A stretch of 64,000 bases of DNA from an uncultured Methylococcaceae bacterium (GTDB lineage Bacteria > Pseudomonadota > Gammaproteobacteria > Methylococcales > Methylomonadaceae), in contig CAIXAE010000010.1 of the NCBI GenBank assembly GCA_903917345.1, positions 1 through 64,000 of the forward strand, written 5' to 3'. A program made the translations under genes and the position numbers. The notes beneath the pieces were generated by a model, which saw only the letters and a program-made list of their open reading frames with translations, was not told where the DNA came from and made no database searches. Of the stretch, positions 1 through 64,000 are shown piece by piece; position 1 is the stretch's first letter; each line of letters starts with the position of its first letter.

Positions 1-1423
1 GATAGGGCTAAAGTAGCGCCTGTGCCAATCGTAGTTGAACCGGTGTTGGTGTTAATGCCTGACAAAGTCTCAGTACCACCCGTAACAGAAAGACTGCCAT
101 CTGTACCACTCAGCACACCACTATAGGTATCGCTGGCATTAGTTAGTGTTAAGGTTTTGCTACCTAAGTTGGTCGAACCTGCTCCGGATAATGTTTTTAA
201 AGAAGCGCCGCTAGTCGTGCTGGAAATATCTAAGCTACCCGCATTGTTTACACCACTGCTATTAGAAATAGAGCCGCTCCTGATAACGCTAAGCTAGAGC
301 CACTGCTAACAGTTGTGGGACCGGTGTAAGTATCGACAGCGGTTAAATTTAAAGTACCGCCACCTTGCACACCAACATCGCCTGGAGAGCCACCATCAGA
401 AATAACGCCTGACACCGTGGTAGTTGTTCCAGATGCCACGTTAAAAACAGGGTCACCTGACACCGTAATAGCATTGGCAATCGTGGTGGTTGCTGTTGTA
501 GATAAAGTCGCTGGGATAGTGCTTGAACCTACCAAAGCTAGGGTGCCTGTGCCTAAGGCAGCACCAGAGTTAATAATTAAGTTTGCGCCAGCATTAACTT
601 GCGTTCCACCCGTATAAGTGTTTACACCAGTAAAACTCACTGAACCTTGATTGGCCGTGCCAGTATTTTCAATAGAAATTTTACCTGATGTGGTCGCATC
701 AGAAAACACACCAGAGAAAGTAGAGGTATTACCGAATTGGTCAATGGTATTAGTCGCTGAATTGCTCAGTGTTAAATTCTCGGCGTAAGAACCAACCGCT
801 TCATTCATCTCTAAAGTACCGCCGTCAAAAGTTGGATTAACGGTTGTATTTAGGTCGCTAGCGAGGTAAGGAGAGCCAACTACAGTTATATCTGTCGACG
901 CAGGTGCAGAAGCCCACAAGAAGTTAGAAATAACCACGCTTGCGGCCCCAAATAAATTGTCCGTGGAGTAAATTTGAAAGCCGAACGTAGTTCCATTAGT
1001 AATGGTGTAGCTTTCAGTCCCTGATTGAGTTGCCGAACCATAAACTGAATTATTGAACCCACTGAACAAAGTGACTGAAGAGCCATTAATAAAATTAGGG
1101 TAGTCATAACTGGGTGCATCAAGTGTTGAATAGGACCAATTAAAACTGTAGGTTCCTGTATATCCCGCAGTAGCTGTGTAACTTGTTGTGCTAGGTGAAT
1201 TTGAGGTGGTATCTGGGCCCGTTATTGAAACATAAGAGGGTGCTCCAGAAGTATTTACGCTTCCGTTATGGCTACCCGAAGGTGAGCTGTTGGTTAATGT
1301 AAAGTTACTTGGAGCATAGGGTCCCGTAAAGCCGGTATCAGCTAGTAAAACCTTGCTTGAGAAGAGTATTGCTATGACAGAGGGGGGTATTAAGATGGGT
1401 ATAAAAGGCTTTTTAATTATCAA
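1..1423 (-). pseudogene. Autotransporter-type adhesin, frameshifted, 3' end outside window
   Basis: Reading from 1423 leftward there is an N-terminal signal peptide (basic MIIKK start, hydrophobic stretch to about residue 28), then a Ser/Thr/Asn/Gly-rich passenger. From about residue 260 it carries repeats of the passenger-associated transport type (for example FTGVNTYTGGTQVNAGA), typical of type V secreted beta-helix proteins. The open frame stops at 248 after 391 codons, but the same kind of repeat (SGSISNSSGVNNAG and onward) continues without a stop in another frame from about 278 to base 1. One base appears to be missing near 278-283, where LALSG should run into SGSIS. No homopolymer is present there to suggest slippage. 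The beta-barrel would lie beyond the window. A pseudogene is the simplest reading; an assembly error is possible. Confidence 0.75.
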
Positions 1424-1537
1424 TGATCTCTCACATTCAACTTTATCAAATATTTTATTGCAAATATTCCTATCAACTTAATAAAAAACTATCAAAAAAG
1501 CAATTAATATCTATAATTAAAAATTAATACTTGGATT

Positions 1538-2152
1538 TCAGTGGCAGTAATTTGTCGTGCTATTAATGATGATATTATAGTTTGTGGGCAATGTTGTCCT
1601 CATCCCATCCATTATTTTTAATGCCCCAGCACTATTTTCTGCCCCTTGACTGTTGTTAAGAGTAGCAATGGGAGTCATTCTATTTTGTGTAATAATGCGA
1701 TCGATTGTTCCAGTGTTCATCAAGGTTGTTATATGTCCTTGAGAATTGCCAAATTGCCCTGATATTGTCCCCGCGTTTGTGAAGTCAACAATTGCTCCGC
1801 CATTAATGAAGTTGCCTGCAGTTATTACCCCGTTAACCGTATTTGTAAAAGTGGTTATCGTCCCTGCATTGTAAATTCCCGCCCGCCCCCCAGTAATAGA
1901 ACCATTGTTTGTCAAGCTATCGATTGTAGAAAAGTTAAAGATGCCATAACCACTGCCACCCGTTTCAGAAATCACGCCATTATTATTGAGTGTCACGCAA
2001 GCCGCAATCGCATTACCCCGTTTAAATTGTTCATCTTTTACCTTAGCCAGCCCATATGTTTCTGTTTCTCGCAGGCACATATCTACCCAAATAGTGCCCA
2101 ATGCGATGCGATCAAGTAAAAACAAGACACCTACGTTGGTTTGCTGTGCCAA
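1538..2152 (-). pseudogene. Autotransporter passenger fragment
   Basis: The 204-codon frame holds short beta-helix style repeats (TLNNNGVISETGG, SLTNNGSITGG, NAGTITTFTNT, TNAGTISGQFG) from about residue 53 to 160. It ends with a segment like the close of such passengers (TNYNIIINSTTNY) and then stops abruptly. There is no signal peptide, and no autotransporter beta-barrel follows in any frame before the next gene. The first 50 residues do not resemble the repeats and may be unrelated sequence read through in frame. It lies just upstream of the first adhesin on the same strand, so both may derive from one decaying adhesin locus. A remnant is more likely than a functional protein. Confidence 0.55.
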
Positions 2153-2241
2153 ACACGACTATGCTAGAATCAAACGCTAGTTTAATGTCGCCAAAAAGCT
2201 ATCAAAATGTACATTTGATAGACTTACTTAAAGAGAACCCC

Positions 2242-2733
2242 ATGCCTGAATACGCTCTAACCTTAAAATCTGATTTAAAGCCCCTTTGGATGCTTCAAGG
2301 TTTATTACTGACTGCTTTATTAGTATCTAGTACTGCTTGCTTAAGCTATGCAGAGCAAATCAAAGACGTATTAGCGGATGATCAACGCGAATTAATCAGA
2401 ACCCTTCTGTATGTTGTCTCCATCATCACTTTTCCAATCACTAATTTAATCCGCTATATTCAATTAAGATTAAATCAGACCATGCCGTTTTCTGAGAGTG
2501 ATACTCGATCTGTCGCTAAAAAACGTTATGAATTAACAGTCACCGTTTCGATGCTGTTAATTATGACTGTCGGAGTTTATGGGGTTTTGATGTTTATATG
2601 GGGTGACAAACAAAACACGTTGTTTATCTTTACGGGATTATCGGCTTTAGGGTTATTTTTGTATCGCCCTAAACTACCCGAATATGAGGCACTTAATGAG
2701 GCGCTCGTGAGTAGAGCAGAAGCTAATCATTAG
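2242..2733 (+). CDS. Small membrane protein of unknown function
   Basis: About 163 residues with four predicted membrane segments: roughly residues 12-36, 58-78, 102-124 and 130-148. The frame is open further upstream to 2101, but that part runs antisense to the adhesin remnant. The ATG at 2242 (MPEYALTL) is preceded by AAAGAG and begins where the membrane-protein-like composition starts. I do not recognise the family. A strong bidirectional hairpin follows at 2761-2795, so it is probably a monocistronic unit. Confidence 0.6.
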   Translation: MPEYALTLKSDLKPLWMLQGLLLTALLVSSTACLSYAEQIKDVLADDQRELIRTLLYVVSIITFPITNLIRYIQLRLNQTMPFSESDTRSVAKKRYELTVTVSMLLIMTVGVYGVLMFIWGDKQNTLFIFTGLSALGLFLYRPKLPEYEALNEALVSRAEANH

Positions 2734-2760
2734 CTGTAGAAAGGCTATCTTGATATTACA

Positions 2761-2795
2761 AAAAAGGGCCACTCTCTGAGAGAGTGGCCCTTTTT
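2761..2795. terminator. Bidirectional terminator between the membrane protein gene and speD
   Basis: A perfect 11-bp stem (GGGCCACTCTC with GAGAGTGGCCC, loop TGA) is flanked by an A-run on the left and a T-run on the right. It can therefore end both the + strand membrane-protein transcript and the - strand osmC-speD transcript. Confidence 0.9.
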
Positions 2796-2819
2796 AAGGG
2801 GTATCACTTTGAATTACGA

Positions 2820-3635
2820 TTACTGTTCTTCGTCAGCGACTTTAATTTTTTTACGACGGTAATTATGGCCGTAAAAGATTTCCGCTACTTCTCTTTGCAA
2901 TTTCTTTTCAATCTCTGCTTTTTGATCGCCACTTAAATTACTCTCTTTAACAAAAAGATAATTTTCTAACTCAGTCTCTTTCAGCATCATTTTGGTATGA
3001 AAGATATTTTCTTGATACACATTCACGTCTATCATTTGATAGCTTTCTTGAGTATCTTTAGCAATATAATTCTGAATAGACGTAATATTGTGATCGATAT
3101 AATGTTTTTTACCGGAGATATCACGGGTAAAACCACGCACGCGATAATCCATAGTCACCACATCTGATTCAAAGCTATGAATCAAGTAATTAAGTGCTTT
3201 TAAGGGGGATATACGACCGCAAGTGGATACATCAATATCCGCACGGAAAGTACTAATGCCATTATCAGGATGACTTTCTGGATAGGTGTGTACCGTAATA
3301 TGACTTTTATCTAAATGAGCCAATACTGTTTCAGGCAAGGGACCAGGAGATTGACTGTTCATACTCGGCGGTGGAGGTGAGTCGCCTTCTGATATCAACA
3401 TGGTAACGCTGGCACCTTGAGGATCGTAATCTTGATGCGCAATATTTAAAATTTGTGCGCCAATAATGTCGGCCACATCTTTTAAAATCTGCGTTAATTT
3501 CTTAGCGTTATAAGCTTCGTCAATATATTCAATATAAGCTTGTTGTTGTTCTGCAGGTGCATAACAAATATCGTATATATTAAAACTCAGTGACTTTGTT
3601 AAATTGTTAAAGCCATGTAATTGCAACTTATTCAA
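2820..3635 (-). CDS. speD: S-adenosylmethionine decarboxylase proenzyme
   Basis: Makes decarboxylated S-adenosylmethionine, the aminopropyl donor for spermidine synthesis. The 271 residues match the long enterobacterial (class 1A) form rather than the short Bacillus/Thermotoga form. The self-cleavage site is visible as [13 protein letters not shown] with the pyruvoyl-forming serine at about residue 111, and the active-site cysteine lies in STCGRISPL at about 139. It starts 5 bp after the stop of the OsmC-family gene upstream, so the two are co-transcribed. aguB, a putrescine-forming gene, is divergent next door. No spermidine synthase gene (speE) is in the window. Confidence 0.95.
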
Positions 3636-3640
3636 ATCTT

Positions 3641-4060
3641 TTAAACCTCGATAACTTCAAAATCATGGGTAATTTCTACCCCTGCATTTCCTAGCATAAT
3701 GGAAGCAGAGCAATACTTCTCTGCCGACAATTTCACTGCCCTTTCAACCGTGGCAGGATTTAAATCTTTACCACTTACGATAAAATGTAAATGAATTTTA
3801 CTAAAAACACTGGGGACTGCATCAACACGTTCTGCGGTAAGTTCCGCGACACAATTTACAATATGGTTACGACCTTTTTGTAGAATTTGTACTACATCGA
3901 ATGATGAGCATCCACCTACGCCTAAAAGCAACATTTCCATGGGTCGCATGCCAATATTACGACCACCATGATCCGGTGGACCGTCCATCACAACGGCATG
4001 ACCACTGCCCGTTTCGCCGACAAACATCACACCATCAACCCACTTGATCGTAGCTTGCAT
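3641..4060 (-). CDS. OsmC family peroxidase-like protein (YhfA group)
   Basis: 139 residues with the OsmC fold. The two conserved cysteines lie in [13 protein letters not shown] and [11 protein letters not shown], the pair that reduces organic hydroperoxides in OsmC and Ohr proteins. Length and the N-terminal [12 protein letters not shown] region resemble the YhfA branch, whose substrate is not settled. It is first in a two-gene minus-strand unit with speD, a pairing often seen in gammaproteobacteria. Confidence 0.85.
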
Positions 4061-4255
4061 TTTACCCCCAGTTAAAATGAGGCATAGAGTAGCATATAAT
4101 TGTAGTTAGACGAATTTTCAAACTCATTTTTTTTTAATCTACTCCTAAAGACCACAAAGTCTTAATAACTTCAGAACATTCAAGCACCTTAGCAAGACGT
4201 GCAATTTTAAAAATAGTTTATAATTCTCCGCATCGAAACACTTATTGACTGGATT

Positions 4256-5140
4256 ATGAAATCACCTTTAATCGTTACTGCTGTTCAACAACCTTGTAAT
4301 GCTGACAGACAAACAAACTTAGATTTTTCTATCGCACAAATACGTGCTGCAGCGGCTCTTAATGCAGATTTAGTGGTATTGCCTGAGTTACATTTAGGGC
4401 CTTATTTTTGTCAAAATGAAGATCACCATACTTTCGATCTTGCTCAGCCCATTCCGGGACCCACGACAGACATCCTTTCAGAAGTGGCTAAAGAATCAAA
4501 AATAGTCATCGTTTCTACTATTTTTGAAGAAAGAGCCCCAGGCTTATATCACAACACCGCTGTCGTCTTTGATAAGGATGGTAGTATGGCAGGCAAATAT
4601 CGCAAGATGCATATCCCTGATGACCCTGGTTTTTATGAGAAGTATTACTTCACCCCGGGTGATTTGGGTTTTACCCCCATAGAAACCAGCATAGGTAAAC
4701 TGGGCGTATTAATTTGCTGGGATCAATGGTATCCAGAAGCGGCTAGATTAATGGCCTTAGCGGGTGCAGAAATTTTAATTTATCCGACTGCCATAGGCTG
4801 GGATGCGGAAGACACCTCTGAAGAACAACAACGCCAACTAAACGCATGGATTACTATCCAACGCGCTCATGCGGTGGCAAATGGTATTCCAGTTATCTCT
4901 TGTAATCGTATTGGTTTTGAAAAAGCGCCAGATTCAGACGCCGGCATTCAGTTTTGGGGCAATAGTTTTATTGCTGGCCCGCAAGGCGATTTTATCGAAC
5001 AAGCCGATGCAACAGAAAACAAATTATTAGTTGCGACGCTGGATAGTGCCAGATCAGAACGCGTTAGAAGGATATGGCCATTTTTACGTGACCGAAGAAT
5101 TGACGCTTTTGGCGACTTAACTAAACGTTTTATTGATTAA
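4256..5140 (+). CDS. aguB: N-carbamoylputrescine amidase
   Basis: Hydrolyses N-carbamoylputrescine to putrescine, CO2 and ammonia, the last step of the agmatine route. It is a nitrilase-superfamily protein of 294 residues with the Glu-Lys-Cys triad in LPELHLG (about residue 44), YRKMHIPDD (about 117) and LICWDQWYPE (about 154). The IPDDPGFYEKYYF stretch is characteristic of the AguB group. It is divergent from osmC-speD, so putrescine supply and the aminopropyl donor are encoded side by side. The usual partner aguA (agmatine deiminase) is not in the window. Confidence 0.93.
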   Translation: MKSPLIVTAVQQPCNADRQTNLDFSIAQIRAAAALNADLVVLPELHLGPYFCQNEDHHTFDLAQPIPGPTTDILSEVAKESKIVIVSTIFEERAPGLYHNTAVVFDKDGSMAGKYRKMHIPDDPGFYEKYYFTPGDLGFTPIETSIGKLGVLICWDQWYPEAARLMALAGAEILIYPTAIGWDAEDTSEEQQRQLNAWITIQRAHAVANGIPVISCNRIGFEKAPDSDAGIQFWGNSFIAGPQGDFIEQADATENKLLVATLDSARSERVRRIWPFLRDRRIDAFGDLTKRFID

Positions 5141-5154
5141 AAAATTTTAGGTAT

Positions 5155-5186
5155 AAAAAAAGCCTCATCATTGATGAGGCTTTTTT
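5155..5186. terminator. Bidirectional terminator after aguB
   Basis: A 9-bp perfect stem (GCCTCATCA with TGATGAGGC, one-base nominal loop) sits between A6 and T6 runs. It separates aguB from the convergent DUF2914 gene. Confidence 0.9.
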
Positions 5187-5215
5187 GTGGCACTTAAACT
5201 AAATGAACAGCACTT

Positions 5216-5863
5216 TTATTCGTAAATGACTTGAAAAGGAATTTGAGTAATCAAATGACCTTTTTCATCCACGACACGTACTACCCAATGATTTTTAATA
5301 TTATCGTTTAAATACTGACGACTCGTAATACGCCAGTTATCACCTGAGATATTCACTTTCTTACGGGTAATCAACTCGCCTTCTAGCAACCATTCGTGAT
5401 AAACCGTTTTACCTTTCAGATTATTCAATTCAGAAAAATAGAAGACTGAAACAGGTTTAGTTTTACTTACATGTAAAGGTGACGTAACAGGTGCTTGAGG
5501 CTCACTGTCTTTAATATTAAAAGTCAGCATTGACCTTAATACTATTTTAGAGGTATCGCCCACTTTAGTTACTGACTCTGAAACCTTTGAAACCGGCTTT
5601 TCACTTCCCTTTACAACCTTAGTCTCAATAGTTGCTGATTTTTCGATAACGATTGGCTGTTCAATTGTTATCGTCTGTTCAGTAGATTCATCATCACCCG
5701 AAAACACGAATAACAATAAAAGTAAGACAACTAATACCCCTCCTGCAGCGATGCCTATCTTCTTAAAATCCCATTGATCAACAAGCTTAGGATGAGCGAC
5801 ACTCCCTTTCGTGCCCGTAGTAGGATATTTAACTTTAATAACAATGTTTTTTCTATCTTCCAT
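5216..5863 (-). CDS. DUF2914 domain protein, single-pass membrane
   Basis: 215 residues. A short basic cytoplasmic N-terminus (1-35) is followed by one hydrophobic helix (about 36-54), a Thr/Lys/Val-rich linker (60-110) and a C-terminal domain from about 108. That domain matches the DUF2914 pattern: VFYFSELNNLKGKTVYHEW, then RKKVNISGDNWRI, then WVVRVVDEKGHLI. The domain probably lies in the periplasm. Its function is unknown; such domains are common in marine and methanotrophic gammaproteobacteria, which is family knowledge rather than something shown here. It is a single-gene unit. Confidence 0.75.
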   Translation of the reverse strand: MEDRKNIVIKVKYPTTGTKGSVAHPKLVDQWDFKKIGIAAGGVLVVLLLLLFVFSGDDESTEQTITIEQPIVIEKSATIETKVVKGSEKPVSKVSESVTKVGDTSKIVLRSMLTFNIKDSEPQAPVTSPLHVSKTKPVSVFYFSELNNLKGKTVYHEWLLEGELITRKKVNISGDNWRITSRQYLNDNIKNHWVVRVVDEKGHLITQIPFQVIYE

Positions 5864-6012
5864 AGTATGACCTAGTCAAATGTCGAAATTAAAAGAGGGG
5901 TAATTTTGAACTGCTATTAGCTATACAATTAGCTTAAAGCGGTGGCAATCCTTTGCCACATTAATGCCTTGATATTCTAGCTTAGAACAGCCAGAGAACA
6001 AACCTTAAAACA

Positions 6013-7920
<1,908 letters not shown>

Positions 7921-7926
7921 TTAGGG

Positions 7927-8020
7927 CTTTCCTACGCCGGTATTAACCAGGGTCAGGTTCAAAGGGTTTCTCTCAGCCTTATTCCTACAATTAACAAGGA
8001 AATAAAGCACCCCTAGCCTT
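7927..8020 (-). promoter_or_regulatory. TPP riboswitch (THI element) upstream of thiC
   Basis: Read on the minus strand this leader contains the hallmark segments in order: GGGGTGC, then GCTGAGAGAAACCCTTTGAA, then CCTGACCCTGGTTAATACC and GGCGTAGGAAAG. These are the conserved pyrimidine- and pyrophosphate-sensing helices of the thi-box. It ends about 45 nt before the thiC ATG, a distance consistent with translational control by sequestering the ribosome binding site. Confidence 0.93.
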
Positions 8021-8189
8021 TACGGATGTTGTGCTAAGTTAAAGGATAATGGTCTAGATTGCAAGTTTTGAGCTGAGTATTACGCAGCAATAGTGCATTA
8101 ATTCTTTAATATTTTTTATTCAACAGGTATTGTCTATTACACATTAACGTTAAAATACCCAACTTTTTTAATATATCAGATGGTTGCCT

Positions 8190-8921
8190 ATGAAAATCTC
8201 CGTTGTTGTTCCAGTTCACAATGAGGCAGAAAATATTGTCCCGCTCATTACTGAGATTGTTCAAGCGATGAAAGGCGCCGCTGCTTATGAAGTCATCTAT
8301 GTTAACGATGGCAGTCAAGACGAAACCGCCACGGTATTAAACCAAGCTTTACTGGACTTTCCGACCTTAAGAGTCATTAATCACGATCAGAGTTGCGGCC
8401 AAAGCACTGCCGTACATACTGGTATAAAACACGCTATTTACCCTTGGATAGCGACCTTAGATGGGGATGGCCAGAATGATCCTGCAGACATCCCGCATCT
8501 GTATGATGTACTACTTAAAGAACGAAAAAACTGCCCTAAGCTGGCGATGGTAGCGGGCTGGCGCAACAAACGCCATGATACCGGCTGGCGCATTTTCTCC
8601 TCTAAATTTGCTAATGGTATTCGTGCTAAGTTATTGGGGGATGACACTCCAGACACCGGTTGCGGCTTAAAAGTATTTTCAAGAGAAAGTTTCCTTGAGT
8701 TACCTTACTTTAACCATATGCACCGTTTTTTACCTGCGTTAATCTTAAGAGCCGGTGGCGAAGTGATTTCTGAACCCGTTAATCACAGATCAAGAACAAA
8801 TGGAGTTTCTAACTATGGCACTTTAGATAGACTCTGGGCAGGTATTACGGATATTGCGGGAGTTATCTGGTTACAGAAACGTGCAAAACGGCCCGTTGTT
8901 GAAGAAATAAAACGGAAGTAA
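8190..8921 (+). CDS. Family 2 glycosyltransferase, dolichol-phosphate-mannose-synthase-like
   Basis: 243 residues. The GT-A fold begins at the start (ISVVVPVHNEAENI), followed by IYVNDGSQDET and the metal-binding motif LDGDGQNDP. The IFSSKFANGIRAKLLG and DTGCGLKVF segments are typical of the DPM1/ArnC-like group that transfers sugar to a polyprenyl phosphate. No C-terminal membrane helices are present, so it acts at the membrane surface. The ATG at 8190 is preferred over the TTG two codons upstream. It converges on galU with a shared terminator; donor and acceptor are not deducible. Confidence 0.8.
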   Translation: MKISVVVPVHNEAENIVPLITEIVQAMKGAAAYEVIYVNDGSQDETATVLNQALLDFPTLRVINHDQSCGQSTAVHTGIKHAIYPWIATLDGDGQNDPADIPHLYDVLLKERKNCPKLAMVAGWRNKRHDTGWRIFSSKFANGIRAKLLGDDTPDTGCGLKVFSRESFLELPYFNHMHRFLPALILRAGGEVISEPVNHRSRTNGVSNYGTLDRLWAGITDIAGVIWLQKRAKRPVVEEIKRK

Positions 8922-8927
8922 ACAAAG

Positions 8928-8969
8928 AAAATGATCAGGGTAAAGTAGAACTTCACCCTGATCATTTTT
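8928..8969. terminator. Bidirectional terminator between the glycosyltransferase gene and galU
   Basis: An 11-bp stem (ATGATCAGGGT with ACCCTGATCAT) is flanked by A- and T-runs, with a 13-nt loop. It serves the convergent genes on both strands. Confidence 0.85.
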
Positions 8970-8982
8970 AACTAAAACTGAA

Positions 8983-9864
8983 CTAGAATTTACTGACCAA
9001 GTCTTTAAGATACGCTTTAAAATTATCTTTTAATTCCGTATTTAATAAGGCTAATTCCACGTTAGCCACTAAAAAGCCTAATTTAGCACCGCAATCATAA
9101 CGTTTACCTTCAAATTCATAGGCTAAAACATCTTCATCTTTCATTAAATCAGCGATTGCATCCGTTAACTGAATTTCACCACCGGCACCACGACCCGTGT
9201 TTTTAATTTTATCAAAGATAGCCGGGGTTAAAATATAACGCCCTACTACGGCTAAGTTTGAAGGTGCAACTTCTGGTTTTGGCTTTTCTACAATCACATC
9301 AATTTTTGCGTATTTTTCAGACGTTTCAGGTGTTTTAACAATACCATAACTGCCTGTGTCAGCAGGGTTAACACGCTCTACACCTAATATTGAAGTTTGT
9401 TTTTCTGCAAACAACTCTACCATTTGCGACATACAACCACGCGTACCGTCTTCAACCATATCATCTGGAAGAATCACTGCAAAAGGCTCATCACCAATAA
9501 CCGGTCTGGCGCAATTAACCGCATGACCCAAACCCAGCGCTTCTGCTTGTCTGATAAATACAAAAGACACATTAGGGGGCACGATACCTTTAAGAATAGC
9601 TAGTAATTCTGTTTTATTTTTTGCTTCTAATTCACTTTCCAACTCATGAGCTTTATCAAAGTGATCGATAATCACGTTTTTGCTACGTGAAGTAATAAAG
9701 ATCATGGTATCAATACCAGCAGCCACGGCTTCTTCTACAGCGTATTGAATTAAAGGTTTATCAACTACAGGCAACATTTCCTTAGCAATCGCTTTAGTAG
9801 CAGGCAAAAACCGAGTGCCTAAGCCCGCTACTGGAAAAACCGCTTTTGTAACTTTTTGACTCAT
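8983..9864 (-). CDS. galU: UTP--glucose-1-phosphate uridylyltransferase
   Basis: Forms UDP-glucose for lipopolysaccharide, exopolysaccharide and trehalose synthesis. The 293 residues carry the nucleotidyltransferase signature GLGTRFLPATKAIAKEM at about residues 14-30, the VEKP motif, and GGEIQLTDA near the C-terminus. It lies 36 bp downstream of manC on the same strand, so the two sugar-nucleotide genes probably form one transcript. The organism therefore makes UDP-glucose and GDP-mannose together, consistent with a mannose- and glucose-containing envelope polysaccharide. Confidence 0.96.
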   Translation of the reverse strand: MSQKVTKAVFPVAGLGTRFLPATKAIAKEMLPVVDKPLIQYAVEEAVAAGIDTMIFITSRSKNVIIDHFDKAHELESELEAKNKTELLAILKGIVPPNVSFVFIRQAEALGLGHAVNCARPVIGDEPFAVILPDDMVEDGTRGCMSQMVELFAEKQTSILGVERVNPADTGSYGIVKTPETSEKYAKIDVIVEKPKPEVAPSNLAVVGRYILTPAIFDKIKNTGRGAGGEIQLTDAIADLMKDEDVLAYEFEGKRYDCGAKLGFLVANVELALLNTELKDNFKAYLKDLVSKF

Positions 9865-9900
9865 CGTATTTCCTTGTGTAAATAATTATTTTGATTAGAC

Positions 9901-11301
9901 TCAAACGCGTCCGTATTGATCATTAAGGCGAATAATATCATCTTCACCCAAATAACTGCCAGATTGCACCTCTACAATTTCTAATGGAATAACACCAGGG
10001 TTTTCTAAACAGTGCACGACACCTAAAGGGATATAGGTCGATTCATTCTCAGAAATTAAAATCTGCTCATCGCCTTTGGTAATTAATGCTGTCCCTTTAA
10101 CCACGACCCAATGCTCAGCACGATGATGATGTTTTTGTAACGATAGCTTTGCTCCGGGCTTAACTACAATACGTTTAGTTTGATGACGCTCACCCGTATC
10201 CACTAAATCATAATGCCCCCAAGGTCGGTAAGCCTTACGATGAATATCAGCCTCAACTCGACCTTGCGCTTTTAATTGATCAACAATTTCTTTTACGTCT
10301 TGGACTCTATCCTTAGCTGCGACCATGATAGCATCATCTGTTTCTACCACAATCACATCGCTGAGACCGACAACTGTCACCAATTTACTGTGCGCATGAA
10401 TAAAAGAATTACGGGTATCAACAGTAAACACATCGCCCATAATGGCATTACCGGATGCATCTTTCTCTGTTACATCCCATAAAGCCGACCAAGAACCGAC
10501 ATCATTCCATGCGGCATCCATAGGAATAACGACCGCTTTATCTGTTTTCTCCATGACTGCATAATCAATAGAGTCAGAGGGGCATGAGGCAAATATTTCT
10601 TTATCTAGACGCACAAAATCCATGTCAATTTGTGCAGACTTAAGCGCTTGCTGGCAAGTATCCAACATGGCAGGATTGAATTTTTGCAATTCACTTAAAA
10701 AGCAACTAGCTTTAAAGGCAAACATACCACTATTCCAATAATAGTCGCCTGTTCTTAAATAAGACTCAGCTGTTTCCAAATTGGGTTTTTCCACAAATGA
10801 AGCCACTTTATAGGCGGGACCCACATTCTCAGTAGAACGCTTAATATAACCATAGCCCGTTTCAGGCTCAGTTGGCACAATGCCAAATGTCACTAAAAAC
10901 CCTTGTTCTGCTAAATCTTTTGCTTGGCTTACTGCGTGTTGAAAAGCAGCGACATCTTCTATTACATGATCAGCAGGTAATATCAGTAACACATCATCTT
11001 CTGATGCTGCCGTTAAAGCGGCTAAAGCCACTGCAGGGGCTGTATTTCTGCCTAAAGGCTCCAAAATAATAGCATTAGGCGTAATATCAATTTCTCTCAA
11101 TTGCTCCGCCATCATAAAGCGATGATCTTCATTACAAACCGCAATCGGCGCTTTTAAGCCTGCAATACCTGACAGTCTTAATAAGGTTTCTTGAATCATG
11201 GTGTGATTTGAAACGAGTGGTAAAAATTGCTTGGGATAATGTCTACGAGAAAGTGGCCACAAACGTGTTCCTGAGCCACCCGATAAAATAACGGGGATCA
11301 T
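9901..11301 (-). CDS. manC: Mannose-1-phosphate guanylyltransferase / mannose-6-phosphate isomerase
   Basis: Bifunctional type II PMI-GMP protein of 466 residues (the AlgA/XanB/ManC family). The N-terminal nucleotidyltransferase has LSGGSGTRLWPLSRR and the YPKQFLPL lysine motif. The C-terminal cupin isomerase domain (from about residue 350) has RPWGHYD and QKHHHRAEHWVVV with the metal-binding histidines. It supplies GDP-mannose and is first gene of a unit with galU. It could equally be named algA; no alginate cluster is present here. Confidence 0.93.
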   Translation of the reverse strand: MIPVILSGGSGTRLWPLSRRHYPKQFLPLVSNHTMIQETLLRLSGIAGLKAPIAVCNEDHRFMMAEQLREIDITPNAIILEPLGRNTAPAVALAALTAASEDDVLLILPADHVIEDVAAFQHAVSQAKDLAEQGFLVTFGIVPTEPETGYGYIKRSTENVGPAYKVASFVEKPNLETAESYLRTGDYYWNSGMFAFKASCFLSELQKFNPAMLDTCQQALKSAQIDMDFVRLDKEIFASCPSDSIDYAVMEKTDKAVVIPMDAAWNDVGSWSALWDVTEKDASGNAIMGDVFTVDTRNSFIHAHSKLVTVVGLSDVIVVETDDAIMVAAKDRVQDVKEIVDQLKAQGRVEADIHRKAYRPWGHYDLVDTGERHQTKRIVVKPGAKLSLQKHHHRAEHWVVVKGTALITKGDEQILISENESTYIPLGVVHCLENPGVIPLEIVEVQSGSYLGEDDIIRLNDQYGRV

Positions 11302-11462
11302 AAGTTTTCCTTAAAGGGATTTATGCAATTTAAATTTTGCATATATTATCATTTTAAACAGTGCAATTATTATCATTTATACATGACATAAACGCTCCCC
11401 ACCCCCACTAAGAGCGCTAAACAACAAAACAGCATAAGGAGAATTTCTGTATTGCATGTAAA

Positions 11463-12593
11463 ATGCGCCTAACAAAAATAACAAAGTGCGCTTTCTCCCC
11501 TATGACTACTCATGCTAGTGTAAATTTACGTTTATTCTCTAACTCTTTTAAACGTTTTATACCTAATTCCCAAGCTGTTTCTTTAGCGATGTTTTTAATG
11601 ATCAGTTTCGTACTGATTTATTCGTTATCTAACATCTTGATGCCCGCTTTTGCTTCTATTGTTATTGCCTATTTATTGGAAGGTTTAGTTGCAAAGTCTG
11701 AACACTTTGGCATGCCTCGCCTACCGGCTGTTTATCTAGTATTTGCCGCATTTTTAACGTGTTTAGGATTTTTATTATTCTATTTGATGCCGATAGTTTC
11801 CCAACAAGCCATCGAATTTATTCAACATATCCCTGAAATATTAAATCGTGCGCAAAGAGGCATACTGCGTTTACCCGAGATGTACCCTAAATTAATTTCT
11901 GAGTACAAAATTCAACAAATAATGTTGGCTATACAGCAAGAGTTATTAACCTACGGTCAAAATGTATTATCCCTTTCTGCAGCCTCTGTCGTGGGAATCG
12001 TCAGCGCATTAGTGTATTTATTTCTTGTACCTATGATGGTGTTTTTCTTTTTAAAGGATAAAACCTTACTGGTAAATTGGTTCCTACAATTTATGCCTAA
12101 AGAGAAAAATTTAACGGTGCGTGTCTGGGAAGAAGTAGATGTCCAAATGGGTAATTACGTACGCGGAAAATTTTCTGAAGTGTTTATTTTATGGGCCGTA
12201 AGCTACATCACCTTCGCAGCCTTAGATTTAAACTACGCCATGCTTTTAGCCGTATTAATGGGCCTGCAGGTTATTATCCCCTACATAGGAGCCACTTTAG
12301 TGACGTTCCCCGTTATTAGTGTTGCTTACTTTCAGTGGGGCTTAACAGGCGACGAGTTCATGTATATTGTTATTGCCTACACCATCATTCAAGCACTAGA
12401 CGGCGTTATATTAGTCCCCGTACTTTTTTCTGAAGTTGTTAATCTCCACGCAGTAGCCATTATTATTGCTATTTTATTCTTTGGTGGATTATGGGGATTT
12501 TGGGGGGTGTTTTTTGCTATTCCTTTAGCGACCGTCGTTAAAGCGGTATTAACGGCATGGCCAAGAATAGGTGATGATCATCAATGCACCTAA
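11463..12593 (+). CDS. AI-2E/PerM family membrane protein
   Basis: 376 residues with about eight membrane helices in the PerM pattern: two N-terminal pairs, a soluble middle section (about 115-165), then a C-terminal helical block with GLQVIIPYIGATLV and GFWGVFFAIPLA. Members are called permeases or AI-2 exporters, but most have no proven substrate. The start is uncertain. The ATG at 11463 lies 19 nt from an AGGAGA, and the in-frame ATG at 11502 (MTTHASVN) is an alternative. It is followed directly by the convergent tRNA-Ser. Confidence 0.8.
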   Translation: MRLTKITKCAFSPMTTHASVNLRLFSNSFKRFIPNSQAVSLAMFLMISFVLIYSLSNILMPAFASIVIAYLLEGLVAKSEHFGMPRLPAVYLVFAAFLTCLGFLLFYLMPIVSQQAIEFIQHIPEILNRAQRGILRLPEMYPKLISEYKIQQIMLAIQQELLTYGQNVLSLSAASVVGIVSALVYLFLVPMMVFFFLKDKTLLVNWFLQFMPKEKNLTVRVWEEVDVQMGNYVRGKFSEVFILWAVSYITFAALDLNYAMLLAVLMGLQVIIPYIGATLVTFPVISVAYFQWGLTGDEFMYIVIAYTIIQALDGVILVPVLFSEVVNLHAVAIIIAILFFGGLWGFWGVFFAIPLATVVKAVLTAWPRIGDDHQCT

Positions 12594-12608
12594 ATGCATT
12601 TAAGATAG

Positions 12609-12696
12609 TGGCGGAGGGAGAGGGATTCGAACCCTCGATACGTTGCCGTATACACACTTTCCAGGCGTGCGCCATCGACCACTCGGCCATCTCTCC
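12609..12696 (-). tRNA. tRNA-Ser (GGA)
   Basis: The minus strand gives an 88-nt class II tRNA: acceptor GGAGAGA, D-arm GCCGAGTGGTCGATGGC, anticodon loop CTGGAAA (anticodon GGA), a 16-nt long variable arm closed by ATAC/GTAT, T-arm GAGGGTTCGAATCCCTC, discriminator G and an encoded CCA. The acceptor stem has an A5-C68 mismatch, because the 3' arm reads TCCCTCC rather than TCTCTCC. Confidence 0.96.
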
Positions 12697-12807
12697 TATT
12701 TATCCTTATGTCCCCTCTCGGGAACCGCTTAGAATAAACTAGAATTAACAGGCTTGCAATCCATTTAACCATAACATTAAATAAACCTATAATCCTCTCA
12801 CCCATCA

Positions 12808-13950
12808 ATGGATTTTCGAGTACTTAAAGACCAGGTCGATTGTTCTCCCGCATTTATTATCAATACAGGGGCTTTAGAAAACAATCTATTGCAATTAAAC
12901 GCCTTACGTCAGCAATCCGGCTGTAAAGTTTTATACTCTGTTAAAGCCCTACCCCTTACAAAAATATTACAGATTGCCAAGCCTTTTGTAGATGGCTTTT
13001 CGGTCAGTTCCTTGTTTGAAGCCCAACTTGCACATAAAATATTAGGTACTGATGGTAGTCTTCACATAACGACGCCAGGCTTAAGAACTGATGAATGGCA
13101 TGATCTGTCCCCGATACTCAGCCACATAAGTTTTAATTCTTTAACGCAATATCAACGATTTTTAGCCCTAGGCATTCCCTCAACCAGTGTGGGTCTGCGT
13201 GTTAATCCCAAACACTCTTTTTTAAGCGATGAACGCTTTGATCCTTGCCGCTCACATTCTAAACTGGGTGTTAATATTGATGATCTATTAGAAACTAACA
13301 TTCTTAAAGACATTAAAGGCTTGCACATTCACACCGCTTTTTCAGCCACAGACTTTACCTCGCTCATTAATACAGTTGATAAACTCCGACATTATTTCGG
13401 CCACCGCTTAGCTCAGTTAGATTGGATTAACTTAGGGGGAGGGTATTTATTTAAAGACATAAAAAATCATCAGCCTCTTATAGATTTAATAAACCAACTA
13501 AAACAAGACCATACCCTTAATGTATTTATAGAGCCCGGCAAAGCGATTGTGGATGATACGGGTTACTTAGTAACGACAGTGCTGGATATATTCATAAGTG
13601 ACGGCAAGACTGTGGCTATTTTAGACACCTCTGTTAATCATCACCCCGAAGTTTTTGAATATCAGCGCCGACTAGACTTACATGAGCATCAACCCCATGC
13701 TAAACACAGCGCCATCTTAGCGGGCAGCAGCTGTTTGGCAGGCGATATCTTTGGTGAATATCAATTTGCAGAACCTTTAAAGGTCGGTGATAAATTAGTC
13801 TTTAAAAATGTGGGTGCCTACAGTTTAATTAAGGCTAACCGTTTTAATGGCTATAATTTGCCCACGATTTACAGCTATCAAAATCAACAGTTCCATAAAG
13901 AAAAACAATACCATTTTGCAGATTATTGCCAACAATGGTCTACTGATTAA
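12808..13950 (+). CDS. nspC: Carboxynorspermidine/carboxyspermidine decarboxylase
   Basis: A PLP-dependent fold III (alanine-racemase type) enzyme of 380 residues. It decarboxylates carboxynorspermidine or carboxyspermidine to norspermidine or spermidine. The PLP lysine is in LYSVKALPL (Lys46). The HIHTAFS, LGGGYLF, EPGKAIV and GSSCLAGD segments mark the NspC family rather than ornithine or diaminopimelate decarboxylases. Its normal partner, carboxynorspermidine dehydrogenase, is not adjacent. A quinone-reductase-like gene follows 24 bp downstream. SpeD in the same genome implies a second route to triamines. Confidence 0.9.
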   Translation: MDFRVLKDQVDCSPAFIINTGALENNLLQLNALRQQSGCKVLYSVKALPLTKILQIAKPFVDGFSVSSLFEAQLAHKILGTDGSLHITTPGLRTDEWHDLSPILSHISFNSLTQYQRFLALGIPSTSVGLRVNPKHSFLSDERFDPCRSHSKLGVNIDDLLETNILKDIKGLHIHTAFSATDFTSLINTVDKLRHYFGHRLAQLDWINLGGGYLFKDIKNHQPLIDLINQLKQDHTLNVFIEPGKAIVDDTGYLVTTVLDIFISDGKTVAILDTSVNHHPEVFEYQRRLDLHEHQPHAKHSAILAGSSCLAGDIFGEYQFAEPLKVGDKLVFKNVGAYSLIKANRFNGYNLPTIYSYQNQQFHKEKQYHFADYCQQWSTD

Positions 13951-13974
13951 ACGCAGTGTTTAAAGGATAAGTAA

Positions 13975-14973
13975 ATGAAAGCCATACTCATGACCGCCGC
14001 CGGTGATACCCGTACATTAAGCTATCAAGATATTACAGAACCCTCACTAAGTAACGCCACACAAGTTAAGGTTAAATTACAAGCAGCCGGCATTAACCCC
14101 GTTGATACAAAAGTTAGACGCCATGGCGTGTTCTATCCACTGCCCTTACCTACCGTTTTGGGTTGTGATGGCGCGGGGGTTATTGTTGAAATAGGGAGCG
14201 CTGTTAAGCATTTTAAAGTCGGCGATAAGGTTTGGTTTTGTCATGGTGGCTTAGGACGAGAGCAAGGCAATTACGCTGAATACACGGTACTAGATGAGCG
14301 CTGGGTTAGTACAAGCCCAACAAATTACTCAATGATTGAAGCGGCCGCCGCCCCCTTAGTCTTAATTACTGCTTGGGGGGCTTTATTTAGTAAAGGTCAG
14401 TTACAAGCGGGTCAAACCGTTTTAATACATGCGGGAGCGGGCGGGGTAGGCCATGTTGCAATACAGTTAGCCAAAATAAAAGGGGCTCGTGTTATCGCAA
14501 CGGTTAGCTCTGCAGAAAAAGCGGCCTTTGCTAAACGCTTAGGTGCTGATGAAACTGTCATTTATCATCCGAATGGTTTTGCTGAGCAAGTGAATCAATT
14601 AACGGCGGGTAAAGGTGCTGATTTAGTCATTGATACCGTGGGGCCAGAAGTTTTTAAAGAAAGCATATTAGCCACTGCGCATTTTGGCAGACTCATTACC
14701 TTATTAGACCCCGGTCAAATCGATTTATCTGAAGCCCGATTACGTAATTTGCTCATTGGTTTTGAACTGATGTTAACCCCTATGCTAAGAGATTTAGACG
14801 AAGCTAGAGATGAACATGTTGCCATCTTAAATCAATGCAAACAATGGGCCGAGCAAGGCTTATTAACGTTACATATCAGTCATACGTTCGATTTAAAAGA
14901 CGCATCCAGTGCACACGAACTTATTGAAATAGGCCATACCTCAGGAAAAATAGTGTTAACTATTAATAACTAA
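13975..14973 (+). CDS. Zinc-independent medium-chain quinone reductase-like protein
   Basis: 332 residues of the MDR superfamily (quinone oxidoreductase branch). It has a GroES-like N-terminal domain with GCDGAGVIVEIG and a Rossmann NADPH-binding motif HAGAGGVGHVAIQLAK at about residues 152-167. The usual zinc ligands of alcohol dehydrogenases are not evident. It follows nspC by 24 bp with an AGGATAAG ribosome site, so it is probably co-transcribed. The substrate is unknown; reduction of quinones or enones is the family expectation. Confidence 0.82.
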   Translation: MKAILMTAAGDTRTLSYQDITEPSLSNATQVKVKLQAAGINPVDTKVRRHGVFYPLPLPTVLGCDGAGVIVEIGSAVKHFKVGDKVWFCHGGLGREQGNYAEYTVLDERWVSTSPTNYSMIEAAAAPLVLITAWGALFSKGQLQAGQTVLIHAGAGGVGHVAIQLAKIKGARVIATVSSAEKAAFAKRLGADETVIYHPNGFAEQVNQLTAGKGADLVIDTVGPEVFKESILATAHFGRLITLLDPGQIDLSEARLRNLLIGFELMLTPMLRDLDEARDEHVAILNQCKQWAEQGLLTLHISHTFDLKDASSAHELIEIGHTSGKIVLTINN

Positions 14974-15008
14974 GACTATGCAAGGCTTAGGACTAGTGCC
15001 TCGACTCC

Positions 15009-15036
15009 TGATTGATCAATAGATAACAGGTATAAT
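15009..15036 (+). promoter_or_regulatory. Putative sigma70 promoter for mrcB
   Basis: A consensus -10 TATAAT at 15031-15036 has a weak -35 (TGATTG, 15009-15014) 16 bp upstream. It lies 38 bp before the mrcB ATG. Confidence 0.5.
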
Positions 15037-15073
15037 AGTGACATCGTTAATTGAACGCTAAAAATTGACACCC

Positions 15074-17470
15074 ATGAATAGATATAACTCGACGACAGAA
15101 AAGCCTAAAAGTGGTGGCTCACGTTATAACAACAAGCCACCGAAAAAAAAATCTAACTCTCGCTGGGGAAGAAACTTATTTTTAATCGCTTCTGCCGGGG
15201 CTGCTGTGGCTGCATTCATGTTTACGAGCTATTTAGGATACCTCGACTACAATGTTCGCGAACAATTTGAAGGCAAACGTTGGGCTATTCCTGCACGTGT
15301 TTATGCTAACCCTATCGATCTCTATGCGGGTTATGCTCAACCCATAGAAAAATTAGAAGCCTTATTAAAGATGTTGCACTACAGAAATGATGCCACTCTT
15401 TCTGCTGAGGGCACCTATTCTAGACAAGGCTCACAACTCCGTATTAGATCACGTGAGTTTGCTTTTTGGGATCAAACTCAAGCCAGCATGAACATGCTGG
15501 TTAAATTTAATGGCCCTGCGATTGAAAAAATCACTGATTTAAAAACCAACCAAGATATTGCTATCGTGCGGATGGATCCCGTACAAATTGGTAGCCTTTA
15601 CCCTAAAATTAAAGAAGATAGAGTACTGATAAAACTCAGTGAAGCACCCCCTGCCTTGTTGAATGGTTTATTTGCGTCTGAAGACAGAGATTTTTATCAA
15701 CACTTTGGGATTTCTATGCGCGGTATTGTTAGAGCCATTTGGACTAACGTGATCGCGGGGGGGATGGTACAAGGTGGTAGTACGATCACCCAACAACTGG
15801 TTAAAAACTTTTATTTAACAAAAGAACGGAGTTTATCTAGAAAAGCTAAAGAGGCCTTAATGGCATTCATTCTAGAATATCACTATACCAAAGATGAAAT
15901 TTTAGAAGCCTATCTGAATGAAATTTATCTAGGTCAAAACGGCCCTAACGGAGTGCATGGTTTTGGCTTAGCCAGTGAGTTTTATTTTGGCAGCACTTTA
16001 AAAGACCTACCGTTAGAGCAAGTCGCTTCTTTGGTCGCCTTAGTCAGAGGCCCGTCGGAATACGATCCTAGGCGCTTCCCCGACAGAGCGTTACAACGCC
16101 GTAATTTAGTGTTACAAGAAATGACAAACGAAGGTTATATTACGGCTGAAGAATCCGCCGCCGCGACAGCCAAGCCTTTAAACATTATCCCGCGGACCTT
16201 ACGCTCATCTAATCGTTACCCTGGTTTCTTAGATCTCGTTAAACGCCAACTGCAACAAGATTACCATGAAGAAGATTTAACGTCAGAAGGTCTTCGGATT
16301 TTTACTACCTTAGATACCCAAGTACAAGATGTCGTTGAAACCACCGTGGCCAATAGACTTAGCCAATTATCTAAAATGCCGCATGCTGACGAACTTGAAG
16401 CCGCGGTGATTGTCACGCGTCGCGATAGCGGTGAGGTAGCTGCTTTAACCAGTGGCAGAGAGAGCATAGCCGGAGGCTTTAATCGCGCATTAGATGCTGT
16501 TAGACCTATTGGCTCTTTAGTTAAACCGGCCGTGTACTTAACCGCGGTAGAAAACCCTGACAAATATACGATTACCAGTCAGATTAGTGACACCACTATT
16601 GTCGTTAAAGGCGGTAATGGCGTTGATTGGATTCCCAAAAACTACGATCATAAAGAACACGGCATCATCCCTCTACATACCGCTTTAGCAAAATCTTACA
16701 ATTTAGCGACCGTGAGTATTGGTATGGATGTTGGGGTAGAAAATGTCGCTAAAACCATAAATAATTTAGGTGTCACTAGAAAACTTGATCTATTCCCCTC
16801 CTTATTATTAGGTGCGGGTGCTCTCACCCCTATTGAAGTTACGCAAATGTATCAAACATTAGCGGGTGATGGCTTCTCAACACCCATTAAAACCATTAGA
16901 GCCGTTGTTGACCCAAAAGGCACCTCATTACAAAGCTACCCGCTGACTGTTAAGCAAACCGTCGATCCCGCGGCCACTTACATCGTAAACACCATGTTAC
17001 AAGGCGTTATGCATGAAGGAACAGGCAAATCAGCTTATTCCTATTTTCCAGAAGACTACGGCTTAATTGGTAAAACAGGCACCACCAACGATGCAAAAGA
17101 CAGTTGGTTTGCAGGCTATACTGGCGATTATTTATCTGTTGTATGGCTAGGTAGAGACGATAACAAACCCATAGGTTTAACCGGATCAACAGGTGCTTTA
17201 CCCATATGGTCTGTATTAATGAAACAAATTTCCACAAAGCCCGTTAATTTAACGCCACCCGATAATATTACTTTTGCTTGGGTTGATCCTAATAATGGCC
17301 TGTTAATTAACCCTGACTGTGGAACCGGTAAACAATACCCTTACATATCAGGTTCAGAACCCATCACTTTTTCAGAATGTGGCTTAGGCTTTTTTAACCC
17401 CGACAATGCTGCACCAACGGATGTATTTGAACCCGATAACAGTGATAACAAATCAGAACAACCACGATAA
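15074..17470 (+). CDS. mrcB: Penicillin-binding protein 1B, bifunctional transglycosylase/transpeptidase
   Basis: Polymerises and cross-links peptidoglycan. The 798-residue protein has a basic cytoplasmic tail, one membrane helix (about 38-58), a UB2H-type regulatory domain, and then a GT51 domain with EDRDFYQHFGI and GGSTITQQLVKNFYL. The transpeptidase domain has IGSLVKP (the SxxK motif), KSYNLA (SxN) and GKTGTTNDAKDSW (KTG). The ATG at 15074 is preferred to the TTG at 15065. lolA follows 11 bp downstream, so envelope genes are grouped here. Confidence 0.95.
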   Translation: MNRYNSTTEKPKSGGSRYNNKPPKKKSNSRWGRNLFLIASAGAAVAAFMFTSYLGYLDYNVREQFEGKRWAIPARVYANPIDLYAGYAQPIEKLEALLKMLHYRNDATLSAEGTYSRQGSQLRIRSREFAFWDQTQASMNMLVKFNGPAIEKITDLKTNQDIAIVRMDPVQIGSLYPKIKEDRVLIKLSEAPPALLNGLFASEDRDFYQHFGISMRGIVRAIWTNVIAGGMVQGGSTITQQLVKNFYLTKERSLSRKAKEALMAFILEYHYTKDEILEAYLNEIYLGQNGPNGVHGFGLASEFYFGSTLKDLPLEQVASLVALVRGPSEYDPRRFPDRALQRRNLVLQEMTNEGYITAEESAAATAKPLNIIPRTLRSSNRYPGFLDLVKRQLQQDYHEEDLTSEGLRIFTTLDTQVQDVVETTVANRLSQLSKMPHADELEAAVIVTRRDSGEVAALTSGRESIAGGFNRALDAVRPIGSLVKPAVYLTAVENPDKYTITSQISDTTIVVKGGNGVDWIPKNYDHKEHGIIPLHTALAKSYNLATVSIGMDVGVENVAKTINNLGVTRKLDLFPSLLLGAGALTPIEVTQMYQTLAGDGFSTPIKTIRAVVDPKGTSLQSYPLTVKQTVDPAATYIVNTMLQGVMHEGTGKSAYSYFPEDYGLIGKTGTTNDAKDSWFAGYTGDYLSVVWLGRDDNKPIGLTGSTGALPIWSVLMKQISTKPVNLTPPDNITFAWVDPNNGLLINPDCGTGKQYPYISGSEPITFSECGLGFFNPDNAAPTDVFEPDNSDNKSEQPR

Positions 17471-17481
17471 ATTAAATAAAC

Positions 17482-18111
17482 ATGTTTAAAAAAAATAGAT
17501 TCATCAGCCTTTACTTCGCACTGTTTATAACAAGCAGCAACTGTTTTGCCGCTGAACAACCGGTACAACAATTACAGGCCTTTTTAAAATCATCCAAATC
17601 GCTAACGGCTGATTTTAAACAAGTATTAATTAACGAAGCGGGTAATCCTTATCAGACCAGTTATGGGGTTTTCTACCTACAACGTCCAGGTAAATTTCGG
17701 TGGAATTATCAAAAACCCTTTCAACAACAAATCGTATCTACCTCCGGTAAAGTTTGGTTTTACGACACAGATTTAGACCAAGTCACTATTAAAAAACTAG
17801 ATGAATCCGTAGGGTCTACGCCTGCATTATTATTGAGTGGAAACATCTCACTCGAAGACAACTTTATTATGAAAGATCAAGGTGTCGAAGGCGATTTAAC
17901 ATGGATCAAATTGCTGCCCAAAAACCAAGACAGTAGTTTTAAATATATCCTTATAGGCTTGGACAAAGGCGCTTTAAGCGGCATGGAATTAAGCGATAAC
18001 TTTGGCCAGTTAACACGCATTTATTTCTCTAACGTCATCTTAAATCCAACAATTAAAGCCAGTCTATTCGAATTTCAAGCACCCAAAGGGGCCGATGTAT
18101 TTTCTGAATAA
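17482..18111 (+). CDS. lolA: Outer-membrane lipoprotein carrier protein LolA
   Basis: Periplasmic chaperone that shuttles lipoproteins from LolCDE to LolB. It has 209 residues with a signal peptide (about 1-23, ending CFA). The body has the LolA pattern: SKSLTADFKQ, a YGVFYLQRPGKFRWNY segment giving the hydrophobic cavity strand, and VWFYDTDLDQVTIKKL. It sits between mrcB and rarA. lolA-rarA adjacency is conserved in gammaproteobacteria. Confidence 0.95.
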   Translation: MFKKNRFISLYFALFITSSNCFAAEQPVQQLQAFLKSSKSLTADFKQVLINEAGNPYQTSYGVFYLQRPGKFRWNYQKPFQQQIVSTSGKVWFYDTDLDQVTIKKLDESVGSTPALLLSGNISLEDNFIMKDQGVEGDLTWIKLLPKNQDSSFKYILIGLDKGALSGMELSDNFGQLTRIYFSNVILNPTIKASLFEFQAPKGADVFSE

Positions 18112-18143
18112 AGCATACACGTTAAACCCATCAAAACAGGTCC

Positions 18144-19442
18144 ATGTTTGACGATTTAACTAAACCGCTAGCCGATAGGATGCGCCCGCAATCATTGGCC
18201 GATTATATCGGTCAGCATCACATATTATCTGCGGGTAAACCCCTGTATGAATCCATCTTATCAGGCAGATTACATTCAATGATTTTTTGGGGGCCGCCAG
18301 GCACCGGAAAAACCACGTTAGCGCGTCTTATCGCACAACATTCTGATGCGGAATTTATTCCCATTTCCGCTGTATTGTCCGGTGTAAAAGAAATTAGAGC
18401 CGCCGTCAGCGCAGCACAAAAAATCCAACAAGCCCAACACAAACGGACGGTGTTATTTGTTGATGAGGTGCATCGCTTTAATAAATCACAGCAAGATGCC
18501 TTTCTACCTCATGTAGAAGATGGCACGATCTATTTTGTCGGCGCTACCACTGAGAACCCTTCTTTTGCACTCAATAACGCTTTACTCTCTAGGGCGCGTG
18601 TCTATGTGCTTAATGCACTCAATAGCGATGATTTAAAGATCGTCATTGACCAAACGCTTCAGGACAATGATAAAGGTCTGGGCAACATGGGCATCACCAT
18701 GACAGACACTATTAAGCAACAATTTGCGGATAGTGCCGATGGTGATGCTAGAAAGCTCCTTAATTTATTAGAAATTGCAGCAGAACTGGTTACCTCTAAA
18801 GGCGACACAGAAATAACAGAAGCGTATGCAAAAGAAGTCTTATCGGGTGGCGTTAGACGCTTTGATAATCAAGGTGAAGAGTTTTACAATCAAATCTCCG
18901 CCTTACACAAATCGGTAAGAGGCAGCGCCCCTGATGCAGCTTTATATTGGTTATGCCGAATGATGGATGGGGGTTGTGATTTAGCCTATTTAGCCAGACG
19001 TATCGTGAGAATGGCCTCTGAAGATATTGGCAATGCCGACCCAAGAGCGTTACAAATTGCCATTAATGCCTGGGAAGCCCAAGAAAGATTAGGTAGCCCA
19101 GAAGGTGAGTTAAGCTTAGCCCAAGCCATTTTGTATTTAGCAAGTGCCCCCAAAAGTAACGCCGTTTATAAAGCGTATAACGCCGCTAAGATGGATGCCC
19201 AACAGAGTGGTAGCTTACCTGTACCCGTCCATTTAAGAAATGCGCCCACTAAACTGATGCAGTCTTTAGATTATGGTAAGGCCTATCGTTATCCCCATGA
19301 CGAGCCTGAAGCTTACGCTGCGGGCGAGAATTACTTTCCCGATAAATTCCCCGCAACCACTTATTATCAACCTGTTGATCGTGGCTTAGAAATAAAAATC
19401 AAAGAAAAACTAAAACATCTCCAAGAACTCGATCAACAGTAA
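18144..19442 (+). CDS. rarA: Replication-associated recombination protein A (RarA/MgsA)
   Basis: AAA+ ATPase of 432 residues acting at stalled replication forks, related to eukaryotic WRNIP1. Walker A is GPPGTGKTT at about residues 50-58 and Walker B is VLFVDEVHRF at about 103-112. The C-terminal tetramerisation region has the family segments MMDGGCDLAYLARRIVRMASEDIG and PVPVHLRNAPTKLM. It ends 4 bp before the convergent ftsK stop. Confidence 0.95.
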   Translation: MFDDLTKPLADRMRPQSLADYIGQHHILSAGKPLYESILSGRLHSMIFWGPPGTGKTTLARLIAQHSDAEFIPISAVLSGVKEIRAAVSAAQKIQQAQHKRTVLFVDEVHRFNKSQQDAFLPHVEDGTIYFVGATTENPSFALNNALLSRARVYVLNALNSDDLKIVIDQTLQDNDKGLGNMGITMTDTIKQQFADSADGDARKLLNLLEIAAELVTSKGDTEITEAYAKEVLSGGVRRFDNQGEEFYNQISALHKSVRGSAPDAALYWLCRMMDGGCDLAYLARRIVRMASEDIGNADPRALQIAINAWEAQERLGSPEGELSLAQAILYLASAPKSNAVYKAYNAAKMDAQQSGSLPVPVHLRNAPTKLMQSLDYGKAYRYPHDEPEAYAAGENYFPDKFPATTYYQPVDRGLEIKIKEKLKHLQELDQQ

Positions 19443-19446
19443 AAAC

Positions 19447-21732
19447 CTAATAATCTTTAATAGGCGCCGGCGCCAAAACTGTTCTAGAACCATTCGTTTC
19501 AGCAGGACTAACAACACCCGCCGCTTCCATCGCTTCAATCATAGTCGCGGCACGGTTGTACCCTACTTTAAATTTACGTTGCACACTGGAGATTGAAGCT
19601 TTACGGGACTCCGTAACAAACATAACGGCTTCGTCATATAAAGCGTCATTCTCGGGGTTGCTCTCTCCCCCCCCCGAAAAGCTAAAACCTGCATCGCTAC
19701 CCTCACCAAAATCTCGCGTTATTTCATCTAAATAATCCGTCGGTGCTGTTTGTTTTAAGAAGGCAACCACTCGGTGAACTTCATGATCATCTACGAAAGC
19801 GCCATGAACACGCGTGGGAATACTGGTACCCGAAGGTAAAAACAACATATCCCCTAAACCTAACAAGGCTTCTGCCCCGCCTTGATCCAGAATAGTACGC
19901 GAATCAATTCTAGAGGAAACCTGAAAGGAAATGCGTGTTGGGATATTAGCCTTAATTAAACCGGTTAAAACATCCACTGAAGGGCGTTGCGTAGCTAAAA
20001 TCAAATGAATGCCCGCCGCCCTTGCCTTTTGAGCCAAACGAGCAATTAACTCTTCCACCTTTTTACCCACGATCATCATCATATCGGCTAATTCGTCGAT
20101 AACGATAACAATGCTCGGTAACTTAGTTAATGCTGGAATATTGTCCCATTCTTCGAAAGGATTAAGAATCTGATAAATAGGATCTCTGATAGTTTCTCCA
20201 CGCTCAGTGGCTTCATCAATCTTTTGATTAAAACCTGCTAAATTTCGGACGCCCAATTTAGACATTAACTTATAGCGTCTTTCCATTTCAGCCACAGCCC
20301 AACGTAAAGAATTACTAGCCTCTTTTACGTCAGTTACTACAGGCGTTAATAAATGCGGAATGCCTTCATAAACAGATAACTCCAACATTTTTGGATCTAT
20401 CATAATCATTCGCACTTCTTCAGGCGTGGCTTTATATAACAAGCTTAAGATCATGGTATTAATAGCGACAGACTTTCCAGAACCCGTTGTACCGGCCACC
20501 AATGCATGCGGCATCTTACCTAAATCGGCCACTAAGGGATCGCCCGAAATATCTTTACCCATGGCTATCGTCAGTAAAGAGCTTGCTTTCGTAAACGTGG
20601 GCGAATCTAATAACTCACGTAAAGTGACCATCTCCCTTTCTCTATTAGGAATTTCAAGGCCCACCACGGTCTTTCCAGGAATAATCTCTACAATACGAAC
20701 ACTCGTCACCGATAACGCGCGGGCTAAATCTTTTGATAGGCCACTAATTCTACTGACTTTTACACCCGCCGCAGGCTGAAGTTCAAATCGAGTAATAACA
20801 GGACCGGGATGAAACGCAACCACCTCTACGGCCACATTAAAGTCAGACAAAATGTCTTCAACCAAACGCGACATGGCGTCTAACTCAGCATTTGAATAAC
20901 CAATAACACGCGTATCTCTTTCATCTAATAATGAAAGCGAGGGTAAAACATCTTCTCCTGGCTTATAAATTGGCGCATCAAAGGTTTGTGCCGAATGACT
21001 CTTTGCAACTTGACTCACTGATATGGTTTTACTGCCTCCACTGACTGGCTTTGAAACCACTTTTTTTCTTTCAGTGATTTTTTTAGGAGCCTCTTCTAAA
21101 ACCTCTGACTCTTCGTATCGATGCCCTTCCTCTATTTCATCCGAATTGCCAAAAAAGAAATGAAATAGATCTACGGTATATTTACCCGTTAAATCAATCA
21201 ATCTTAACCAAGAAACCTCAGTCGATAAGGTAATGCCCGACAACAATAGAACAATTAAGAATAAGGTAGCACCGGAGTTTCCAAACAAAAGCAACACGGC
21301 ATCACCTGTTTCTTGCCCTAAGATGCCACCTGTCCCACCGGGTAAATCAATCCCTATCCTGAGTAAATATAAATAAAGCAACGCCGCACTAGCAATGACG
21401 GTAGCAATTGAGCCTAACCATTGAAATGCTGTAGTAATTTTGTGTTGTTTTTCTCTCGCTAACGCATACAGTTGATAGCCATGCCAAAACACAATAAGAG
21501 GAAACAAATAAGCGCACAAGCCAAAGAAACTAAAGCTAAAATCGGCCAACCATGCGCCAGAGATACCACACGCATTGGTAATTTTTTGACCGGTACCACT
21601 GTGCGTCCAACCGACATCCTCTTTATTAAAAGTCACGAGTGATACTAAAAAAAACACGCCCACCGCAAAGAAGCCAAGAACAGCGATTTCACGTAGACCA
21701 CGATAAGTTTTTTCTTCCATTACTGCCGACAT
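19447..21732 (-). CDS. ftsK: DNA translocase FtsK
   Basis: Septum-located DNA pump that clears and resolves chromosome termini. The 761 residues hold an N-terminal membrane domain with four or five helices (to about 175), a short linker, the alpha/beta motor with Walker [13 protein letters not shown] and Walker [13 protein letters not shown], and a C-terminal winged-helix gamma domain ([17 protein letters not shown] onward) that reads KOPS sites. It is shorter than E. coli FtsK because the linker is reduced, as in many bacteria. It is oriented opposite to lolA-rarA, whereas E. coli has all three in one direction. Its upstream region contains the 21-bp array. Confidence 0.96.
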
Positions 21733-21934
21733 AAATAGGACTCGAAATTGATTACTACGAATTTGTTACACATTATAAATCAATGACCATTTATTCTGCA
21801 TTATTCTCAGGCATTTAATTGGTTTTTAACACAAAATTATTAGTATTTTGAATATAAATTTAAGCATATGAGATACTCAATTAATATATTGTCATGATCG
21901 ATCAGTCGCTTATCAAATGAACTTAAACGATCAA
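21733..21934. other. AT-rich ftsK upstream region with out-of-register motif copies
   Basis: Non-coding. It must contain the minus-strand ftsK promoter, though no clear consensus is visible. Elements like those of the 21-bp array occur with core positions at about 21844 (TATT), 21867 (TATG), 21890 (TGTC) and 21911 (TATC). The last two are 21 bp apart but offset by 5 bp from the main array. Confidence 0.45.
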
Positions 21935-22291
21935 TATATCTGAATGATTATTTATGATATTTAATTTGGAAATCATCGTATTAATAGGGTCGTTTGAGGC
22001 ATTAAACACCGTATTTAAGATATGAAATTTGGAGTTCCAGATATTTAAAGCCTTGTTTTTAATACCTTAAATAGTTTATTTTATATTACAAGTGGGAAAG
22101 TAGGTATTACAAAGCCGTAATTTAATGTTACAAACGAAGTACTCAATATTAAAACCATTGGCTTTAATATCACATTAGGCGGATGAGATATCTAAAATAG
22201 TGTTTTTGATATTAAATAAAGAGTGAGAGACATCTAAATTTTATTTATTAATGTCATAAACGCTCTAGTAGTTATCTTATACTTCTTTAAG
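21935..22291. repeat. Array of 17 degenerate units with an exact 21-bp period
   Basis: Units begin at 21935 and every 21 bp thereafter to 22271, with no insertion or deletion across the run. On the + strand each starts with a conserved ten bases, consensus RATATYWMAA. Examples are GATATTTAAA at 22040, GATATCTAAA at 22187, GACATCTAAA at 22229 and GGTATTACAA at 22103. The other 11 bases differ in each unit. On the minus strand the motif reads roughly TTKWRATATY. It lies in the 626-bp gap between the ftsK start and the FN3-like gene stop. All reading frames contain stops and no unit is an exact copy of another. A weaker continuation is visible on the left in another register. Function unknown. 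Confidence 0.85.
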
Positions 22292-22358
22292 ACTTAACCT
22301 AACAGGTGTTCTAATCATTTGAATGCCTGTCAGATTAATGGATGATGGTGAAGCCGGT

Positions 22359-22976
22359 TTAATTAATCAACTTTGATACGGACGCGCAAAAATCTGTTAT
22401 GCCTACGGGCGTAACTCCGGCGCTTTTAACTTCTAAAATAGATCCCGTCTCTAAACCTTCAATAATGATAGAAGATTGGGTGGTAATAGTATAAAGCCCC
22501 CAGTCACCTTTTAGACCGGCTTTTGTGATCACTCTTATATCCCATCGGTAAGCCCCTGCTTTGGGGATTAATCTACGAACTACTTTTGCACTACCAGAAT
22601 GCGGCCCATCTTTAATGGCTAATTCTGCTTTATTTCGAGGCGCAGGTTGACCAGACACGTTAAAGCCACTGCTTAAGAGTTTAGTTTCATCTCCATTAGC
22701 TATTCTATTAACATAACCAACCAAGTGCTTAAACATTAAGGTAACCGCTATATCGCTGTCGTGCATGGCTGATTTAGCCGTATGGCTTCCATCTTCTGCA
22801 GCTAGAATGGCTAATTCAAGATTTTCAACTGCCAACCTAAGTGTCGATAAAGGAACATCGAAATTAATAAAGTAGGGGTTATCGGTCAGATGCGCGAGGA
22901 CATTTTTAAAGAATGTCGGTTTGGTTTTAATGGGAATTGAAACAAAATCTAATACCGCTTTGATAATTTTCATCAT
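22359..22976 (-). CDS. Uncharacterised protein with a fibronectin type III-like C-terminal domain
   Basis: About 205 residues. The ATG at 22976 (or the next codon, 22973) is chosen because AGGAATA precedes it; the frame is open to 23030. The N-terminal half is helical (KIIKAVLDFV, LRLAVENLELAILAAEDGSH, KHLVGYVNRIANGDETKLLS). The C-terminal half, from about residue 115, looks like one FN3-type beta-sandwich: KAELAIKDGPHSGSAKVV, then YRWDI, then SIIIEGLETGSILEVKSAGV. There is no signal peptide or membrane helix. Similar FN3-annotated proteins exist in environmental bacteria, but I know no function. It is followed 67 bp later on its own strand by the 21-bp array and then by ftsK. Confidence 0.65.
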   Translation of the reverse strand: MMKIIKAVLDFVSIPIKTKPTFFKNVLAHLTDNPYFINFDVPLSTLRLAVENLELAILAAEDGSHTAKSAMHDSDIAVTLMFKHLVGYVNRIANGDETKLLSSGFNVSGQPAPRNKAELAIKDGPHSGSAKVVRRLIPKAGAYRWDIRVITKAGLKGDWGLYTITTQSSIIIEGLETGSILEVKSAGVTPVGITDFCASVSKLIN

Positions 22977-23177
22977 TATTCCTAGATTAATGGCTGGATT
23001 GCCACTGCAAGACAATAGCCCCTTAATCAAACAATAGATATAAATATATGATTTATTAAATAGACCTAAATACTTCTTCTAGTTATTAAGTGACTATAAG
23101 CGCTTAAAATGAGATTTACTTAACCAACATTTACCCACATAATAAAACGATCTAATTACCCTTTGACTTTACCCTAG

Positions 23178-24140
<963 letters not shown>

Positions 24141-24194
24141 TCACCCTCAAGGTTCAGGTTAATCTTAAAAGCCTGAACCTTACCTTATCCTCTT

Positions 24195-24890
24195 ATGCAA
24201 TTAACACTTCTAGACCCTGACAACCCCAAAGAAGACTTTCCCGCCATAAAAAAAGCCTTAAAAGAGCCTAATGGTCTACTGGCGGTGGGTGGCTGTCTTT
24301 CTGCAACGCGCTTATTAAATGCTTATCGGCAAGGCATATTCCCTTGGTATAACGATGACGAGCCTATACTCTGGTGGTCACCCGACCCTCGTTTAGTGTT
24401 ATTCCCTGAGCAATTGATTATTTCTCAAAGCTTACGGAAAACCCTAAGAAAACAAAAATTCACCGTTACTATTGATAAAGCGTTTGCTCAGGTTATTACG
24501 GCTTGCGCTCAACCTCGTGCTGAGGAGTCAGGTACTTGGATAAGCAGTGATATTGAAAATGCTTACACTCAGCTACATAGACTGGGCTGTGCTCATTCAG
24601 CAGAGGCGTGGTTAGAAGGTGAACTCGTTGGAGGATTATACGGTGTCGCTATTGGCCAAGTTTTTTTTGGCGAATCTATGTTTCATAAGGCTACAGATGC
24701 GTCCAAAGTCGCATTCGCCACGCTCGTAGAAAAGTTGGAGTCTTGGGACTACCAACTGATTGACTGCCAAGTACACAGCGCCCATTTAGCCAGTTTAGGG
24801 GCTATCAATTTAAGTCGAAATGATTTTAAAACTCAACTCGACCAATACTGCGAACAACCCGCATCTCAACTTGCATGGCTGAGTGAATGA
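24195..24890 (+). CDS. aat: Leucyl/phenylalanyl-tRNA--protein transferase
   Basis: Adds Leu or Phe to proteins with N-terminal Lys or Arg, creating N-degrons for ClpS. The 231 residues carry the family segments GLLAVGGCLS, YRQGIFPWYNDDEPILWWSPDPR and GGLYGVAIGQVFFGESMF. The stop codon overlaps the ATG of bpt (ATGA), so the two transferases are translationally coupled. Confidence 0.97.
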   Translation: MQLTLLDPDNPKEDFPAIKKALKEPNGLLAVGGCLSATRLLNAYRQGIFPWYNDDEPILWWSPDPRLVLFPEQLIISQSLRKTLRKQKFTVTIDKAFAQVITACAQPRAEESGTWISSDIENAYTQLHRLGCAHSAEAWLEGELVGGLYGVAIGQVFFGESMFHKATDASKVAFATLVEKLESWDYQLIDCQVHSAHLASLGAINLSRNDFKTQLDQYCEQPASQLAWLSE

Positions 24891-25588
24891 TAGAAATCCC
24901 ACTATTTTTAAGCCAAGACTATCCGTGTAGTTATCTGGAAGGCTATCAATCAAGGTCTGCATTTGTGCATCCCAGCTTCCAAATGACGAACCCAATCTAT
25001 GCACAATTAATTAGCCAAGGTTTTCGTCGTAGTGGAGACGAAGTTTACACGCCCCATTGCCACACCTGCTCTGCATGCATTCCCGTCAGAATCCCTGTTT
25101 CGGAATTTAAACCTAATCGTAACCAAAAACGCTGTTTAAAGAAAAATATTAATACTCAAGCTAAAATAAAACCGGCCCTCTTTGAGCAAGCCCATTATGA
25201 GATGTATATGCGTTATCAGAATTCTCGTCATCAGGAGGGATCTATGGCCAACACGAGTCCCGAAGACTATATCTCCTTTTTAAGTAGCGCTTGGTGTGAC
25301 ACCGTATTTGTCGAGTTTTCTATTGATGGTGAGTTAGCGGGCATAGCGGTTGTAGATCAATTTGATGATGCCTGTTCTGCTGTCTATACTTTTTTTGAAC
25401 CTAAATTTGCTGATTACAGTCCTGGAGTTTATGCGGTGCTTTGGCAAATAGAACATTGTTTATCAACAAATAAAACGTTCTTATACCTAGGTCTTTGGAT
25501 AGAAGCTTGTAAGAAAATGAACTATAAAACAAATTATCAGCCCATTGAACTTTTGATCGAATCAGAATGGCAAACAATGCGTCATTAA
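24887..25588 (+). CDS. bpt: Aspartate/glutamate leucyltransferase
   Basis: Transfers Leu to N-terminal Asp or Glu, the second bacterial N-degron writer (Ate/Bpt family). The 233 residues have the N-terminal cysteine-containing segment YTPHCHTCSACIPVRIPV, and then YQNSRHQEGSM and the GNAT-like core typical of Bpt. It starts inside the aat stop codon. ClpS and ClpA, which act downstream, are encoded 2 kb away. Confidence 0.94.
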   Translation: MIEIPLFLSQDYPCSYLEGYQSRSAFVHPSFQMTNPIYAQLISQGFRRSGDEVYTPHCHTCSACIPVRIPVSEFKPNRNQKRCLKKNINTQAKIKPALFEQAHYEMYMRYQNSRHQEGSMANTSPEDYISFLSSAWCDTVFVEFSIDGELAGIAVVDQFDDACSAVYTFFEPKFADYSPGVYAVLWQIEHCLSTNKTFLYLGLWIEACKKMNYKTNYQPIELLIESEWQTMRH

Positions 25589-25612
25589 CTAACATTTAAG
25601 CGGACTGTCCTA

Positions 25613-25639
25613 TTGAAAAAAAACAGCTTATGTTATAAT
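25613..25639 (+). promoter_or_regulatory. Promoter of infA
   Basis: TTGAAA at 25613-25618, a 15-bp spacer, and an extended -10 TGTTATAAT ending at 25639. It lies 31 bp upstream of the infA ATG, indicating a separate transcript for the initiation factor. Confidence 0.65.
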
Positions 25640-25670
25640 GCAGAGTTTTTATTATTGAGACAATTTACAG

Positions 25671-25889
25671 ATGGCAAAAGAAGATCAAATTGAAATGGAA
25701 GGCAAAGTCATAGACACGCTTCCTAATACCATGTTCCGCGTTGAACTTGAGAATGGACACGTTGTGACTGCTCACATTTCTGGCAAAATGCGTAAACATT
25801 ACATTCGTATTCTTACGGGTGACAGCGTTAAAGTTGAAATGACACCTTATGATTTAACTAAAGGTCGCATCACTTTCCGTATGCGCTAA
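25671..25889 (+). CDS. infA: Translation initiation factor IF-1
   Basis: 72-residue OB-fold protein that occupies the ribosomal A site during initiation. The sequence is typical ([19 protein letters not shown], then [19 protein letters not shown] and [10 protein letters not shown]). It has its own promoter and converges on clpA. Confidence 0.98.
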
Positions 25890-25933
25890 TACCCCTTTTT
25901 AAAGGCCATTAGCGCTTACGCATACCGCTTATT

Positions 25934-28204
25934 TTAAGAGTTAACCTCTGACACTTCTAAAGCGTTACTCTCAATCACAAAAGCAATATCATCGTTTTCC
26001 ACATATATTTTGACATGACCACCCTGCGCGAGTTTGCCAAACAGCAAATCATTCGCTAGAGGTTTCTTGATTTTTTCTTGAATCAATCGCGCCATAGGTC
26101 TAGCACCCATTTTTGGATCACATCCATGCTCAGCTAACCAAAGCCTTGCGCTTTGATCCAGCGTCAGCGTCACATGCTTATCTGCCAATAATGCTTCTAA
26201 TTCAAAAATAAACTTATCAACCACATGACCTACGATAGAAATATCGAGCGGTTTAAATTGGATAATGGCATCTAATCGATTACGGAACTCAGGCGAAAAA
26301 CCTCTTTCTAAGGTTTTCATACTATCGCTGGCATGATCTTGCTGAGTAAAGCCCATCGATGCGCGACTACCCTCTTCTGCACCCGCATTGGTTGTCATGA
26401 CCAAAATAATATTTCTAAAATCAACTTTACGCCCATTGGTATCCGTTAATGAGCCATGATCCATCACTTGCAACAACAAGTTAAACACATCGGGATGCGC
26501 TTTTTCTAACTCATCCAACAATAATACGGCATGTGGATGCTTAGCAACTTGCTCGGTTAACAAGCCCCCTTGATCAAAACCTACATACCCCGGAGGCGCA
26601 CCGATTAATCTTGAGATAGTATGGCGCTCCATATATTCAGACATATCAAAACGGATCAACTCAACATCTAAAACTTTCGCCAATTGACGCGTTACTTCAG
26701 TCTTACCCACCCCTGTTGGGCCCGCAAAAACAAATGAACCTATAGTTTTTTGCGCATCACGTAACCCTGCTCTTGATAACTTGATAGCAGACGCTAAGGC
26801 AGAAATAGCCTCATCTTGACCAAATACCAACATTTTAAGATTTTTCTCTAGATTAGCTAATTTATCAATATCATTTGATGACACTGATTTAGCAGGCACG
26901 CGGGCAATTTTAGAAACGATGTCTTCAATATCAACCACATCAATCAATTGCTTGCGGTCAGCCTCTGAAGCCATGCGTTGTTTTGCACCGGCTTCATCAA
27001 TCACATCGATCGCCTTGTCCGGTAAATGTCTATCCGTAATGTATCTATCAGATAACTCGGCAGCCACGCGTAATGCGTCACTGGAATAACTCACATTATG
27101 ATGTTCTTCAAAACGTGATTTAAGGCCTTTTAAAATTGAGATTGTTTCTTCTACAGAAGGCTCAAGCACATCCACTTTTTGGAATCGGCGCGCCAAGGCG
27201 TGATCTTTTTCAAACACACCGCGATACTCTTGATAAGTCGTTGAACCAATACAGCGCAAATGTCCTGATGCCAAGGCAGGTTTAATCAAATTAGAGGCAT
27301 CCATATTGCCACCCGAAGCTGAACCTGCGCCAATAATGGTATGAATCTCATCTATAAATAAAATAGAGTCCGGTTCCTTTTTAAGCTGACTAATTAAAGC
27401 ATTAAGACGCTTTTCAAAATCCCCTCTATATTTAGTGCCGGCTACCAACGCACCTAAGTCTAAAGAATAAATCACACTATTCATTAATACTTCTGGCACA
27501 TTCTCTTCAACAATTCGCCTCGCCAAGCCTTCTGCAATAGCTGTTTTACCTACACCCGCCTCACCGACTAATAAGGGGTTATTTTTACGACGACGACAAA
27601 GCGTTTGAATAGTACGCTCAATCTCTAACTCTCGTCCTATTAAAGGATCGATACGCCCTTGAATGGCTTCTTCATTTAAATTGGTGGTGTATTTATCTAA
27701 AGGACTGGCAGACTCTGCCTCAGCACTCACAGCCTCAGCCGATTGCTCGGTAGGATTCTCTTTCTCTAAATCTGTTTTTGAAACACCGTGCGCTAAATAA
27801 TTAACCACATCTAATCGGGAAACATCTTGTTGGCTTAATAAATAAACGGCATGTGAGTCTTGCTCACTGAACAACGCTACAAATAAATTAGCGCCTGTGA
27901 CTTCTTTCTTATCAGACGCTTGGACATGAAACACGGCGCGTTGCAAAACACGTTGGAAGCCTAAAGTCGGCTGTGTTTCTCTTTGTACGCCCAAGGGGAT
28001 TAAGGACATGGTATCCTCGAGATACTCAGATAACTGCTCATGCAATGCTTGAAGATCACAACCACAGGCTCTCATAATGACTTCAGCGGCAGAGTTATCG
28101 AGCAACTCCAATAAAAGATGTTCAACAGTAATAAACTCATGGCGCTTGTCTTGCGCGTTCTTAAAAGCTTTATTTAACGTAACTTCCAATTCTTTACTTA
28201 ACAT
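25934..28204 (-). CDS. clpA: ATP-dependent Clp protease ATP-binding subunit ClpA
   Basis: Unfoldase that feeds ClpP and accepts ClpS-delivered N-degron substrates. It has about 756 residues. The N-domain ([11 protein letters not shown]) is followed by two AAA+ modules with Walker A motifs GEAGVGKTA and GPTGVGKTE and Walker B motifs including [10 protein letters not shown] and [10 protein letters not shown]. The ATG at 28204 is chosen because GGAG precedes it and homologues start there, though the frame extends to 28237. clpS ends 12 bp upstream on the same strand. Confidence 0.97.
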
Positions 28205-28215
28205 AAACGCTCCAC

Positions 28216-28539
28216 TTAGACTTCTTCCATTGAACACAACAATGGATGTTGATTTTCTCTTGAATAATCGTTAACGATATACACTTTTGTTTCTGCAACT
28301 TCTTTTGAATAAATACCGCATACACCCACACCCTGAGTATGAACTTGCAACATCACCATCGTCGCTTTATCTTCTGACATATTAAAAAAATCCATCAAGA
28401 TTTCGATAACAAAATCCATCGGCGTAAAATCATCGTTTAATAAAATAACTTTGTATAGCGGGGGCTTCTTTAATTTTGGCTTAGCTTCCTGAACCGCTAA
28501 GTCATCATCAGTATGTTTTAAGGGGTCAAAATCAGACAT
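28216..28539 (-). CDS. clpS: ClpA adaptor protein ClpS
   Basis: N-recognin of about 107 residues. The core YKVILLNDDFTPMDFVIEIL gives the acidic binding pocket for N-terminal Leu, Phe, Trp and Tyr, and MLQVHTQGVGVCGIYSKEVAE follows. The start at 28539 (MSDFDPL) removes an upstream in-frame extension that has no ClpS character. It is co-transcribed with clpA. Confidence 0.97.
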   Translation of the reverse strand: MSDFDPLKHTDDDLAVQEAKPKLKKPPLYKVILLNDDFTPMDFVIEILMDFFNMSEDKATMVMLQVHTQGVGVCGIYSKEVAETKVYIVNDYSRENQHPLLCSMEEV

Positions 28540-28752
28540 ATTTACAAATAAAAAATCTTTCAAAGCTAAACAATAGTGCCAATAGTAATTTAATTCAAGT
28601 ATAAGCACACCACAAATTTGACCGCTACTCGTCAACTCACTCAAACTCAACTTTAAACAAAGTTCAGTATTAACTTGCACAACCCATTTTTATCAACATA
28701 AGCCCCTAATATCTAGTAATATATCGGGTTTTATTTAAGTTGGAAATCATCA

Positions 28753-29206
28753 ATGGTTTGGAAACCGCATGTTACTGTTGCAGCTATCATAGAACGAGAT
28801 AATCGGTTTTTATTAGTTGAAGAAGAAACACCTCACGGCTTACAATTTAACCAACCTGCTGGTCATTTTGAACAAAATGAAGATCTTATTAGCGCCGTAA
28901 AACGTGAAGTTATTGAAGAAACGGCTTGGCAATTTGAGCCGTCTGAACTCATTTCAGTACAACTGTGGCGTAAAAGCCCAGAAGCCCCTACCTTTCTAAG
29001 ATTCTGCTTTACAGGGGAATGTCACAGCCATAACCCTGATCTAGCTTTAGATACCGGCATAGTTGCCACACATTGGCTAACACGTGATCAAATTGCAGCC
29101 CAACAACATCGGCTTCGTAGTCCTTTAGTTTTATTTAGCATCGACGAATATTTAAGTGGCCAACGCTATCCTTTATCTTTTATTAAATCCTTTTTAGATA
29201 TTAATA

Positions 29207-29214
<8 letters not shown>
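28753..29214 (+). CDS. nudJ: Nudix phosphatase NudJ
   Basis: 153-residue Nudix hydrolase. The Nudix box starts at Gly37 (GHFEQNEDL) and ends with REVIEETAW. In E. coli NudJ acts on nucleoside di- and triphosphates and the thiamine precursor HMP-PP. It overlaps the start of mnmA by 8 bp. nudJ-mnmA-purB order is the enterobacterial one, with hflD missing, which supports the name. Confidence 0.88.
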
Positions 29215-31704
<2,490 letters not shown>

Positions 31705-31741
31705 AACACATATAAGTGGTATCGATTAAGCCTGAACCCCT

Positions 31742-31770
31742 AAAAAAAGAGGAGCTATTGCTCCTCTTTT
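31742..31770. terminator. Terminator after purB
   Basis: An 8-bp stem (AGAGGAGC with GCTCCTCT, loop TATT) with A-run and T-run flanks. It can also serve the convergent membrane-protein gene. Confidence 0.88.
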
Positions 31771-31816
31771 CATTTTACTAGCCATAAGCTATTTCTTTAC
31801 AAATCTCTGTGACTTA

Positions 31817-32329
31817 TTAAATATCCATAAACAACATGGGCAACCCATAGGTCAAAACAAAATAACTAAACGCCAATATAACGCTAACACTCATTTTCGT
31901 CATAAACGACTGGCGCAAAATATAACTCACAATAGCGATATACCAAATAACCAACCCCACAGCGATCGCAATTGAAACTTCTTCAGCATAATGATAATGC
32001 TTCATGACCAAATAAAAATAAAGCCCTTCTGTCATGGTCGCTAAAGTCATAATGAAATTTTCACAGACAAAAATAGCGATATACATTTGATTGAAATATT
32101 GCCACTTTTTAAAATATAACAAATAAGCTGCAATCGATGAAAAAGCCATAATAGTCCGCAAAGATACCTCTAAAGTGCCATCTGCGGGGTCTGCTATCAA
32201 ACTTTCTACAATAATGCCCGAAACAAGATAGAAAATAACGGCTTTCCACATGAAGGCCTTTGAAGGAAATAACTCAATAGGATTATTTCTAAACCAACAC
32301 AAAGAAAGATATTTGATTAATAAATTCAT
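31817..32329 (-). CDS. Multi-pass membrane protein, unknown function
   Basis: 170 residues with about five membrane helices (about 27-45, 58-72, 80-103, 118-137, 145-165). An aromatic, basic N-terminus (CWFRNNPIELFPSKAFMWKA) resembles small YIP1-like inner membrane proteins, but I cannot assign a family with confidence. It is a single gene between purB and mgtE. Confidence 0.6.
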   Translation of the reverse strand: MNLLIKYLSLCWFRNNPIELFPSKAFMWKAVIFYLVSGIIVESLIADPADGTLEVSLRTIMAFSSIAAYLLYFKKWQYFNQMYIAIFVCENFIMTLATMTEGLYFYLVMKHYHYAEEVSIAIAVGLVIWYIAIVSYILRQSFMTKMSVSVILAFSYFVLTYGLPMLFMDI

Positions 32330-32446
32330 CTGAAAAAAACTCTAACTTAACTAAAACAGGTATTAAAACGGGGAAAATAAATTCAAGGCGCTATTATACT
32401 CAATACTTATAGATGACTCAGTGAAGAATTTCTTACTAACAATTGT

Positions 32447-33892
32447 TTATTTAATTAAAAACAAACTCGCCAACCCTAAGAAAATAAAGAAACCCATCGA
32501 ATCTGTAACCGCCGTTAAGATAACACTTGTTCCAACAGCGGGATCTCTACCCAATTTATGGCGCAACAAAGGAATAGCCAAGCCGACGACAGCGGCCAAC
32601 AATAAATTGATAAACATCGCTACGGCCATAACTACCGAAAGTGAGATATCCCAATACAATAAGTAACTCAGCAAACCCATAATCAGGCCAATAAAAGTCC
32701 CATTAATCAGAGATAAACCCAACTCTTTCGTAATCATACGACCCACATTACTCGCATTAATATGCCCTAAGGCTAAAGAACGAATAATTAACATACTGGT
32801 TTGATTACCCGTATTACCCCCCATAGCGGCAATAATAGGCATAAGCGATGCCAAAGACACTAATTGCAAAATGATATCTTCAAAAATACCAATAATACGC
32901 GTTGATATAAATGCCGTACCGATATTAATTAATAACCAGCCCCAACGATTTCTAGCAGACTTCCAGACACTTGAGAACAAATCCTCTTCTTCACCTACAC
33001 CGGCTTGAATTAACAAATCCTCATCTGTTTTTTCGCGAATAAAATCTAAAATATTATCTACACAAAGGCGGCCTTGTAGGCGACCCTCACTATCAACTAC
33101 GGGTGCAGAAATTAAATCATAACGCTCAAAGGCCCTAGCGGCTTCAGCTGTTTCTTGATCGATTTGAAACCGAATAAAATCCGTCACCATCACTTCAGAA
33201 ACTTGTTGGGAGGGCAAATGCGTCAACAAACGTTGTAAAGGTAAGACACCCTGCACCTTATCAAACTGATCAACCACAAATAATTTATCAGTATGACTGG
33301 GTAATTTACCCAGCTTTCTTATATAGCCAATAATGGCTTTTAAATTTAAATCTTCTCTAATGGTAATCATGCCAAAATCCATCAGAGCACCCACCTGATT
33401 ATCTTGATATGACAAAATATCATTCAGATGCTGACGCTCTTCGCTATTTAGTGTGCGGAGGATCTTTAACATCGCTCGCTTAGGAAGATCGGATGCAATG
33501 TCTGCCAATTCATCGGCATTCAATTGACCCGCCACCGTCGCTAACTCTTCAGGGGCCATCCCTGATATCAACGTGTGCCTTACAGCATCTGAAACTTCTA
33601 AAAGAACTTGACCTTCATGCTGAGACTTAACAGCATCCCATGCTATTTCACGCTGATCTAAAGGAAGTGATTCTAGAATATAAGCAATATCTGCGGGATG
33701 TAAATCTTCAAACTTTTCCTGCAGACGCGCTTGATGTTGATTATGCAGAAGTGCTTCAACCAAATCATGATGAGCACCCGGCCCTCTTTCAAGGAGGGAT
33801 TTTTCGATATGCTGTTTTTCAAGCAAACTGATAACATCTTGAAGCTGATGCTCTAAGAATTGTGCCGAATTATTTTTTTCAGATGATTGCAT
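32447..33892 (-). CDS. mgtE: Magnesium transporter MgtE
   Basis: Mg2+-gated Mg2+ channel of about 481 residues. It has an N-terminal helical MgtE_N domain (PADIAYILESLP), two CBS domains (about 135-260), and five C-terminal membrane helices with the pore segments AMGGNTGNQTS and ALGHI. The ATG at 33892 (MQSSEKN) is preferred because AAAGAGCAG precedes it; the frame extends to 33937. It is a single-gene unit. Confidence 0.93.
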   Translation of the reverse strand: MQSSEKNNSAQFLEHQLQDVISLLEKQHIEKSLLERGPGAHHDLVEALLHNQHQARLQEKFEDLHPADIAYILESLPLDQREIAWDAVKSQHEGQVLLEVSDAVRHTLISGMAPEELATVAGQLNADELADIASDLPKRAMLKILRTLNSEERQHLNDILSYQDNQVGALMDFGMITIREDLNLKAIIGYIRKLGKLPSHTDKLFVVDQFDKVQGVLPLQRLLTHLPSQQVSEVMVTDFIRFQIDQETAEAARAFERYDLISAPVVDSEGRLQGRLCVDNILDFIREKTDEDLLIQAGVGEEEDLFSSVWKSARNRWGWLLINIGTAFISTRIIGIFEDIILQLVSLASLMPIIAAMGGNTGNQTSMLIIRSLALGHINASNVGRMITKELGLSLINGTFIGLIMGLLSYLLYWDISLSVVMAVAMFINLLLAAVVGLAIPLLRHKLGRDPAVGTSVILTAVTDSMGFFIFLGLASLFLIK

Positions 33893-34009
33893 AGTACACT
33901 GCTCTTTATTCATTAAAGATGAAACATCAGTCTTCACCTATAAGACTGACACGGCTTTATTGCCTCAAGTTGTCCTACCGCTTTTAACTCTTATTCCGGC
34001 TATAACAGC

Positions 34010-36155
<2,146 letters not shown>

Positions 36156-36192
36156 TTAAACGCCGCCACACTTAAAACCAACTGATAAAAAC

Positions 36193-36226
36193 AAAAAAAG
36201 CCCCGTCATAAAGGACGGAGCTTTTT
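36193..36226 (-). terminator. Attenuator or terminator between rpmA and obg
   Basis: On the minus strand, AAAAAGCTCCGTC pairs with GACGGGGCTTTTTTT with one mismatch, followed by a T-run. It may reduce obg-proB expression relative to the ribosomal protein genes. Confidence 0.7.
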
Positions 36227-36289
36227 CAAAGCCTTCGGGTTAATCTATATAACCCTACTATCATAGCCGTTTACAATCAATCTATACGC

Positions 36290-36547
36290 TTAAGCAGTAA
36301 CGATGCTGATATATTTACGACTATTTGGACCTTTAATTTGGAAAGCAACTTTACCATCTGCAGTAGCAAATATAGTATGGTCTTTACCAATACCTACATT
36401 GTCACCTGGGTGAAATTGAGTGCCACGTTGACGAACAATAATGTTGCCTGCAATAACTGATTCACCGCCGTAACGTTTAACGCCTAAACGTTTCGCATTA
36501 GAATCACGACCGTTTCGGGTACTACCACCAGCTTTCTTATGAGCCAT
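36290..36547 (-). CDS. rpmA: 50S ribosomal protein L27
   Basis: 85 residues with the standard [20 protein letters not shown] start whose tail reaches the peptidyl transferase centre. There is no N-terminal cleavage extension. It lies 17 bp downstream of rplU. Confidence 0.98.
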
Positions 36548-36564
36548 TTTTTAACTCCTAGTTC

Positions 36565-36876
36565 TTAAGCAGAAATGCCAGTAATCTGGACTTCTGTGTA
36601 ATATTGACGGTGCCCCATTTTTTTCATATGGTGCTTACGTCTTCTGAATTTAATTATTCTAACTTTGTCATGTCTACCTTGAGACAAAACAGTCGCTGTA
36701 ACTTTACCACCTTCAATGAAAGGAAGGCCCACTTTAACAGCGTCGTCTGATTGAATCATCAGTACTTTATCGAATTCTATGCTGTCGCCAACTCCTAGCT
36801 CCAACTTTTCTATTTTTAAATAAGTACCTTCTTCAACGCGGTACTGTTTACCACCTGTTTGAATTACCGCATACAT
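36565..36876 (-). CDS. rplU: 50S ribosomal protein L21
   Basis: 103 residues starting [17 protein letters not shown], the exact family start. The frame extends six codons upstream, but that part is not conserved. It is first gene of rplU-rpmA-obg-proB. Confidence 0.98.
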
Positions 36877-37135
36877 CTGAGCAAGCTCCATCAAGCATTA
36901 ATCTATTAAAATTTAATCGACAATTATATTTTTAAAAACCCACCTAGTCAATCAAAATTAACTTTTAAACCATATCTTGATAAAAATTGTTTACCTCATC
37001 ACACACAGCCAAGCAAATTTTTAATCGCATGGGCAGTCGGCTTTTTATTACGCTATAATATTACGCATAAAGATGCATTTTATGAAGCATCATTACTATA
37101 GACAATAAAACTCCACAGGGCCGGCTTTAAAATCA

Positions 37136-38146
37136 ATGTCATCGCAATCAAATCTAGACTCGAACATCCAGGCACCGATTGATTTCAATTTAATCAAGAA
37201 TTTAACCACTAGCGAAGCTAAAGCCGTTGACCAACTCATTATTGATGAATTGAGTTCGGATGTAATTCTTATCAATCAAATGGGGCATTACATCGTAGGT
37301 AATGGCGGCAAAAGATTGCGCCCTATGCTATTACTACTTGCAGCAAAAGCCCTCGGAAATGTCACAGACAACCACTTGATTTTAGCTGCTGTTATTGAGT
37401 TTATACACACTGCTACTTTACTGCATGATGATGTCGTTGATGAATCTGATTTACGACGCGGCAAGGAATCTGCGAATGTCGTTTGGGGCAATGCGGCTAC
37501 TGTCTTAGTAGGTGACTACCTTTATTCCAGCGCGTTTGAAATGATGGTTAGAACCGACAACATGCGCGTAATGGAAATCTTATCCAAAACAACGACGGCC
37601 ATTGCTGAAGGCGAGGTTTTACAACTCTTAAATTGTAACAACCCAGAAACCACTGAAAGCAAGTACCTAGAAGTTATTGCGAGAAAAACAGCCATTCTAT
37701 TCAGCGCCGCTACGCGCTTAAGTGCCGTTATTATTGGAGCAACACCTGAAGTAGAAGAAGGCTTAGCTCAATATGGCCAACACCTCGGCATCGCCTTTCA
37801 ATTAATAGATGACGTGCTTGACTACAAATCCAGCCCAGAAGATTTAGGTAAAAACCTAGGCGATGACCTCGCAGAAGGTAAACCCACCTTACCATTAATA
37901 TACGCTATCCAAAATGGTTCAGAGGAAGAAGCCAACGTTATTGTAGAAGCGATTCAAAATGGTAACCGTGATGCATTTAACGATGTCTACGCCATTGTGC
38001 AAAAAACTCAAGCCATTGCTTATACTGAGCAACGCGCTGATGAAGAAGCTGAAAAAGCGATCAACGCTTTAAATGTGTTGCCCGCATCAGAATACAAAGA
38101 AGCCCTGATCTTGCTGGCAAAATTCTCCGTACAACGCAACTACTAA
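37136..38146 (+). CDS. ispB: Octaprenyl diphosphate synthase
   Basis: Long-chain trans-prenyl transferase of 336 residues that makes the ubiquinone side chain. Both Asp-rich motifs are clear: LLHDDVVDESDLRRG (first) and LIDDVLDYKS (second). It is divergent from rplU, as in E. coli, which supports the IspB assignment over farnesyl or geranylgeranyl synthases. A TATAAT at 37054-37059 probably marks its promoter. Confidence 0.94.
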   Translation: MSSQSNLDSNIQAPIDFNLIKNLTTSEAKAVDQLIIDELSSDVILINQMGHYIVGNGGKRLRPMLLLLAAKALGNVTDNHLILAAVIEFIHTATLLHDDVVDESDLRRGKESANVVWGNAATVLVGDYLYSSAFEMMVRTDNMRVMEILSKTTTAIAEGEVLQLLNCNNPETTESKYLEVIARKTAILFSAATRLSAVIIGATPEVEEGLAQYGQHLGIAFQLIDDVLDYKSSPEDLGKNLGDDLAEGKPTLPLIYAIQNGSEEEANVIVEAIQNGNRDAFNDVYAIVQKTQAIAYTEQRADEEAEKAINALNVLPASEYKEALILLAKFSVQRNY

Positions 38147-38158
38147 TTAAAAAATTCT

Positions 38159-38545
38159 ATGACTACTTGGCGCTTATCAACCACTGAGAAAACATCAGCG
38201 ATTGAGATTGAAACTTGGACAAAAGACAATCTAATCCTCACCTTAGAAACCATTTGGGACAGCGGCTCCGCCTTAATTGAATCAAATGATAAACCCGTTA
38301 TTAATTTAACCAATGAAGACGGCATCGATGTTTACGTTGTTGAATACCCCTTAGAAATTGAAGAACTTTCTGAAGGCGAAACCCAACTGGTTTATCCAGA
38401 TGAAATATCGGTTGAAGAAGAAAACCGCTTAAATGATTTAATCGAAGCCGCGGATGACACCGATGTTTTAGAGTCAGAAGGCTGGGAACTTGAAGACCAT
38501 GAGCTTTATTTTCATGGCGCTTTAAAATTAGAAGCCGTCGACTAA
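38159..38545 (+). CDS. Acidic hypothetical protein
   Basis: 128 residues, strongly acidic in the second half (EIEELSEGE, SVEEENRLND, DVLESEGWELEDHEL), with no signal peptide or membrane helix. It follows ispB by 12 bp and is probably co-transcribed. I do not recognise the family; the Trp-Arg start and EGWELEDHELYFHG end would be useful search anchors. Confidence 0.65.
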   Translation: MTTWRLSTTEKTSAIEIETWTKDNLILTLETIWDSGSALIESNDKPVINLTNEDGIDVYVVEYPLEIEELSEGETQLVYPDEISVEEENRLNDLIEAADDTDVLESEGWELEDHELYFHGALKLEAVD

Positions 38546-38560
38546 GCCCCCACCCTTCAT

Positions 38561-39202
38561 TTAGGCCGTAACACTCATACTCGAGCTCTTCTGAGTGCTA
38601 CGGCGAATAATATCATCTAAAGGCACCTGATAATCAGGGATAAAAGTCTCCATGAAATAAGCCACTTCAGGTAATGGCGAGGCTTTTAGTTTATTCTCTA
38701 ACTCTTTAGCCGTCACCTTAAACTCATTATTCCCCACCTTTAATTCAGCCAAACATTTCAAATAGGCCGACAAGGTATCAGCCGCTTTTATGATTTGATG
38801 CTGACTCTCAGATTGCAAGTTGTCACACAGCAATGCCTGATAAGAAGCCTGCAAAGCTTCAGGCAATGACGCCACTAATTCCTGACAGGCAATCGCTTCT
38901 ATTTGCTGATACGCCTGAGTAATTGAACTAGAGAAATATTTTATCGGCGTAGGCAAATCACCCGTTAACACTTCACTAGCATCATGAAACAAAGCCGCTG
39001 TTGCGATAGCATTCGCATCAACTTGCCCTTGATAAAACTGATTTCTTATTAAAGCCAAGGCATGTGCAATCACCGCCACCTCCCAACTGTGTTCCATAAC
39101 ATTCTCTGGCTCAGCTGTGCGCATAATACCCCAACGCCTTATCCAACGTAGCCGAGATAAATACGCATAAAACTGACTTTGCTGATTTACAAACTTATTC
39201 AT
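38561..39202 (-). CDS. yfbR: 5'-deoxynucleotidase YfbR (HD domain)
   Basis: Removes phosphate from deoxyribonucleoside 5'-monophosphates. It has 213 residues. The HD-domain metal ligands are in MEHSWEVAVIAHAL (His) and LFHDASEVLTGDLPTPIKY (His-Asp and the dNMP specificity segment). The start at 39202 has GGAGTGGAAT just upstream. It is a single gene between two unrelated neighbours. Confidence 0.92.
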   Translation of the reverse strand: MNKFVNQQSQFYAYLSRLRWIRRWGIMRTAEPENVMEHSWEVAVIAHALALIRNQFYQGQVDANAIATAALFHDASEVLTGDLPTPIKYFSSSITQAYQQIEAIACQELVASLPEALQASYQALLCDNLQSESQHQIIKAADTLSAYLKCLAELKVGNNEFKVTAKELENKLKASPLPEVAYFMETFIPDYQVPLDDIIRRSTQKSSSMSVTA

Positions 39203-39395
39203 ATTCCACTCCAAATACAATTAATAATCTGGATATAGAATACGAGAACACCACGACAAACTGTGACGCTTATATACTTAATTTATACCGCTAAAATTCT
39301 TTCTGAAATAACTAAAATCACGACTATTGAGCATTACTTGGAGTAATATCAACAAAAAAATAAGCAATAAAAAGTGTGTAACAGATTTTAGACAT

Positions 39396-39426
39396 AAAAA
39401 AAGCCTAGATTTTACTCTAAGCCTTT
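39396..39426 (-). terminator. Terminator of tRNA-Lys
   Basis: On the minus strand, AAGGCTTAGA pairs with TCTAGGCTTT including two G-T wobbles, with loop GTAAAA and then a T-run. It begins 10 nt after the tRNA. Confidence 0.7.
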
Positions 39427-39434
39427 GATAATAT

Positions 39435-39510
39435 TGGTGGGACGTCCGAGGCTCGAACTCGGGACCCAAAGATTAAGAGTCTTCTGCTCTACCAACTGAG
39501 CTAACATCCC
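39435..39510 (-). tRNA. tRNA-Lys (CTT)
   Basis: The minus strand gives a 76-nt cloverleaf: acceptor GGGATGT/ACGTCCC, D-arm GCTCAGTTGGTAGAGC, anticodon stem GAAGA/TCTTT with loop CTCTTAA (anticodon CTT), T-arm CCGAGTTCGAGCCTCGG, discriminator A and encoded CCA. CTT reads AAG and, unlike TTT, does not need MnmA thiolation. Confidence 0.95.
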
Positions 39511-39537
39511 AATATGGGTAAATTATACCCCATTTTG

Positions 39538-40104
39538 TTACTCAAATTCATGTAATACTTCAGGTAAAAAGAACTCACTAACTAACATGTGTTTATTTGC
39601 GATGCCATATACAGTCCGCCTTCCCCAGATACGACCGTTTATCGATACTTGATCTAAAAGATCCGATTTCCACGTCGGTAACTGAATCATTGTTACACCC
39701 ATTGCGATGCGCTCTAATTTTGGATAAGAAAAAATAATCTCCCCCAAGGGACGACTGCCTAATTTAGATAAATTACTTTTAGCCGTTTTAACAGTATCTC
39801 TAGGGATAACGGTTCTAGCTAATATTAAAGGCTTACCCTTGATGTGCAACAACACTTCTCGCGTTAATACATATTGATGACTTGGAATATTAAGTAATCG
39901 GCGTTCAGTTAAATAAGGAGTTTTCCAACACTGCAGCAACACTTTCACGCCAACACCTGAGCCATAATAATTACGCAATCGCTGGGTTAAAGAGCCCGAC
40001 TCATAAGTCCAAGACTGCACTGGCTCTGGTAATTGATGTCTTAGCCCTTGCCGACTCTCTAACCATTTAGGCTCTTCATTAAATAAAACACTTTTTGTCG
40101 TCAA
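39538..40104 (-). CDS. ubiC: Chorismate lyase
   Basis: Makes 4-hydroxybenzoate, the first committed ubiquinone precursor. It has 188 residues. The family features GSLTQRLRNYYG, LLNIPSHQYVLTREVLLHIKG, ILARTVIPRDT and GRRTVYGIANKHMLVSEFFLP include the active-site Arg and C-terminal Glu. It lies downstream of recG. UbiC and IspB here supply the two halves of ubiquinone. Confidence 0.93.
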   Translation of the reverse strand: MTTKSVLFNEEPKWLESRQGLRHQLPEPVQSWTYESGSLTQRLRNYYGSGVGVKVLLQCWKTPYLTERRLLNIPSHQYVLTREVLLHIKGKPLILARTVIPRDTVKTAKSNLSKLGSRPLGEIIFSYPKLERIAMGVTMIQLPTWKSDLLDQVSINGRIWGRRTVYGIANKHMLVSEFFLPEVLHEFE

Positions 40105-40110
40105 GCTAAT

Positions 40111-42213
40111 CTAAACCTCTGCATAATCCGTTGATGCTCCTAGCCATCGATCACACAAAGGCTGTATGACTTGCGGCGAGTTTGTAAAAATGTCTTCTGC
40201 GATTTCATGAACAGTATCTAACAAATCTGCATCTCTCGCTAAATCGGCTATTCTAAAACTGATGGCGCCCGTTTGCCGAGTACCCATCACCTCTCCTGGC
40301 CCACGCAGTTCTAAATCTTTTTCTGCAATGACAAAGCCATCATTACTATCACGTAAAATGCCTAAGCGTTGCCTAGCCACATCAGACAAAGGCGTTTGAT
40401 ACATTAACAAGCAATAACTATCACCGTCACCTCGTCCCACCCGACCACGTAACTGATGCAATTGTGATAATCCCAAGCGCTCTGGATTCTCTATCACCAT
40501 TAAGCCAGCATTAGGCACATCAACGCCCACCTCTATCACTGTAGTAGCGACCAACAAATCTACTTGATGATTTTTAAACGCCTGCATCACTAACTCTTTA
40601 TCTGCGCTCTTCATACGACCATGAATTAAAGCAACGCGTATTTTAGGCAAGGCCAAGGTTAATAACTCGGCTGTTTTCTCAGCGGCTTCACATTCTAATA
40701 CTTCAGATTCTTCAATCAAAGCGCACACCCAATACACCTGCCGACCTTTTTCTACCCAGCTATTAATCCTATCAATTACATCAACACGACGCTCTGCAGG
40801 AATAACACTCGTGATAATAGGCTTTCTACCGGGTGGCAACTCATCAATAATGGACACATCCAAATCAGAGTATTGCAACATGGCTAAAGTTCTTGGTATC
40901 GGGGTCGCGGTCATCACTAATTGATGCGGTCGCATATTACCTTGTTGACCTTTATCTCGCAGAGCCATACGTTGATTGACACCAAACCGATGTTGCTCAT
41001 CAATAATAATTAGACCTAAACGTTTAAAGTTAACACTTTCTTGAAATAACGCATGCGTACCTATAATAATACCTACCGAACCATCCGCTAAGCCTTGTAA
41101 AATTTCTTTGCGCGCATTCCCTTTAACTTGCCCCGTCAAAAATACGACTTGCGTATTAAACCCAGCGAACCAGACACTAAAGTTACGCATATGTTGTTCA
41201 GCCAGCAACTCTGTCGGCGCCATTACAGCTACTTGGTAACCCGCAGATAAGGCTAATAAGGCCGCATAAGCTGACACGACCGTTTTACCTGACCCCACAT
41301 CCCCTTGGACTAAACGCATCATGGGTTGTAGGGAAGTACAATCAACCTCAATTTCTTTGATCACTCGCTGTTGCGCACCCGTTAAACTAAACGGCAATGT
41401 CTTTAAAAACTGTTCAATAACAATCGGTTGATTAGCACCATTAAAACACGGCGCCTGCCACTGCTTAGCCTTGTTTCTACTCGTACGTAAACTTAAATGA
41501 TGAGCTAACAACTCTTCAAATGCTAAGCGTTTAAGTGCAGGCACATTACCATTCTGCAAAGCCTCAACAGAGATCATTTCATCAGGTGCATGCAATGTAT
41601 TAATAGCGGCAGCAAGCGTCGGATAAGCATGCTGTTTTAATACTTTTTCTGGCACCCAATCCATTAATAGCTCAGTATTTTTATTACATAGATTGATGGC
41701 CTGCTTAACAATTTTTCTTAATGCTGTCTGGCCGATACCTTCTGTTAAAGGATAGACAGGCGTTAAACGCGACTCAGTGATATCAACATCACGATGCGTA
41801 ATGATACGATAATCCGGATGCAGAATCTCTAGCCCATTAAAGCCCTGCCGTACCTCACCGAAACACCCAATTAAAGTGCCGGGCTTAAGTTGATTATGTT
41901 GATGTGCATTAAAATGGAAAAATCGTAAAGTAATACTGCTAGTATCATCAGCCATTCGACAGACTAAACTTTTACGACCTCGAGGCAACACATCCACAAA
42001 CTCAACCCAACCACTAATAAGTACCATCATACCTGGCATTAAAGACGCGATGGGATATATACGAGTTCTATCTTCATAGCGATGGGGTAGGTGAAAAATT
42101 AGATCACCAATTACACGAATGCCGAGTTTCTCAAGGCGATTTAAAGTCTGAGCCCCCACACCTGATAACACCCCAACTGATTGACTCAGCTCATTCACGT
42201 TGTCATGACTCAA
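40111..42213 (-). CDS. recG: ATP-dependent DNA helicase RecG
   Basis: Remodels stalled replication forks and Holliday junctions. The 700 residues contain a wedge OB domain (about 55-160) and a superfamily 2 motor with Walker A GDVGSGKTVVS, MAPTELLAEQH, IIDEQHRFGV, MTATPIPRTLA and the C-terminal GRVGRG motif. It lies between ridA and ubiC in a minus-strand run. Confidence 0.97.
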   Translation of the reverse strand: MSHDNVNELSQSVGVLSGVGAQTLNRLEKLGIRVIGDLIFHLPHRYEDRTRIYPIASLMPGMMVLISGWVEFVDVLPRGRKSLVCRMADDTSSITLRFFHFNAHQHNQLKPGTLIGCFGEVRQGFNGLEILHPDYRIITHRDVDITESRLTPVYPLTEGIGQTALRKIVKQAINLCNKNTELLMDWVPEKVLKQHAYPTLAAAINTLHAPDEMISVEALQNGNVPALKRLAFEELLAHHLSLRTSRNKAKQWQAPCFNGANQPIVIEQFLKTLPFSLTGAQQRVIKEIEVDCTSLQPMMRLVQGDVGSGKTVVSAYAALLALSAGYQVAVMAPTELLAEQHMRNFSVWFAGFNTQVVFLTGQVKGNARKEILQGLADGSVGIIIGTHALFQESVNFKRLGLIIIDEQHRFGVNQRMALRDKGQQGNMRPHQLVMTATPIPRTLAMLQYSDLDVSIIDELPPGRKPIITSVIPAERRVDVIDRINSWVEKGRQVYWVCALIEESEVLECEAAEKTAELLTLALPKIRVALIHGRMKSADKELVMQAFKNHQVDLLVATTVIEVGVDVPNAGLMVIENPERLGLSQLHQLRGRVGRGDGDSYCLLMYQTPLSDVARQRLGILRDSNDGFVIAEKDLELRGPGEVMGTRQTGAISFRIADLARDADLLDTVHEIAEDIFTNSPQVIQPLCDRWLGASTDYAEV

Positions 42214-42231
42214 AGGACGTATAACAATTGA

Positions 42232-42633
42232 TTAACAGGCCGGATATTCCTGAACGGGTAATTGCATAATGCCATCCATTTCAACACCGACATTTTTAGG
42301 TAAGGCTGCCACGCCAATAGCCGCCCTAGCAGGATAAGGTTCTTGAAAATATTTTCCCATAATCTCATTAACCAAAGGAAAGTTTGATAAATCCGTTAGA
42401 AACACATTTAGTTTAACAATATCAGATAAATCACCACCCGCCGCTTGAGTCACCGCTTTCAAGTTATCAAACACTTGAATAATTTGTGCTGAAATATCCC
42501 CCTCAACAACCGCCATCGTTTCCGGCACCAAGGGAATCTGTCCCGAAAGATAAACCGTTCTATCTACTTTAACCGCTTGAGAATAAGTACCGATGGCTTT
42601 AGGCGCATCATTTGTGTGAATAATCTCTTTCAT
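42232..42633 (-). CDS. ridA: RidA family reactive intermediate deaminase
   Basis: 133 residues. It hydrolyses 2-aminoacrylate and related enamines. The conserved Arg and Glu lie in [21 protein letters not shown], with AIGTYSQAV and [12 protein letters not shown] at the front. It is placed upstream of recG with an 18-bp gap, so probably co-transcribed. Confidence 0.92.
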
Positions 42634-42728
42634 AGCTAATTCCTATTGAGTCGTGTGTTCGCAGTTAGGTTAGTAAATAACAATAAGACCTCATTATAAT
42701 TTAATTTTATACGTTAAAATCATCACCT

Positions 42729-43613
42729 ATGCGTATTCTATTAACTTACATCAGCGTTGTTCTTTTATGGTCAACCACTCCACTGGCCATCAAATGGAGT
42801 GGAGAGGGCCCGGGGTTTCTTTTTGGCGTCACCTCTAGAATGACCATTGGCACAATCTGTTTGCTCTTATTTGTTGGAGTCATGCGAAAGCCTATTCCAC
42901 TGCATCGCAAAGCAATACTCACTTATTGCGCTGTTGCACTACAAATCTATGGCGCAATGATAGCGGTCTATTGGGCCGCACAATTCATGCCTTCGGGCTG
43001 GATTTCTGTTGTATCAGGCTTAGTCCCTTTAATGACGGCTTTACTATCCGCTATATTCCTGGGAGAACGCAGCCTGACCTTTGGTAAACTTTTATCTTAT
43101 GGGATGGGCATCGGCGGCTTAATCATTATCTTTGGCTCAGCATTACAAATCAGCCTTAATGCCGCTTTAGGTATTGGCGCCTTATTAATCTCTACATTTA
43201 TACAAGCCACCAGTTCTGTTTGGATAAAACGAATATCCGCCCAACTTCCCGCTTTAACTCAAGTTAGCGGCGGCCTTCTCATTGCCTTACCTCTTTACCT
43301 GATAACTTGGTTAATAATAGATAAGGGGCAGTTACCTTCTTCACTCTCAGTAATTAATATCGCCTCTATTCTTTACCTAGGTGTCATAGCAACGACATTA
43401 GGCTTTATCTTCTACTATTACTTGCTGACACATTTAACAGCGACCCGAGTCTCATTAATTAACTTAATTTCACCTATACTTGCCTTACTTTTGGGCTATG
43501 TAGTCAATCACGAACATATTACATTACACGTTTTATCTGGCACTTTACTGATACTTTCTGCATTATTTTTACACGAGTTTTTTGAACGTTTACCAGCATT
43601 TAAAGCAAAATAA
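42729..43613 (+). CDS. EamA/DMT family transporter
   Basis: 294 residues with ten membrane helices in two EamA repeats: TTPLAIKWSGEGPGFLFGVTSR opens the first, and TSSVWIKRISAQLPALTQV opens the second. The substrate is unknown; family members export amino acids and metabolites. It is a single-gene unit divergent from ridA. Confidence 0.85.
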   Translation: MRILLTYISVVLLWSTTPLAIKWSGEGPGFLFGVTSRMTIGTICLLLFVGVMRKPIPLHRKAILTYCAVALQIYGAMIAVYWAAQFMPSGWISVVSGLVPLMTALLSAIFLGERSLTFGKLLSYGMGIGGLIIIFGSALQISLNAALGIGALLISTFIQATSSVWIKRISAQLPALTQVSGGLLIALPLYLITWLIIDKGQLPSSLSVINIASILYLGVIATTLGFIFYYYLLTHLTATRVSLINLISPILALLLGYVVNHEHITLHVLSGTLLILSALFLHEFFERLPAFKAK

Positions 43614-43688
43614 AAGCAATCACACTTAATTTAAAAGCATAGAAGAAGCGTTAGATAAAAAATATTCGAAATTTATTGAAAATCTTCT

Positions 43689-43718
43689 TTGCTCAACTTG
43701 CATTTTTAGTGCTACTAT
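43689..43718 (+). promoter_or_regulatory. Putative promoter of the cold-shock gene
   Basis: TTGCTC (43689-43694), an 18-bp spacer and TACTAT (43713-43718). It predicts a leader of about 85-90 nt before the ATG at 43813. Long structured leaders are typical of cold-shock mRNAs. Confidence 0.45.
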
Positions 43719-43812
43719 TAAGGCGCAGTTAAGTTAAGGCGGCTTCTTTATGGGGGCTGGTATTTGTAAAGCCAACATAAATTGGCGTTTTTTCTAAAGT
43801 TAAGAGTTTATT

Positions 43813-44022
43813 ATGTCTGATCAAGTTGTAGGTACCGTTAAGTGGTTCAATGATGAAAAAGGGTTTGGTTTTATTGAACAAGAAGGTGGCAAAGATGTAT
43901 TTGTGCACCACAGTGCAATTATCGGATCTGGACGCAAAACATTGCGTGAAGGCCAAAAAGTAACAATGGAAGTAACTCAAGGTCAAAAAGGCCCGCAAGC
44001 TGAGAATGTAACCCCTGCGTAA
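43813..44022 (+). CDS. Cold-shock domain protein (CspA family)
   Basis: 69-residue single-stranded nucleic acid binding protein with RNP1 KGFGFIEQ and RNP2 VFVHHSAI, starting [17 protein letters not shown]. It acts as an RNA chaperone. The paralogue (cspA, C, D or E) cannot be told from sequence alone. A long inverted repeat (44036-44068, GTTTCCTAA with TTAGGAAAC) follows the stop but has no T-run. Confidence 0.93.
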
Positions 44023-44135
44023 TAGTCTCAAATTCGTTTCCTAAGAACCCACTAGGTTTTTAGGAAACAACCTTGTTAAAATCCAAAAATAAGAAATTCT
44101 TTACTGGCTTAATGCCTAGTATGGTATTCCTGTAA

Positions 44136-45278
44136 CTATCGTTTGGCTTTTAAAATAACAAACTTTTTATTCTCAGCAACTAACTGATAGTTACCAAAAG
44201 TACGTTTCAGCGTTAACTGATAATTAAGATGTCGGTTGCCGACTATCCAAAGCTCCCCACTCTTTCTCAATACATCCTTTGCCGCTTTAATCATACTATT
44301 AGCAATTTGATCGCCAATAGCATTTTGCTGATGAAAGGGTGGATTACACAAAATAATATCGGCAGAATTAAGATCAAATTCTTGGAGCCCATCCCCCACT
44401 TTAAAAGTAGCTGAGCGCTGCAAACCTAAAGCGCGCTCAAAATTATCTTTAGCTGAAGCAACTGCCATAAAAGACTCATCAACAAAATGCACAATGGCCT
44501 CTGAATTTCTTTCAGCTGCAATAAGACCTAACAAACCATTACCACAACCTAAATCTACAATATCCAATGCGCCATGGGTAATCGGAATATGTTGCAGAAA
44601 AAATCGCGTACCAATATCCAAACCATCTCTAGAAAAGACGTTCGCATGATTACTAATGATATGCTCAGAATCTTCTAATGGGTAACAAACTGGATAAGGG
44701 CTTACGGGCGCTTGTATCTCAGGATTTGGGGTGGCAAAAATCAGTCGCGCTTTCTTTTTAGCTAAAGAAGTCGTCGTTGCACCTATTAAACGCTCTACTA
44801 ACTTCCAAATCGTTGGTGTCATCGTTTTAACCATGCCAGCCACAATAACTTGAGTTGAAGACTTAAGATACGGATGAATACGAATCAACTGATCTTCTAA
44901 CAAGCCCATCGTTTTAGGGGCTTTAATCAGCACCCAATCATATTTACCCTCTAAAGGCTCAAGACTATGCGTCAAATTAACATGATCGAGAGGGATATTA
45001 TTAGCTAATAAATTAAGCCGAGTCGCTTGCTGAGAAAGATATGAATCTGAGAACGCTTGTGGCTGATAACTATTTAACCCTACCGCTAACGCACCAAAAC
45101 CATCATTTATAATAAGAAGTCGCGCATTGATGTCAATAATTTGCTCTGCCATATAGCTTAGCAGGTATTCATCTGCCGCATCCCAAGCACGAAGTAACTC
45201 TAAAGACCGCTTAGGCAATCGTTCTAAAACAAACTCCCCTTGGGTTACTTTTAAAACTGTATCCGTATCTGTTGCCAT
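44136..45278 (-). CDS. rlmG: 23S rRNA (guanine-1835-N2) methyltransferase RlmG
   Basis: 380 residues, two-domain RsmC/RlmG architecture. A degenerate N-terminal methyltransferase domain (RAWDAADEYLL, VLIKAPKTMGLLE) is followed by an active C-terminal domain with DLGCGNGLLGL, HFVDESFMAVASA and the NPPFHQ catalytic motif. Length and the NHANVFSRDGLDIGTRFFLQH segment match RlmG rather than RsmC. It lies 23 bp downstream of efpL. Confidence 0.9.
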   Translation of the reverse strand: MATDTDTVLKVTQGEFVLERLPKRSLELLRAWDAADEYLLSYMAEQIIDINARLLIINDGFGALAVGLNSYQPQAFSDSYLSQQATRLNLLANNIPLDHVNLTHSLEPLEGKYDWVLIKAPKTMGLLEDQLIRIHPYLKSSTQVIVAGMVKTMTPTIWKLVERLIGATTTSLAKKKARLIFATPNPEIQAPVSPYPVCYPLEDSEHIISNHANVFSRDGLDIGTRFFLQHIPITHGALDIVDLGCGNGLLGLIAAERNSEAIVHFVDESFMAVASAKDNFERALGLQRSATFKVGDGLQEFDLNSADIILCNPPFHQQNAIGDQIANSMIKAAKDVLRKSGELWIVGNRHLNYQLTLKRTFGNYQLVAENKKFVILKAKR

Positions 45279-45301
45279 ACTACCCGTTATTTATAAGTGG
45301 C

Positions 45302-45868
45302 TCAGGCACGCGCCATAAACTTACCATTTTCGGTATTCACTTTAATCAACTCATCCGTTTCTAAATACTCAGGGACCTGCACTTCCAATCCAGTAGGCAA
45401 CCGCGCTGTTTTAGTTCGACCCGATGCCGTTGCTCCTTTAATAGCGGGAGGTGTTTCTATAATGGGCAACACTACTGAACTAGGTAACTCAATACCAAAA
45501 ATCTCATCATCAATCAATAAAGCAATAATACCTTCTAAGCCTTCTGTTAAATAATAGACTTGATCATCCAAATCATCACGACTCAAACTATATTGTGAAT
45601 AATCTTCACTGTTCATAAATATATAGTTTTCTCCATCTACATAAGAAAACTGCACCTTAGCTCTCACCAAATCCGTCTCTTTTAAAAAGTCATCACCTTT
45701 CAACGACTCGTCCAATTTTTGACCCGTCTTTAAATTAGTAAACCTGATCTTGTATAACGTTGAAGCACCTCGAGAAGAAGGGCTTTTAGCGTCAAACTGC
45801 TTCACCATATGTGGCACACCATTAATCTCAACTACCATCCCGCGCTTTAACTCACTTGCCTTTGCCAC
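45302..45868 (-). CDS. efpL: Elongation factor P-like protein EfpL (YeiP)
   Basis: 188 residues with the three-domain EF-P fold. The tip loop SPSSRGASTLYKIRF has the Arg of the YeiP/EfpL group in place of the modified Lys of EF-P, so no EpmA-type modification is expected. It relieves ribosome stalling at proline-rich and related motifs. The start chosen is GTG at 45868, with TTGGAG six bases upstream; the frame is open from a TTG at 45880. Confidence 0.92.
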   Translation of the reverse strand: MAKASELKRGMVVEINGVPHMVKQFDAKSPSSRGASTLYKIRFTNLKTGQKLDESLKGDDFLKETDLVRAKVQFSYVDGENYIFMNSEDYSQYSLSRDDLDDQVYYLTEGLEGIIALLIDDEIFGIELPSSVVLPIIETPPAIKGATASGRTKTARLPTGLEVQVPEYLETDELIKVNTENGKFMARA

Positions 45869-45998
45869 ACAATTCTCCAAAATCTTCTATTAAGTTGTAT
45901 CGAGTATTTAACGATAGTAAATCTACCATCAAATCATCCAAGTATTATAACTGAGAACACTCACAAAGACGGATGAGGCCCCTGTTTTACAGCTTTAG

Positions 45999-46030
45999 AA
46001 AAAAAACACCTTCACCGGGTGTTTTTTTCT
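45999..46030 (+). terminator. Orphan terminator between divergent genes
   Basis: A 10-bp A/T-closed stem (AAAAAACACC region with GGTGTTTTTT, loop TTCACCG) is followed by a T-run. It lies upstream of both efpL (minus) and the lipoprotein gene (plus), so it does not follow any annotated gene on the + strand. Confidence 0.75.
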
Positions 46031-46096
46031 TAATAAATGATAAATTAAGACATATAATTATCTTAACAGCCCCAATCAACCTTTAACGTGACAACC

Positions 46097-46717
46097 ATGG
46101 ACATCCACTTAAAATTTGCACTCACTATTTTATTCATTGGCTTGGCTGGATGTTCAACTCTAGAGGTTAAAGAAGCTCAGTCTATTACCGACCCCATCAC
46201 AGAAACGATAACGAGCCCAGAAACCTCAAAACCGCCTGTACAAATGTCGGGGGTAAATCCACCCATGAGCATTATCAAAGGTAAAAAGAAATTAAACTTA
46301 ATGCGGATTTTAGATGGTGGGATTTGTAAAAATGACTATCAAGGCGCGAAAGGAACATTTCTACTCTACGCAGACAGTAACGATATAGAACGTATCAAGA
46401 AACAAAAAGGGGCTGCAATTTTCAAAACCTTTGAAACTAAAATTCAAGAAATATCAGGGGCCATTTTACAAACAGCTATTGAGAACACTAATCTTGGCGA
46501 AGACCCCTTTTCCTTAGGAGCAGACGACGCTCAACAAAAACTAGCTTCTCAACTCATGGTTAACTTCAATGATGCCGCAGCAGCCCCTGTAATTAAGTTT
46601 CAAAAAGAAACCACACTCACGATTGATATTACGGCATTTCAACCATCATTAGTCTTCTTTCAAAAAGGCTGTGACGAATCAAAACTTGATGGTGACAGTA
46701 AAGATATCGCAGGTTAA
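46097..46717 (+). CDS. Hypothetical lipoprotein
   Basis: About 206 residues with a lipoprotein signal peptide whose lipobox is GLAGC, modified Cys near residue 18. The ATG at 46097 is preferred to the GTG at 46088. The mature part has a Thr/Pro-rich linker and then a domain with LMRILDGGICKNDYQGAKG and a Cys near the end (KGCDESK), which could pair in the periplasm. The family is unrecognised. Its stop overlaps that of the convergent universal stress gene. Confidence 0.7.
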   Translation: MDIHLKFALTILFIGLAGCSTLEVKEAQSITDPITETITSPETSKPPVQMSGVNPPMSIIKGKKKLNLMRILDGGICKNDYQGAKGTFLLYADSNDIERIKKQKGAAIFKTFETKIQEISGAILQTAIENTNLGEDPFSLGADDAQQKLASQLMVNFNDAAAAPVIKFQKETTLTIDITAFQPSLVFFQKGCDESKLDGDSKDIAG

Positions 46718-47163
46718 AGATCACCCTCTTTTAATCTAACTGCCAACACATCACACTTGGCATAATGTAAGATACTATTTGCTGTTGAGCCTAGTAATAA
46801 CGCTAGGCCATGGCGACCATGTGATCCCACGACAATTAAATCCACTTGTTGTTGTTCTGCCACATTAATAATTTCTTGTTTCGGTATTCCCCATAACAAC
46901 AAACGATGAGCTACATCGATATTCAGCTGGTCACCCAAGGTCATTAATTTAGCTTTTTCAGTTTCAAGTAAAGCGTCACCGGAATCTTCGGTTAAAGAAA
47001 TAACAGTACCGTAATAGGCATCCGGCATAGGTATATTATCTAGCACATGAATGATAGTTAATTTAGCCTGATAAGTAGTCGCAATAGCTTTAGCTTTTTC
47101 CGCAACATAAGTGCCCTGCTTAGAAAAATCTGCGGCCAATAAAATATGTTTATAATCACTCAT
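46714..47163 (-). CDS. Universal stress protein (UspA family)
   Basis: 149 residues, Rossmann-like UspA fold starting YKHILLAADFSKQG. The C-terminal ATP-binding-type motif VGSHGRHGLALLLGSTANSILHYAKCDVLAVR fits the G-2x-G-9x-G-S/T pattern. The start at 47163 has AAGGTAAACC upstream; the frame is open to 47247. It is a single gene. Confidence 0.9.
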   Translation of the reverse strand: MSDYKHILLAADFSKQGTYVAEKAKAIATTYQAKLTIIHVLDNIPMPDAYYGTVISLTEDSGDALLETEKAKLMTLGDQLNIDVAHRLLLWGIPKQEIINVAEQQQVDLIVVGSHGRHGLALLLGSTANSILHYAKCDVLAVRLKEGDL

Positions 47164-47374
47164 AGGTTTACCTTGTTTTAATTTTACTGTGTGTAATGAT
47201 CGATTAACGACATTTAACCATAATTTAATCATCAATCCTGCATACAACGTATTTATTAATACGTCTATCGCTCATAAAGCCCCAGAAACTCGAGTGTGAT
47301 AGAATAGGATCAGCTTGACTATTCCAATCTTCAATTAGCTTTCTCATTACCAAATAATACCTAAACCTTAATTC

Positions 47375-50300
47375 ATGCAACCGGCATTTATTCATTTAAG
47401 ATTACATACCGAATTTTCAATGGTTGACGGTATTGTAAAAATAAAGCCCTTGGTTAAACGCTTATCCGAACTCAACATGCCGGCTATTGCGGTCACTGAT
47501 CATGCGAACCTTTTTTCCTTAGTTAAATTTTATAAAAACACCCAAGGTTCTGGGATTAAACCGATTGCGGGTGCTGATGTATTAGTTTTCAACCCCGACG
47601 ACCCAACGACGCCCTTCAGATTAACGTTATTAGCTAAAAATCATACCGGGTATATCACCTTAACTGAGCTCACATCAAAAGCTTATCAAGAAGGCCAGCA
47701 TCAAGGCGTGCCCATGCTTAAGCGGGAATGGATAGAAAATAACCACACGGGCTTAATTGCTTTATCTGGAGCCATGCAAGGCGACATAGGTAAAGCCCTA
47801 ATAGCCGAAAATACAGAGGAAGCTGACAAACTAGCTAAATATTGGAACACTTTATTTAAAGATAACTTTTATTTAGAACTACAGCGCTTAGGAAAACCTG
47901 ATGAAGAACACTATATTGCTGGTGCCATTGCTATTGCCATAGCTCACGACATACCTGTTGTCGCGACTAATGATGTACGTTTTATTCATCAAAAAGACTT
48001 TTCCGCCCATGAAGTTAGGGTCTGCATTAATCAAGGCCGTGTCTTAGACGATACGCGACGTCCAAAAGACTATACCGATCAGCAATACTTACGCAGCACT
48101 GAAGAAATGCTTGAGTTATTTGCCGATATTCCAGAAGCTTTACAAAACTCCGTAGAGATAGCCAAACGCTGCAATATAAAACTTACCTTAGGCGAAAACT
48201 TCTTACCTGACTTTCCTGTTCCAGCGGGAATGACTTTAGGTGAGTTAATGGCCAGTGAGTCTAAAAAAGGTTTAAAAGATCGCTTAAAACATTACCCTGC
48301 TATCGGTCATGGTAGCGTTGAAGAAAATGAAAAAGTTTACTTTGAACGCTTAGAAACAGAACTGAAAGTGATCAATGAAATGGGCTTTCCGGGCTACTTC
48401 ATGATCGTTGCTGACTTTATCCAATGGGCAAAAAACGAATTAATCCCCGTTGGGCCTGGGCGAGGATCAGGCGCGGGGTCTTTAGTTGCATACGCTCTTA
48501 AAATCACGGACTTAGATCCGATTGAATTTGATTTACTATTCGAACGTTTCTTAAACCCAGAACGGGTTTCCATGCCTGACTTTGACATTGACTTTTGCAT
48601 GGATCGTCGAGACGAAGTAATTGATTATGTAGCACGGCACTATGGTCGAGATCATGTCGCTCAAATTATTACTTATGGCTCTATGGCGGCTAAAGCGGTC
48701 ATTAGAGATGTTGGGAGGGTACTCGGTTTTGGCTATGGCTTTGTCGACAAATTAGCCAAGTTAATCCCTTTTGAAATTGGTATGACGCTGACCAAAGCGT
48801 TACAAGATAGTCCTGATCTTAAACACCTCTACGATACAGAAGAAGAAGTTAAAGCACTCATAGACATGGCCTTATCCTTAGAGGGCACTGTTAGAAACGC
48901 CGGCAAGCACGCCGGGGGGGTGGTGATTTCCCCGACTAAATTGACTGACTTTACAGCCCTTTATTGTGAACAAGGCGGTGGTAACTTGGTCACTCAATTT
49001 GATAAAGATGATGTTGAAGCCGTGGGGCTAGTCAAATTTGACTTCTTAGGCTTAAGAACACTGACGATTATTGATTGGGCACTGCAAGCGATTAATGCTA
49101 AAAAACGTTTAGCCAATGAAGAACTCGTCGACATTACCACAATACCCCGTGATGACCTTGCTTCTTATGTTCTCTTAAAAAATGGCCTAACCACTGCGGT
49201 TTTTCAGCTTGAATCTAGAGGCATGAAAGAGCTGATTAAGAAACTTAAACCGGATTGTTTTGATGACATTATTGCCCTGGTGGCCTTATTTAGACCCGGA
49301 CCACTCGAATCAGGCATGGTTGATGATTACATCAACGTTAAACACGGTGCAGAAGCTGAATACGCGCACCCCTTATTAGAACCCATTTTAAAACCGACTA
49401 ACGGCGTTATCTTATATCAAGAGCAGGTAATGCAAATCGCTAGAGAATTAGCGCACTATACTTTGGGCGGCGCTGATATGTTACGCCGCGCCATGGGTAA
49501 GAAAAAGCCTGAGGAAATGGCGAAAGAACGAGAGAAGTTTACCTCAGGGGCGGTCGCTAATCAGATTGATGAATCTATCGCCACCTATGTATTCGACTTA
49601 ATGGAAAAGTTTGCAGGCTATGGCTTTAACAAATCACATTCTGCCGCTTATGCATTAGTCGCTTATCAAACCGCATGGCTTAAAACACATTATCCCGCTG
49701 AGTTTATGGCAGCCGTATTATCTTCTGATATGGATAACACCGATAAGGTCGTTATTTTGATAGAAGAATGTCGACAAATGAAACGGGTGGTTTTACCCCC
49801 TACCATTAACGTCTCAAATTATCGATTTACCGCCAATGATCAAAATCATATTGTGTATGGCTTAGGCGCCATTAAAGGTGTCGGTGAAGCGGCGATTGAA
49901 GACATTATTAAAGAACGTAAAGCTAACGGTGTGTTTTTAGACCTTTATGATTTATGTAAGCGAGTCGACCTGCGCAAAGTGAATCGACGCGTTTTAGATG
50001 CTCTAGTTAAAGCCGGTGCTTTTGATGAATTCAGCCCTAATCGGGCAAGTCACTTAGCTGAATTACCCACCGCATTACGCGTTGCAGAGCAACATGACAG
50101 AATGGCGCAGACGGGCCAGAATGATTTATTTTCTTTATCAAATGACAGTACATTTCAACATAATGATACTAACGCCGACTACACTTCTAGCGTAGAACCT
50201 TGGTCGGATAAAGAGCGATTAGCCGCAGAAAAAATCACCTTAGGTCTATTTCTAACTGGCCACCCTATTGACCAATATGAAGCCGAATTAAAACATTTTA

Positions 50301-50860
50301 CGCACGGAAAGATAGGTAGCTTACAAGTCAATAGAGGAAAAATGGAAGCTCGAGTAGCAGGCATGATTGTCGAAGTTCGTACGCGCCAAACTAAGCAAGG
50401 TAAAACCATGGGCTTTGCTACCTTGGATGACAAAACGGGTCGATTAGAATGCGCATTGTTTGGCGATACTTATGAACAATATCGCGAGCTTTTTTCGAAA
50501 GATAATCTGATCATTGCAGAGGGTGGCTTAGCCATTGATAACTTTTCTGGTGCACTGCGCTTAACAGTAGAAAAGCTTTACGATATAGATCAAGCTAGAG
50601 AGATCTATGCTAGGGCCCTCGTTATAAACTGGACTAGCTCAGAAGATGAAACCATCAACAGTCAATTCTTCAACAAACTAAATGAAACATTGAGCCCCTA
50701 TAAAGGCGGAAATTGCCCCATAGCCATCAATTACGTTTCAGATAAAGCAAAAGCGAGTTTACAGCTAGGTGACGCTTGGCGTGTCCATCCAACAGATGAC
50801 TTAGTCAGCCGATTAAGATGGCTTCTAGGAACTGATAATATAGAAGTACGCTACAAATAA
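47375..50860 (+). CDS. dnaE: DNA polymerase III alpha subunit
   Basis: Replicative polymerase of 1161 residues. The N-terminal PHP domain (HLRLHTEFSMVDGI) is followed by the palm with GPGRGSGAGSLVAY and catalytic PDFDIDF (Asp402 and Asp404), then finger, helix-hairpin-helix and OB domains and a C-terminal tau-binding region. Length equals the E. coli protein. It converges on rne with a shared terminator. It is not in the lpxA-lpxB-rnhB cluster usual in enterobacteria. Confidence 0.98.
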   Translation: MQPAFIHLRLHTEFSMVDGIVKIKPLVKRLSELNMPAIAVTDHANLFSLVKFYKNTQGSGIKPIAGADVLVFNPDDPTTPFRLTLLAKNHTGYITLTELTSKAYQEGQHQGVPMLKREWIENNHTGLIALSGAMQGDIGKALIAENTEEADKLAKYWNTLFKDNFYLELQRLGKPDEEHYIAGAIAIAIAHDIPVVATNDVRFIHQKDFSAHEVRVCINQGRVLDDTRRPKDYTDQQYLRSTEEMLELFADIPEALQNSVEIAKRCNIKLTLGENFLPDFPVPAGMTLGELMASESKKGLKDRLKHYPAIGHGSVEENEKVYFERLETELKVINEMGFPGYFMIVADFIQWAKNELIPVGPGRGSGAGSLVAYALKITDLDPIEFDLLFERFLNPERVSMPDFDIDFCMDRRDEVIDYVARHYGRDHVAQIITYGSMAAKAVIRDVGRVLGFGYGFVDKLAKLIPFEIGMTLTKALQDSPDLKHLYDTEEEVKALIDMALSLEGTVRNAGKHAGGVVISPTKLTDFTALYCEQGGGNLVTQFDKDDVEAVGLVKFDFLGLRTLTIIDWALQAINAKKRLANEELVDITTIPRDDLASYVLLKNGLTTAVFQLESRGMKELIKKLKPDCFDDIIALVALFRPGPLESGMVDDYINVKHGAEAEYAHPLLEPILKPTNGVILYQEQVMQIARELAHYTLGGADMLRRAMGKKKPEEMAKEREKFTSGAVANQIDESIATYVFDLMEKFAGYGFNKSHSAAYALVAYQTAWLKTHYPAEFMAAVLSSDMDNTDKVVILIEECRQMKRVVLPPTINVSNYRFTANDQNHIVYGLGAIKGVGEAAIEDIIKERKANGVFLDLYDLCKRVDLRKVNRRVLDALVKAGAFDEFSPNRASHLAELPTALRVAEQHDRMAQTGQNDLFSLSNDSTFQHNDTNADYTSSVEPWSDKERLAAEKITLGLFLTGHPIDQYEAELKHFTHGKIGSLQVNRGKMEARVAGMIVEVRTRQTKQGKTMGFATLDDKTGRLECALFGDTYEQYRELFSKDNLIIAEGGLAIDNFSGALRLTVEKLYDIDQAREIYARALVINWTSSEDETINSQFFNKLNETLSPYKGGNCPIAINYVSDKAKASLQLGDAWRVHPTDDLVSRLRWLLGTDNIEVRYK

Positions 50861-50888
50861 AAAAAGGGCGCGTATATTGCGCCCTTTT
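50858..50888. terminator. Bidirectional terminator between dnaE and rne
   Basis: A perfect 10-bp stem AAAAGGGCGC with GCGCCCTTTT, loop GTATATT, with A- and T-run flanks. Confidence 0.92.
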
Positions 50889-50898
50889 AGTTTACAAC

Positions 50899-53334
50899 TT
50901 ATTCTGCTGAAGAATTATCTGGCTTAACTGATTCAACATTATGAACAACAGGCTCTGAGTAACTAACGACAGGTGCCGGTGCCGACGAGGCTTCAAAAGT
51001 TGAATGTGTTTGAACAGATTCAGCTCCTTGCTCAACAGGTGCCGAATTACCTTCCGCAGTGCCATTGGTATTCGGTTTTTTATAATTAGGATTACGTGGA
51101 CGTCTACGGTTAGGACCTCTACGATTGGCGTTTCTTTTTTCTACCACCGCAGCCTCACCCTCAACACCTACTCCGACAGCGGCATCTGATGCTGGCGTAA
51201 ACACGGTTTCAGTTGAAGCAACCGCATCAAAATGACGTTCATCTCTAACCACTACTGATTCTGAAGTCATTGCATCAGAAACAGCTTCACCTTCCGCCGC
51301 ATTATTCACGGGGGCAAGATTACGCCTTACATTACGACCTCTACCACGCATATTGCGATTTTGACGCGGCTCTTTAACTTCAGAAGTAGCCTCATTGTTA
51401 GTTTGAGGTTCTTTATTTTCGTTACTTTCATTACGCTCTTGAGCCACTTCAGGGGCTTTATTGCGCTCTTGATTTCCCTCAGGGCCTCTGTTTCTATCTT
51501 GCTGTGGTCTATTATTACGACCCTCTTGAGATCGTTGACCATTTCTACCGCGTCTATTGTTACGGTTTCTATTCGCTTGCTGCCCTTGTCCTTCTTCAAC
51601 TCTATTGGATTTTTCAGTAACCGGCTTTGCTACCACTTTAGGCTCTGGTGCCGCCGTACTTGGACCGACTAATTTCTCCCAGAAACGTTTAATTAAGCCT
51701 GCCGATTCGTTTTTAGTTTGGGCAGGTGCAGGAGAGTCATGCATAAACTCTTTAACGGCCGCTCTTTCTAACTTAGGTTTAATTTGTTGTGCAAATTCTG
51801 GTACAGCAATCTCTTCGGCTTTAATTTGCAGATAACTTGGCTTTTCATCAGCAAATTCTTTCTCTTTAATACGCTCAATATCATACGCAGGCGTTTCAAG
51901 ATGTTTGCTTGGTAATACGATAATACCTACTTTTAAGCGCGTTTCAATTTGCTCAATGGCATGGCGTTTTTCATTCAACAAGAAAGTCGCACATTCAATA
52001 GGTAAATGTGCAATCACCTTCTCTGTGCCTTTCTTCATGGCTTCTTCTTCAAGAATTCTTAAGACAGACAATGCGACAGATTCTACGTTACGAATAGTGC
52101 CTTGACCTTTACAACGTGGGCAAGGTAATTGAGTCGCATCTCCTAAAGAAGGGCGCATTCTTTGGCGAGACATTTCCAACAAACCGAAGCGAGAAATACG
52201 ACTAGTTTGAATACGTGCTCTATCAATTTTTAAAGCATCACGCAGATGATTTTCAACTGCTTTTTGATTTTTATTCGACAACATATCGATAAAATCGATG
52301 ACGAACAGACCACCTAAATCGCGTAATCTTAATTGACGTGCAATCTCGTCTGCCGCTTCTAGATTAGTATTTAAGGCCGTTTCTTCAATATCACTGCCTT
52401 TAGTTGCACGTGCAGAGTTGATATCAATCGATGTTAATGCTTCAGTATGGTCAATAACAATCGAGCCACCCGAAGGCAATGACACCTCACGGCAATAGGC
52501 TACTTCGATTTGAGATTCAATTTGGTAGCGGCTGAATAAAGGTACCGCATCTTGATATAACTTAGCTTTAGGTAAGAAATGCGGCATCACTTCTTTTAAG
52601 AAGTCTTGCACTAAGCGATAAGAATCTTCATTATCAATCAAAATTTCATCAATATTGCCACGTAAATGATCACGTAACGCTCTGATGATGACATTACTTT
52701 CTTGAAAGACTAAGAACGGTGCTTTTTGCTCAGTAGATGAACGTTCAATTGCTTCCCAAAGTTGTAATAGGTAATTTAAATCCCATTGCAATTCTTCAGC
52801 ATTTTTACCACAACCCGCTGTTCTAACGATTAAACCCATAGTATCGGGGATAACCAAAGAAGCCATCACCTCACGCAGATCACTACGTGTTTCACCTTCG
52901 ATACGTCTTGAGATACCGCCCGCTTTAGGATTGTTTGGCATCAATACTAAATACGTACCCGCTAGACTGATGTAAGTCGTTAAAGCCGCCCCTTTGTTAC
53001 CCCGCTCTTCTTTTTCAATCTGAACGATAATTTCTTGGCCTTCTTTAATCACATCCTTGATAGCAGGACGACGACCATCTTCAGTGGGTTCTAGAACCTG
53101 ACGATATTGCGGAGCAATTTCTTTAAACGGTAAGAAGCCGTGTTTTTCAGCGCCGTAATTAATAAAGGCGGCTTCTAAACTGGGTTCTACTCGAGTGATA
53201 ATACCTTTGTAGATATTAGATTTTTTTTGTTCTTTTGAAGGGATTTCAATGTCAAAATCATAAAGTTTTTGACCGTCTACCAAAGCAACTCGCAGTTCTT
53301 CAGCCTGCGTAGCATTGATAAGCATTCTTTTCAT
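50899..53334 (-). CDS. rne: Ribonuclease E
   Basis: Endonuclease that starts mRNA decay and processes rRNA and tRNA. It has 811 residues. The S1 domain ([21 protein letters not shown]), the 5'-sensor and DNase I-like domain with catalytic aspartates in [13 protein letters not shown] and FVIDFIDM, and the Zn-link CPRCKGQG are all present. The C-terminal 280 residues are low complexity, Arg/Asn/Gln/Glu-rich, matching the RNA-binding degradosome scaffold. It is shorter than E. coli RNase E (1061) because the scaffold is reduced. The long leader suggests autoregulation. Confidence 0.96.
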
Positions 53335-53832
53335 AGTGTATCCTTGTTGTTACCTGCTCCATTTTCAGATTTTACTGAACTAGACTGTAGAGGTTATTGC
53401 ATCAAATTTAGTGGCAATATAAACAAAAAGCGTTCTGTCCTAGACACGATCAGCTTAGTTTCTACGGTCTTATGTTCCATCCATCTATGCGCTTCAATAA
53501 TAGTTGTGGATTCATTCATTGAATCCAATGCGGGAGCGCAAGCAGATGCTAATTTAATTTTTACAGTCTTGGGTGGTAAATTCTGTTTTAAGCAGTGTTA
53601 AAAAATCGTGCATCTAGGGTCGAACGATGAACCCGAAAATCGTATAATGGAGTATTGATCACACAAAAGGCGCTATTTCAACTTCCATTTAGTCGCTCTA
53701 AGGCACTTTCTTCAATGAAATTTGCCGAGCAATAAAGTCGTTTATTTAAAAACTTGCCTAATATAACAATCTTATTGAATTACTTCAATTTTAAAGCGTC
53801 ATTAATTGGACTATGCTGTTATTATTTGCCTC
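53335..53832. other. Long divergent rne/rluC intergenic region, probable rne 5' leader
   Basis: A 498-bp gap. On the rne side it could encode a leader of a few hundred nt, like the 361-nt E. coli rne leader through which RNase E represses itself. One visible hairpin is GGATTCA/TGAATCC at 53508-53526. The rluC promoter should lie between 53700 and 53820. Open frames in it look spurious. Confidence 0.5.
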
Positions 53833-54789
53833 ATGAGTATACAAGAAAACCCAACACCACAGGTTGTTTATGTTGAAATTAATGCTGACAACTGTGATCA
53901 ACGCCTCGATAACTTCTTAATTGCCCGTTTAAAAGGCGTACCTAAAAGCCGTATATATCGACTTGTCAGAAAAGGCGAAGTCCGCGTCAACAAAGGCCGT
54001 AGCGACGTTAAGTATCGTTTAATGGCCGGTGATATTATTAGAATCCCACCCATCAGAGTTGCCGAACGTACAGAAGAATCTTATGTGCCCCAAGGCTTAC
54101 AATCTGCCTTAGAAAACGGTATTTTGTTCGAAGACGATGGTTTTCTCATTATTAATAAGCCAGCCGGCTTTGCCGTTCATGGTGGCAGTGGAGTGAGTTC
54201 TGGCATTATTGAGGGACTAAGACTCATAAGACCCGAGGCACGCTTCTTAGAACTCGTCCATCGATTAGATAAAGACACCTCTGGATGTTTACTCATCGCC
54301 AAAAAACGCAGTGCGTTAAGATTGTTACAAGCCCTATTTCGGAATAATCAAATCCAAAAGACTTACCAAGCCTTATTAACAGGTCAATGGGCGAGAAAAA
54401 AACTCATTGTTAACGCGCCATTATTAAAAAACATCAGCAAAGGTGGCGAACGCGTCGTCGTGATTAGCCAAGCAGGCAAAGCAGCGGAGACTTTATTTAA
54501 ACGCTTAGAGTTATTCTCTAACGCCACCTTAGTTGAAGCATCACCCAAAACAGGGCGCACCCATCAAATTCGTGTACATGCCGCTAGCTTAGGGCATCCT
54601 ATTGTCGGTGATGAACGTTATGGTGTAGATGAGCTCAATAAAGCGTTTAGACATAAAGGCTATAAACGCATGTTTTTACATGCACAAACGTTGCAATTTG
54701 TCCATCCTGTCACTGAATTGCCCATGCAGATATCTGCCCCCCTCCCCACTGAATTAACTCGATTATTGAAAAATGAAGCAACGCTTTGA
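53833..54789 (+). CDS. rluC: 23S rRNA pseudouridine synthase RluC
   Basis: Modifies U955, U2504 and U2580 in E. coli. About 318 residues with an N-terminal S4 RNA-binding domain (QRLDNFLIARLKGVPKSRIY), the catalytic HRLDKDTSG motif and TGRTHQIRVH. The ATG at 53833 (MSIQENP) is preferred over the TTG at 53806. It is divergent from rne, as in E. coli, and overlaps the HAD gene by 17 bp. Confidence 0.95.
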   Translation: MSIQENPTPQVVYVEINADNCDQRLDNFLIARLKGVPKSRIYRLVRKGEVRVNKGRSDVKYRLMAGDIIRIPPIRVAERTEESYVPQGLQSALENGILFEDDGFLIINKPAGFAVHGGSGVSSGIIEGLRLIRPEARFLELVHRLDKDTSGCLLIAKKRSALRLLQALFRNNQIQKTYQALLTGQWARKKLIVNAPLLKNISKGGERVVVISQAGKAAETLFKRLELFSNATLVEASPKTGRTHQIRVHAASLGHPIVGDERYGVDELNKAFRHKGYKRMFLHAQTLQFVHPVTELPMQISAPLPTELTRLLKNEATL

Positions 54790-55420
54790 TTTAATTATTT
54801 TTGACTGGGATGGCACACTCATGGATTCCATTGATTGGATCAGTCTCTGCCTACAGAATGCAGGTAAAGACTATCACTGCGCTATTCCAGAGACCCAAGC
54901 CACAAAAAATGTCATCGGTTTAAGTGCTAGTAAAGCAATAGAACAACTCTATCCTGACGCTGATTCAGCCTTACAATCTCAATTAGTGGAGCGTTACAGA
55001 ACCCATTATTTATCCAGACGACTTAACCCCAATGATCTATTCCCTGGCGTTAAAGACATGCTAAAGCAACTAAAAGCAGACGGTTATCAACTCGCCGTAG
55101 CGACGGGCAAAACCCGACATGGACTCCAAGAGGCCCTTAAGGCAACCGAAACAGAAGACCTGTTTTGCATCACACGCTGTGCAGATGAAACCGCTTCAAA
55201 GCCTGACCCAAAAATGCTATACGATATTATTGAACACACCCAAATCAGCAAACACCGTTCTTTAATGGTAGGGGATTCTGTTTTTGATTTACAAATGGCG
55301 CAAAACGCTCAAATCCCCTCTATAGCTGTCACTTGCGGTGCACAAGCAGCCGAATTATTACAGCCTTTTAAGCCTTTATTGTGCTTACAACAACCGACCG
55401 AATTATTAAACTTTATTTAA
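54773..55420 (+). CDS. HAD family phosphatase (subfamily IA)
   Basis: 215 residues with the HAD motifs FDWDGTLMDS (I), AVATGKTR (II), Lys in SKPDPKML (III) and VGDSVFDLQMA (IV), plus a helical cap typical of phosphoglycolate phosphatase and YjjG relatives. Substrate not assignable. It sits between rluC (17-bp overlap) and the S49 peptidase gene, an arrangement common in gammaproteobacteria. Confidence 0.88.
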   Translation: MKQRFDLIIFDWDGTLMDSIDWISLCLQNAGKDYHCAIPETQATKNVIGLSASKAIEQLYPDADSALQSQLVERYRTHYLSRRLNPNDLFPGVKDMLKQLKADGYQLAVATGKTRHGLQEALKATETEDLFCITRCADETASKPDPKMLYDIIEHTQISKHRSLMVGDSVFDLQMAQNAQIPSIAVTCGAQAAELLQPFKPLLCLQQPTELLNFI

Positions 55421-55432
55421 GGCCAACGCATT

Positions 55433-56380
55433 ATGGATCAAAATCAGCATACTAAATGGGAACATAACGTCATTGAAAAAATTGCGTTAGCCTCTATCAA
55501 AGAACAGGCCCGCGCTAGAAAATGGGGTATTTTCTTTAAATCTTTATTCTTTATTTATTTATTCGGCTTTTTTGCCATGAGCATCTACCCAAAAGTCAAA
55601 GCTAACTGGGGTGGCGAAGGTAACTATCACACCGCAGTGATAGATATCTCTGGTGCTATTGCAGAAGATAAAGATGCCAATGCCGCAGATATTATCGAAA
55701 GCCTAAGAGATGCTGTTAAAGATGATCAAACCAAAGGCATTATTCTGCACTCAAACTCACCCGGTGGCAGCCCAGTTCAATCCAATTATGTTTACCAAGA
55801 AATCAGAAACATAAAAAAAGCACACCCCGAATTACCTATTTATGCCGTCGTCAGTGATATTTGCGCATCCGGCTGTTATTACATTGCTTCAGCTACAGAT
55901 AAAATCTTTGTTAATCCATCCAGCCTTATCGGCTCCATTGGCGTCATTATGGATGGCTTTGGCTTTGTCGATACCATGAAAAAAATAGGCATAGAACGTC
56001 GCCTTTTAACAGCGGGCGCTCATAAAGCCATGCTAGATCCTTTTTCACCACCCAAAGCTGATGAAACTAAATTTATGCAAGCCCTCATCAACCAAGTCCA
56101 CCAACAATTTATTACCGCTGTTAAAAATGGCCGTGGTGACAGACTTAAAGAGACACCCGACATGTTCTCTGGCTTAGTGTGGACCGGAGAAGAAAGCATT
56201 AACAACGGGATATCAGATGCCTATGGCAATGATGATGAAGTCGCTAAAAACACTATTGGCGCCGAAAAACTAGTGAAGTTCTCACAACAAAAAAGTCTTT
56301 TAGATAAAATGAGCGGCAAATTAGGCACCTCTTTCGGACAGGCCCTAGGTAGTTTATTATTAAGTCCCAACCTTCGTTAA
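55433..56380 (+). CDS. S49 family signal peptide peptidase-like protein
   Basis: 315 residues, with an N-terminal membrane helix (about 35-53) and a periplasmic Ser-Lys protease domain. The catalytic serine is in SDICASGCYYIAS and the lysine is in HKAMLDPFSPP. Length matches the single-domain SppA36/SohB group rather than the 600-residue E. coli SppA. The likely role is degrading cleaved signal peptides or membrane proteins. It is co-transcribed with the HAD gene. Confidence 0.88.
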   Translation: MDQNQHTKWEHNVIEKIALASIKEQARARKWGIFFKSLFFIYLFGFFAMSIYPKVKANWGGEGNYHTAVIDISGAIAEDKDANAADIIESLRDAVKDDQTKGIILHSNSPGGSPVQSNYVYQEIRNIKKAHPELPIYAVVSDICASGCYYIASATDKIFVNPSSLIGSIGVIMDGFGFVDTMKKIGIERRLLTAGAHKAMLDPFSPPKADETKFMQALINQVHQQFITAVKNGRGDRLKETPDMFSGLVWTGEESINNGISDAYGNDDEVAKNTIGAEKLVKFSQQKSLLDKMSGKLGTSFGQALGSLLLSPNLR

Positions 56381-56416
56381 ACTCAAACCCAATAACAATA
56401 ATAAAAGGGGAAACGT

Positions 56417-57148
56417 ATGATTCATACCACGCCTTACGATGCCATGTTCTCAACCGTCATCGGTAAAGAATATGAAATGCTCCAACTCATCTGCCCTATT
56501 GCACCGATTATGAGTCATTTAGTCGGTACTACGGTGGGGGCAATCCCAGACAGAATGGCCCCCTTACAAGTTGTCGAGTTAGGCGGTGGGACGGGCATTA
56601 CGACCTTAGCCTTATTATCAGGCAAAAGTAATCTACACATTCTCAGTGTTGATAATGAACCCACCATGCAAAATCAAGCGAAACAACACTTAAAAAAATG
56701 GGTTGATGCCGGTCAACTTAGTTTTAGTGGGGAGGATGCCCTCAGTGCATTACAGGGCTTGGCTGATAATAGTATGGATGTAATTGCTTCTGCCTATACC
56801 CTGCATAACTTTCTTAATAGCTATAGAGCACAAGTACTTAAAGAAATTTTTCGGGTACTTAAACCGAATGGCCAATTTGTAAACGGTGACCGCTATGCCT
56901 TAAATGACATTAGACAACACACCCGTTTAACGCAAGAAGAAGTCGGCCAATACTTTAAAGTGCTCACTGAAATCAATCGAACTGATTTATTAGAGCAATG
57001 GATCGTACATTTGTTTAACGATGAGTCCGAAGACCATGTTATGAGAGAAGGTGTCGCAATGCATCAAATGCAAGAGGCTGGATTTATACGTATCAAAATC
57101 AGTGATCGTAAAGGTGTTAATGCGTTAGTAACCGCTAGTAAACCCTAA
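56417..57148 (+). CDS. Class I SAM-dependent methyltransferase
   Basis: 243 residues with motif I VVELGGGTGITTLALL, an acidic residue in SVDNEPTM, and DVIASAYTLHNF at motif IV. A strong AGGGGAAA ribosome site precedes the ATG. The substrate is unknown; the C-terminal VRM/DRKGVNALVTASKP segment gives no assignment. It is followed by a good terminator and ends the rluC unit. Confidence 0.8.
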   Translation: MIHTTPYDAMFSTVIGKEYEMLQLICPIAPIMSHLVGTTVGAIPDRMAPLQVVELGGGTGITTLALLSGKSNLHILSVDNEPTMQNQAKQHLKKWVDAGQLSFSGEDALSALQGLADNSMDVIASAYTLHNFLNSYRAQVLKEIFRVLKPNGQFVNGDRYALNDIRQHTRLTQEEVGQYFKVLTEINRTDLLEQWIVHLFNDESEDHVMREGVAMHQMQEAGFIRIKISDRKGVNALVTASKP

Positions 57149-57155
57149 TAACTTT

Positions 57156-57191
57156 AAAATAACAGCGTGTTTTAAAGCACGCTGTTATTTT
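57156..57191 (+). terminator. Terminator after the methyltransferase gene
   Basis: A 14-bp perfect stem, AAAATAACAGCGTG with CACGCTGTTATTTT, loop TTTTAAAG. Confidence 0.9.
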
Positions 57192-57211
57192 ATACCGCAG
57201 ACTAAAAACGC

Positions 57212-57493
57212 TTAGCCAACAATTTTTAATGCATCTTTACGGGGACGACCGCTACGGTGTTTGTCCAACAAACCACAAATTCCTTTCTTTTCCCAAGCAC
57301 GTAACCAAGTTGCTGTGGTTTGTCTGCAAGTACTGAAAATTTCCGCTAACTCTTGCACTTCAAAACCTGTATTGCTTAACAAAATTGCATGAGCTCTCAT
57401 TCTAGGTAAATTACCCGGATGACTTTTCTTCATGTTTTCAAGAGTAACTTTTTCTTCTTCAGTTAGTTTATTTACTCGTAGCATTTTATCCAC
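57212..57493 (-). pseudogene. IS630-type transposase N-terminal fragment (HTH only)
   Basis: 93 codons encode a winged-helix DNA-binding domain: MRAHAILLSNTGFEVQELAEIF, TTATWLRAWEKKG and GLLDKHRSGRPRK. This is the start of IS630/Tc1-type transposases. The DDE catalytic domain that should follow is missing; the frame stops at 57212 and the methyltransferase gene lies just beyond. No terminal inverted repeats are visible. It is probably a truncated remnant, though an orphan HTH protein cannot be excluded. Confidence 0.65.
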
Positions 57494-57952
57494 CCTAAAA
57501 TTATCATTTAAACGTATATCCGATAGATCGAAAACGTTACAAAACCTACCCTGTAACTACTTTTCTTTATCCATGGTGCTTAGTCTAAAGACTCTTAACA
57601 ATAAAACAATTACCCCAAGGGGCAGTAAAACGAAATAAGTTTAACTTTTTTCGTTAATTGTCTTTTTTTTAAAACTTTAAGGTGTATTTACACTCCTACG
57701 AAAGTAGGATTCTGCAGCTATAAAACAAGGAATTGTAAAGACGGCAACAACAACAAAAATAAACCTAAGCTATTGTATTTATGAAACTTAAAAACAAAAA
57801 TAACGAAACCTGCCGGAGCAAAACGCATCAAGCCCAAGCAGAAAAGAAAGCGTCTTTAATAAATAAACTCCATTTATATTAATTTTATAAAAAACACTTT
57901 CTTTTTAATAAAAAATATACATTTAGACAAAAAACACGTGAAATATGTTTAG
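57494..57952. other. AT-rich intergenic region with two tandem hairpins
   Basis: A 459-bp gap with no convincing gene. Two adjacent perfect hairpins lie at 57682-57693 (GTGTA/TACAC) and 57694-57709 (TCCTAC, GAAA tetraloop, GTAGGA). On the minus strand a 36-codon hydrophobic frame runs from ATG 57828 to 57718 but has no ribosome binding site, so I do not call it. Confidence 0.4.
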
Positions 57953-58627
57953 CTATCCTTGGTTTGCAAGCTCAACTACTTTAACAAGATCCACTATTTT
58001 AGTGACGCCCAACTTCTCAAAGGCATGTTGACGATGCAGTTTTACAGTACGCAACGCGATATCCAACTCTTCCGCTATCTCACGATTAATTTTTCCCAAC
58101 ATTAAACGCTCTACGACTTCTATCTCGCGGGTCGTTAAAGACAAGAAGCGTTCTTTTGCACTCGAGTGACTCGTAGAAAATTCTTGATGCTCTTTACTCT
58201 TCACCATGGCGGTTTCAATGGCCGCCAACAACACATCCGCATCAAACGGTTTAATCAAAAAGTCTATAGCACCTGTTCTTAAGCCCGCCACAGCCTCATA
58301 AGCCCCGCTGACACCGCTCATCAGTATTAAAGGAGGGTTACCTTTATCAATTAATAATCGTTGCAGTTCCAGTCCATCCATTTCGGGCATCTTAACGTCA
58401 CTTAACACACACCAGGGACCTGGGTAGCTGGTAGCCGGATCAAAATCAGAATTTAGAAACTCTTGAGCAGACTGATAGCTTTTGCAAAAATAGCCTTCCA
58501 TCTCTAACAATGCCACTAATGCAGAAATAATCTCCGCATCATCATCAATCAAGACGATACGCCCCTGTAAGCAGCGCTCTGCTATATTACGTTCAGCGAC
58601 GGTAACGGGTACCTTTGTTCCTTTCAT
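57953..58627 (-). CDS. FixJ/LuxR-type response regulator
   Basis: 224 residues. The receiver domain (about 22-140) has the acidic pocket LIDDD and phospho-acceptor Asp77 in VLSDVKMPEMDG, and the KPFDAD lysine. The C-terminal LuxR/GerE HTH (about 155-220) reads LTTREIEVVERLMLG, EIAEELDIALRTVKLHR. It is the last gene of a four-gene unit with two kinases and a TonB receptor, 39 bp behind the second kinase, which is the likely phosphodonor. Confidence 0.88.
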   Translation of the reverse strand: MKGTKVPVTVAERNIAERCLQGRIVLIDDDAEIISALVALLEMEGYFCKSYQSAQEFLNSDFDPATSYPGPWCVLSDVKMPEMDGLELQRLLIDKGNPPLILMSGVSGAYEAVAGLRTGAIDFLIKPFDADVLLAAIETAMVKSKEHQEFSTSHSSAKERFLSLTTREIEVVERLMLGKINREIAEELDIALRTVKLHRQHAFEKLGVTKIVDLVKVVELANQG

Positions 58628-58666
58628 GTACGTATCAACCCTATCTATGTCGTATTAACAATAATT

Positions 58667-60121
58667 CTAACGATTTGGTAACTCTATAATAAAAGCCACG
58701 CCAGCTTCTGGCTGATTTTCATAAATCAAAGTGCCTCCATGCCGCTCAACAATATAACGCGACAACCAAAGCCCTACACCCATCCCCGTTGATTGCGTGG
58801 TCTTGGTTAATTCAAAAATGGTATTTCCAACGGCATCCGATATACCTGGGCCATTATCAATCACAGAGATACGAGTCGACGACGCGGATTGCTGCGTTTT
58901 TATAATGATGTGTTTATCAGCATTATCCATTTTATCGAAAGCATTAAGCGCATTATTGATTAAATTGATGACCACTTGCTGAAACTCCGCCACATTAATA
59001 TGTATGGCTATTGGTGCATTGAGCTCATATTTTAAATGCACCGATTTATCTTTTAAATTAGACTGAAAAATGGTTCCAAACGATTTAACGAAATTATCCA
59101 CCGCTACACTATCGCCTTTACCGATATTCTCTGTAAACAGGCCCTTCAAGGCATCGATAATAGCCGCTGCCCTATCAATATTACTATTGATTCTATTTAA
59201 GGTTTCCCCTAATAAAGGATCGGTTTGATTTCGGATTAAAATCCGCATGGATTGGGCATTAATTTTAACCGCGCACAGAGGCTGACTTAACTCATGCGCA
59301 ATAGACGCTGATAAAACACCGGTTTGAGCAATCTTTTGAACCTTCACTAAAGAAGACAACAACTGCTCTCGTTCTTCTAAAAGCGCTTTGACCGCTTTTT
59401 TTTGTGCCGTCACTGCCTTAAGTTCAGATACAGTGGCGTTTAACTTAGCCACCGTCTCTTCTTCACTGAGTAACAACTTCTCATAAAAATAACTACTGAT
59501 AAACACGAACAAGCCAAAATAACTCAGCGCCATGAATATTCTAATAACGATGCCTAGAGGCTGCTCTTGATAAACATAGATAACATTGGCTACCTCATTC
59601 ACAGTAAACAACCGCACTCCAATGATGGCTATGAGTGAAATAAGCATGCCGGCAATAAACTTTAAATAGACTGAATGATCTGTTTTAGTCAGCTTGATGA
59701 TTTCCCTCAAGTGGATAAGACTAAAGATTAATAAAGTGCAGCCAGCTAAAGAATATCGAACCCCATAAGGCACTTCAATGATGAAAAAACTCAAAAATAC
59801 TAGAGCATAAATCACTATCAATAGATTAGAAAATACTATTAATTTTTTATTAACCGGCTGCTGCAAGGCTTTAAACAATAAAAACACATTGTTTAAAGTA
59901 AAAACTAAACAAAGATTAGCAAGCCATAAAAAAATGAGTACACCAAACGAGCCGATAGCAAAACTGACATTACTGAGTAAGAACCCAATCACTGCCTTCA
60001 TCCAAAAGGTTTTCTGATCGTCTGTTATCTTTAAACTTTGTATTTCAAAACCCGATTTTAAAGCGAGTATCAAGGCAAAAGCAGAAAAGATTCCATACGT
60101 TATTTGATTGACATGTTCCAT
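58667..60121 (-). CDS. Sensor histidine kinase with multi-pass membrane sensor
   Basis: 484 residues. Residues 1-212 form about seven membrane helices with short loops, so the signal is probably sensed in or near the membrane. A coiled coil (about 215-262) leads to the H-box ASIAHELSQPL (His276) and a HATPase domain with N-box NLINNALNAF, G1 DNGPGISD and G2 GMGVGLW. The HEL(S/N)QPL type is shared with FixL and DctB kinases, the usual partners of FixJ/NtrC regulators. It lies between the TonB receptor and the FixJ-like regulator. Confidence 0.87.
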   Translation of the reverse strand: MEHVNQITYGIFSAFALILALKSGFEIQSLKITDDQKTFWMKAVIGFLLSNVSFAIGSFGVLIFLWLANLCLVFTLNNVFLLFKALQQPVNKKLIVFSNLLIVIYALVFLSFFIIEVPYGVRYSLAGCTLLIFSLIHLREIIKLTKTDHSVYLKFIAGMLISLIAIIGVRLFTVNEVANVIYVYQEQPLGIVIRIFMALSYFGLFVFISSYFYEKLLLSEEETVAKLNATVSELKAVTAQKKAVKALLEEREQLLSSLVKVQKIAQTGVLSASIAHELSQPLCAVKINAQSMRILIRNQTDPLLGETLNRINSNIDRAAAIIDALKGLFTENIGKGDSVAVDNFVKSFGTIFQSNLKDKSVHLKYELNAPIAIHINVAEFQQVVINLINNALNAFDKMDNADKHIIIKTQQSASSTRISVIDNGPGISDAVGNTIFELTKTTQSTGMGVGLWLSRYIVERHGGTLIYENQPEAGVAFIIELPNR

Positions 60122-60181
60122 TAAGCCCTCTCTATAGAATCATTTTTGGCTGACTGTACTGATCCAATTACATCCATAACA

Positions 60182-62080
60182 TCAATAATTAACATTCATA
60201 CCCCCATAAACCGCCACACCCATATAATTAAAGCTGTATAAATCGGGTGTACGTTCATCGTTTAAGTTTTCCCCACGGGCATACACAGCCAGCTTAGGAT
60301 TAATTTGATAATTGATATGTGCATTTAAACGCGGTGCAGACTGAATGCGTAATGTATTAGCCGCATCGGCCCAATAACCGTCTCGATAAGTTAAATCGAC
60401 CTTAATCAACACCGGTTCTAAAAGCTGATACTGCGTCCAAAACTGGCCTTGGTTACTCGGCCGCCCAGGCACATACAAACCTGGGGACAGCGCATTTCTT
60501 TGCGCATTAACAGCCTCCATATAAGAGTAACTTACACCACTCGCCCAGCGCTGAGTCCATTGGTGCTTGGCTTGTAGTTCTGCACCCCAGACATGTGCTT
60601 GCGCTAAATTAATACTCTGTATCGATCCATTCGACTGTTGTTGTAACACAATCAAGTTTTGATAATGTTGAATATAGCTGGATACACTCAGTTCAGATTG
60701 CTGAGTCAATTGCCAACGGCTCCCCAACTCGCCCCCTACGTTACTTTCTGGCACTAACGCTAGATTACCAAAGCTGGGATGTAAGCGTTCATTAACAGCC
60801 GGTGCTCTATAACCCGTGCCACCTTTTGCCCATAACAACAGATCGGGGCGTACATGCCAGCCCGTATTAGCATTAAACACCGCATGATCCCCATACACAT
60901 CATAATGATCATAACGCACCTCTGCCCCCGCCAACCAATCACCTAAAACCAGTTCTGTTCTCGCTAAAGGGCTAATTAAATGGGTGGTTAAGGTATGCGC
61001 TTTCGCATAAACATCAATACTATCGCCTTGTTGATGTTGCGTATCCACACCCCACATCATTTTTAAGACATCTTTTGAGCGATTATTAATAGCAAACTGA
61101 TGGGTATTATTCCAATTCCCTAACCACAATTGGCTAGTTAAATCCATAGATCCCGTGGTCGCGATTGTGCCAATATGGCCGGTTTGTTTATCTTGGGTAT
61201 AGCCTACTTTTATGGCCGACTCCCAATAATCAGATAATTGATAAACCGCATGACTTTGTGCGACCCACGTTTGTTCATTAAGCAAACCATTCGGATCTGA
61301 CTTCCACCCCAGTCTTAACGGAGTGCGAGACAACACACCCGGGCCATCATAACCATCCCTGTTTTCAACAAAATACACCGAACTATCTAAACTCAGCTTG
61401 CTCAGCTCTTTACGCCAATTCAGCAGGCCATTGGTCATCTGAGCACTTTTAGGATTACCGCCCCCATTCTGCGGACCCGCCTGACTAATCCCCTCAAAAA
61501 TATCAGAACGACCACCGGCAAACGTCCAATCGCCCAGTTGATTGCGTGTACCGCCCCCTAGGTTATTACGTAAGGTGCCGTAACTGCCGGCTTCGGTATG
61601 TAAAAAGGCTTTGCCATCAGACACTTTCCGACTAGTCAGATTAATAGCCCCCCCCAAGGTGCGACTGCTATTTTGCTCGCCATTAAAGCCACGTGAGACA
61701 TTCACCTGCTCTAATAAATCTAAAGGGTAATGGCTTAAGGGAAAGAAGCCGGTAAAATTACCAAATAAAGGTACGCCATCTAAATTGACCAGACCTAAGC
61801 CACCGCTCGCGCCCCGTAAAATAATATTCGAATTGGTTGCAGGCGTACCTTGACTCACCCCGATACCGCCCAAGCCTCTTAAAGCCGAGTTTAAGTCGGC
61901 TTTATTTAAAGCACTTAACGCCTCGCGATTAAAGCGTGTAGTAGACGCCGTTTGATTGGTTTCAATATCATCAGCCGATTCAGCCGCCACAATAATATCC
62001 GGCAAAGTCACCACCTCTTCTGCCCCCATCGCAGCCAAAGGCAACACCGATAAGCTTAAAATACTTAGTCGCTTAAACAT
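60182..62080 (-). CDS. TonB-dependent outer-membrane receptor
   Basis: 632 residues with a signal peptide (1-19, cleavage after AMGA), a TonB box near DIIVAAE (about 28-34), a plug domain (about 45-155; LNSALRGLGGIGVS, NIILRGASGG, GGAINLTSRKV) and a 22-strand barrel ending in the aromatic-rich GVAVYGGMNVNY. The substrate cannot be read from the sequence. It is about BtuB/FepA-sized. It is flanked by two kinase genes and starts 6 bp after the first, so uptake and sensing are tightly coupled; a metal or metal-chelate is a reasonable guess. Confidence 0.9.
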   Translation of the reverse strand: MFKRLSILSLSVLPLAAMGAEEVVTLPDIIVAAESADDIETNQTASTTRFNREALSALNKADLNSALRGLGGIGVSQGTPATNSNIILRGASGGLGLVNLDGVPLFGNFTGFFPLSHYPLDLLEQVNVSRGFNGEQNSSRTLGGAINLTSRKVSDGKAFLHTEAGSYGTLRNNLGGGTRNQLGDWTFAGGRSDIFEGISQAGPQNGGGNPKSAQMTNGLLNWRKELSKLSLDSSVYFVENRDGYDGPGVLSRTPLRLGWKSDPNGLLNEQTWVAQSHAVYQLSDYWESAIKVGYTQDKQTGHIGTIATTGSMDLTSQLWLGNWNNTHQFAINNRSKDVLKMMWGVDTQHQQGDSIDVYAKAHTLTTHLISPLARTELVLGDWLAGAEVRYDHYDVYGDHAVFNANTGWHVRPDLLLWAKGGTGYRAPAVNERLHPSFGNLALVPESNVGGELGSRWQLTQQSELSVSSYIQHYQNLIVLQQQSNGSIQSINLAQAHVWGAELQAKHQWTQRWASGVSYSYMEAVNAQRNALSPGLYVPGRPSNQGQFWTQYQLLEPVLIKVDLTYRDGYWADAANTLRIQSAPRLNAHINYQINPKLAVYARGENLNDERTPDLYSFNYMGVAVYGGMNVNY

Positions 62081-62086
62081 AGGACC

Positions 62087-63532
62087 TTAAATTTTCGGAC
62101 AGGCATCAGTGTCGCTCTTTTTACATTGATCACAATCAACATCAGGCAGCAGGATTTCAAACAGAGCCCCGCCGTCTTTGGCATTACTCATGAGCAGTTT
62201 TCCATGATGTTGCTCAATAATCGATTTAGAAATAGACACCCCTAAACCGAGTCCATCCGGTTTTGTCGTAAAGAAGGGTTCGCCTATATTTTCCAGCACT
62301 GTCTCTGAGAAACCAGGACCATTATCTGATACGGCAATCACTATCCACGGTTTAACATGCTGAACAGCAGTATAAATCTTACCGGTCTTTTGCCCGGCCA
62401 TAGCCTCTAAGGCATTACGGTAAATATTTAAAAGGACCTGTGACAACTGTGTTTCATCACCTAACACGATTAACGACCCTTTATCCTGACTAAAAACCAA
62501 CTCCACATTACGTGACATCGCGTCTTGACGGATAAATTGCGCCGCATCCTTTACTAACTGATCCATAGGTACACAGGACTTTTTTAAAGCCTCAGGTCTA
62601 ATAAACCCCCGCACTTTCTCAATGATTAAATTAGCCCGCCGAGTATTACTCATCACTTCATCTAGAATAGCGTTTAACTGTATCGCATCTAATAAGCCTT
62701 TATTCACACCTTGCTTAGCCATCTGCGTAAAGGTCATGATAGCAGTTAAGGGTTGATTTAATTCATGCCCTAACGAAGCGGCCATCGCCCCCAAACTGCG
62801 CTGCCGATCTAACTGTGCAATCACCAACTGACTTTTATTTATCGCGTCAAATTTATTGATTTCTAATTTTGCCTCTCGAGAAATAACACTGTCCAGAGAC
62901 ATCCCTATAAAAGCAAAATTTGCAATTACTGCTGCTATCGCACCGATTGCCCCGGCCTTAAGCGATATTATATTGGCCATAATATCCTCTGGAGAAATTA
63001 GCCCACTCATGAGCTTTATAATATTGCTCGAAATTATTATCACTAATACTAACTGTACAAAAACCAGTAAATACGCATTAGAAAAACGGTATAAACGCGC
63101 AATACGCCAGGCCAGCACACCCAAAATTGCGCAGAAAACCATATTTATAGACAGGCTAAACAGTATACGCAGCTCTCCATCTTCTAATCCCAAGCGAATG
63201 CCTTCAAATAGTGCGATAAAAAGCAGGGCGGATAAGAGCATAAATGAGTAACTCAAGGGCTTGCGCAGGATGTAGAGTAAAGACTGCACTCGCCCTAACG
63301 CCGCAAAATAGATCAATAGAATGGCGACGGGGAAACTAACCCAGTCTGGCACTGTACCGCGTAAGCCCATTAAGAAAAAGCCTAAGCCATACATCAACCC
63401 ACTGGCGCACCAATAAGACACAGAGCGATAGCGCTGCCCTTTAAGCACTACCCACGTCAGTAGTGGTAATATAAAAAATATTACACTGGTTACAAGCAGA
63501 GGCGAAGAAATGATCAACTGAAGATTTATCAT
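62087..63532 (-). CDS. Sensor histidine kinase with multi-pass sensor and Cys-rich tail
   Basis: 481 residues, same layout as the downstream kinase: about seven membrane helices to residue 213, then H-box AASLGHELNQPL (His256), N-box NIYRNALEAM, G1 DNGPGFSE, F-box GEPFFTTK and G2 GLGLGVS. Unlike its neighbour it ends with DVDCDQCKKSDTDACPKI, three cysteines plus acidic residues within 15 positions, which could bind a metal. No regulator is fused. It is first of the four-gene unit and follows another receiver-domain gene by 364 bp. Confidence 0.87.
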   Translation of the reverse strand: MINLQLIISSPLLVTSVIFFILPLLTWVVLKGQRYRSVSYWCASGLMYGLGFFLMGLRGTVPDWVSFPVAILLIYFAALGRVQSLLYILRKPLSYSFMLLSALLFIALFEGIRLGLEDGELRILFSLSINMVFCAILGVLAWRIARLYRFSNAYLLVFVQLVLVIIISSNIIKLMSGLISPEDIMANIISLKAGAIGAIAAVIANFAFIGMSLDSVISREAKLEINKFDAINKSQLVIAQLDRQRSLGAMAASLGHELNQPLTAIMTFTQMAKQGVNKGLLDAIQLNAILDEVMSNTRRANLIIEKVRGFIRPEALKKSCVPMDQLVKDAAQFIRQDAMSRNVELVFSQDKGSLIVLGDETQLSQVLLNIYRNALEAMAGQKTGKIYTAVQHVKPWIVIAVSDNGPGFSETVLENIGEPFFTTKPDGLGLGVSISKSIIEQHHGKLLMSNAKDGGALFEILLPDVDCDQCKKSDTDACPKI

Positions 63533-63896
63533 GGTAGCAACGTTAGGATGGCTCTAAAGTCTTAAAAACAGACAGTTGTAGACAGTCCACACCATATATT
63601 CTTTAACTTAATATAGCAAATATCCTAAAGGGCAGTTGATAGCATTAAGGCAGGCGCAGCAAGGGCTAAATACTTAACAAATCCTGAATCAAAAACTCAA
63701 AGATATCTTTTACCAAAGCCACTACATCAACCGGCACGTGCTTTAAATGGGATGACGGTATAAAACCACCATAAAGCCGCATCATATATTGGAGGAATAA
63801 TTGAAATTAACTGAATTTGCCCGCTAAGAAATACGCAAAATAATTCCCGTGAGAGGGAATCTGGGGGTGAGAGATCACTCAATGTTTTTTGGGATA
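63533..63896. other. Non-coding region upstream of the kinase-receptor operon
   Basis: A 364-bp gap. It should carry the operon promoter (minus strand, none clear). A perfect short hairpin ATTCCC/GGGAAT is at 63843-63860, followed by a GGGGGTGAGAG tract, resembling REP-type or insertion-end sequence. On the + strand, GGAGGA at 63791 precedes an eight-codon TTG frame ending at 63827 that is too short to call. Confidence 0.4.
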
Positions 63897-64000
63897 TTAC
63901 GCGTGTTGCGTGTTAAATAAAACGCGTTCTAAATCGTCTAAATCGTAGGGTTTTCTAAACAGATGAGCATTGGTAGGCATCTTACCTAAGGCTTCAAGCT
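63897..64000 (-). CDS. C-terminal end of a receiver-domain protein (partial)
   Basis: The last 34 codons of a minus-strand gene entering from the right edge. They read LEALGKMPTNAHLF, then RKPYDLDDLERVL, and stop at 63897. The conserved Lys-Pro followed by helix alpha-5 is the end of a response-regulator receiver domain. It could be a stand-alone regulator or the tail of a hybrid kinase. It lies upstream of the kinase-receptor operon in the same direction. Confidence 0.75.
   Translation of the reverse strand, partial: LEALGKMPTNAHLFRKPYDLDDLERVLFNTQHA

Follow-up and report, generated by a model that had tools for sequence, protein, structure and literature searches.

The locus analysed here raises the question of why a strictly periodic row of short, degenerate motifs should lie behind the gene of a small protein, and of whether gene and array belong together. 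An exact 21-bp period over seventeen units had been read from the letters of the window, by which we mean the whole 64,000-nucleotide stretch of DNA under study, and this is borne out: the array keeps its 21-bp step with 0 indels and its lag statistic at period 21 amounts to 8.9. In 400 first-order Markov shuffles of positions 21780-22360, the control named by the original prediction, no such value was reached, the top lag score being 4.99 over periods 12-69 and 3.59 at 21, as scanned at step 10, which is coarser than the step of 5 used for the real sequence. After correction for how many columns there are, the column information reaches 137.2 bits at period 21 and 140.0 bits at the doubled period of 42, and amounts to 59.6 bits at most over all remaining periods from 5 to 44. 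Run at score 30, Tandem Repeats Finder passes over the window array, which indicates that its units are too divergent for ordinary detection.

The proposed division of each unit into ten conserved and 11 variable bases held in part. The RATATYWMAA core stands, but a weaker T-run closes each unit in addition to it; the motif is therefore a dyad, TTTnRATATYnAAA, and the truly free stretch comprises about 7 bp (phases 11-17). The dyad symmetry is equalled by none of 300 column permutations (z 4.4). Every reading frame is open over at most 60% of the array, on which ground a coding repeat is rejected for it. The array lies about 70 bp from the 3' end of the neighbouring gene, whose listed open reading frame spans 22359-23030 from a TTG start. 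The inverted repeat between the two (Table 1), a possible terminator, was recognised solely by eye and is missing from the computed list.

Table 1. Positions of the gene-array unit and its neighbours in the window, and pairs of arrays with the same motif in the surveyed part of the genome.
Feature	Position	Strand	Remarks
ftsK	19447..21732	-	left flank of the gene-array unit
Helically phased array	21934..22290	.	17 units of 21 bp, dyad TTTnRATATYnAAA, 3' of the family gene
Imperfect inverted repeat AACAGG...CCTGTC	22299..22335	.	between gene and array; read by eye
Family gene	22362..22973	-	204 aa from the conserved MK start; predicted helical N domain and C-terminal fibronectin type III domain
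trxB-like gene	23187..24140	+	right flank; Pfam Pyr_redox_2; name given by eye
Second-array pair	window with C6:20300
Second-array pair	C10:113347 with C9:169541
Second-array pair	C36:61374 with C8:88719
Second-array pair	C45:18149 with C8:54794
Second-array pair	C8:145865 with C9:40279		both period 22; found in one direction only
Second-array pair	C10:65583 with C8:181541

The protein encoded beside the array has no Pfam match at E≤1, and its predicted structure (mean pLDDT 89, pTM 0.52) consists of a helical N domain and a fibronectin type III (Fn3) C domain. Residues 116-204 of the model resemble an integrin beta4 Fn3 domain (VIA Z 13.4, rmsd 1.3 over 83 residues); with the whole model as query, VIA lists Fn3 matches alone and is uninformative on other folds. 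On this model the C-terminal domain is a fibronectin type III fold; of the 28 family members aligned, 12 match Pfam fn3 (PF00041) with E≤1, the best of them at 2.6e-6, and the window member is not among these. Modelled alone, the N domain reaches a pLDDT of 90.9, and a Foldseek search of the PDB returns no known fold for it at E≤0.001. A recognised DNA-binding fold is found neither among the Pfam hits of the 28 members nor by Foldseek of the N domain; the same Pfam hits include no ribbon-helix-helix family, the models being a helical bundle plus Fn3, and no replication initiator family occurs among the Pfam or NCBIfam hits. The computed isoelectric points of the 28 proteins range from 5.3 to 9.1, acidic to mildly basic, and the N domain is mostly acidic. 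A catalogued anti-phage defence family is not indicated either, as only one of the 28 members has a single weak match among the PADLOC families (E 0.011) and the window member has none. An alignment of 10 upstream regions gave no convincing shared promoter of the paralogues.

We have investigated whether arrays accompany the other members of this family. In a survey of 1.08 Mb of the window's own genome, which represents 44% of it on contigs picked partly for holding family genes, an array (z≥7) lies no more than 1 kb from 9 of the 11 copies that protein search by itself had detected, compared with 8 of 362 random anchors (Fisher p 4e-12). Of 400 anchors, 38 had been dropped as near family genes, and four of the 8 matching ones are at coding repeats. 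Adding three divergent relatives gives 11 of 14 with an array, two of the three having been noticed through their arrays in the first place. The array-less cases are two of the 11 copies, one of them near a contig end, and one of the three relatives; over all five matches of the divergent subtype in this genome, two have an array (z≥7.8, period 21 or 42). Survey hits with frames of at least about 160 aa were counted as coding repeats and excluded, C10:113381 (frame of 163 aa, beside a family gene) being retained; the hit at C10:82241 is within a coding frame.

The pattern extends to relatives. A motif-free scan of the flanks of 90 family loci finds 62 loci with an array at z≥8 and a period of 20, 21, 41, 42 or 62 bp, values close to whole helical turns. 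These loci comprise 42 from the own genome and relatives, where more matches exist and among which L061 is counted, and 48 of 59 named loci; L063, L067, L070, L071, L075, L090, L098, L100, L104 and L106 were left out, some of them having been scanned separately without an array near, and the 90 include some duplicates and truncated flanks. Over all 64 arrays at z≥8 the periods are 21 (34 arrays), 20 (13), 42 (9), 41 (4), 62 (2), 14 (1) and 28 (1), such that 62 of the 64 are in the near-whole-turn classes, which supports the earlier proposals of a constraint on spacing and of a two-turn phasing suited to identical binding units. The 41-bp consensus of L077, read by eye, is made of two subunits 20 and 21 bp apart. 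Several of the 20-, 21- and 42-bp arrays of relatives have at least one long open frame, some on both strands, and some of these may possibly be coding; at periods 20, 41 and 62 a peptide repeat in one frame is impossible. Two repeats of other periods adjoin family genes: a CCCTTTG heptanucleotide repeat directly behind one gene (L073:3344-3420) and a 28-bp repeat immediately 3' of another (L092:3736-3875), neither period being of whole turns.

The family itself has 13 matches in the own genome (G000, Methylobacter-type), of which 11 are listed, and relatives have as many as 20; among 61 genomes searched it occurs in 25, which all belong to the same genus. The named loci, 59 in all, come from MAGs of Methylococcaceae and Methylococcales, from Methylobacter psychrophilus, from MAGs labelled Crenothrix polyspora, from one MAG labelled Paludibacter and from ten Bacteroidota including Chitinophagaceae. 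In M. psychrophilus Z-0021 a family gene and its array lie on one contig (L061). At seven of the ten Bacteroidota loci an array of period 21 or 42 bp lies 66-269 bp upstream of the gene, and the other three have none. The Paludibacter-labelled locus (L062, JARLGX010000030.1) carries a copy 64% identical to the query together with a 21-bp array, and would be either a misbinned contig or a transfer between phyla. Among 299 genomes sampled across the phylum, the divergent subtype gave no match at E≤1e-10 in any of the 298 besides the own one. A phage or plasmid origin was rejected, as one family protein matched none of 50,697 phage and 72,556 plasmid records and the family alignment A2 gave no confirmed match in IMG/VR.

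The arrays differ from one another in motif, and the more alike two proteins are, the more alike are their motifs. Over 52 non-redundant pairs, protein identity and motif similarity correlate with a Mantel r of 0.41, the top of 2000 permutations being 0.15; this set contains arrays at z≥8 with periods of 20, 21, 22, 31, 40, 41, 42 or 62, omits L092, and has proteins at least 93% identical merged (60 to 52 rows). The motif is shared in 36% of 55 pairs at 60% protein identity or more, in 2.3% of 43 pairs at 50-60%, and in at most 0.3% of pairs below 50%; below 60% identity the correlation is weak (r 0.15). Part of it is accounted for by gene and array having been inherited together. Of the two domains, the N domain agrees slightly more closely with the motif (partial r 0.24, against -0.01 for Fn3). 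Dyad symmetry at p<0.05 is found in 34 of 53 arrays, related ones included, about 3 being expected, while the other 19 include the 20-bp AAGTAC group (L072, L078, L084).

The motif of an array may also recur at a distance. For six of 11 gene-linked arrays the surveyed 1.08 Mb contain another array of matching motif and period that scores higher than every one of 12 column-permuted controls (Table 1), and the other five have none, or the array of a related paralogue, or a match at control level. Further matches above the controls link C24 and C36 reciprocally, C45:126983 with both C10:113347 and C9:169541, and C45:18149 with the coding stretch C45:66622; those of C24 with C8:88938 and of C40 with C6:63668 are within one or two points of the control. 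The queries C45:62934, C9:82491, C6:63749, C9:10417 and C9:40279 have no second-array match in the 1.08 Mb. One of these, C6:63749-63953, is a gene-less 41-bp array between response-regulator-like and folP-like genes (names by eye), whose partner motif is absent from the surveyed stretches.

The profile scan that the original prediction proposed was run on whole genomes. In the own genome the window-motif model gives 14 matches, all at the window array on C10 or at a single array on C6 that has no family gene (150 of 2458 candidates scored). Over 61 genomes, with strict filters and 64 scored candidates per genome, arrays of the window motif occur in at least 13 among the matches listed, all in the same genus. 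Also among the matches listed, G007 and G016 have two such loci and one gene each, G019 three loci and one gene, and G032 and G011 four loci and two genes each. In G017 (97% complete) there are three loci, the closest family copy among the matches listed being 41% identical, and family-gene fragments of 36 and 32 aa lie beside two of these arrays (L264:1823-1930 and L265:390-485). In G013 (84% complete) there are two loci, the gene being deleted at one, and the closest listed copy is 57% identical. The complete genome G018 and G034 have the motif tested in them, another than that of the window, at the gene-linked array alone; arrays also lie beside two further copies in G018 and one in G034. 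A strict pairing of one gene-linked with one gene-less array, suggested by G000, G007, G016 and G032, is not a rule, because G019 has three loci for one gene and G018 and G034 have the gene-linked array only; a second array is common. Gene-less arrays are located between convergent genes at dedA/nadB (G000), gatB/amtB (G013) and C110 of G019, the C9:169541 array lies between divergent ORFs, and the cysG site and C9:40279 lie between same-direction ORFs, the names dedA, nadB, gatB, amtB and cysG having been given by eye from translations.

Comparison of insertion sites gives some indication of how the units come and go. The distance between the starts of ftsK and trxB is 193-412 bp in those 16 of 20 loci that show both genes (ftsK is not shown in the own, G013, G007 and G001 loci) and 1,455 bp in the window, which is most simply explained by insertion of the gene-array unit here. 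The same site of G013, with flanks 96-97% identical, holds a decayed array, a gene deleted except for its start, and two extra genes; these (C55, L150:2919-4838) appear by eye to encode a TetR-like regulator of 207 aa and a YHYH-like protein of 349 aa. G013 has a second, gene-less array between gatB and amtB, where G000 has none; the empty site shows an 8-bp overlap of two matches, and an insertion-sequence-like end adjoins the G013 array. A 66-bp hairpin stretch by this array (L151:2566-2631) recurs at 86-89% identity at five places in G021 (L181-L185), at least one of them beside an apparent transposase; a terminal inverted repeat as part of the element was rejected, given that the five G021 places have no array nearby. 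G021 lacks the gene-less array that G000 has between dedA and nadB, 3 bp separating the matching flanks. G029 has this array, about 90% identical to that of G000 over 350 aligned bases, the flanking-gene blocks being 83-85% identical. Around this site, G000 C6:19500-20204 and G021 C40:24719-25424 are 99% identical on the dedA side and 88% on the nadB side, and a recent recombination tract appears, from these identities, to end at the array.

Where related arrays can be aligned, the motif columns are better conserved than the variable ones in all four comparisons, three of them at p<0.05. The identities are 93 and 80%, respectively, for G016/G011 (p 0.003), 81 and 67% for the window and G013 gatB-amtB arrays (p 0.012), 84 and 53% for the window array and the decayed G013 remnant (p 0.001), and 92 and 84% for G000/G029 (p 0.06). 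These counts, being based on BLAST, lean towards conserved seeds, and short stray blocks enter two of the comparisons (two such blocks in the 350 bases of G000/G029). The excess is no proof of present function, because the decayed remnant shows it as well. The suggestion that the variable halves are stored or templated information finds no support in these data, as these halves change faster and related arrays differ by whole units; also, no Cas-like gene was seen among the neighbours read by eye.

The sequences therefore display gene-array linkage, clade-specific motifs, near-whole-turn periods, mostly dyadic units, some second arrays and slower motif columns. Our preferred reading, held with nearly as much belief as doubt, is that the array is the DNA half of a two-part element, in which the protein of the adjacent gene recognises this helically phased array as its own, probably in dimeric form. 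We infer that the family protein is the reader, that it binds as a dimer and that it coats the array or polymerises on it. Private recognition sites about two DNA turns apart would adjoin the gene, and the 204-aa protein itself, as a dimer, would recognise the dyad of every unit. As the sites share one helix face, the bound protein would form a regular nucleoprotein array marking the place and any second array of the same motif, and because paralogues have different motifs several elements could operate side by side without cross-talk. The places so marked would serve DNA organisation, pairing or segregation, a putative purpose of the complex. By analogy, the best reading is that the element would work like a plasmid centromere or an iteron array, outside those families, and gene plus array looks like an unrecognised way of marking chosen chromosome places. 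Counted against recognition of the array by the protein are the near-neutral proteins without a known DNA-binding fold, the arrays outliving the gene and the family genes without array, and the tested motif of the complete genome G018 without a second array. A further step, which we consider rather doubtful, would make of these elements mutually private centromere-like marks in Methylobacter-type and some Bacteroidota chromosomes, in which each paralogue, bound to its own two-turn array as a phased filament, would link it to the one or few second arrays of the same motif where these exist, as a many-letter address code for folding, pairing or segregation.

Other explanations have to be weighed against recognition by the adjacent protein. 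An unlinked host protein might bind the array, the fibronectin-III gene being a partner or passenger that acts elsewhere, and the near-neutral charge of the family proteins, the N domain without significant fold match and the persistence of arrays without a close intact gene in G017 and G013 all agree with it. However, the motif varies by paralogue and close homologues retain it, and arrays in two phyla have this gene family as their neighbour; since one protein could hardly read so many motifs, many unlinked partners would be needed, and we consider this unlikely. The array might also be an oversized autoregulatory operator of the neighbouring gene. Of the 52 non-redundant arrays, 41 are indeed upstream of the gene (66-394 bp), but 11, that of the window included, are downstream (70-163 bp), and arrays of up to 27 units, the longest observed, exceed what an operator needs. 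Some gene-less arrays, moreover, lie between convergent genes where no promoter is expected, others not being so placed, which makes an operator very unlikely.

A selfish satellite, in which gene and array spread as a mobile or self-amplifying element and the gene-less arrays are relics or functionless copies, would account for the presence and absence among relatives at ftsK-trxB, gatB-amtB and dedA-nadB, for the 8-bp overlap at the empty gatB-amtB site and the insertion-sequence-like end beside its array, for the near-identical 25-unit array of L078 and for the gene fragments beside arrays. We nevertheless judge it distinctly unlikely: motif columns change less than variable ones, though likewise in the decayed remnant, the gene-less array held at the same site in G000 and G029 is more alike (about 90%) than the flanking-gene blocks, and by eye no transposase is a constant part of the unit. 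That the array acts as RNA, through a palindromic-repeat transcript whose hairpins are bound by protein, is highly improbable, even if the plus strand folds better than 100 of 100 shuffles (z -3.3) and the minus strand better than 97 of 100 (z -2.1), given that such folding is a by-product of palindromic repeats and the periods fit B-DNA turns; a known RNA was rejected, as 21700-23200 has no Rfam match up to E 1.

Compared with known systems, the element with the adjacent protein as its reader is closest to ParR-parC, the type II partition system ParMRC, in which direct repeats are bound by a small protein of their own from an adjacent gene. Direct repeats beside a gene are present here too and their motif follows the protein clade, binding being a presumed property of the family protein. 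About 10 ParR-parC families are described on Clostridium perfringens plasmids, the ParR proteins tested having bound own-family parC only (PMC9426499), and the ParR of pSK41 is described as binding parC repeats as a dimer of dimers (PMC4911067). Unlike ParMRC, the window element is chromosomal, its family has many copies per genome, and its arrays lie on either side of the gene with up to 27 units; the protein is a predicted helical bundle plus Fn3, ParR a ribbon-helix-helix. No actin-like ParM gene lies beside the window copy, whose neighbours are ftsK and the trxB-like gene, the other loci having been read by eye. The differences in fold, the missing ParM and the chromosomal multiplicity are the reason why we do not file the element under ParMRC.

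Plasmid replication iterons are direct repeats with a unit of about two turns; they adjoin a gene, and additional copies of the array occur elsewhere. The family arrays are of this kind, some with second arrays; unlike iterons, however, they have no recognised replication initiator gene, and the one family protein searched is unmatched in the phage and plasmid collections. CRISPR repeats are near-identical, about 23-47 bp long and separated by unique spacers. The window array also alternates conserved and variable parts regularly, but has a 21-bp period, a degenerate dyad and no Cas gene among the neighbours read by eye, and a CRISPR-like memory was rejected on the period, the divergent units and the silence of Tandem Repeats Finder. 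Bacterial fibronectin type III proteins share the fold of the C domain; the family differs in its helical N domain and its link to DNA arrays.

To our knowledge, no known bacterial system pairs a large paralogous family with private, helically phased chromosomal arrays, in two phyla. Among open-licence papers we found no description of such a gene-array system, and two genome papers on Methylobacter (PMC12810054, PMC9723741) use none of the words fibronectin, repeats, tandem repeat, paralog and multicopy in their main text. If the protein does bind, this would be a fibronectin-III protein reading DNA, the family would amount to many orthogonal protein-DNA address pairs of natural origin, and it would give a direct handle on the co-evolution of specificity and spacing. 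The gene-array pattern may be more widespread, because old arrays such as that of the window escape a standard tandem-repeat finder. An ordinary VNTR or satellite does not describe the family arrays, as the window units are half-conserved and nearly all periods are close to whole turns; in contrast to the window array, which stands at the old end of the range, young arrays such as L078 do have alike units, 25 nearly identical ones of 20 bp in that case.
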